IMG/VR virus record: IMGVR_UViG_3300030116_001913 | Location: 1 to 32,611 of that record | DNA: 32,611 nt | Source of the DNA: a virus | Reading direction: 5' to 3' (one strand) | Shown: piece after piece, positions 1-32,611 of the stretch | Layout: every line of letters starts with the position of its first letter | How positions within the stretch are numbered: the first letter of the stretch is position 1 | The notes under the pieces: model-generated | What the model was told of the DNA's origin: nothing | Seen by the model: only the letters and a program-made list of their open reading frames with translations | Database searches by the model: none | Program-made: the position numbers and the translations under genes

Positions 1-1
1 T

Positions 2-13
2 GGTAATTCGGAC
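2..13. repeat. 12-bp terminal direct repeat, left copy (possible cos)
   Basis: GGTAATTCGGAC at the left end is repeated exactly at 32600-32611. It sits about 50 bp before the small terminase gene. In lambda the 12-nt cohesive end likewise precedes the terminase genes. It may be a real cohesive end or only the assembly overlap of a circular genome. The base before the repeat differs between copies (T on the left, G on the right), so the overlap does not extend further. Confidence 0.6.
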
Positions 14-22
14 TGCAAATTA

Positions 23-38
23 TTTCTAGCGATAGAAA
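23..38. promoter_or_regulatory. Inverted repeat upstream of terminase
   Basis: TTTCTA, four bases, TAGAAA: a perfect 6-bp inverted repeat between the left terminus and the first gene. The half-site TAGAA is the same as the one repeated in the regulatory region at 26921-26945. It could be an operator or part of the packaging site. Such short AT-rich repeats also arise by chance, so this is tentative. Confidence 0.3.
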
Positions 39-63
39 CTATATAGGGGGGTTGTGTAATATT

Positions 64-528
64 ATGTCCAGAATAGCAGACGTAGCGCAACATTTGAACT
101 GTTCTCAGCAAGCTTTATCTAAACTGATAGACGATGGTGTTATCACAAAAAAACCACGTGGAAAATACGATTTAGATGAAGTGAGACTGGAATATATAAA
201 GCATTTTAGGGCTATTGCTTCTGGTCGGGCAGCGGCTGGAGATTTAGACTTAGGTGCTGAACGTGCTAGGCTAGCTAAAGAACAGGCTGATGCAAAAGAG
301 ATGGAAAACGCTATAGAACGTGGTGATTTAGTTTATATTGAAATGGTGGCTAAAGACTTTGAGAAGCAATTATTAAAGGCTAAAACTAAATTATTAGCAT
401 TGCCGTCAAAAATAGCTGCTGAAGTCCATGCTAGTGCTAATGTTAAGGAAGCTAAGTTATTAATAGAAATGAACATGAAAGACGCATTAAGTGATTTGGT
501 CGGATACGGTAAACAAGCAGCAGAGTGA
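64..528 (+). CDS. terS: Terminase small subunit (Nu1-like)
   Basis: This is the likely DNA-recognition subunit of the packaging terminase. The protein (154 aa from this start) begins with a helix-turn-helix segment (IADVAQHLNCSQQALSKL, about residues 3-20). A charged coiled-coil-like middle follows, and a C-terminal helical part would contact the large subunit. This order resembles lambda Nu1. I chose the ATG at 64, about 12 bases after a G-rich Shine-Dalgarno (AGGGGGG); the frame also opens with a TTG at 52 that lies on top of that site. It overlaps the large terminase gene by 38 bp, as expected for coupled subunits, and being first after the genome end supports the assignment. Confidence 0.8.
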   Translation: MSRIADVAQHLNCSQQALSKLIDDGVITKKPRGKYDLDEVRLEYIKHFRAIASGRAAAGDLDLGAERARLAKEQADAKEMENAIERGDLVYIEMVAKDFEKQLLKAKTKLLALPSKIAAEVHASANVKEAKLLIEMNMKDALSDLVGYGKQAAE

Positions 529-2335
529 AAAATTAAGGCGTAGACTTGAAGAAGTAATGGCAACGGCTTTAGCGCCACCACCAGATTTAACGGTTTCACA
601 ATGGGCTGACAACTATAGACAATTATCCAGTGAAAGTTCTGCTGAAGCTGGCCGCTGGTCAACCAGTAGAGCCGAATATCAGCGTGGCATGATGGATGCT
701 GTAAGTGATCCAGATATAGAAAATATCGTATTAATGACGGCTGCACAAATTGGTAAGACTGAGCTAATTAATAATGTTGTGGGTTTTCATATACATCAAG
801 ACCCAGCGCCAATGTTGGTGGTTCAACCCACTTTAGAAATGGCACAAACTTGGTCAAAAGATAGACTTGCTCCAGCTATAAGAGATACACCAGTATTGTC
901 AGAAAAGATAAAAGACCCAAGATCAAGAGATAGCGGCAATACAACTTTGCATAAGGTATTTTCTGGCGGTCACGTTACAGCTTGTGGTGCTAATAGTCCA
1001 AGTTCATTGGCATCTAGACCGTGCCGAATAATATTATGCGATGAGGTTGACAGATACCCAATAAGTGCTGGTACAGAAGGTGATCCAGTATCTTTAGCCC
1101 GTAAAAGGTCAGCCACCTTCTGGAACAGAAAGATTATTATGGTTTCTACTCCTACTGAGAAAAATGCCAGCAGAATAGAAGCGGCTTATGAAAATAGTGA
1201 TAAAAGAAAGTTTTTTGTCGGTTGCAAAGATTGTGGTCATTCGCAAGATTTAAAGTGGTCACAAGTTATTTGGACTGACAATGATCCTAATACAGCAGAA
1301 TATTCTTGCGCTAATTGTGGATCGTTATGGAATGATGCAGCCAGATGGCGAGCTATACGGGCTGGCAAATGGATTAAAACGGCTGAAGGTGATGGCAAAA
1401 CTGCTGGCTTTCATTTGTCAGGAATATATTCACCATGGACGCCACTAGCTGATATAGTCAGGGATTTCTTGCAGTCTAAAAGTGATCCAATGAGATTAAG
1501 AACTTGGATAAACACAACTTTAGGTGAGACATTTGAGGAAGAAGGAGAGGGAGTAGACGAGTTTGATCTATTCCAAAGACGTGAAGATTGGGGCGATAAT
1601 GTGCCTGATGATGTGCTGGTTATTACGTGCGGTGCTGATGTTCAAGATGATCGAATTGCATATGAAGTGGTTGGCTGGACTAGAAACGAAAGCAGTTATT
1701 CACTGGAATATAATGAAATATATGGTGATCCATCCAGTAAACAGCTATGGAAAGACTTTGATGAAATCGTAAGTCAGAAATATTACCATGCTGAATTTGG
1801 TGATATGCCAATTAGAGCAACTATGATTGACAGTGGTGGTCACTTTACCCAAGCCGTTTATAATTATGTGAAGAACAGAACTGGTAAAAGAATATTTGCT
1901 ATCAAGGGTGTTGGTGGTGAGGGTAAGCCAATTATTGGTAGACCGTCAAAAAACAATATTGGTAAAATAAATTTATTTCCTGTTGGTACGGATACGGCAA
2001 AAGAATTAATCTACGCACGTCTGAAAGCTACTGATGATATGGATGGGTATTGTCACTTTCCAACCGATAGGAGTGAAGAATATTTTAGAATGTTGACGGC
2101 TGAAAAGAAGGTAATCCGATACTTTAAGGGTCGGCAAAGACGTGAATGGATCAAGATTAGAACTCGAAATGAAGCCTTAGATTGCCGTGTTTATGCTACG
2201 GCTGGATTTGCTCTTTTAAATATTAACATGGATGCAATTGCCAAACGAGGTAAAAATAGTGTAAAATCGCAACAAGGAACAAATGCAAGGCGTGTATTCA
2301 AGCCGCGTCCGAATAATTTTGTTACAGGATATTAA
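491..2335 (+). CDS. terL: Terminase large subunit (GpA family)
   Basis: This is the ATPase/nuclease motor that cuts and packages phage DNA (614 aa, close to lambda GpA at about 640). Visible parts are a Walker A-like loop TAAQIGKT (residues 83-90), Walker B IILCDEVD (180-187), the coupling motif STPTEKNASR (219-228), and two CxxC pairs at 245-248 and 273-276. Nuclease acidic residues lie in GADVQDDR (381-388) and MIDSGG (445-450), with NEALDCRVYA near 560-569. The start taken is GTG at 491 because the family has about 30 residues before the SQWAD-type motif; an ATG at 557 is the alternative. GpA terminases go with lambda-type cos packaging. Confidence 0.95.
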   Translation: MIWSDTVNKQQSEKLRRRLEEVMATALAPPPDLTVSQWADNYRQLSSESSAEAGRWSTSRAEYQRGMMDAVSDPDIENIVLMTAAQIGKTELINNVVGFHIHQDPAPMLVVQPTLEMAQTWSKDRLAPAIRDTPVLSEKIKDPRSRDSGNTTLHKVFSGGHVTACGANSPSSLASRPCRIILCDEVDRYPISAGTEGDPVSLARKRSATFWNRKIIMVSTPTEKNASRIEAAYENSDKRKFFVGCKDCGHSQDLKWSQVIWTDNDPNTAEYSCANCGSLWNDAARWRAIRAGKWIKTAEGDGKTAGFHLSGIYSPWTPLADIVRDFLQSKSDPMRLRTWINTTLGETFEEEGEGVDEFDLFQRREDWGDNVPDDVLVITCGADVQDDRIAYEVVGWTRNESSYSLEYNEIYGDPSSKQLWKDFDEIVSQKYYHAEFGDMPIRATMIDSGGHFTQAVYNYVKNRTGKRIFAIKGVGGEGKPIIGRPSKNNIGKINLFPVGTDTAKELIYARLKATDDMDGYCHFPTDRSEEYFRMLTAEKKVIRYFKGRQRREWIKIRTRNEALDCRVYATAGFALLNINMDAIAKRGKNSVKSQQGTNARRVFKPRPNNFVTGY

Positions 2336-2338
2336 TTG

Positions 2339-2920
2339 ATGGCTAATTTATTTGACGCGACAAATGCACCAACTGAAATACCTAGAAGCTTTACCGTTGG
2401 TGATTTTGTCCAATGGAAAAACACGACATTAGGCACTGATTACCCAAACACAGCATATACCGTTACATTCCTAGCTAGATCAGCAACTGGCACAGCTAAT
2501 GAATTTAGTGTCACGGCTACAGCGTCTGATGATGATTACCTATTTACAATACTTTCAACTACGTCTGATGATTATAATGAGGGTCATTATCATTACCAGC
2601 TAGAGGTTTTACGTAATAGCGATAGTGCTAGGATTATTGTTGATACGGGTGAAATAGATGTTGAGCCTGATCTAGATGTTTCAAGTGATCCACGCGAACA
2701 CGCTGAAAAGATGCTCAATAAGATTGAAGCTGTATTAGAAAACCGTGCTGACGGTGATTTAAGCAGCTACAGTATTGCTGGACGGTCACTTACTAAAATG
2801 TCACCTGATGAATTATTAACTTGGCGTGATTACTACAGGCGTGAAGTAAAAGCTATAAAACGTAAGATTGATGTAAAGCATGGCCGCAAAACATCATCAA
2901 CTATATTAATGAGGTTCTAA
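2339..2920 (+). CDS. gpW-like head-tail connector with N-terminal Ig-like domain
   Basis: The protein has two parts. Residues 1 to about 110 form a beta-rich, Thr/Ser-rich domain (VGDFVQWK near the start). The last 80 residues are helical and carry SYSIAGRSLTKMSPDELLTWRDYYR, the pattern of lambda gpW-type joining proteins, which are otherwise only about 68 aa. The place between terminase and portal is exactly that of W in lambda. The fused beta domain plus gpW-like tail is an arrangement I recall from alphaproteobacterial phages. ATG at 2339 is preferred over the TTG just before it. Confidence 0.7.
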   Translation: MANLFDATNAPTEIPRSFTVGDFVQWKNTTLGTDYPNTAYTVTFLARSATGTANEFSVTATASDDDYLFTILSTTSDDYNEGHYHYQLEVLRNSDSARIIVDTGEIDVEPDLDVSSDPREHAEKMLNKIEAVLENRADGDLSSYSIAGRSLTKMSPDELLTWRDYYRREVKAIKRKIDVKHGRKTSSTILMRF

Positions 2921-2921
2921 G

Positions 2922-4421
2922 ATGGGCTTGTTTGATTTCCTATTACCACAAAGACAAGCCGATATAGAATTAGTTAAGCGTGGTAGGAAAAGACGTAGAA
3001 GTTACGCTGGAGCTAATCAGGGTAGATTATTTAGTGACTTTATCGGTTCTAGTTCATCAGCAGATAGTGAATTACGTGCAAGCTTGCCCGTTTTACGCAA
3101 TAGAAGCCGTGATTTAGCTAGAAACAATGAGTATGCAAAAAGATTTCTAAACCTAATTAGAACCAATGTAGTCGGTGAAAAGGGTTTCACACTACAGGTT
3201 AGAGCTACAAATGATGATAGATCATTAGACGCTGCTGGTAATACAATCCTAGAAAATGCGTTTAAGGCTTGGGGAAGATTAGGTAATTGTGAAGTAAGTG
3301 GGCGTATGTCTTGGTTGGATTGCCAAAGATATGTTTGTGAGACATTAGCCCGTGATGGTGAAGTATTTATAAAGTTTGTGCAAAATAGGCGATTTAGAGA
3401 CGGTTTTGCATTGCAGTTTATTGAAGCTGAACTGATTGACCAAGATAAAAATGGTAAAGCAGCAAATGGCAACCAGATTAGAATGGGAGTGGAGCTAGAC
3501 GAATATCATAAGCCAGTGGCATATTATGTTCTTACAGCACATCCAAATGATACATTAAATTTTGCGGTGGGTGCTGAACGTAAGCATATTCGAGTACCAG
3601 CAAACGAAATATTACATTTATTTATACAGAACAGGATGCACCAAACTAGAGGTGAGCCGTTTATGTCTCCAGCAATAGCATCACTAAAGATGCTGCATGG
3701 ATATAGAGAAGCTGAGTTAGTTGCTGCTAGGGCAGCGGCTGCTAAGTTTGGTATTATTACCACTCCAGACGGTGATGAATTTGTTGGTGATGATGAAACA
3801 GATGATGAAGTGCCTGTAATTGATATGGCTCCAGCTTCTGTTTATCAGTTACCATCAGGGCATGATTTTAAGATGATTGATCCAGCCCATCCAACTTCTG
3901 CATTTGCCGAATTTGAACAGGCCGTATTACGCGGTATCGCGTCTGGTTTAAACGTATCTTATACAAGCTTATCAAATGATCTAAAGGGTGTTTCTTATAG
4001 TTCTATACGTCAAGGCACTATAGAAGAACGCGATCATTACAAAACATTACAATCATATATAATAGAACACTTTTGTGAGCCAGTATTTAGAAACTGGCTA
4101 GAAAGTGCACTATCGTTTGGTGATATACCGATACCAATATCTAAATATGATAAGTTTGCTGATAACTTACATTTTCGTGGCCGTGGCTTTGCTTGGGTTG
4201 ATCCACAAAGAGAGATAAATGCTCACGTAACAGCATTATCTAACGGTATTGTTAGCATGAATGATATAGCTGCAAATTATGGAAGGGATGTAGAAGAATT
4301 ATTTAGTCAAATAGCATCTGATAAAGAAATGGCTGAAAGATATGGCTTATCGACTGCATTTGAACCATTTGGCGCTAAAGCACCTGTTCAACCAGAAGTG
4401 AGTGACGCAGATGAGTTATAA
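2922..4421 (+). CDS. Portal protein (lambda gpB family)
   Basis: This forms the dodecameric portal at the unique capsid vertex through which DNA is packaged. The protein (499 aa) has the family's basic N-terminus, then SLPVLRNRSRDLARNNEYAKRF (in family style, about residues 54-75) and VVGEKGFTLQ, then ARDGEVFIKF and QFIEAELID. A C-terminal half follows with SYSSIRQGTIEERDHYK and FAWVDPQREI, a strong match to the lambda-type portal pattern. GAGG lies seven bases before the ATG. The gene overlaps the following protease-capsid ORF by about 11 bp. Confidence 0.93.
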   Translation: MGLFDFLLPQRQADIELVKRGRKRRRSYAGANQGRLFSDFIGSSSSADSELRASLPVLRNRSRDLARNNEYAKRFLNLIRTNVVGEKGFTLQVRATNDDRSLDAAGNTILENAFKAWGRLGNCEVSGRMSWLDCQRYVCETLARDGEVFIKFVQNRRFRDGFALQFIEAELIDQDKNGKAANGNQIRMGVELDEYHKPVAYYVLTAHPNDTLNFAVGAERKHIRVPANEILHLFIQNRMHQTRGEPFMSPAIASLKMLHGYREAELVAARAAAAKFGIITTPDGDEFVGDDETDDEVPVIDMAPASVYQLPSGHDFKMIDPAHPTSAFAEFEQAVLRGIASGLNVSYTSLSNDLKGVSYSSIRQGTIEERDHYKTLQSYIIEHFCEPVFRNWLESALSFGDIPIPISKYDKFADNLHFRGRGFAWVDPQREINAHVTALSNGIVSMNDIAANYGRDVEELFSQIASDKEMAERYGLSTAFEPFGAKAPVQPEVSDADEL

Positions 4422-7059
4422 GCCGACTGAAGGAATGGTAACAGAAGCCCAACGCGGTTTAGATTGGCGATCTGAGCATGGTAGAGGTGGTACGGCTGTA
4501 GGAATTGCCCGTGCTAGGGATATTGTTAGTGGTAAAAATTTATCAGAAGATACTGTTTTACGTATGTATTCTTTTTTTAGTCGGCATGAAGTCGACAAGC
4601 AAGCTGAAGGATTTGAGCAAGGTGAAGAAGGCTACCCATCTAACGGGCGTATAGCTTGGGCTTTATGGGGTGGTAATGCTGGTTTCACTTGGTCTAAGAA
4701 TATACGGGATAGAATAAAAAAAGATGAAACTAGGGCTGTAACTGATGCAGTGCGTAAAGGTTTAGCTAAGAAAGCAGAAGATCATAATAAAGATGTTGGT
4801 AATGTTGCGTCTAAACGTACTACCACTAGGACGCTAATATCTGTATTCAATCGCGGTATTGGTGCATATAAGACTAATCCACAAAGCGTAAGACCAAGTG
4901 TTAAATCGCCTGAACAATGGGCTTATGCCCGTGTCAACAGTTATTTATATGCTTTGCGGAATGGTAAATTTAGAAGTGGCAAGCATGACACTGATTTACT
5001 TCCATCAGGTCATCCGATGTCATCAAAGAAAAGGGATGTTACAATGGATGAAAAAAATGATACAATTGATCTAAATGAAAAAGGGTCTGAGCCGATGAAA
5101 AAGCGTCATGTTATAAATATAGAAGAAACTGAAGAAGCTTATATTGTTACTTTTGCCAAGCCTATGGGTGAGCAAACGGAAGCAGAAGCTCCGACAGAAG
5201 AAGAAAGATTTGTACGTGAAGATATGGAAAGACGCGGTCATTACATGGATGAAAAGGCCGTAGATATTGATGAAAGACGTGTAAAAGTCGGTGTATCTAC
5301 AGAAGAACCTGTAGAAAGATCATTTGGAATGGAAGTTATAGACCATTCCCGTGATAGTATGAATTTAGACTTTCTGAATAGTGGTCGCGCTCCATTGTTA
5401 CTTGACCATGACATGGAAAAGCAAATTGGCGTGATTGAAGGAGTTGAACTTGATGAAGATGCTCGTCGTCTACGGGCAATGGTTCGTTTTGGAAAAGGTG
5501 GACTAGCTTCAGAAGTGTTCAATGATGTTACTGATGGCATCAGACAAAACATCAGTGTAGGCTATCGAATTGATGGCCGAATAAAACGTGATGATGATCC
5601 TGAAGAATACTACAGGGTTGCCACCACACCAATGGAAATTAGTATTGTTAGTGTACCAGCGGATCAGTCAAGTCTTGTTGGTGTCGGGCGATCAGTTCCA
5701 GCAGAACCCTTAACTCAAACATCTGAAGGAGATGAAGTTATGACTGAAGAAGTCAAAAACGACATTGATCTTGACGCGGTTAAAGCTGATGCAGTTCGAG
5801 CCGCAAGAAAGAACGATGCTGAAATCTTGGCACTAGCAGCCAAGCATAATAAACGCGACTTAGGTAATGAAGCAATTGCAAGCGGTATGTCAGTAGACCA
5901 ATTCCGTGGTAATTTGCTTGATGCTATTGGTGATAAGCCACTAGACATTGCACCAGCACAAGTTGACGCTCCAGTAAAAGAGCAAAAAAGCTATTCTCTT
6001 GGTAGAATGATCCAAGCTCAAATTACTGGTGATTGGCGTAAGGCTGGGTACGAGCGTGAAATCAATGATGAAATAGCCACACGTGTTGGCCGCGATGCAG
6101 AAGGTGTTTATGTACCTGATTTTGCATGGGGGCAACGAGGGCCATTATCAACAGCAGCGACTGGCGGTTCAAGTGCAGAAGTTGTATTTGATGATTTTGT
6201 ACCAACTGAACACCGTGGTGATATGTTCATTGAGGCGCTACGTGCTAGACAAGTTCTAGGCGGTCTAGGAACAACTTACCTAAGTGGTCTAACCAACAGA
6301 ATTAAAATGCCAAAACTAGCAACTGGCGCTAATGCTGCATTTGTAGAAGAATTAGCAGATGTTGGCGATGGTGCTGGAACAGACGGTGGTGTTACATTGC
6401 AGCCAAGAACAATGGGTGCATTTGTTGATATGTCACGTTTGTTAATGTTGGAGAGTGTGCCAGCTATTGAGCAAATAATCAGAAATGATTTACTTGCTTC
6501 AGCAGCCGACAGAACTGAATTTTATGCAATTCAAGGTTCTGGTTCTGGTGGCCAGCCAACAGGTATTTTGAACACATCTGGCGTAAATGATCTAGACATT
6601 TCATCAGGTACTGATGTTGATAGCCTTACATGGGCTGACATTATCAACCTAGTGAAGTTGGTTGAAGAAGATAATGGGATAGTCAATGGCAATGCTGCTG
6701 GCTTCTTATCACACCCAGCAGTTAAAGCTAAACTAGCTTCAACAGCTAAAGTATCTTCAACTGATAGTGTTATGATCTTGAATGACCCGTGGAATAACCT
6801 TTATGGCTATCCAATGGGTTTCACATCAAACGTACCAACAACACTAGATCCAGGCGATGGTGGTAATGACGCTTCAGCATTGATCTTTGGTGACTTTAGC
6901 CAATTGATGATTGCTCAGTTTGGCGCTCCAAGCATCCTAGTCGATCCATACAGTGGTTCAAAAGCTGGAACTGTGAGAATGGTTCTACACGCTGAACTAG
7001 ACGTAGGTGTAAGAAACGCTGTAAGCTTTGGTATCACTAATGAGGTATCAGTAGCTTAA
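4411..7059 (+). CDS. Fusion: unknown N-terminal domain + prohead protease + major capsid protein
   Basis: One unbroken frame (882 aa) joins three modules. The N-terminus (to about residue 200, YKPTEGMVTEAQRGLDW to GKHDTDLLPSGHP) is a domain I recall in phage head genes but cannot name. About residues 280-440 are an HK97-type prohead protease: LLLDHD holds the likely catalytic His, NISVGY the Ser, and MEISIVSVPADQ the typical end. From about 444 the protein is an HK97-fold capsid protein with a charged helical delta-type N-terminus, then GGLGTTYLSG, MGAFVDMSRL and IIRNDLLASAADRTEFYAIQGSG. GTG at 4402 is another start. In-frame ATGs at 5044 and 5740 have Shine-Dalgarno sites, so protease and capsid may also be made separately. 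Confidence 0.88.
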   Translation: MSYKPTEGMVTEAQRGLDWRSEHGRGGTAVGIARARDIVSGKNLSEDTVLRMYSFFSRHEVDKQAEGFEQGEEGYPSNGRIAWALWGGNAGFTWSKNIRDRIKKDETRAVTDAVRKGLAKKAEDHNKDVGNVASKRTTTRTLISVFNRGIGAYKTNPQSVRPSVKSPEQWAYARVNSYLYALRNGKFRSGKHDTDLLPSGHPMSSKKRDVTMDEKNDTIDLNEKGSEPMKKRHVINIEETEEAYIVTFAKPMGEQTEAEAPTEEERFVREDMERRGHYMDEKAVDIDERRVKVGVSTEEPVERSFGMEVIDHSRDSMNLDFLNSGRAPLLLDHDMEKQIGVIEGVELDEDARRLRAMVRFGKGGLASEVFNDVTDGIRQNISVGYRIDGRIKRDDDPEEYYRVATTPMEISIVSVPADQSSLVGVGRSVPAEPLTQTSEGDEVMTEEVKNDIDLDAVKADAVRAARKNDAEILALAAKHNKRDLGNEAIASGMSVDQFRGNLLDAIGDKPLDIAPAQVDAPVKEQKSYSLGRMIQAQITGDWRKAGYEREINDEIATRVGRDAEGVYVPDFAWGQRGPLSTAATGGSSAEVVFDDFVPTEHRGDMFIEALRARQVLGGLGTTYLSGLTNRIKMPKLATGANAAFVEELADVGDGAGTDGGVTLQPRTMGAFVDMSRLLMLESVPAIEQIIRNDLLASAADRTEFYAIQGSGSGGQPTGILNTSGVNDLDISSGTDVDSLTWADIINLVKLVEEDNGIVNGNAAGFLSHPAVKAKLASTAKVSSTDSVMILNDPWNNLYGYPMGFTSNVPTTLDPGDGGNDASALIFGDFSQLMIAQFGAPSILVDPYSGSKAGTVRMVLHAELDVGVRNAVSFGITNEVSVA
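5726..5742 (+). promoter_or_regulatory. Internal ribosome-binding site and start for the capsid protein
   Basis: AAGGAG at 5726-5731 lies eight bases before an in-frame ATG at 5740, exactly at the join between protease and capsid modules. Translation from there would give a 439-aa capsid precursor (MTEEVKNDIDLD...). This spacing and match are as good as any true start in the genome. It suggests capsid subunits are made in excess over the full fusion. Confidence 0.6.
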
Positions 7060-7068
7060 TATTAACAG

Positions 7069-7092
7069 GTGGGGCAGCAATGCCCCACTTTT
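7069..7092 (+). terminator. Intrinsic terminator after the capsid gene
   Basis: GTGGGGCA, loop GCAA, TGCCCCAC, then TTTT: a perfect 8-bp GC-rich stem with a tetraloop and T run, nine bases after the capsid stop codon. The connector and tail genes continue on the same strand with no obvious new promoter in the remaining 20 bases. Partial termination would therefore set capsid transcripts above tail transcripts. Confidence 0.85.
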
Positions 7093-7112
7093 AAGCCAAT
7101 GAAGGAAACACA

Positions 7113-7328
7113 ATGAAAATTAAAGTTATACAGAAGTGTTTTGCTGGAACGGGTGAAAACCTGATGGCTGGTGAGGAATATGAAGTAATGGACAGAATTG
7201 GCCAGAAGTTAATTGACCGTGGTTATGCTGAACCAGCAGATAAGCCAAAGCCACCCAAGAAAAGCAATAGAAGTGTCGGATTAAAAACATCCGATGAAGA
7301 ATTAGAAAAGCCAGAAAGTGATGATTAA
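7113..7328 (+). CDS. Small head-tail region protein
   Basis: A 71-aa protein. The N-terminal half (KVIQKCFAGTGENLMAGEEYEVMDRIGQKLIDRGYAEP) matches a common small phage protein found between the capsid and connector genes. The tail is Lys/Pro/Glu-rich (KPKPPKK, then acidic). I recall the type but know no firm function; head completion is inferred from position, where lambda has FI. AAGGAA lies five bases before the ATG. It overlaps the next gene by one base. Confidence 0.65.
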   Translation: MKIKVIQKCFAGTGENLMAGEEYEVMDRIGQKLIDRGYAEPADKPKPPKKSNRSVGLKTSDEELEKPESDD

Positions 7329-7642
7329 TGGCTATTTCTTTTGCTGATGATATTACCTTGCTTCTTAATGTTCAGGAGTTTGCAAAATCTGTAACCTACC
7401 AACGCAAGCTAGGTTTAGGTGATAGCACCATCAAAGGAATATTTGACAATGAAACTGTTCCTGTTGACGCTGGCGGTATAGCTGCTGTACATCAGGAACA
7501 GCCACGATTTACCTGTAGAACCACTGATATACCGAATATAGCGGAAGATGATTTTCTAGTTGTAGATAGTGTAAATTATCGCGTTGTAGCTTATATCCAC
7601 GATGGAACTGGTGTCAGTGTCATTCAATTGGAAAAGCAGTAG
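7328..7642 (+). CDS. Head-tail attachment protein (FII-like)
   Basis: A 104-aa protein of mostly beta structure. It has the pattern of the lambda gpFII attachment family: an early helix, KGIFDNETVPVDAGG, then a conserved QPRFTCRTTDIP and a closing VVDSVNYRVVAY segment. FII joins the filled head to the tail. The position after the small connector and directly before a tail terminator matches the lambda order FI, FII, Z, U. Start at the TAATG junction with the preceding gene. Confidence 0.7.
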   Translation: MAISFADDITLLLNVQEFAKSVTYQRKLGLGDSTIKGIFDNETVPVDAGGIAAVHQEQPRFTCRTTDIPNIAEDDFLVVDSVNYRVVAYIHDGTGVSVIQLEKQ

Positions 7643-8086
7643 ATGGCACACGTAAGACGCCAGATAAGAGATAGGGTAGCAACTCTACTAAGCCAAAACG
7701 TATCGTTGGTAAAAAGACGTGTGTTTACTACTCGTGTACACCCATTCAATGAAGAAAACTTACCAGCTATAAGCGTATATACTGGGGCAGAAGCCAGTGA
7801 GCGCATGAACGCTGGTGTCACAGACGTTATCAGAGACTTGACTTTAGACATAGATATATATGTTCGAGAAACAAGCAAGTTTGATGATGATGTGGACGCA
7901 ATAGCCGTCCAAGTCGAGGAAGCAATGGCTGGAGATTTTACGGTCAATGGTCTTGCTAAATTTAGTGTTCTAACATCTACTGAAATACAATTTGACGGTG
8001 AAGCTGACCAAATATTAGGTATTGCAAAGCTGACTTATTCAATCAGATATGTTACAGCAATAAATGATGTAGAAACAGCCAAATAA
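7643..8086 (+). CDS. Tail terminator / minor tail protein (U/Z-like)
   Basis: A 147-aa protein: a basic helical start (VRRQIRDRVATLL), then RRVFTTRVHPFNEENLPAISVYTGAE and alternating beta strands (LDIDIYVRE, KLTYSIRYVT). This resembles the lambda gpU-type tail terminators that cap the tail tube. It starts immediately after the FII-like stop and is followed by the tail tube gene, as U precedes V in lambda. It could instead be counted as the Z-type completion protein; sequence alone does not decide. Confidence 0.65.
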   Translation: MAHVRRQIRDRVATLLSQNVSLVKRRVFTTRVHPFNEENLPAISVYTGAEASERMNAGVTDVIRDLTLDIDIYVRETSKFDDDVDAIAVQVEEAMAGDFTVNGLAKFSVLTSTEIQFDGEADQILGIAKLTYSIRYVTAINDVETAK

Positions 8087-8098
8087 GGAGATACCGAC

Positions 8099-8500
8099 AT
8101 GGCAACACATACAGGAAGTGAAGGGACGGTCAAAGTCGGCACGGCTGGTTCTGACACAGCAATAGCAGAAATTCGATCATTTAGTATCGAAGAAACAGCC
8201 GACACACTTGAAACGACTAGCATGGGTGATAGCTCTAGGACTTATGTAGCTTCACTTAAACAGTTTACGGGTTCAATTGATGTATTTTGGGATGAAACCA
8301 ATACTGGTGGTCAAACAGCTCTTACTGTTGGAGCATCTGTGACCCTAAATCTATATCCAGAAGGTGCAACATCTGGTGATACTTATTACGGTGGTACAGC
8401 TATTGTTACTGGCCGAACTATTAATTCTACATTTGATGGGCTTGTAGAAATGACCATTTCAGTGCAAGGTAGTGGGGCATTAACTGAAACAACTGTATAA
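8099..8500 (+). CDS. Major tail tube protein
   Basis: A 133-aa beta-rich protein of the phage tail tube family. It begins GSEGTVKVGT, has EIRSFSIEETADTLETTSMGD, QFTGSIDVFWDE and a C-terminal VEMTISVQGSG, the typical order of siphovirus tube subunits. It should polymerise into the tail tube around the tape measure. AAGGAG lies eight bases before the ATG, one of the strongest ribosome-binding sites here, as fits a protein needed in many copies. Confidence 0.85.
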   Translation: MATHTGSEGTVKVGTAGSDTAIAEIRSFSIEETADTLETTSMGDSSRTYVASLKQFTGSIDVFWDETNTGGQTALTVGASVTLNLYPEGATSGDTYYGGTAIVTGRTINSTFDGLVEMTISVQGSGALTETTV

Positions 8501-8508
8501 GTAGGACT

Positions 8509-8853
8509 ATGACACTTGCAAAACGTATCGCAGCTAAAAGGGCTGATAAAGAACGCGGTCAAGTAGATATTGAAGAATGGGGCGAGGATGATAAGCCCCT
8601 TACCCTATTCTTTAATTATATTACAGCCCGTGATATTGAATTTCTACAGCGTAAAAATAAAGATTTTCTGACTAATCCCACGATGTCAGGAATGGTAGAA
8701 TTAATTATTAGAAAGTGTGAAGATAAAGACGGTGAAAAGGTTTTCACGCTAGAAGATAAACCTGTTTTAATGGGTGAAACTATTGGAACTATTGCCACTG
8801 TATTTGGCGCTATATTTGAAAACATTACAGCCGAGGAACAGGAAAAAAACTAA
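8509..8853 (+). CDS. Tail assembly chaperone, short form (G-like)
   Basis: A 114-aa protein lying between tail tube and tape measure, the place of lambda gene G. It has a Lys/Arg/Asp-rich N-terminus, a middle with LFFNYITARDIEFLQRKN, and a helical end. In the G/T family this protein coats the tape measure during tail assembly. The last codons GAA AAA AAC TAA contain a -1 slippery heptamer, so a fraction of ribosomes should go on to make the longer GT form (8509-9002). Confidence 0.8.
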   Translation: MTLAKRIAAKRADKERGQVDIEEWGEDDKPLTLFFNYITARDIEFLQRKNKDFLTNPTMSGMVELIIRKCEDKDGEKVFTLEDKPVLMGETIGTIATVFGAIFENITAEEQEKN

Positions 8854-9002
8854 GGAGCGATCCATTTAGATATAGTCTCATTTCACTTGCTGAACATTTG
8901 GGTAAGACAATATCAGAAATTGAAGAAATGACATATTCAGAATATAATGAGTGGGTCGCATATTTTAAAATAAAAGAGGAACGGGAAAAGAATGGCCACT
9001 GA
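8509..9002 (+). CDS. Tail assembly chaperone, frameshifted long form (GT-like)
   Basis: Slipping by -1 at 8844-8850 joins the G-like ORF to 50 more codons starting with CTA at 8850 and ending at TGA 9000-9002, for 164 aa in all. I translated this extension by hand: it begins LRSDPFRYSLISLAEHLGKT and contains EEMTYSEYNEWVAYFKIKEE. That is the usual T-domain pattern, which binds the tube protein. The extension has no good start of its own and its end overlaps the tape measure start, as in lambda. Frameshifting is inferred; frequency is unknown. Confidence 0.8.
8844..8850 (+). promoter_or_regulatory. Programmed -1 frameshift site A AAA AAC
   Basis: The heptamer A AAA AAC is exactly in phase with the upstream frame (GAA AAA AAC TAA), and the zero-frame stop follows directly. 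This fits the X XXY YYZ rule for -1 slippage. The -1 frame is open to 9002 and encodes a plausible T domain. I did not identify a clear downstream stem-loop or pseudoknot. AAGGAG at 8852-8857 is just after the site. Confidence 0.8.
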
Positions 9003-10398
9003 AAGACTTACGTTTGAAATGAACGCAGTTGGTAACGCTGTTCCTCAAATGCAAAAGGTTCAGCAGCAACTAGGTAACGTCAACCGACAAATGACGCAAA
9101 CCACCCAAGTTATGCAGCGTCATACACGGGCTACGCAAAGGGTTGTTCGGTCTAATATGGGCATGACCCGTGGTCTAGGTTTAGCATCATTACAGTTTCA
9201 AGATATGGCTGTTCAGGCTTCTATGGGTACGGATGCACTACGAATTATGACCATGCAAGGCCCACAGTTAGCATCTATATTCGGCCCTAAAGGTATGATT
9301 ATCGGTGGTTTAATAGCTGTTGGTGGTGCTATTGCTATGATGAGCAAAAGCGCAAAAAGCTTATCTTTTGATTTTAAGGGATTTTTCAATACCATAAAAC
9401 CAGCATTTGAAGGACTTATGCCAATAATAGATGCTTTTAAAGATGCATTTAGATTTTTAGGCGATGTTTTTATAAAAGGCGTAAATGCTATAATAAATGC
9501 TAATTTAGTTTTGGCTTCTGTTGTCGGAACAGTGTTTACAAGAATTAAAAGTAATATGGAGAGGGTAGGCGTTGTAATAGAGATAGCTGTAAAAAAGATT
9601 AAGAAATTAATTCAATCAACAATAGATTTAGCTAATGTTGCTAGAGGTAAAGATCCAAAAATGCGCCGTGGAGCAATTTTTAATGGTGTACGTGAAGATC
9701 TTACCGAGGTTGACGCTTTAGCTTCAGAAATCGCAGCTTTGCAATTAGAATTAGACGCTTTGACTGCAAAAAGACCAACCACTGGGTTACTAGAGCAAAT
9801 AGGCATTGATATAGATAAATTACCTACAGTAGATATTATGAACTTTTTCAAAATGGTAGATAAAGTTGATAAAGACGTAAAAGAGAAGATAGCAAAAAGA
9901 ACGCAAGCTGTAGCAGATACTATTAAGTCAAGTTTAGAAGATGGCTTCATGTCGATTGTAGACGGCACAAAATCAGTTAAAGACGCTTTTAGGTCTATGG
10001 CTAGAGACATAATAGCTCATTTGTATAAAGTTTTAGTCGTGCAAAGACTTGTCGGTTCATTTGATGCAGCTACGGGAACGGGTACGGGAATTGTGGGTGC
10101 TATAATGAATAGTATACCTATTCCACAAAACGCTATGGGTGGGCCTGTAACTGGTGGTAGGGCTACAATAGTTGGTGAGCGTGGCCCAGAAATATTAGTA
10201 CCACATAGATCAGGGCATATAATACCAAATAATAAGCTTGGCGGTCAGGGGCTTGTGATAAATCAATACAATAACTTTCAAGAGGGTGTAAGCCGTTCTG
10301 AAATACAGTCTATGCTTCCTAAAATAGTAGAAGCTTCTAAATCAGCAGTATTAGACGCAAGACGTAGAGGGGGCAGCTACGCGGCTGCATTTGGCTAA
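8992..10398 (+). CDS. Tail tape measure protein
   Basis: A 468-aa protein that would set tail length and be ejected at infection. Residues 15-55 are a Gln-rich coiled coil. GPQLASIFGPKG (90-101) and a hydrophobic glycine-rich segment (101-118) follow, then long helices. Near the end, GGPVTGGRATIVGERGPEIL is the usual C-terminal signature. At this length it is short beside lambda H (853 aa), predicting a short tail, perhaps roughly half of lambda's. The start overlaps the end of the GT frame by 11 bases, which suggests translational coupling. Confidence 0.88.
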   Translation: MATERLTFEMNAVGNAVPQMQKVQQQLGNVNRQMTQTTQVMQRHTRATQRVVRSNMGMTRGLGLASLQFQDMAVQASMGTDALRIMTMQGPQLASIFGPKGMIIGGLIAVGGAIAMMSKSAKSLSFDFKGFFNTIKPAFEGLMPIIDAFKDAFRFLGDVFIKGVNAIINANLVLASVVGTVFTRIKSNMERVGVVIEIAVKKIKKLIQSTIDLANVARGKDPKMRRGAIFNGVREDLTEVDALASEIAALQLELDALTAKRPTTGLLEQIGIDIDKLPTVDIMNFFKMVDKVDKDVKEKIAKRTQAVADTIKSSLEDGFMSIVDGTKSVKDAFRSMARDIIAHLYKVLVVQRLVGSFDAATGTGTGIVGAIMNSIPIPQNAMGGPVTGGRATIVGERGPEILVPHRSGHIIPNNKLGGQGLVINQYNNFQEGVSRSEIQSMLPKIVEASKSAVLDARRRGGSYAAAFG

Positions 10399-10991
10399 TG
10401 GCTATATCTTATCCACTAGATTTACCAACTCACACTGGTATTCAAAGTATATCATTTAGAGCTAGAAATGTGGTTTCTGTATCACGTTCTCCATTTAGTA
10501 TGGCGCAACAAGTCGTGGCTCACGCTGGTATGTGCTGGGAAGCAGATTTAACTTTACCACCTATGAATGAAGCTAATGCTGAAAAGTGGACGGGTTGGCT
10601 CAATGCTTTACGCGGTCAATATGGTACGTTTCTATTAGGGCCACCATTAGCCGACAGTCCACAAGGAACGGCCACATCATTGACTATTACGGGTTCTGCT
10701 GGAGATACTAGCGTTACGGCTGACGTTAATAGTGGCAGTGCTACGCTTCTAAGAGGTGACTATTTTTCATTAGGTAGTGGAGCAAGCACTAGGTTATATC
10801 AGGTGACACTAGACAAAACTGGTGATGGCACATTGGAAATCTGGCCATCTTTACGTGCAACTGCATCTACAGCAACTGGTGATTTAACATATCCTAAAAG
10901 TAGATTTAGATTAGCGTCTAATGAACAGAATTGGGATATCAGTTCCGATGGTTTCTATAATATTAGTTTTAGCGCAATAGAGGCTATCTAA
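10398..10991 (+). CDS. Distal tail / tail-tip protein, first
   Basis: A 197-aa beta-rich protein directly after the tape measure, where the distal tail proteins of siphoviruses lie (lambda M/L). It contains FRARNVVSVSRSPFSMAQQV, then WEADLTLPPMNEANAEKWTGWLNALRG, a pattern I recall from many marine and alphaproteobacterial phages. GQYGTFLLGPP closes that part. It probably forms part of the hub at the tail end; the exact role is inferred from position. It overlaps both neighbours by one base. Confidence 0.65.
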   Translation: MAISYPLDLPTHTGIQSISFRARNVVSVSRSPFSMAQQVVAHAGMCWEADLTLPPMNEANAEKWTGWLNALRGQYGTFLLGPPLADSPQGTATSLTITGSAGDTSVTADVNSGSATLLRGDYFSLGSGASTRLYQVTLDKTGDGTLEIWPSLRATASTATGDLTYPKSRFRLASNEQNWDISSDGFYNISFSAIEAI

Positions 10992-11554
10992 TGTCAAGAG
11001 ACTTACAATCTTCGATAACAAGTGCTTTAGAAGGTGAAGTTGTCCAACCCTATATGGCTGTTGATTTGGCTTTTGACGGTGCAAATTTACGTCTTTGGAC
11101 GGGTGTCGGTGACTTAACTATTAGCTCAAATACATATACTGGGGCTGGTACTTTACTTTCCATCAGCAATATTGAAGAAACGGCTGAGATAGCCGCTAAA
11201 GGCGCTACATTAGTTTTAAGCGGTATACCTTCATCAATCTTATCAGATGCACTTACTGAGGCTTATCAAGGCCGTCTATGCACTATTTATTTCGGTATTG
11301 TTGGCGGTGATAGTTCAGAAGTATTTCAGGGTTTTATGGATCAAATGATTATTGATGAAGGGCCAGAAACTTGCACTGTAACCCTTACAGTAGAAAATAG
11401 ATTAGTAGATTTAGAACGTCCTAGAGTTTTACGTTTTACGGATCAAAGTCAACAAGCAAGATTATCAGGGTTAAATGTGACAACTGATAAAGGATTACAG
11501 TTTGTTGATAGTTTGCAAAATAAAGTAGTAGCTTGGGGCAAAACCAGTGAATGA
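10991..11554 (+). CDS. Tail hub protein, second
   Basis: A 187-aa protein. The segments VVQPYMAVDLAFDGANLRLW, GVGDLTISSNTYTGAG, ISNIEETAEIAAKGATLVLSG and ENRLVDLERPRVLRFTDQSQQ are typical of a tail-hub family common in alphaproteobacterial prophages and related to those in gene transfer agents. It is probably a ring protein connecting the tube to the J-like tip. Stop overlaps the next start by four bases. Confidence 0.7.
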   Translation: MSRDLQSSITSALEGEVVQPYMAVDLAFDGANLRLWTGVGDLTISSNTYTGAGTLLSISNIEETAEIAAKGATLVLSGIPSSILSDALTEAYQGRLCTIYFGIVGGDSSEVFQGFMDQMIIDEGPETCTVTLTVENRLVDLERPRVLRFTDQSQQARLSGLNVTTDKGLQFVDSLQNKVVAWGKTSE

Positions 11555-11982
11555 AATTGGTAGATTGGGATAAAAGATTATTCGATTATATAGAAACAGT
11601 GCAAGATGAGCCTTTTGAATGGGGCTATCACGATTGTTTAACTTTTGCTAATACGTGTGTTCAGATGCAAATAGGAAGCGGTTTTTGTGATGAGTATTTA
11701 CATAGGTACGACAGTGCAAAAAATGCTTTGGTAGAATATAGAAAATTTAACACACGATCAGAATACAAAGATTTTCTTGATGCTGTAGATAGCAGATTGA
11801 CTAGAATATATACAGAATACCCACCTAGAGGCACTATAGTTGGGCGTGATATGGGTGAGGATAAAGTAGTTTTACCGATTGCATTTGGTGTGGTAGTGTC
11901 TGATTTAGCGGCTTTTGTTGGTAATAAAGGTTTGGTATTCTTACCCACAGAAAAGCCTGATATATTTTGGAGTGTCACATAA
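11551..11982 (+). CDS. NlpC/P60-like tail peptidase-type protein
   Basis: A 143-aa protein. FEWGYHDCLTFANTCVQM (about residues 22-39) is the Cys motif of the NlpC/P60-like tail proteins called DUF6950-type, with the Cys after His-Asp as probable nucleophile. Its position before the J-like tip matches lambda K, but it lacks the JAB-type N-terminal half of K and is much shorter. It may cut peptidoglycan during infection or act only in tail assembly. Its stop and the next ATG share bases (TAATG). Confidence 0.7.
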   Translation: MKLVDWDKRLFDYIETVQDEPFEWGYHDCLTFANTCVQMQIGSGFCDEYLHRYDSAKNALVEYRKFNTRSEYKDFLDAVDSRLTRIYTEYPPRGTIVGRDMGEDKVVLPIAFGVVVSDLAAFVGNKGLVFLPTEKPDIFWSVT

Positions 11983-14921
11983 TGACTTTACGAGCGTTAT
12001 ATAAAAGCAAGTCATTTTTAGACCAAATGCCATTCGGCCCTAAGTCGTGGCAGAAAGACATACCGCAAGACCCAGTTACATTAGTTGTATCAGCTATTAG
12101 TGCAGCGGCCACAACAACAGCATATTTTACCACATCTTTTGTATTTAGTACATTTGCAAGGCAATTTCTTATAAATGCAGCTATTGGCTTTGCTCTTAAT
12201 GCACTTACACCAAGACCGTCTCTTGGTGATGCTGGCCGTGGATATGATGTAAATGCAGTTAATCCAGCAGCGCCACATCAAGTAATATACGGTGAAACTA
12301 AGGTTGGTGGTGTGGTCGTATATACAGAAGCAACTGACAATAACTTATATTTGCATAAAGTTATTGCAGTAGCTGGTCATGAAGTAGATAGCTTTCAAAA
12401 AATTTACCTAGATGAATGGGAATTAACGCTTGATGGTGATGGTGAAGTGACAAACGCTACTGACCCTGATAGCAATACAACAACAAGATATAATGGCTTT
12501 GTAAGAATAAATACCCACGTTGGAACAGCAGCACAATCAGCCGATAGTGATCTAGTAAGTGAAAGTGATGGCCACTGGACAAATGACCATAAGTTATCAG
12601 GAATAGCGTATATATATGTCAGGCTTAAATATGATGCTGATGTATTTCCTACGGGTCAGCCAGTTTTTACGGCTTTAGTAAGGGGGAAAAAGGTTTATGA
12701 TCCTAGAACATCTTCAACTGGCTGGTCAGCTAATTCAGCCTTATGTCTACGGGATTATCTATTTTCTGGATATGGTTTGGACGCAAACGCCAGTGAAATT
12801 GATGACACTTTAGTTTCTACAGCGGCGAACATATGTGATGAGAATGTTACATTAGCTGGGTCAGGTACAGAAAACCGATATGAAACTAACGGCTCATTTG
12901 TAACTTCTTCACAGCCCAAAGATATATTGGATACTCTAGCCCGTTCAATGGGTGGCTTGTTATGGTTCGCTCAAGGTGAGTGGAGAATGAAAGCAGCGGC
13001 TTGGACTGCATCAGTTAAGACGTTTGATGAAGATGATTTAAGATCAAATATAGAAGTTAGCACACGTCATAGTAGGCGTGATAACTTTAATATTGTCAAA
13101 GGTACATGGCGTGGCGCTGGTAGTAACTGGCAAGAAACAGATTATACAGAAGTAAAATCATCAACTTTTATCACTGCTGATGGTGGTATAGAAAGTTCTG
13201 CTGATATTAGATTACCAATGACTTCTAGTCATTCTATGGCCCAACGCATCGCCAAAATTGCTTTATATAGAAATAGACAGCAGCTTACTATTACTGCTGA
13301 CTTTGGGCTACGGGCTTTGGGCGTTCAAGTTGGTGATGTAATTAGCATTACTAATTCTAGACTAGGATTTAGTGCTAAGACGTTTGAAGTGCAGCGGTGG
13401 GCTTTCGCATTTAAGGAAACAGGTGAATTAATTGTCAATATGACACTAAGAGAGCTTACCCAAAGCGTCTTTAGCTGGTCAGCAGAAGAAACAGACTTTG
13501 AAAAAGATAATACCGTTTTACCAAATGTTTTTGACGGTTTAGCGATAAATAATCTTACTGCATCTGGTGGCGGTAGAACAACTAGTGATGGCACTTTTAT
13601 TAACTCAGTAATATTATCTTGGACGGCTGTTAATAATAAATTTGTTGATCATTATGAAGTTGAATGGAAAGCTGTAGCAGATAGCGTCTATAATTCGACT
13701 ACTACAATAGAAAATAGTATTGAAGTTTCCCCATTAGTTGACGGTGTACAATATACTATCAGGGTTAGGGCTGTAGGCTCACAAGGTAACAAAGGGGCAT
13801 ATTCGACAGTTCTATTTACTGGTGGCGGTGATACAACAGCGCCAGCCGTTCCAACTTCTATATCTGCTACTGGTGGCTTTAAATATATTACTATTGATTG
13901 GACTAATCCAGCCGATGCAGATTTAAATTTTGTAGAAATATACGAAAATACCGTCAATACTTCATCTGGAGCTACATTAGTTGGTATTTCCGCTGGGGAT
14001 ACTTTCACAAGGGCTAACTTAGGCTTAAATCAGACTAGGTATTACTTTCTTAAATCAGTTGATTATTCTGGGAATAAGTCAGCTTTTACTTCTGGTGTTT
14101 CTGCTACTACTACATATTTAGATGATGCGGACTTTGAAAATGGTATCAGACAGATTTTTATAGATGCTGGTTTAGATATTATTGAACCAGTTAGTTCACT
14201 TCCAGCGTCTGGTGATTATGTAAACCAGCAAGTTTTTCTAACCAGTAACAACAAGCTTTACAGATGGACGGGTTCAACTTGGGCTGAAATTGTTGCCGCA
14301 GTAGGGGCAAATAGTATTACTGCAACAGAAATAGCTGACGGTGCAATATCCACACCAAAACTAGCGGCAAATGCAGTCACATCTGCTAAAATTACAGCTA
14401 ACACAATTACTGGCAATGAAATCGCAGCTAATACAATTACAGGCGGCTTGCTAAGTACTACAGGTATAATTACTAGCGCGGCACAAATAAATGATGCACT
14501 CATTACAAATGCTAAAATACAAAATGCGGCTATTGATACACTTAAAGTTGCTGGTAATAGTGTCACTATTGCTAGTTCTAGCAGTTTTGGCACTAATAAT
14601 ATAACTATGGGTCAAACCTATCTCCATACGTTAACAGTAAACATGCCCTATGCTGGTAATATTATTGCAATTTTTGACGTTAACCTTTTTGGTTCGGCTG
14701 GGGCTGGAGATACAGCAAGAGTTCGTTGTCTTATAGACGGTACTCAAGTTGGCGGTAGTAGTATCACTGGCAGCATATTACTTTCTCCAATGAGTTTTGG
14801 AGGGCAAAAATCGGTCAATTCTGGGAATAGGTATATTCAAGTTTATATTGATAATTTGAGTGGAATTACTAACACACCACAAGAGCAAACGACTATTATT
14901 GCGTTGAGTAGGTTTAGATGA
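11982..14921 (+). CDS. J-like tail tip / receptor-binding protein
   Basis: A 979-aa central tip protein. Early hydrophobic segments (about residues 25-60) are followed by HQVIYGETKVGGVVVYTE, a J-family signature, then the hub domains (LARSMGGLLWFAQGEWRMKA and ADFGLRALGVQVGDVI). Two fibronectin type III-like domains lie at about residues 516-610 and 620-710. From about 776 there is a repeat with the pattern ITANTI/ITGNEI, as in phage tip stalks, then a beta-rich C-terminus. Start taken at ATG 11982 at the TAATG overlap; a TTG 15 bases earlier is less likely. It is probably the host-contact protein of the central tip. Confidence 0.88.
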   Translation: MTLRALYKSKSFLDQMPFGPKSWQKDIPQDPVTLVVSAISAAATTTAYFTTSFVFSTFARQFLINAAIGFALNALTPRPSLGDAGRGYDVNAVNPAAPHQVIYGETKVGGVVVYTEATDNNLYLHKVIAVAGHEVDSFQKIYLDEWELTLDGDGEVTNATDPDSNTTTRYNGFVRINTHVGTAAQSADSDLVSESDGHWTNDHKLSGIAYIYVRLKYDADVFPTGQPVFTALVRGKKVYDPRTSSTGWSANSALCLRDYLFSGYGLDANASEIDDTLVSTAANICDENVTLAGSGTENRYETNGSFVTSSQPKDILDTLARSMGGLLWFAQGEWRMKAAAWTASVKTFDEDDLRSNIEVSTRHSRRDNFNIVKGTWRGAGSNWQETDYTEVKSSTFITADGGIESSADIRLPMTSSHSMAQRIAKIALYRNRQQLTITADFGLRALGVQVGDVISITNSRLGFSAKTFEVQRWAFAFKETGELIVNMTLRELTQSVFSWSAEETDFEKDNTVLPNVFDGLAINNLTASGGGRTTSDGTFINSVILSWTAVNNKFVDHYEVEWKAVADSVYNSTTTIENSIEVSPLVDGVQYTIRVRAVGSQGNKGAYSTVLFTGGGDTTAPAVPTSISATGGFKYITIDWTNPADADLNFVEIYENTVNTSSGATLVGISAGDTFTRANLGLNQTRYYFLKSVDYSGNKSAFTSGVSATTTYLDDADFENGIRQIFIDAGLDIIEPVSSLPASGDYVNQQVFLTSNNKLYRWTGSTWAEIVAAVGANSITATEIADGAISTPKLAANAVTSAKITANTITGNEIAANTITGGLLSTTGIITSAAQINDALITNAKIQNAAIDTLKVAGNSVTIASSSSFGTNNITMGQTYLHTLTVNMPYAGNIIAIFDVNLFGSAGAGDTARVRCLIDGTQVGGSSITGSILLSPMSFGGQKSVNSGNRYIQVYIDNLSGITNTPQEQTTIIALSRFR

Positions 14922-15292
14922 GCAAGTTCACAATATATGATCCAGATACAAATGAAATCATCATGGTTTTTGAAGGTTTAGAAAGTGATGCTGCTTTAAA
15001 TGGCTCTTACATTGAAGGTGAATATCCAAAAAATCAATATACTATCGTTGACGGTTCCCCAGTTAGAAAATCGCAATTGGATATTGATCAAGCGGAAACA
15101 GATCGAGCTTGGACGATACTGCGAAATAGACGCAACGGGTACTTAACAGATAGCGACTGGACACAAGCCTTAGATAGCCCTTTATCCGATAGTAAAAAAA
15201 CAGAATGGGCTACGTATCGCCAAACGCTCAGAGATTTGCCGTCAAACACAAGTGATCCAAGTCACCCAAATTTTCCAGATAAGCCAACCTAG
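14918..15292 (+). CDS. Tail-fibre-associated protein with DWTQ chaperone-like C-terminus, copy 1
   Basis: A 124-aa protein. The C-terminal part RNRRNGYLTDSDWTQALDSP followed by WATYRQTLRDLP is the pattern of the family annotated as phage tail assembly chaperone (PF16778-like). The N-terminus (TIYDPDTNEIIMVFEG) is a small beta domain. A second gene with the same C-terminus but a different front lies at 20352, on the other side of the fibre genes. It overlaps the J-like gene by four bases. Its probable role is in folding or attaching a fibre. Confidence 0.65.
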   Translation: MSKFTIYDPDTNEIIMVFEGLESDAALNGSYIEGEYPKNQYTIVDGSPVRKSQLDIDQAETDRAWTILRNRRNGYLTDSDWTQALDSPLSDSKKTEWATYRQTLRDLPSNTSDPSHPNFPDKPT

Positions 15293-15295
15293 ACT

Positions 15296-15323
15296 TTGCA
15301 ACTGTAAAAAAATGCGTTACAAT
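15296..15323 (+). promoter_or_regulatory. Sigma70-like promoter before the fibre genes
   Basis: TTGCAA at 15296-15301 and TACAAT at 15318-15323 are separated by 16 bp. It lies in a 66-bp gap, rare in this otherwise packed strand, just before the fibre gene at 15359. It could drive the fibre genes separately from the main late transcript. No terminator is visible before it. Confidence 0.5.
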
Positions 15324-15358
15324 GCGTTTGCATATGCTTAAATAATGGAGTTCCCAAA

Positions 15359-15796
15359 ATGGCAACATTTAATAAAGTTAATGATTTTGTGAAAAATGCG
15401 GTTCACAACATGGATTTAGAAAGCGATCAAATAGCAATCGCACTATCTAACACTGCACCATCTTCAGAAAGTTCTGACCCTTCAGCAGATGGCAATGGAA
15501 TATTAGGTAATGTTACTCAAGTATCATATTCTAATTTATCATCACGAAATGTAACCACATCATCATCTGCTCAATCAAGTGGCACATACAAGCTTGTTCT
15601 TGCTGATTTAACGCTTACTTCTTCTGGCGGTTCTACAGGGCCGTTTAGATATGTTTATATTTATGATGATACAGTGACCACACCAGCAGATCCTTTGGTG
15701 GGTTACTATGATTACGGATCATCTTTGACACTGAATGATGGTGATAGCTTAACAGTTGATTTTTCAGCATCTAATGGTGTCATTCAGTTAGCATAA
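15359..15796 (+). CDS. Putative virion structural / fibre protein
   Basis: A 145-aa protein beginning NKVNDFVKNAVHNMDLESDQIAIALSN and continuing as a Ser/Thr-rich beta protein with LTLTSSGGSTGPFRYVYIYDD and a closing SLTVDFSASNGVIQL. I recall close relatives as structural proteins in uncultured marine phages; no function is established to my knowledge. GGAG is eight bases before the ATG. First gene after the promoter at 15296. Confidence 0.6.
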   Translation: MATFNKVNDFVKNAVHNMDLESDQIAIALSNTAPSSESSDPSADGNGILGNVTQVSYSNLSSRNVTTSSSAQSSGTYKLVLADLTLTSSGGSTGPFRYVYIYDDTVTTPADPLVGYYDYGSSLTLNDGDSLTVDFSASNGVIQLA

Positions 15797-15804
15797 GGTG
15801 ATAC

Positions 15805-16260
15805 ATGGTTGTTTTAGCTAATCGGGTAAAGGTTGCTACGTCCACAACTGGAACTGGCACTATTACGCTTGGATCAGCGGAAACTGGTTATCAAACATTT
15901 GCTGATGGTGGCGTCTCAGATCAAGACGTTGTTTCTTATGTTATTGAAGATGGTTCTAATTGGGAGATTGGACGTGGTATTTACACCCACAGCGGATTGT
16001 CTTTATCAAGAGGTGTGATAGACAGCAGTAGTTCTGGGTCTGCAATAAATCTCTCTGGGTCTGCTGTAGTGTTTATTTCTGCAAATAAAGATGAAGTATA
16101 TCACTATAGTTCAGTTACTATCACAACAGACCAAACGCTTGGCGCTAATGTGGAATTTGAAACAGGAAGTCAAACTCAAATAAACAACGGTGTCACTTTA
16201 ACAATCCCAGTAAACTCAAGGCTAGTTGTGAACAACTTTATAGAAAAAAGACCACTTTAG
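15805..16260 (+). CDS. Putative fibre or minor virion protein
   Basis: A 151-aa protein. Its first 80 residues ([20 protein letters not shown], then [29 protein letters not shown]) match a small domain widespread in phage tail regions, often fused to larger fibres. The last 45 residues ([20 protein letters not shown]) look like a beta-helix step or trimerisation end. AAGG is seven bases before the ATG. The role in the fibre is inferred from context. Confidence 0.6.
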
Positions 16261-16269
16261 GAGATTATC

Positions 16270-17232
16270 ATGTCATTAAAATTAAACAGTTCAAGCGGTT
16301 CTATAACTATATCGCCAGAGGACGGGTCAGGTAATGTAGACGTAACTTTTCCGCGCTCTGGAGTACCTTCTGTGGCGTCAATTAGTGTAACAGTCTCAGG
16401 TGGAAATTTTTTGCTAGATGGTACGGCGAATCAAAAAGCAAGACTTACACCATCAGTAACATATCGTTTCGATCAAAGTAATTCGTCAAACTCAGGGCAT
16501 CCATTATTACTAAGCACTACATCAGACGGCACTCATGGCGGTGGTAGCGCATTTACAACTGGAGTGACAACTGTGGGAACGGCTGGCTCGTCTGGCAGCT
16601 ATGTCGAGGTTACTCTTGAGCAAGATGCTCCATACGACTTGTATTATTATTGCTCTAATCATTCTGGTATGGGTGGCGGTATTGAAGTGAGCGCAAATAA
16701 CTCCCTTACGGATTTTAGCGTTACTGCTTCAGCAACTGAGCTTAACGTATTAGACGGTATTCCATCCACACTTACAGCAACTGAACTAGGCTATGTTGAC
16801 GGGGTAACAAGTGCGATACAAACTCAGTTAGATGCAAAAGTTGGCGCGTCTTACACTGGCGATGTCGATATTACTGGTGAGCTTCTAGTAGACAGCTACA
16901 ACGAAACTTACGTGGCAGTCACGTCTAGCTCCAATACAACGACAATTGATTGTGAGGCTGGTAATGCTTTTAGCCATACGCTTACAGAAAACACTACGTT
17001 AGCATTTAGCAATGAACCAGCAAGCGGAACTGCATTTAGCTTTAGTTTAGAGATAATTCAAGATGCGTCGGCTTCAGGATATACAGTTACATTTCCTACT
17101 GAAGTTGATTGGCCTAGCGCAACAACTCCAACGCTAACGGCCACCGCTTCAGCAAAAGATGTGTTTGTATTCTACACAAGAGACGGTGGAACAAACTGGT
17201 ACGGATTTACGGCTGGGCAAGCATTAGGATAA
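16270..17232 (+). CDS. Tail fibre protein with cupredoxin-like motif
   Basis: A 320-aa fibre-type protein. Residues 60-138 hold NSGHPLLLST (His77) and YYYCSNHSGMGG (Cys128, His131, Met134), an arrangement like the His-Cys-His-Met copper ligands of cupredoxins, though with Cys-x2-His-x2-Met spacing. Residues 150-190 carry SATELNVLDG and TATELGYVDGVTSAIQTQLD, a repeat typical of phage fibres. The C-terminus is a Ser/Thr-rich beta domain. The motif recurs, as I recall, in marine phage structural proteins. AGGAG lies seven bases before the ATG. Confidence 0.65.
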   Translation: MSLKLNSSSGSITISPEDGSGNVDVTFPRSGVPSVASISVTVSGGNFLLDGTANQKARLTPSVTYRFDQSNSSNSGHPLLLSTTSDGTHGGGSAFTTGVTTVGTAGSSGSYVEVTLEQDAPYDLYYYCSNHSGMGGGIEVSANNSLTDFSVTASATELNVLDGIPSTLTATELGYVDGVTSAIQTQLDAKVGASYTGDVDITGELLVDSYNETYVAVTSSSNTTTIDCEAGNAFSHTLTENTTLAFSNEPASGTAFSFSLEIIQDASASGYTVTFPTEVDWPSATTPTLTATASAKDVFVFYTRDGGTNWYGFTAGQALG

Positions 17233-17236
17233 GCGA

Positions 17237-20200
17237 ATGAGCACTAAGAAAAAACTACTGCAAGCGGCGGCTGGAACGGCAGCGGCAGCAAGCGGTTCTA
17301 GCATTAATGACGTTGAAAGTCTTTTCCATACTTTTGTTTATGACGGTTCGGGGCTTGGACAAACAATAAACGCCAACTTAAATTTGGGTAACGATACTGA
17401 GGAAAAAGTTTCAGTTTTATTAACTGGAAACAATACGTCTGATAGTGGGCCTAACAGTTTAACAACTAGTGTCAGCGGTGTTACTGTAGACACTTCAACA
17501 AAAAAATTTGGTACTGGTTCTTTAAGGTTTGATGGTTCGGCCACTCTCAGTGTTGACGATGAAAGTATATTATTAGGTTATAGAGATTTTACGATAGAGT
17601 ATTGGTTAAGAATTGACAGCCTTGCGACGCTAAAAGGTATAATGAATATTGGTAATCCTAGCGATTATACCGATTATTCGGTAGGCATGTACTTTACTAC
17701 TAGTGGCGAAATAGGTGTTCAAGCGCGGAACTCTCCTAACAATAGTGGTGGACGCAGCGCAAATACAGCAGCTAGTACAATTGCTGCAAATACTTGGTAT
17801 CATATCGCTTTAGTCAGACAAGATACTGACTTGACACTTTATGTTGATGGTACGTCAAAAGCAACGATAAATCTTTATGATAATTGTTTTGGATTTAAGC
17901 AATTAGAACTAGGAACACATTGGGGAACAAGTGGCGGTGATGACTATAGATTTACTGGTTATATTGACGATTTTCGATTGAGTCGCAAAGCTGTTTACAC
18001 TGGCAATTTTACTGCTCCTTCATCCGCACATTCAACATCTTTTACTTCTACTACTGGCGATGGTGGTCTGGTTTGGATAAAGGCTAGAAATAAGACCGAT
18101 GGTCACTCTCTTATAGATACAGTAAGAGGCGCTGATTATGAATTAATACCTAATGATGCTGGTGCACAAAGTGGCGTTAGTCAAAAAAATTATAGCTTTA
18201 ATAGCAATGGCTTACAAATGTATACGGCTGACGGTCAAGTTAATAATAGTAGCTATCAACATGTGGCTTGGAGCTTTTTAAAAAAAGAAAAGTTCATGGA
18301 CATAATTAGCTATTCTGGGAATGGTGGATCAAGTGCAAACGAGCAAGCAGTCAGCCATAATTTGGGCGTCAAACCAGCCTTAGTTATCATAAAACGCACA
18401 GACGCAAGTGGCGATTGGTGGGTTTTGACTGACAAAATTGATGGTTCAAACGACTACGGTAAGTTAAACGAGCAAAATGCCTTTGCAAATACATCAAACA
18501 ATGCTCCTAGTTCGACAGCGTTCAATGTTGGCGGTGTTTTAAATACGAATGGTGGATCATATATTGCATATTTATTTGCACATCATTTTTCGGCTTCAGA
18601 CGATACTCAAACGTCTTTGGTAGGCAAAACTTTTACTGACGAAAACTCTAACATTGATAGCAGCTATCCGTTATCTAAAATAAATAATGGAACGCTTGAT
18701 ACTAGTAATAGCGACATGGCTTATACAAGCGGTGTTCTTGATGTGTCTTGGGATATGGGTTCGGCTACAGTCGTTAATACATATTATATTGCGCCACAGT
18801 CGCAGTCAGGAACTGTATATAATCAAGTCCAAGGTTTTACTGCTTATGGGTCAAATGACAATTCTAATTGGACATCAATCCAAACAGTAACTGGAATGTC
18901 AAACACTGATTATTACGCTGGAAAATACAGTCGATTTAAATTTACTAACACAACTGCTTATAGATACTATAGGCTAGAGACAGACCACAGTGGTGCTTCT
19001 ATAAGTGAATTGAATGTCGGAGTAGCTCCAAGCACAGACGAGTTGCAAAGCGGTTTCGGTGAAAATGGCGATACGCCAATGATTAAGGTTGGTTGGTATC
19101 AAGGCGGCGGTTCATCGGGCGATAGTCAGCAAATTGACATTGGTATGAAACCACAATGGCTTCTTATTAAGAATGTTTATAATACTACGGATTGGCACAT
19201 TTTTGATATGATGCGAATTTGGCGAAAGCCAGTTGGTCAGTCTGGGGATAGCCACAGTATCAAAACAAATACAAATGTATCTGAAGCTGGCATCGCTAGA
19301 ATATATCCAACGTCTGAGGGCTTTGGATTTGAGCAAGAAACAAACACTCAAGTAAATGCTGGTGGTGACAATCGTTTTCTATATATGGCGATACGTTTTC
19401 CAATGAAGCAACCAACATCTAGCCGCGAAGTTTTTTCTATTAGTGATCTTAAAGGTTATGAGCCATTTTTTAGTGCTAATCATAAGGTTGATATGGCGTT
19501 GGCAAAACAAGCTGGCGCAACAGCCTCTTGGAGAAATTATGCTAGAATTTTTGGCGAAAAATATTTGCCATTAGAAGCAGATAGTCCAGAAGGCGCTGCA
19601 AGTGAAGCTGGATTTGACTTTATGCACGGCCACATAGATCAAAATTATGGTGGTACTCAGTCACATAGCTGGATGTGGAAAGCGGCTGAAGGTTTCTTTA
19701 ATGAGATTTCATGGACTGGATCAGGCGCAGTAAGAACGCTAAAACATCACTTAAATAAGACGCCAGAAATGATCTGGGTTCGTGGAAGAAGTTTAACAGA
19801 AGATTGGACGTGTTACTTTGCAGCTTTAGGAAATACAAAATATTTACAAATTAACGGAACAGGAGCCGCTGGAAATAGCGGTACTGGTGGTGGTCAAGCT
19901 AATCTTTGGAACAATACAACGCCAACTGACACGGTGTTTACCGTTGGCACTCACGGCAGAGTAAATACTAGCGGTGAAAAATATGTGGCGTATGCTTTTA
20001 CAAGTTTGGATGGCGTTGCAAAATGTGGTTCTTACACTGGAACAGGAAGCACAATTAACGTTGATTGTGGGTTTTCTAATGGTGCAAAATACGTGTTTAT
20101 ACGTAATGCTTACCACGGAGGAGCTTGGCTACAATGGGATAGTACGAGGGGGATTAGTACGGCAAACAACGATCCATATTTAACCTTAAATACTACTAGT

Positions 20201-20329
20201 GCTCAATCTACGGACGCTGGCGCGAGAGACATCGGCCCTTATAGTTCGGGCTTTAGCGTAACAGGCACTGATAGCGATATAAATACAAATGGCAACACAT
20301 ATGTTTTCTACGCAATTGCAGAGCCGTAA
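17237..20329 (+). CDS. Large multidomain adhesin (LamG, discoidin-like, repeats)
   Basis: At 1030 aa this is the longest product in the window. About residues 90-255 form a LamG/concanavalin-like domain (FGTGSLRFDGS, DFTIEYWLRI, WYHIALVRQD, YIDDFRLSRKAVYTG). About 460-598 resemble an F5/8 type C (discoidin) domain (WDMGSATVVNTYYI, GFTAYGSNDNSNW, YYRLETDHSGASISELNV). Around these are about five diverged copies of a module with a SYSGNG-type start, HNLGVKPALVIIKR-type middle and INTNGNTYVFYA-type end. Such domains bind sugars, so a host-surface adhesin is likely. It starts four bases after the preceding stop. Confidence 0.75.
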   Translation: MSTKKKLLQAAAGTAAAASGSSINDVESLFHTFVYDGSGLGQTINANLNLGNDTEEKVSVLLTGNNTSDSGPNSLTTSVSGVTVDTSTKKFGTGSLRFDGSATLSVDDESILLGYRDFTIEYWLRIDSLATLKGIMNIGNPSDYTDYSVGMYFTTSGEIGVQARNSPNNSGGRSANTAASTIAANTWYHIALVRQDTDLTLYVDGTSKATINLYDNCFGFKQLELGTHWGTSGGDDYRFTGYIDDFRLSRKAVYTGNFTAPSSAHSTSFTSTTGDGGLVWIKARNKTDGHSLIDTVRGADYELIPNDAGAQSGVSQKNYSFNSNGLQMYTADGQVNNSSYQHVAWSFLKKEKFMDIISYSGNGGSSANEQAVSHNLGVKPALVIIKRTDASGDWWVLTDKIDGSNDYGKLNEQNAFANTSNNAPSSTAFNVGGVLNTNGGSYIAYLFAHHFSASDDTQTSLVGKTFTDENSNIDSSYPLSKINNGTLDTSNSDMAYTSGVLDVSWDMGSATVVNTYYIAPQSQSGTVYNQVQGFTAYGSNDNSNWTSIQTVTGMSNTDYYAGKYSRFKFTNTTAYRYYRLETDHSGASISELNVGVAPSTDELQSGFGENGDTPMIKVGWYQGGGSSGDSQQIDIGMKPQWLLIKNVYNTTDWHIFDMMRIWRKPVGQSGDSHSIKTNTNVSEAGIARIYPTSEGFGFEQETNTQVNAGGDNRFLYMAIRFPMKQPTSSREVFSISDLKGYEPFFSANHKVDMALAKQAGATASWRNYARIFGEKYLPLEADSPEGAASEAGFDFMHGHIDQNYGGTQSHSWMWKAAEGFFNEISWTGSGAVRTLKHHLNKTPEMIWVRGRSLTEDWTCYFAALGNTKYLQINGTGAAGNSGTGGGQANLWNNTTPTDTVFTVGTHGRVNTSGEKYVAYAFTSLDGVAKCGSYTGTGSTINVDCGFSNGAKYVFIRNAYHGGAWLQWDSTRGISTANNDPYLTLNTTSAQSTDAGARDIGPYSSGFSVTGTDSDINTNGNTYVFYAIAEP

Positions 20330-20351
20330 ACTGATACGAAAGGAATGATAA

Positions 20352-20852
20352 ATGGCTGAATTTAGAGAGCGAACAACAGGAGAAGTTAAGTCTAAGGAAC
20401 ATTGGAAAGCCGCTTTTCCAAATATGGCCTTACCAAGCGTTTGGGGTAGTAATGTCTTTGACGCGATGAATATAGACCCAGTTTTGCCAAGTCCACCAGC
20501 CACCACAACACAATATCAAGTGAGTGTTACTGACGGTGTAAAGCAAGACGCAAACGGCAATTGGGTTTACAATAATGTTGCAAGAGACATGTTTTCTGAC
20601 GATGATGAGCTAGGCACTAAAGCAGAGCAAGAGGCAGCATATCAAGCTAATCAAGACGCTAATACTGCGGCGGCTCACAGAGAAACACGAAATAAATTGC
20701 TAGCCGATAGCGACTGGACGCAAATGAATGACAGCCCTCTAAGCAATGAAGATAAAACGGCTTGGGCTACCTATAGAAATGAACTGAGAAATTTACCAGA
20801 TGATGATGCTTGGCCTAACTTGTCAGATGAGGACTGGCCAGTTTCCCCATAA
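20352..20852 (+). CDS. Tail-fibre-associated protein with DWTQ chaperone-like C-terminus, copy 2
   Basis: A 166-aa protein. The last 60 residues (RETRNKLLADSDWTQMNDSP, WATYRNELRNLPDD) closely match the end of the protein at 14918-15292. Residues 1-100 differ and include EHWKAAFPNMALPSVWG and VTDGVKQDANGNWVYNN. It follows the big adhesin, so each copy may serve its own fibre. AAAGGA lies seven bases before the ATG. A chaperone role is inferred from the shared family pattern. Confidence 0.65.
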   Translation: MAEFRERTTGEVKSKEHWKAAFPNMALPSVWGSNVFDAMNIDPVLPSPPATTTQYQVSVTDGVKQDANGNWVYNNVARDMFSDDDELGTKAEQEAAYQANQDANTAAAHRETRNKLLADSDWTQMNDSPLSNEDKTAWATYRNELRNLPDDDAWPNLSDEDWPVSP

Positions 20853-20864
20853 GGAGTAAGCTAA

Positions 20865-22112
20865 ATGCTTGGCTTTAGCCCATTAGCATCAGCACCATTA
20901 GCCGATGAAATTGGTGTACAAGAATATCAAATTGGTGCAAATGCTGGTAGTTTTGCATTAACAGGCCAAGCTGTATCGTTCACAATTGTAAAAGCGGCTG
21001 ACGCTGGCAGCTTTACTTTAACTGGTCAAGATAGCGAAGTGGTTGCTATTAGGCCGCTGACTGCTGACAACGGTTCATTTACACTAACAGGCCAAGCTGT
21101 GGACTTTGCTAAAGGCTATTCTTTAGTTGCTCCACAAGGTACATTTATTGTAACGGCACAAGGTATTAACAACCAATATAGCAAGGTTGCTGGTGTTGGA
21201 ACATTCGGATTATCAGGTCAACCATTCGGCATAAATAGAAAGCTAGAGGCTGGCCATGTATCTTATTCTGTAACTGGTCAAGATGCAGTTTTTGGCGTCA
21301 AGATAGCTGGCGGTGCAGAAGCATTTGCATTGACTGGTCAAAACATAGCTAACATCGTAAATAGAACCACGGGTACAGGCTCTTTTACATTTACTGGTCA
21401 AGATATTAGTCTTGCACCTACGACAGTATTTAGCGTCAATAACGGAACTTATACGCTTACTGGTCAGGCTGTTGAATTTAATCGTGGTTACGCACTTATC
21501 TCTGACGCTGGATCATTTACCTATACTTTCCAAGATATAGACATATCGACAAATAAAACAGCTAACAACGGAACTTATACGCTTACTGGTCAAGATGTAG
21601 GACTATTTGTCAATAATGCTTTAGTCGGTGGTACTGGTTCATTTACGCTTACTGGTCAAGCAAATAATTTTGATCTTGCAGAAGGTGTTTTTGCTGAAGT
21701 AGGTAGATTTGTTTTAGGCACAGAAGATGCAGCTCTAAAAGTACAAAATAGATTACTTGGTGGTACTGGTACATTTACGGTCACTGGCCAAGCAAACGCA
21801 TTTATAGAAACACAAGTTTTAACGGCTGATGTAGCTACTTTTACTCTTACAGGCGAAGATGCTTTATTAGATCCAACTATAAGTATTGCACCACAAGCTG
21901 GCATATTTACATTGACAGGATTTGCTGCTGGTATTGCAAACACAATAGACGTAAATGTACCGAATGTATTTGTACTAACTGGTCAGGATGCTACATTGAC
22001 TGCTGGCCGTGCTAGACGGTTTGAATATGCTGGCGTTGCAAATGCAGCAGAATTATCGCAAGATCAACCAAATGATGCTATACTAGTCCAAGAAATAAAC
22101 GAGGCCGCATAA
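20865..22112 (+). CDS. LTGQ-repeat fibre protein
   Basis: A 415-aa protein built almost wholly of about 17 units of 20-25 residues with the consensus G-x-[FY]-x-[LV]-T-G-Q-[AD], such as AGSFALTGQAV, NGTYTLTGQDV and TGSFTVTGQA-type variants. Units separated by hydrophobic/aliphatic spacers suggest a repetitive beta fold, fitting an extended fibre. A short non-repeat C-terminus (LSQDQPNDAILVQEINEAA) ends it. Two units share an exact 26-bp stretch (21441-21466 and 21567-21592), a sign of recent duplication. AAGGAG is eight bases before the ATG. Confidence 0.65.
   Translation: MLGFSPLASAPLADEIGVQEYQIGANAGSFALTGQAVSFTIVKAADAGSFTLTGQDSEVVAIRPLTADNGSFTLTGQAVDFAKGYSLVAPQGTFIVTAQGINNQYSKVAGVGTFGLSGQPFGINRKLEAGHVSYSVTGQDAVFGVKIAGGAEAFALTGQNIANIVNRTTGTGSFTFTGQDISLAPTTVFSVNNGTYTLTGQAVEFNRGYALISDAGSFTYTFQDIDISTNKTANNGTYTLTGQDVGLFVNNALVGGTGSFTLTGQANNFDLAEGVFAEVGRFVLGTEDAALKVQNRLLGGTGTFTVTGQANAFIETQVLTADVATFTLTGEDALLDPTISIAPQAGIFTLTGFAAGIANTIDVNVPNVFVLTGQDATLTAGRARRFEYAGVANAAELSQDQPNDAILVQEINEAA
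21441..21592 (+). repeat. Exact 26-bp repeat pair within the LTGQ gene
   Basis: The 26 bases at 21441-21466 recur without change at 21567-21592, 126 bp (42 codons) apart, and encode NGTYTLTGQ in both. The flanks diverge. This supports unit duplication or recombination between repeats inside the gene. Confidence 0.8.
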
Positions 22113-22435
22113 TGAGTTTTCATATTAAGCAAAATGATACTACTCCATCCATTAGGGCTGCACTGAAAAACGGTGATGGTGATGCTGTAGATTTAACAAA
22201 TGCAACTTGCCGATTTCATATGAGGGAAATAGGTAAAACTGCAATCACAGTTGATGCAGCAGCACAGATAGTCACTGAGGCTACTGGGATAGTTCAATAT
22301 AATTGGATAGCGGCTGATACTGATACAGTGGGTTCCTATCAAGGTGAATTTGAGGTAACATTCCCAGATAATACAATAGAAACATTTCCTAATAATGGAT
22401 ACATAAGAATAGAAATAACGGATGATATAGCATGA
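22112..22435 (+). CDS. Ig-like fibre-base protein (BppU N-terminal type)
   Basis: A 107-aa beta protein: FHIKQNDTTPSIRAALKNGDG, then VDLTNATCRFHMRE, GIVQYNWIAADTDTVGSYQGEFEV and RIEITDDIA. The pattern matches the N-terminal domain of baseplate upper proteins in other phages, here as a stand-alone protein. It probably anchors or decorates the fibre assembly. It overlaps the LTGQ gene by one base and the next small gene by four. Confidence 0.6.
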   Translation: MSFHIKQNDTTPSIRAALKNGDGDAVDLTNATCRFHMREIGKTAITVDAAAQIVTEATGIVQYNWIAADTDTVGSYQGEFEVTFPDNTIETFPNNGYIRIEITDDIA

Positions 22436-22602
22436 GTAAGCCAACATTAGCATCACTAGATAAGAGGGTAGTCAAAGTGGAAACGCAGTTAGAAGAACGC
22501 TGGAAAGAAACTATTACTAGAATTAAAAGGCTAGAAATGGTTATAGTTGGTTCTGCTGGCGCTATGATAATTATGCTGGTTTCTATCCTGACTAGGATGT
22601 AA
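22432..22602 (+). CDS. XhlA-like small membrane protein
   Basis: A 56-aa protein (MSKPTLASLDKRVVKVETQL...). The first 33 residues are a charged coiled coil (VVKVETQLEERWKETITRIK) and residues 36-53 a membrane segment (VIVGSAGAMIIMLVSIL). This is the layout of XhlA-type proteins, which work with a holin. It overlaps the preceding gene by four bases and the next by one, marking the start of the lysis cassette. Confidence 0.6.
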   Translation: MSKPTLASLDKRVVKVETQLEERWKETITRIKRLEMVIVGSAGAMIIMLVSILTRM

Positions 22603-23078
22603 TGGATCCAGTTAGCTGCGTAGCTTTAGCGACAGGCGCATACAAAACTTTACGTGCAGCAATAAGCACTGGGAAAGATATTCAAGAAATGTCTGGAACT
22701 TTGGCGCAATGGGGCAAGGCTTTCTCTGATTTTAGCAATCTTGAAGAGCGTGAAAAGAACCCACCGTGGTGGAAGCAGACATTTAAAGGGAGTGATGAAG
22801 AAACTGCATTAGAAATCTTTGCTAATAAAAAGAAAATGGAGCAAATGCGGTCTGAAATAAAAGATCATATAAGTTTTACTTACGGGCCGTCAGCATGGAA
22901 AGAGGTGCTGGCGATAGAGGCAAGGATGCGTAAACAGCGCAAAGATGAGCTATACAAAAAGCAAGAACGTATAGATGCAGCAATTAATTTTGCGATTGGT
23001 GCAGTAATATTCTGCATTAGCGGTGGGCTTTTATTTTTACTTTTCTATGCTTTGGGTAAGTGGCAAGGACGCTGGTGA
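22602..23078 (+). CDS. Lysis-region protein with C-terminal membrane segment
   Basis: A 158-aa protein. It starts MDPVSCVALATGAYKTLRAA and has a charged helical middle with PPWWKQTFKGSDEETALEIF. The C-terminus has one strong membrane helix (about residues 128-151, IGAVIFCISGGLLFLLFY). I recall similar proteins near the lysis genes of marine phages but know no proven role. It could be an accessory holin or inner-membrane spanin-type protein. Confidence 0.6.
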   Translation: MDPVSCVALATGAYKTLRAAISTGKDIQEMSGTLAQWGKAFSDFSNLEEREKNPPWWKQTFKGSDEETALEIFANKKKMEQMRSEIKDHISFTYGPSAWKEVLAIEARMRKQRKDELYKKQERIDAAINFAIGAVIFCISGGLLFLLFYALGKWQGRW

Positions 23079-23239
23079 TGTGGGTGTTGCTTTGGTTACA
23101 GCTAGTGAGTGGGGAGTTCAGTCATTACCATGTAGACAGTTACAGCAGTGAAGAAGCTTGTAAAGCGGCCAAAGCAGAAGCTAAAGTATTAGTAACTAAT
23201 ACCAGTAGTAAGGTAGTTTGCATTAAGATAGAGCGGTGA
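23078..23239 (+). CDS. Small Cys-pair protein with hydrophobic N-terminus
   Basis: A 53-aa protein. It begins MWVLLWLQLVSGEF, a hydrophobic start like a signal or anchor, then YSSEEACKAAKAE and VVCIKI, with cysteines at 28 and 48. The layout closely resembles the 70-aa protein at 25859-26071 (minus), whose cysteines are at 31 and 53. It may be exported and disulfide-bonded. It overlaps the gene before by one base (TGATG) and the next by four. Confidence 0.55.
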   Translation: MWVLLWLQLVSGEFSHYHVDSYSSEEACKAAKAEAKVLVTNTSSKVVCIKIER

Positions 23240-23349
23240 TTTTGGTAGAAAGACGCGGAAAATACATAGTATATGACAAAAACGGAAAAGTTGTTATAAT
23301 CACCAAAGATAAAAGAGTGGCGATAACTCACGCGAGGTCATTGAAATGA
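23236..23349 (+). CDS. Very small basic protein
   Basis: A 37-aa ORF from GTG (MILVERRGKYIVYDKNGKVV...). It overlaps the genes on both sides in the GTGA and ATGA manner, the usual sign of coupled genes here. Sequence is basic and beta-like with an NGK turn. No family recognised. The overlap pattern is the main reason to call it. Confidence 0.45.
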   Translation: MILVERRGKYIVYDKNGKVVIITKDKRVAITHARSLK

Positions 23350-23582
23350 ATGAATTAATACCTGATAAAAAAGCTTACCAGTTAAACAAAAGAATTATGG
23401 CTTATATAGCGATGGCTATGATGGCTGTAGTAACGATAGCAACCGTTATATGGCCTAGCCAGATGGCAGAAGCTGACAGCGTATTGATGGCGCAATATAT
23501 AGCACTTAGTGGCTTAGTTGGGGCTTACTTTGGCTTCAGCGCAAAATCTAATAGTAGTATTAAAACAGAGGCTAAATCGTAA
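23346..23582 (+). CDS. Two-helix holin-like membrane protein
   Basis: A 78-aa protein with two likely membrane helices: about residues 17-36 (IMAYIAMAMMAVVTIATVIW) and 47-64 (LMAQYIALSGLVGAYFGF). The N-terminus is charged and the C-terminus short and polar (SNSSIKTEAKS). This is the form of a class II holin, which opens the inner membrane at the time of lysis. The cassette setting upstream of an endolysin supports this. Confidence 0.6.
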   Translation: MNELIPDKKAYQLNKRIMAYIAMAMMAVVTIATVIWPSQMAEADSVLMAQYIALSGLVGAYFGFSAKSNSSIKTEAKS

Positions 23583-23968
23583 TGTTACAGACTTTGATAG
23601 GGCCGATAACTGAACTGGCTGGCGGCTGGTTGAAGGGTAGGGCTGATGCTCAAGCCGCTACTGCAAAGCTAAAGCTAACAGAGGCAGAAGCGAAAGCGAA
23701 AATAATGCTCTCAAAAGAGACATCAATCGCCGACTGGGAAAAGATTATGGCACAAGGTTCTCAGTCGAGTTGGAAAGATGAATGGCTAACCATACTGTTT
23801 TCAATACCACTTATTCTTGCTTTTTGCGGTGAGTGGGGGCGCGGTGTTGTAGCTGAAGGTTTTGCAGCGTTGGAACAAATGCCAAGCTATTACCAATATA
23901 CGTTAGGTGTCATTGTAAGTGCGAGTTTTGCGGTAAGGTCAGCAACTAAGTTTTTTGGAAAGAAATAA
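23582..23968 (+). CDS. Holin-like membrane protein (gene-transfer-agent type)
   Basis: A 128-aa protein. Residues 1-60 form an Ala/Lys-rich amphipathic helix (AQAATAKLKLTEAEAKAKIM). SWKDEWLTILFSIPLILAFC then opens a membrane part with a further hydrophobic stretch YQYTLGVIVSASFAV. The charged helix before a Trp-rich membrane region resembles holins of gene transfer agents and marine phages. With the preceding gene this makes two holin candidates; which one triggers lysis cannot be told from sequence. Confidence 0.6.
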   Translation: MLQTLIGPITELAGGWLKGRADAQAATAKLKLTEAEAKAKIMLSKETSIADWEKIMAQGSQSSWKDEWLTILFSIPLILAFCGEWGRGVVAEGFAALEQMPSYYQYTLGVIVSASFAVRSATKFFGKK

Positions 23969-23969
23969 G

Positions 23970-24062
23970 ATGGAAATGTGGCAATGGATAATGCTGTTTT
24001 CAGCGGTCAGTTTGAACACTTTGGTCAACTGCTTACGTTTATATTTGGAGAGTAAGCGGTGA
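23970..24062 (+). CDS. 30-aa hydrophobic peptide
   Basis: A short ORF, MEMWQWIMLFSAVSLNTLVN then CLRLYLESKR. It has one hydrophobic segment and a basic end. It starts two bases after the preceding stop and ends overlapping the next start by four bases (GTGA). That tight fit and the membrane-like profile make it plausible as a lysis accessory or regulator, but it is too short for family assignment. Confidence 0.4.
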   Translation: MEMWQWIMLFSAVSLNTLVNCLRLYLESKR

Positions 24063-24319
24063 AAATTAAGGATATGGGCTTACTATTTGCAATGGCTGTC
24101 CAGTTGGTTGCACTGGTCTGGTATATCAGTGGGCTAGTGCATGACATAGAACACTTAAAACAAACCGTATCAGCCCAAGATGAAATGATACGTCTCATAG
24201 ATCAGGATGTAGATGATCTATGGACGTTCTGCACCTTTACTGAAAACAAATGGGCTGAAGCATATTCAAGCGACATGGTATATCAAAGATTATGCGGTGA
24301 TAAAGAAGTAATGGAGTAA
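24059..24319 (+). CDS. Membrane-anchored coiled-coil protein (spanin-like)
   Basis: An 86-aa protein starting at GTG. One N-terminal membrane helix (about residues 7-26, LLFAMAVQLVALVWYISGLV) is followed by a charged coiled-coil stretch (HDIEHLKQTVSAQDEMIRLI) and a C-terminal part with two cysteines (FCTF, RLCGD). This topology is like an inner-membrane spanin, which would help disrupt the outer membrane after endolysin action. No outer-membrane lipoprotein partner was found. Confidence 0.5.
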   Translation: MKIKDMGLLFAMAVQLVALVWYISGLVHDIEHLKQTVSAQDEMIRLIDQDVDDLWTFCTFTENKWAEAYSSDMVYQRLCGDKEVME

Positions 24320-24322
24320 CAA

Positions 24323-24865
24323 ATGCAAGATAACTGGGAAATGTTTTTCGATATGCTGATTAAGCATGAAGGTGGCTTCACAGACGATCAGCGTGATAAT
24401 GGCAATGCCAAAGGCGATGGGCATGGTAATGAAGGTTCTACCATGTGGGGCGTTACAGCTTGGAACTGGGCTAAATACACGGGCAAGCCAGCGCCAAAAG
24501 AAGTGATGAAAGCGTTGACTAAAGAAGATGTGAAGCCGCTATACAAAAAGAATTACTGGGATGTAGTAAAAGCCGATCATTTGCCGTCTGGAGTTGATAT
24601 AAGCACTGCTGATATGTGTGTTAATGCTGGACCTAGTAGAGCCGCTAAAATACTGCAAAAAGCTACTGGTGGGCTTACTGTAGACGGTGCCATTGGTAAA
24701 ATGACCATTGCAGCGGTACATGACCGTGATCCAAAAGAAGTATTGGACAATTACTATTATGGCCGTCAAAAGTTTTATGAAAGCCTAGATGATTTCCAGC
24801 ATTATGGAAAAGGTTGGACAAGGCGTAATAAAGAGACGTTAGAATTAGCCTTGTCTATTGTTTGA
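24323..24865 (+). CDS. Endolysin, GH108 family
   Basis: This enzyme cuts the glycan strands of peptidoglycan for lysis (180 aa). LIKHEGGFTDD (residues 12-22) has the catalytic Glu16. STMWGVTAWNWAKYTG follows, then YKKNYWDVVKADHLPSGVD and the PG-binding type C-terminal half DMCVNAGPSRAAKILQKA with VDGAIGKMT. This is the usual order for GH108 muramidases. No signal peptide is seen, so it needs a holin. GGAG is seven bases before the ATG. It ends one base from the convergent methyltransferase stop. Confidence 0.9.
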   Translation: MQDNWEMFFDMLIKHEGGFTDDQRDNGNAKGDGHGNEGSTMWGVTAWNWAKYTGKPAPKEVMKALTKEDVKPLYKKNYWDVVKADHLPSGVDISTADMCVNAGPSRAAKILQKATGGLTVDGAIGKMTIAAVHDRDPKEVLDNYYYGRQKFYESLDDFQHYGKGWTRRNKETLELALSIV

Positions 24866-24866
24866 A

Positions 24867-25862
24867 TTACATAGTCTCTTTTATTGTCAACCCAATACGC
24901 ATTGCTATCTGAGGAACAATTGCGTTACCTAATCCTTTAAGTCGGTGTATCCTATCTCGTACCCCATGAGCCACTCTACCCACGCTGGGTTCAGGCTCCC
25001 AGAAACTTCCGACACTACTCCCAACTGAGTGTTCTGCCTCTCGCTCCGATACAAATTCATGTTCTCTCCACTGTCCTTGTAGTCTCTCGCTGTCGGTGTC
25101 GGCCACATTGATCTTGCCACCTCGCTCTCCAAATTCGGAAACTTGTCCTTCACTCTGTTGTGTATGTTCTCTGCCGACATCGCTGAACAAGCTCTGGGTG
25201 TTGGCCACATTTGTGGTGCTTGCGCTTTCTCCCAAGCCTCCACTGTCTCTGGATTGACTTGCTCTCTCAGATTGCTTGGCCTTGTTCTGCCTTTGCGAGT
25301 TGTGTTTGCTTGCCTCTCTAACGCTTCCTTTGATCGTTGCGGTAGATGATCCATCGTGTTTGGTGTTGCCCACATTTCTACAGATGATCCAGAGTCTGTC
25401 TCTTCTGTGAGGTGCGTCAACGGCACAAGCTGGAACAATGAACGGCCTTGCGGCGTAGCTTTCCCCTTCCAAGTCAGATAACACTTCGTCGAGGCCCATA
25501 GAGACGTGCCCATAAACATTCTCGAAAACGCACCAAGAGGGTCGCTTTCTTTGAACAATGGAAAATATGTACGGCCAGATATGTCGGTCATCTTCACTGC
25601 CTCTTCGCTTCCCGGCTTGTGAAAATGGTTGGCATGGGTATCCGGCTGTGAGGATGTCGCAGTCTGGAACAAGTCCATCTGGGTCATTAGCTAACTCCTT
25701 TACATCGTCTGCAATTGGCACGTCTGGCCAATGCTTTGCTAATATCTGTCTACTCCACGGCTCTATGTCGCAAAATAACACTGGTTTACTTAGTTTAGCC
25801 CATTCAAAGCCTAGCGCAAAGCCGCCAATACCAGAGCATAAATCTACGTGTCTGAGAGTCAT
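24867..25862 (-). CDS. C5 cytosine DNA methyltransferase
   Basis: This enzyme would methylate cytosine at C5, using S-adenosylmethionine, to mark phage DNA or resist host restriction. Motifs in order are DLCSGIGGF (7-15, motif I), GYPCQPFSQAG (74-84, motif IV with catalytic Cys77), CVFENV (111-116, motif VI), RRDRLWII (153-160, motif VIII), and GLGNAIVPQIA near residues 310-320 (motif X). Residues about 165-290, the target recognition region, are unusually rich in Ser, Arg, Glu and Gln and repeat NV[AG][ND]T three times. The same DNA is read in another frame (see 24929-25687). It overlaps the upstream 70-aa gene by four bases (ATGA). Confidence 0.93.
   Translation of the reverse strand: MTLRHVDLCSGIGGFALGFEWAKLSKPVLFCDIEPWSRQILAKHWPDVPIADDVKELANDPDGLVPDCDILTAGYPCQPFSQAGKRRGSEDDRHIWPYIFSIVQRKRPSWCVFENVYGHVSMGLDEVLSDLEGESYAARPFIVPACAVDAPHRRDRLWIICRNVGNTKHDGSSTATIKGSVREASKHNSQRQNKAKQSERASQSRDSGGLGESASTTNVANTQSLFSDVGREHTQQSEGQVSEFGERGGKINVADTDSERLQGQWREHEFVSEREAEHSVGSSVGSFWEPEPSVGRVAHGVRDRIHRLKGLGNAIVPQIAMRIGLTIKETM
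24929..25687 (-). CDS. Overprinted protein nested within the methyltransferase gene
   Basis: A 252-aa frame lies wholly inside the methyltransferase gene, read in the +1 frame on the same strand. Its start has AAGGAG (25695-25700) seven bases before the ATG. The protein has three W[AP]TP motifs (MWATPNTMDH, MWPTPRACSA, MWPTPTARDYKDSG) and ends with SLNPAWVEWLMGYEIGYTDL. I recall the LNP-x-[WF]-VEWLMG end and WPTP repeats from many phage proteins, often labelled as methyltransferase-related or hypothetical. Function is unknown. Length, ribosome site and recalled conservation argue it is expressed. A few alternative ATGs exist, but this start fits best. Confidence 0.75.
   Translation of the reverse strand: MTQMDLFQTATSSQPDTHANHFHKPGSEEAVKMTDISGRTYFPLFKESDPLGAFSRMFMGTSLWASTKCYLTWKGKATPQGRSLFQLVPLTHLTEETDSGSSVEMWATPNTMDHLPQRSKEALERQANTTRKGRTRPSNLREQVNPETVEAWEKAQAPQMWPTPRACSAMSAENIHNRVKDKFPNLESEVARSMWPTPTARDYKDSGENMNLYRSERQNTQLGVVSEVSGSLNPAWVEWLMGYEIGYTDLKD
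25695..25700 (-). promoter_or_regulatory. Ribosome-binding site of the nested ORF
   Basis: On the minus strand, AAGGAG is followed by TTAGCTA and then ATG (25687-25685). It lies inside the methyltransferase codons for Lys55-Glu56. This is a full Shine-Dalgarno at the best spacing, stronger than that of the methyltransferase itself, which shows none clearly and probably relies on coupling. Confidence 0.7.
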
Positions 25863-26071
25863 GGTCTAGGCATAGGCTTTACAAGCTCATTAGAAGCGTG
25901 TGCAGTACCCTTGCAATGAATTAGCACTGCATCATGGTGTTGTTCCATTATGTCGAACATGGCGCTCTTGGAGTAGCTACAGGCGTCATAGCTGGGAAAT
26001 AGTATTTGATGTGTCAGTGGTTCACCTTGCACAAAATAAGTTAGAACCATGAAGGTGTAGTATTTAATCAT
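25859..26071 (-). CDS. Small Cys-pair protein with hydrophobic N-terminus, second copy
   Basis: A 70-aa protein. It starts MIKYYTFMVLTYFVQGEPLT, then YDACSYSKSAMFDIM and VLIHCKGT, with cysteines at 31 and 53. It shares layout with the 53-aa protein at 23078-23239: hydrophobic start, Gly-Glu, a Ser-Tyr/Tyr-Ser turn before the first Cys, then a helix and a second Cys in a beta strand. The stop overlaps the methyltransferase start (ATGA), so the two are probably coupled. Possible exported protein; function unknown. Confidence 0.55.
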   Translation of the reverse strand: MIKYYTFMVLTYFVQGEPLTHQILFPSYDACSYSKSAMFDIMEQHHDAVLIHCKGTAHASNELVKPMPRP

Positions 26072-26104
26072 TGTAAGTTCCTATAAAGTTGTTACTATCA
26101 ATTC

Positions 26105-26192
26105 GGGGCAATAGTTTTTCCACATTTAAATATAAGAAAGGGTCTATGTACTTTTTTCGTTTAAGTATGTGAAAGTGTCCAGTTATTGCCCC
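26105..26192. repeat. Long inverted repeat in an intergenic gap
   Basis: GGGGCAATA (26105-26113) is matched by TATTGCCCC (26184-26192). Inside, CACATTTAAA (26121-26130) is nearly complementary to TTTAAGTATGTG (26160-26171). The 111-bp gap it nearly fills separates the 48-aa and 70-aa genes. It might be a folded leader, a small RNA or a protein-binding site. No T run follows on the minus strand, so it is not a simple terminator. Confidence 0.45.
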
Positions 26193-26329
26193 ACGACTTC
26201 TTTAATTATATGCTCACAGATAACCCTGATTGCATCAGTTTCAGACTTAGATGAATTAGGATTAGCGTCCATTGCTGCACATAATCTAATAATTCTTTGC
26301 ATATAAAGCACAAGGTTTTCTTCAGTCAC
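26183..26329 (-). CDS. 48-aa hypothetical protein
   Basis: The ORF starts at GTG (MTEENLVLYMQRIIRLCAAM...) and is helical and charged, with a middle DANPNSSKSET turn. It shares four bases with the end of the preceding 30-aa gene (GTGA). No family recognised. Support is from the overlap and from its place in an unbroken minus-strand run. Confidence 0.45.
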   Translation of the reverse strand: MTEENLVLYMQRIIRLCAAMDANPNSSKSETDAIRVICEHIIKEVVGQ

Positions 26330-26418
26330 TGTATCACCATAAACTTATCTATGTTTATTGCGGCCAGTGCCATCATAATAGCAAACAATACAGCTATCCA
26401 TTTCTCTTGCCGATCCAT
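26326..26418 (-). CDS. 30-aa single-helix membrane peptide
   Basis: MDRQEKWIAVLFAIMMALAA then INIDKFMVIQ: a charged start and one hydrophobic helix (about residues 7-22). It begins six bases after the 59-aa gene and overlaps the next by four. A membrane peptide is plausible; its role is unknown. Confidence 0.4.
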   Translation of the reverse strand: MDRQEKWIAVLFAIMMALAAINIDKFMVIQ

Positions 26419-26423
26419 TTTCA

Positions 26424-26603
26424 CTACTCTAACTCCCGTATATGTTTAATGATAATATTGATTTGCTCTATGTGAGCATCAGGCACGTACTGAGAAGGAA
26501 AAACAACTTCCTGAGTAAATGTACCATGATGCTCCAAAGCAAGCTTCAGATGGCGAACCATCTGATCTAATGCGACTTTAGCTTGGGTGGGCATTGTTTT
26601 CAT
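26424..26603 (-). CDS. 59-aa hypothetical protein
   Basis: Starts at the TAATG overlap with the preceding gene (MKTMPTQAKVALDQMVRHLK...). It is mainly helical: LDQMVRHLKLALEHHG, then FTQEVVFPSQYVPDAHIEQI and a closing helix to the end. I do not recognise it. The overlap with the gene before suggests coupled translation. Confidence 0.5.
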   Translation of the reverse strand: MKTMPTQAKVALDQMVRHLKLALEHHGTFTQEVVFPSQYVPDAHIEQINIIIKHIRELE

Positions 26604-26899
26604 TAGTGCAAGTCCTGTTGGTCATTGTCATATATGCGTTGCCACTTCTGACGATATGCTAAGTCACGTTTTTTTGTTTTACTTAGTTGCTCAGCCTGAT
26701 CTTTAAACCAGTAAATATCATCAACTATATTTTCCGCTTCCGTCAGAGTTTGTAAGCCCCAACGGATTTTTTTGCGTTCTATATCGCCTCTTATGGGGCA
26801 AGTTCTAGTGGTCTGAGATACAGATATAATATCCACACCATTACTATCCTTAATCCAGCGGATATTATAACCACGATACTTATATTCTCTAATTAACAT
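26603..26899 (-). CDS. 98-aa hypothetical protein, first of the leftward operon
   Basis: A basic protein. It opens with beta strands (IREYKYRGYNIRWIKDSNGV, DIISVSQTTRTC) and ends with helices (TLTEAENIVDDIYWFKDQAE, RQKWQRIYD). AGGAG is placed well before the ATG and a sigma70-like promoter lies just upstream (26922-26950), so it heads the transcript that runs to the methyltransferase. No family recognised. Confidence 0.6.
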   Translation of the reverse strand: MLIREYKYRGYNIRWIKDSNGVDIISVSQTTRTCPIRGDIERKKIRWGLQTLTEAENIVDDIYWFKDQAEQLSKTKKRDLAYRQKWQRIYDNDQQDLH

Positions 26900-26919
26900 T
26901 GGTTTCTCCTTCTATCACA

Positions 26920-26945
26920 CTAGAATATTCTAGAAAATTATAGAA
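26920..26945. promoter_or_regulatory. Operator-like array: palindrome and TAGAA repeats at 10-bp spacing
   Basis: CTAGAATATTCTAG (26920-26933) is a perfect 14-bp palindrome. TAGAA recurs at 26921, 26931 and 26941, exactly one helical turn apart, with further TTCTA/TAGAA elements at 26910 and 26972. Ribbon-helix-helix repressors bind such short, regularly spaced repeats, and a gene of that type lies just to the right. Confidence 0.6.
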
Positions 26946-26950
26946 GTCAA
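26922..26950 (-). promoter_or_regulatory. Leftward sigma70-like promoter
   Basis: On the minus strand TTGACT (26950-26945) and TATTCT (26927-26922) are 17 bp apart. It stands about 25 bp before the first gene of the leftward operon. Its -10 lies inside the palindrome CTAGAATATTCTAG, so a protein bound there would block transcription. Confidence 0.6.
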
Positions 26951-26966
26951 ATAGATTTTTCTTGCA

Positions 26967-26972
26967 TATAAT
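26967..26972 (+). promoter_or_regulatory. Rightward -10 element (weak promoter)
   Basis: TATAAT with TG three to four bases before it (TTGCATATAAT). No good -35 is seen at the right distance. TATTCTAGATA (26989-26999), which resembles the operator half-sites, follows downstream. It could start the regulator and replication transcript under self-control. Confidence 0.4.
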
Positions 26973-27021
26973 AGAAAAGCTGTTAGGTATTCTAGATATG
27001 ACTAAACAAAAGGTATCATGT

Positions 27022-27189
27022 ATGAAACAATCAAGGCAAATTAATGTTCATTTAGACAGTGAATTAGTAGCTGGTTTAGACATATTATATGATAGGATGA
27101 AGATTACCAAAACAGCAGCAGTAACGATTGCAGTAAGTAAACTTCTGAAAGATTATGATATTCAGGTAGATAAACCGAAAGCTGATTAA
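27022..27189 (+). CDS. Ribbon-helix-helix DNA-binding regulator
   Basis: A 55-aa protein of Arc/CopG type: beta strand RQINVHLDSE, helix LVAGLDILYDRMK, turn ITKTAA, helix VTIAVSKLLKDY. I place the start at ATG 27022, eight bases after AAAAGG; the frame runs on upstream to ATG 26998 and TTG 26962, giving up to 75 aa. Such dimers bind repeats in the major groove through the beta strand. The TAGAA array on its left is the likely target, so it probably controls the leftward operon and itself. It overlaps the next gene by one base. Confidence 0.75.
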   Translation: MKQSRQINVHLDSELVAGLDILYDRMKITKTAAVTIAVSKLLKDYDIQVDKPKAD

Positions 27190-27602
27190 TGATTAATTCA
27201 AGAGCAAAAGGCCGAAGTTTTGAATTGCAAGTCGCTAAGATATTGCATGATGAACTAGGCTGTAAATTTTATAGAGACTTGGAGCAATACAGAAGTGTTG
27301 ACCGTGGCGATCTAATCACAGATGATTTAGACTTTCCATTTATTGTAGAATGTAAGGCTTATAAATCTGGGAATAAATGTGATCCTGACTGGCAAAGACA
27401 AGCTTCTAGGGCTGCAATTATGGCCAGTAAAATGCCTGTAGTTATCTATAAATTTAATTACCGTGATATAACTTGCTCCTTACCTATGGAAGTTATCAAC
27501 CCAGCATATGCAAAGTGTGGGTTCTGGGCTGATATAAGTATGGATGCTTTCTGTTATTTAGCACGGGAATATATGGGGCAAGAGCAAGAGTACAAATTTT
27601 AA
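27189..27602 (+). CDS. Hjc-like PD-(D/E)XK nuclease
   Basis: A 137-aa protein. KGRSFELQVAKILHDELG (with Glu12), then RGDLITDDLDFPF (Asp41) and FIVECKAYKSG (Glu54-x-Lys56) form the usual E...GD...ExK nuclease core. QRQASRAAIMASKMPVVIYK follows. This matches archaeal Hjc-type resolvases and similar small phage nucleases, which cut branched DNA. The position at the head of the recombination and replication genes agrees. Exact substrate is unknown. Confidence 0.7.
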   Translation: MINSRAKGRSFELQVAKILHDELGCKFYRDLEQYRSVDRGDLITDDLDFPFIVECKAYKSGNKCDPDWQRQASRAAIMASKMPVVIYKFNYRDITCSLPMEVINPAYAKCGFWADISMDAFCYLAREYMGQEQEYKF

Positions 27603-27614
27603 GGAGAAATATTA

Positions 27615-27845
27615 ATGAATGAAGCAAAAGTTAAATGTAAAAATTGCGATTATTTTGAAGCAAACACTTATGACGAATATTGGGGATATTGTAAAAGATA
27701 TCCAACAAAACACACTTATATAGTTGATGGGAAACTGCATGAAGCAAAACGCAATTATAATATACTTGCAAACATAGATGATTTTTGTGGCGAGTTTAAG
27801 CCTAAAGGTTATACAGAAAAACTGTATTATTTGGGTGAATTTTAA
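27615..27845 (+). CDS. Small Cys-rich (zinc-ribbon-like) protein
   Basis: A 76-aa protein. The cysteines in VKCKNCDYFE, YWGYCKRYP and DDFCGEFKPK form a four-Cys set like the small metal-binding proteins often seen in phage early regions. No activity is known to me. AAGGAG lies eight bases before the ATG. Zinc or an iron-sulfur cluster are both possible. Confidence 0.6.
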   Translation: MNEAKVKCKNCDYFEANTYDEYWGYCKRYPTKHTYIVDGKLHEAKRNYNILANIDDFCGEFKPKGYTEKLYYLGEF

Positions 27846-27865
27846 GCATAAAATTAGGAGAAATA

Positions 27866-28660
27866 ATGATAGACTATGAACTTACAAACAGACAGTATCA
27901 TAGCCGTCCAGAACTTAGTTCATCAGACGGCAAAGCTGTTGACCAGCAAAGCGTAAAGCACTGGATAGCCAAGAAAGATAGACCAAGCGATCCTACGCCA
28001 GCTATGATAAAAGGCAGTGCTGCACACGAATTAATATTAACACCAGAAGATAACACGATCATCAGAGGGCCAGACACAAGGCGCGGTAATGCGTGGAAAG
28101 AGTTGTTAGAGGATGCAAATGCAAAAGATCATCTTTTGCTTACCAGTGGCGATTACGATGAAGTACAGGCTATAGCAGACGCTGTACTAAGCCACGCCCC
28201 AGCAATTGACATAATGAATGAATCTGATGCTATGAAGGAAATCAGTATATTTAATGATGATCCTGATACTGGTTTATCTTTACGTTGCCGTCCTGACTGG
28301 TACAGCCCAAGCAAACGCAGATTGATAGACATAAAGACAACTCAAGATGCTTCACCTGATTATGGTGGATTTGAAAAGCATTTCTATAAATTTGGCTATG
28401 CGTTGCAATGTGCTTGGTATGAGCAAGTCTTATACAATGAAGGCTTACCCGTAGAAGAGATAATATTTATCACTGTGGAGAATACATATCCTTATTGTGT
28501 GCAAAACTTCCGTATTCCGTGGGATGTAATTTCTTATGGCCGTGGACGTATGAGACGGGCTTTAGACAAAATCAATCGGGCATATGAAGCTGAAAGATTT
28601 ACCACTGGCTGGCCTGATGAAGCAATAATAGAATTACCTGACTACTTACAAGGAGAATAA
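27866..28660 (+). CDS. RecE-like exonuclease (PD-(D/E)XK)
   Basis: A 264-aa protein of the phage exodeoxyribonuclease VIII type. It starts LTNRQYHSRPELSSSDGKAV, has KGSAAHELIL (His54), then RCRPDWYS (Asp144), RRLIDIKTT (Asp155, Lys157) and YALQCAWYEQVL (Gln181, Tyr185), the standard catalytic order. It would degrade double-stranded ends to give single strands for recombination. AGGAG precedes the ATG. The next gene, a DNA-binding protein, begins two bases after its stop. Confidence 0.85.
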   Translation: MIDYELTNRQYHSRPELSSSDGKAVDQQSVKHWIAKKDRPSDPTPAMIKGSAAHELILTPEDNTIIRGPDTRRGNAWKELLEDANAKDHLLLTSGDYDEVQAIADAVLSHAPAIDIMNESDAMKEISIFNDDPDTGLSLRCRPDWYSPSKRRLIDIKTTQDASPDYGGFEKHFYKFGYALQCAWYEQVLYNEGLPVEEIIFITVENTYPYCVQNFRIPWDVISYGRGRMRRALDKINRAYEAERFTTGWPDEAIIELPDYLQGE

Positions 28661-28661
28661 A

Positions 28662-29351
28662 ATGTCAAAATGGAAACAGATACAGATAGCCGAGGTGGTG
28701 GCTCTATGGCCGCGATTGAACCAGCCATACCGTTTTAATAAAAATATTGGTGAGAAAGGTGGCAACGAACAATGTGAAGCCACAGCCGATCAAGCCAAAT
28801 ATGAAACGTCTTTTGATATGACACCAACACAAGCTGAAGCTGTTTGGAAAGAAATGAAACAAGCTTACGAATTGCACAAAGAAGCCGATTGGCCAGCTTT
28901 GACAATGCCATTTAAAAAGAAAACGACTGACCACGGTATTACCACATATGAGTACAAGGCTGCTAAGAAAGCCGCTTATGATGGGAAACCAAGTTATCCA
29001 CCCACCCAATGGGATGCTAATGCAAATAAGTTACCACCTGATTTTGAGCTAACCACTGGGTCTAAAATCAATATGAATGTTAAGCTTATTCCATATAATA
29101 CATCTTTAGGGCATGGTGTAAGCCTGAGACTGATAGCCTTACAGGTCATTACGCTTGCTGAACGATCAAGTCCGTTTGATAAAGTCGATAATGGTATATC
29201 TGATGAAGATGAAGAAGAATATCAGGCGTCAAGCACACCATTTAAAAAGGTAGAGCAGAAGCCAGATACGCCTTTTGGTGAATTTAAGCTGGAAGCTGAA
29301 ACCAATAAAACAGAGGTCAAGAATGATCTTGATGATGAAATACCATTTTAA
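28662..29351 (+). CDS. ssDNA-binding protein (T7 gp2.5-like)
   Basis: A 229-aa protein. The body is beta-rich with aromatic residues (LNQPYRFNKNIGEKGG, YETSFDMTP, FELTTGSKINMNVKLIPYNT, VSLRLIALQVI). The C-terminus is acidic and ends DDEIPF, the tail used by ssDNA-binding proteins to contact polymerases and nucleases. This layout matches T7 gp2.5-type proteins, some of which also anneal strands. Next to an exonuclease it may act as the annealing partner, since no other annealing protein was seen. Confidence 0.75.
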   Translation: MSKWKQIQIAEVVALWPRLNQPYRFNKNIGEKGGNEQCEATADQAKYETSFDMTPTQAEAVWKEMKQAYELHKEADWPALTMPFKKKTTDHGITTYEYKAAKKAAYDGKPSYPPTQWDANANKLPPDFELTTGSKINMNVKLIPYNTSLGHGVSLRLIALQVITLAERSSPFDKVDNGISDEDEEEYQASSTPFKKVEQKPDTPFGEFKLEAETNKTEVKNDLDDEIPF

Positions 29352-29358
29352 AGAAAAA

Positions 29359-29388
29359 GCCCCTAGCGCAAACTAGGGGCAGTTTATT
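29359..29388 (+). terminator. Intrinsic terminator after the ssDNA-binding gene
   Basis: GCCCCTAG (29359-29366), loop CGCAAA, CTAGGGGC (29373-29380), followed by AGTTTATT. The 8-bp stem is perfect and GC-rich. The T run is broken by an A, so it may act partially. It splits the recombination genes from the primase-helicase gene. Confidence 0.75.
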
Positions 29389-29437
29389 CATACGAGCAGA
29401 CAGACAAATATGAACTTACGATGAAAGCTTACAACAT

Positions 29438-31231
29438 ATGGAAATAAAAAGCAAATACCCTACAGCATATTGGGTGGAGTGGGGACAAAAAATAATTACA
29501 GATTTGCAGCTAAAGCAAACGGTAAAAGGTGAATATCATGGTAGTTGTGTAAATTGTGGCGGCAAAGATAGGTTCTGGATTAAGGACTATGACGGCAAAG
29601 TATCCGTCCATTGTCGGCAATGTAACGACTATCAGGCTATACAATCGGCTCTAAAAGCTATGCACTTGTGGCCGCAAGATGAAACAAATGATTATGACTT
29701 TCATAATATTAAGCCATTTAAGCCCGTGAAACAGCCTGTAGACCCAAGCCAGCCATACCATATAAAAAAAGGTATTAAGCTATATAATGCGGTCTTAGAT
29801 AACGGTGATGTGCAATATAAGATATATAATGTAGATGGTGACTGGGTAGGCTCACAGACAATATCACCTAGTGGCAAAAAAGAATTTAGCACGGGCATGA
29901 AGATTGATGGTGTCTTTGGTTGGATGGGTGATAATTTAGAAGGTTTAGTCTATATCACTGAGGGCTATGCAGACGCTTGTTCAGTGCATGAAAGCACGTC
30001 TAGACCCGTTATAAACGGCTTGAATAGCGGTAATATTCCCAAGGTAGTCAAAGCTGTAAAAGATAAATACCCTAATCTGACGCTCGTTCTGGCTGGCGAT
30101 AATGACGCTGCTGGGCTGAAATGTGCTGAAAAGGCTGGTATTCCATTCGTATTACCAGAAGAAGATGGCTTTGATTTTAATGATTTGCACCAAGCTAAAG
30201 GTGTCAAAGCTGTAGCAGAACGGCTGAAACAAGTTAAGTTGCCGAAGCCATTATGGTCTAAAATCGGTGATCTTGAGTTAAAAGAACCTGAGTGGATCAT
30301 AGAAGGCATACTAGAGAAGAACGCTTTGGTGTGTGGCTTTGGCGCTCCAGCGGCTGGTAAGACGTTTGTAATGGTGGATATGGCGCTCTGTGTTGCGTCA
30401 GGAAAGCCGTATCATGGCCGTGATGTAGATGGTGGAACAGTCTTTTACATAGCTGGAGAAGGTCACAACGGCTTTGTCAGGCGGTGTAAAGCTTGGGCTA
30501 AACATAATGATACGCCAATTGATGATATACCGTTTTTTAAATCTAATCGTTCTGTGGTGATGAATGATGAAAAAACAGTAGAGCAAATGTTCAGCACAAT
30601 AAAACAATTATCTGAGGAGTTTGGTCAGCCGAAGTTAGTGGTCATTGATACCTTAAATAGATCAATGGGTGGCGATGAAAACAGTACTAAAGATATGTCC
30701 ATGTTTATTCAATCAGTAGATAAAATAGCTGACGAATTTGCTTGTACTGTGCTTGTAGCGCACCATACAGGGCATGGAACAAAAGATAGGGCTAGAGGTT
30801 CATCAGCTTGGCTTGGCGCTCTAGACGCTGAATTTCAGGTGCAAAGGGTAGGTGAATTTGACACTCATATTAAGTTTACCAAAATGAAAGACGCACCAGA
30901 ACCGAAGCCATTGGCGTTTATTAAACATCAGGTTGAGCTAATGACTAAATCAATGAAAGCCGTGACATCATTGGCCTTAGAAAACGTCCCATACAATGAA
31001 GCGACTAAGGATGATCCTGAAGAAATCGTGCTAGAAACAGTCCAACATATAGCAGAACATTCTGGTGAAAAATGGGTAGATCAGGCGGCTTTGAAGCTGG
31101 AAATTGCCAATTCCAACGGTGTTACTAAAAGGACTGTTCATAAATGGATAGCTGGAATGGTCAAGGAAAAGAAGCTTTCCAAGCGTATAGATGAGAAAAA
31201 TCAATCAAAACAATGGGTTGCTATATTGTGA
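29438..31231 (+). CDS. Primase-helicase (zinc finger, Toprim, RecA-like)
   Basis: A 597-aa replication protein that would both prime and unwind. CVNCGGKDRF (Cys37, Cys40) and HCRQC (Cys59, Cys62) form a primase zinc finger. Toprim residues are VYITEGYADA (171-180, Glu175) and AGDNDAAG (219-226, Asp221/223). GFGAPAAGKT (300-309) is the Walker A of a RepA-type helicase, LVVIDTLNRS (400-409) the Walker B, and HHTGHG (442-447) follows. The final part has a winged-helix-like segment (SNGVTKRTVHKWIAGM). No polymerase gene was seen, so host polymerase is probably used. No strong ribosome site precedes the ATG. Confidence 0.88.
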   Translation: MEIKSKYPTAYWVEWGQKIITDLQLKQTVKGEYHGSCVNCGGKDRFWIKDYDGKVSVHCRQCNDYQAIQSALKAMHLWPQDETNDYDFHNIKPFKPVKQPVDPSQPYHIKKGIKLYNAVLDNGDVQYKIYNVDGDWVGSQTISPSGKKEFSTGMKIDGVFGWMGDNLEGLVYITEGYADACSVHESTSRPVINGLNSGNIPKVVKAVKDKYPNLTLVLAGDNDAAGLKCAEKAGIPFVLPEEDGFDFNDLHQAKGVKAVAERLKQVKLPKPLWSKIGDLELKEPEWIIEGILEKNALVCGFGAPAAGKTFVMVDMALCVASGKPYHGRDVDGGTVFYIAGEGHNGFVRRCKAWAKHNDTPIDDIPFFKSNRSVVMNDEKTVEQMFSTIKQLSEEFGQPKLVVIDTLNRSMGGDENSTKDMSMFIQSVDKIADEFACTVLVAHHTGHGTKDRARGSSAWLGALDAEFQVQRVGEFDTHIKFTKMKDAPEPKPLAFIKHQVELMTKSMKAVTSLALENVPYNEATKDDPEEIVLETVQHIAEHSGEKWVDQAALKLEIANSNGVTKRTVHKWIAGMVKEKKLSKRIDEKNQSKQWVAIL

Positions 31232-31551
31232 ATGATGGGTTGGAATTAGGTTGGAAAGGGTTGGAACGGGAAATAACCAAACTGTTGGTGGCTTGGAAGG
31301 AAAGGGGAAACCCTAAGGGTTCCCCTATTACCAGCCCCAGCGGTCGCGTTACCATCCATCCACATGGAACATTTAAGATTAAACGATGGGAGACGATAGA
31401 AGAAAAGGTTAATTCGATTTGCAGTCTAGAAGAATTAAACGGATTTGCTAACAGGTCTAAAGTAACAGGCATCCAGTTTAGGAAGTGGACTGAAAGAGAG
31501 AGACAAATAATATTAAATCGTAAATACGAATTGGAGAAAAATAAATGTTGA
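31213..31551 (+). CDS. 112-aa hypothetical protein
   Basis: It begins inside the end of the primase-helicase gene (ATG 31213; GTG at 31228 is another choice). It is basic, with helical KGLEREITKLLVAWKERG, a turn-rich middle (SPITSPSGRVTIHPHGTFKI) and a helical end (FRKWTERERQIILNRK). I do not recognise it; the charge suggests binding to nucleic acid. A hairpin lies in its coding region (31303-31326). It overlaps the next gene by seven bases. Confidence 0.55.
   Translation: MGCYIVNDGLELGWKGLEREITKLLVAWKERGNPKGSPITSPSGRVTIHPHGTFKIKRWETIEEKVNSICSLEELNGFANRSKVTGIQFRKWTERERQIILNRKYELEKNKC
31303..31326 (+). repeat. Hairpin inside the 112-aa gene
   Basis: AGGGGAA pairs with TTCCCCT, and beyond a single unpaired A, CCC pairs with GGG around a TAA loop. 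No T run follows, so it is not a normal terminator. It could slow translation or protect the message end. Confidence 0.4.
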
Positions 31552-31691
31552 GGTATGCAGTATATGATGATGGCCTGAGAATTTGGCTAGATGGTAAGTT
31601 GATAGGAATAATACCACCGCAAGACTTCCCGTTTATAATGACTGATCTGATGGAGCATATTAGAAGCCATACACAATGGGTCACAAAATAA
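31545..31691 (+). CDS. 48-aa hypothetical protein
   Basis: MLRYAVYDDGLRIWLDGKLI then GIIPPQDFPF, ending with an amphipathic helix. GGAG lies nine bases before the ATG. The gene overlaps the previous stop by seven bases. Beta-hairpin-like front and helix at the end; no family recognised. Good ribosome site and close packing support it. Confidence 0.5.
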   Translation: MLRYAVYDDGLRIWLDGKLIGIIPPQDFPFIMTDLMEHIRSHTQWVTK

Positions 31692-31718
31692 TGGATAGAT
31701 TGATTTACAGGGCTATAT

Positions 31719-31844
31719 TTGATATACTTAGTTATAGTTGTGCTGATGGTTTCTGTTAAGGCGCGACATTATTTCTCCCCAATGGGCTTCACACCCATGA
31801 ATGGTTGGCCTCTTTACGGGGTCAACTATTTCTGTTTAGGGTGA
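31719..31844 (+). CDS. 41-aa single-helix membrane protein (candidate)
   Basis: From TTG at 31719, MIYLVIVVLMVSVKARHYFS then PMGFTPMNGW and a short aromatic end. AGGG lies six bases before the TTG. It has one clear membrane helix followed by a basic stop-transfer. It ends four bases before the next ATG. It fills a gap that would otherwise hold no gene. The TTG start makes it tentative. Confidence 0.35.
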   Translation: MIYLVIVVLMVSVKARHYFSPMGFTPMNGWPLYGVNYFCLG

Positions 31845-31848
31845 TGTT

Positions 31849-32568
31849 ATGGTAATGTCATTTAAGTTCACATCTAATTCAAAGATAGTAAATGCTAAAA
31901 TGTCTAACATGGTGGCTCGACAAACACCGTTTGCGATTTCCCGTGCATTAAATGAAAGTGCAAAGACATTAATCAAGAAAAATAAACAAGATATGCAAAT
32001 GATCTTTGATAGACCCGTGGCGTTTACCTTAAATGCTTTCTTCTTCCGATTTGCGAAAAAGGGGCAAACATCCGTCAAGATTAGGCGTAAAGATAAAGCA
32101 GTCGGTAAGCACTATCTAGAAGTTCAGGAAGATGGTGGACTGAGGCCACAAACAGGAATGGAAAAAGCTTTTGCAATGAACTTACCATACTCAGGATTAT
32201 TACAGCATCTTGTACCAACTAAAGCAGCACCATTGAATAAGGCTGGTAATATGTCACAAGGCTTCAGAAATAAAATGATGTCAGCTATGCAAGTGGCGCG
32301 TGATCCACAAATGCGTAGTCGCAGCAAAGGAAAACAATTCTTTGTACCAGCAGAGACACACCCATTGGGTCAAGGACGTAGGGCTGGTGTTTATATGCGA
32401 ACTAGTGCTGGAAATGCAAAGAAGATGTTAAACTTCATACCAAACAGGATTAGTTACACACCAAGATTGAAATTTGAACAGCGTATGAACAAGTATGCAA
32501 GGATAATTTATCCAAAGAAGCTAAAGGCGGCAATGAGATATGCTCTGGCAACTGCTAAATTACGATAA
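31849..32568 (+). CDS. Conserved phage virion-type protein
   Basis: A 239-aa basic protein. ISRALNESAKTLIKKNKQDM, then FDRPVAFTLNAFFFRFAKKG, KHYLEVQEDGGLRPQTGMEK and a Lys/Arg-rich C-terminus (KFEQRMNKYARIIYPKKLKA). I recall the ALN...FDRPT/V-FTL pattern from phage proteins of the morphogenesis region, role unproven. Its site just before the genome end, hence next to terminase on a circle, fits a structural or DNA-associated virion protein. AGGG lies about seven bases before the ATG. Confidence 0.6.
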   Translation: MVMSFKFTSNSKIVNAKMSNMVARQTPFAISRALNESAKTLIKKNKQDMQMIFDRPVAFTLNAFFFRFAKKGQTSVKIRRKDKAVGKHYLEVQEDGGLRPQTGMEKAFAMNLPYSGLLQHLVPTKAAPLNKAGNMSQGFRNKMMSAMQVARDPQMRSRSKGKQFFVPAETHPLGQGRRAGVYMRTSAGNAKKMLNFIPNRISYTPRLKFEQRMNKYARIIYPKKLKAAMRYALATAKLR

Positions 32569-32599
32569 ACTAGGTTCTTTTACGTATACCCTTGCTACG

Positions 32600-32611
32600 G
32601 GTAATTCGGAC
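32600..32611. repeat. 12-bp terminal direct repeat, right copy (possible cos)
   Basis: This exact copy of bases 2-13 forms the last 12 bases of the window. Together the copies imply that the sequence closes into a circle of about 32.6 kb or has short cohesive ends. With it, the last gene (ending 32568) would lie about 95 bp before the small terminase gene, leaving room for a cos or packaging site but for no further gene. Confidence 0.6.

Follow-up and report, generated by a model that had tools for sequence, protein, structure and literature searches.

M.EcoHK31I and M.EaeI are two-polypeptide C5 DNA methyltransferases (C5-MTases) for the sequence YGGCCR, and the M.EcoHK31I gene for the large polypeptide contains, in an alternative frame, the coding sequence of the small one. 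According to PMC3404938, the large subunit of M.EcoHK31I contains motifs I–VIII and X and the small subunit contains motif IX (citing Lee, Kam and Shaw 1995), and the predicted recognition domain (TRD) is placed in the large subunit. M.AquI is also a two-polypeptide C5-MTase, in which the catalytic and recognition halves are on separate chains (PMC3404938). In addition, the ShiLan element, an out-of-frame HNH endonuclease inside mycobacteriophage methylases, is a mobile insertion with a patchy distribution (PMC11855218).

Here we describe a C5-MTase gene in a window of 32,611 nucleotides (the whole stretch of viral DNA that was analyzed, positions 1 to 32,611 of IMG/VR record IMGVR_UViG_3300030116_001913). 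The gene encodes a frame-0 protein, alpha, and a second protein, beta, in a nested +1 frame. The division of motifs between alpha and beta is like that of M.EcoHK31I and M.EaeI, as compared by description, and our analysis indicates that the locus most likely belongs to the M.EcoHK31I kind, which is known but rare; its distribution is wider than expected, and the recognition function is assigned more sharply. Several differences are evident. M.EcoHK31I is part of a restriction-modification system, whereas no restriction enzyme was recognized beside the phage gene among the neighbouring ORFs examined. For M.EcoHK31I, PMC3404938 assigns the predicted TRD to the large subunit, whereas constraint places the putative TRD of the phage locus in beta. 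By comparison, the small subunit of M.AquI contains motif IX, motif X and the distal TRD, whereas motif X stays in alpha here and an AquI-like arrangement occurs only in one locus, L250.

Elsewhere in the window, a single 885-aa ORF (positions 4402–7059) matches families of both the head maturation protease and the major head protein and is, by these matches, a protease–capsid fusion. A minor tail protein gene (31849–32568) adjoins replication genes at the window end, which suggests a circularly permuted or fragmentary record.

The nested frame and selection on both frames

The alpha ORF encodes 331 aa (24867–25862, minus strand) and would provide the catalytic subunit with motifs I–VIII and X. 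The beta ORF, which encodes 252 aa from an ATG start (24929–25687, minus strand) and would provide the TRD and motif IX, lies wholly within it at an offset of 175 nt, placing it in the +1 frame; these coordinates agree with the first-pass annotation, which had reported a 252-codon +1 frame wholly inside the MTase gene on the same strand. The Shine–Dalgarno sequence AAGGAG that it had read from the sequence seven bases before the beta ATG is confirmed at 25695–25700 on the minus strand, and the beta stop codon TAG (24929–24931, minus strand) spans Leu311 and Gly312 of alpha (TTA/GGT). Beta contains the three W[AP]TP motifs described earlier, whereas the C-terminus then quoted had omitted the final KD, the true end being SLNPAWVEWLMGYEIGYTDLKD.

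Synonymous codons were permuted with the MTase protein fixed, and a +1 frame of 253 open codons appeared in 0 of 20,000 trials (null mean 81 codons, maximum 236), which rejects beta as a chance ORF. The +2 frame is ordinary (38 codons versus a null mean of 45). The +1 frame is a real, strongly selected gene, far above chance. Furthermore, a Shine–Dalgarno sequence of at least 6 nt precedes the beta start in 48% of relatives, as compared with 8% after synonymous shuffling.

Synonymous constraint was compared in both frames. Alpha 4-fold divergence, counted at sites with identical amino acids, is 0.59–0.66 upstream of beta, 0.32–0.40 over motifs IV–VIII, 0.35–0.41 in the variable region and 0.03–0.04 in the motif IX region, and reaches 0.67–0.69 after the beta stop; the sequence pairs are not phylogenetically independent, and these divergences are effect sizes rather than p-values. 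For MTase pairs at 60–75% identity, the corresponding values are 0.59, 0.32, 0.35, 0.03 and 0.67, respectively. Alpha sites are constrained inside beta, with a step precisely at its stop codon: in 92 relatives compared codon by codon, the divergence stays at about 0 as far as the beta stop, whereas the first 4-fold codon beyond it shows 0.67, and the third base of the alpha leucine overlapping the TAG never varies. Against ascertainment bias, 40 loci were collected by MTase peptides only; their 4-fold divergence is 0.25 inside beta versus 0.59 and 0.64 outside, and a broken +1 frame was found in none of the MTase-ascertained loci.

The reciprocal test at beta-synonymous sites gives a divergence of 0.59–0.64 in the variable region, which is the level of the free flanks and therefore indicates that frame 0 is free there, and 0.19–0.32 over motifs IV–VIII. 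Frame 0 is constrained over motifs IV–VIII, and in the recognition region the alpha frame is close to unconstrained while the +1 frame is under selection. Both frames are thus selected, with selection in the variable region acting on beta, and together with the shuffles this bears out the earlier view of a true overprinted pair.

These results bear on whether the +1 frame could be kept open passively, by codon bias or an RNA element without translation, an explanation to which we give virtually no credence. The GC3 of the MTase gene is higher than in neighbouring genes, which would leave fewer stops, but none of the 20,000 shuffles reproduced the frame, and the substitution pattern is position-specific and steps at the beta stop. 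In addition, the mean +1 open fraction is 0.19 (0.11–0.27) in ordinary C5-MTases of the same genomes versus 0.79 in beta-bearing ones.

Distribution of the nested frame

Beta matches phrog_1008 over residues 4–250 (E = 2e-29), a full-length profile match, and alpha matches phrog_363, these being the beta and alpha families, respectively. A tblastn search against phages returned 72 records. The first eight regions inspected, whose hosts are Paenibacillus, Lacticaseibacillus, Escherichia, Erwinia, Bacteroides and a cyanobacterium (two are without a stated host), all contain a +1 frame of 192–373 codons nested in an MTase. The locus sets were then drawn from six scans of viral contigs plus one in which bacterial and archaeal genomes were searched. 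The beta family occupies the +1 frame of an MTase in 296 of 296 loci in one set and 190 of 194 in another, matching the alternative-frame coding of M.EcoHK31I. Three of the other four are contig-end or very short matches, and the fourth is a longer +1 ORF that begins inside the MTase and extends beyond its end. The bacterial set contains 79 nested betas out of 80, the exception being L250, and seven more divergent phage MTases (from Mycobacterium, Acinetobacter, Synechococcus and others) also have beta.

No stand-alone beta homologue was found in the viral and bacterial loci (about 490 in total, not deduplicated). The first-pass annotation had described beta-like proteins as frequent stand-alone genes of phages; each copy recovered is instead nested in the +1 frame of a C5-MTase, and separate beta annotations result from annotators choosing one frame. 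Nested betas are annotated in E. coli phage K1ind2 (ORF28, Mte8-like) and Paenibacillus phage Bloom (BLOOM_57), whose records state only "DNA methyltransferase" or "Mte8-like" and mention neither overprinting nor a subunit role. The MTase of an E. coli ST361 prophage (locus L550, 2863–4032) is called by PGAP as two incomplete pseudogene pieces; its frame 0 (404 codons) and +1 frame (343 codons) are both open throughout the region. In locus L381 (2459–3934), the beta frame runs without a stop beyond the MTase end into sequence resembling an MT-A70-type N6-adenine methyltransferase, a possible beta–adenine MTase fusion.

Like the ShiLan element, beta is an alternative-frame ORF in a phage methylase, but it overlaps the MTase's own conserved motifs. 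An HNH insertion element was rejected as an identity for beta: 0 of 121 betas have a Pfam HNH match, there is no insertion, and the overlap spans MTase motifs in all loci.

Ordinary and beta-bearing MTases occur together in 16 bacterial genomes. In these, MTases with a PF00145 match that reaches the end of the profile are without a real beta (the single candidate, at 23 bits, is short and interrupted by stops, comparable to passive similarity), whereas those whose PF00145 match stops near 165–230 do have beta.

Division of MTase motifs between alpha and beta

The match of alpha to PF00145 (E = 4e-36; 125 bits versus a curated cut-off of 22) covers only residues 4–201, and its alignment to ordinary MTases covers motifs I–VIII only. 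The catalytic residues are invariant in 103 relatives, and PCQ, ENV, RxR and GNA are invariant or nearly so. The putative catalytic domain with motifs I–VIII (residues 1–168; 25359–25862, minus strand) is predicted with pLDDT mostly above 90, and 169 residues of alpha can be aligned to M.HhaI (E = 8e-13). The domain is followed, where a TRD would be expected, by a predicted disordered linker (residues 169–287; 25002–25358, minus strand) that coincides with the near-neutral stretch of frame 0; in the AlphaFold model, residues 169–295 are without secondary structure and pLDDT is mostly below 50. Motif X, GNAIVPQIAMRIG (residues 312–324; 24891–24929, minus strand), is conserved in frame 0 directly after the beta stop. 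A motif IX-like string was found in frame 0 of 0 of 293 alphas. At the other end of the gene, a 70-aa minus-strand ORF (25859–26071) has a stop that overlaps the alpha start (25862), which suggests translational coupling.

Motif IX, absent from alpha, lies in beta. It is LNPAWVEWLMGYEIGYTDL (residues 232–250; 24938–24994, minus strand), located by profile alignment to motif IX of ordinary C5-MTases. The whole-profile hhalign result against ordinary MTases falls at motif IX but is weak (probability 1%, E = 0.057), and we therefore used the C-terminal profile with column-shuffle controls. For the C-terminus LNPxWVEWLMGFPxGWTDL, the alignment to RRLTPRECARLMGFDDDF, motif IX of ordinary MTases, scores 21.2 (P = 0.0017); its LNPxWVEWLMGFP resembles LTPRECARLMGFDDDF, and there is no comparable match of the C-terminal profile in alpha. 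None of 300 column-shuffled C-terminal profiles reaches 21.2 (maximum 17.7), and only one lands at motif IX. The similarity is short and its standard hhalign probability low (15.5% for the C-terminal profile), so that the assignment is based on the shuffle control and on position: the nested LNP sits at a fixed 21.7 codons before motif X, the place of motif IX, as compared with a gap of about 29 in ordinary MTases.

The variable region of beta with the three W[AP]TP modules (residues 106–230; 24998–25372, minus strand) is the proposed TRD. We assign the TRD to beta because the corresponding frame-0 region is predicted to be disordered and evolves freely. The AlphaFold model of whole beta is only partly confident (pLDDT 68, pTM 0.41), with a pLDDT of about 90 for the first W[AP]TP module. 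Betas with N-termini just 21–42% identical can contain near-identical modules; loci L039 and L043 share a module at 98% over 53 aa with N-termini at 42%, and L034 and L035 share a module at different positions. Some other pairs with a common module (L106), whose N-termini are truncated, were set aside. The exchange of modules resembles TRD shuffling. Taken together, the C-terminal half of beta is most likely a displaced MTase recognition domain with motif IX.

We also considered whether beta could be a real overprinted protein that is no part of an MTase, for instance an anti-restriction or regulatory protein sharing the DNA. Overprinted viral genes are often accessory, beta is without a catalytic motif, and no solved structure was matched in a Foldseek search against the PDB (best E = 0.8); sequence searches of Pfam, NCBIfam and the PDB were empty. 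Against viral models, Foldseek gave matches below E = 0.001 in only three cases, including one to a protein named as a phage methyltransferase. We nevertheless consider this explanation unlikely, as the motif IX at the end of beta lies at the very place where alpha is without it, and beta occurs only with TRD-less MTases and never as a stand-alone gene in the loci collected. The L250 +1 frame points the same way by carrying motif X as well. In this locus (2265–3565, Bacillota MAG), alpha comes to an end shortly past motif VIII, frame 0 is interrupted by many stops across the TRD, and a single +1 ORF takes in the putative TRD together with motifs IX and X. From its sequence, L250 is an AquI-like split, a rearranged form of the overlapping pair that retains the TRD in +1 only, in a single MAG contig with a possible assembly error at the C-terminal junction.

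Beta as a catalytic protein in itself was rejected, as no invariant residue suggests an active site and Pfam gives nothing.

A single fused enzyme would arise if ribosomes shifted from frame 0 to +1 after motif VIII, joining the TRD and motif IX to motifs I–VIII in the usual order on one chain. This seems to us very unlikely: conservation of the +1 frame extends about 100 codons back from the motif VIII end, a stretch that such a shift would leave unused, beta has its own start with a Shine–Dalgarno sequence enriched over the null, and motif X would require a second shift back.

A probable two-subunit C5-MTase in overlapping frames

Because motif IX is in beta and the variable region is constrained only in the +1 frame, the locus is very probably a two-subunit C5 DNA methyltransferase encoded in two overlapping frames, a reading drawn from sequence, structure models and analogy. 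In this two-subunit enzyme, frame 0 would give alpha, an AdoMet-binding and catalytic domain (motifs I–VIII and X) with an unconstrained linker replacing the TRD and motif IX. The +1 frame, with its own ribosome site, would give beta, comprising an N-terminal part over motifs IV–VIII, the TRD modules and then motif IX. Docked on alpha in trans, beta may stand in for the absent small domain, select the DNA site and so make the enzyme active. Translation of the pair, its assembly, a joint requirement for methylation and recognition by beta are what we infer, M.EcoHK31I providing the biochemical precedent. The earlier suggestion that the second protein may act with the MTase is probably right.

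As to origin, motif IX and the TRD would be ancestral parts now in +1, with motifs I–VIII and X ancestral in frame 0, which a pair of compensating shifts would explain. The TRD–IX block of a single-frame MTase would have been shifted to +1, leaving alpha with an overprinted linker and giving beta an N-terminus overprinted on motifs IV–VIII. The first-pass annotation had placed the birth of the second frame inside the recognition region; our evidence refines this, the C-terminal half most likely being the MTase's own TRD, displaced together with motif IX, and the N-terminal half being overprinted on catalytic motifs IV–VIII.

More broadly, and with somewhat less than even confidence, we propose a class of phage and prophage C5-MTases in many bacterial phyla in which the recognition subunit lies in +1, having arisen by double-shift reciprocal overprinting, with hidden-frame modules that are shuffled among phages, so that foreign beta modules may retarget a given alpha. 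What appears to be new is the ubiquity in phage and prophage MTases of many phyla, the evidence for a TRD, and not motif IX alone, in the hidden frame and the reciprocal-overprint origin; an earlier account of the general pattern was not found in the literature searched, the original EcoHK31I paper being outside that search.

As an example of long double coding on one strand the locus is very strong: each region reveals the frame on which selection acts, frame 0 in the catalytic motifs and +1 in the recognition domain, and the emergence of overlapping genes can thereby be tested. In their present annotation, hundreds of orphan phage cytosine methyltransferases probably represent only half of an enzyme. 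Codon-optimized cloning of the annotated MTase would silently remove the specificity subunit, which could explain inactive clones. If the beta modules set specificity, the methylation targets of phages would be predictable from the hidden frame.
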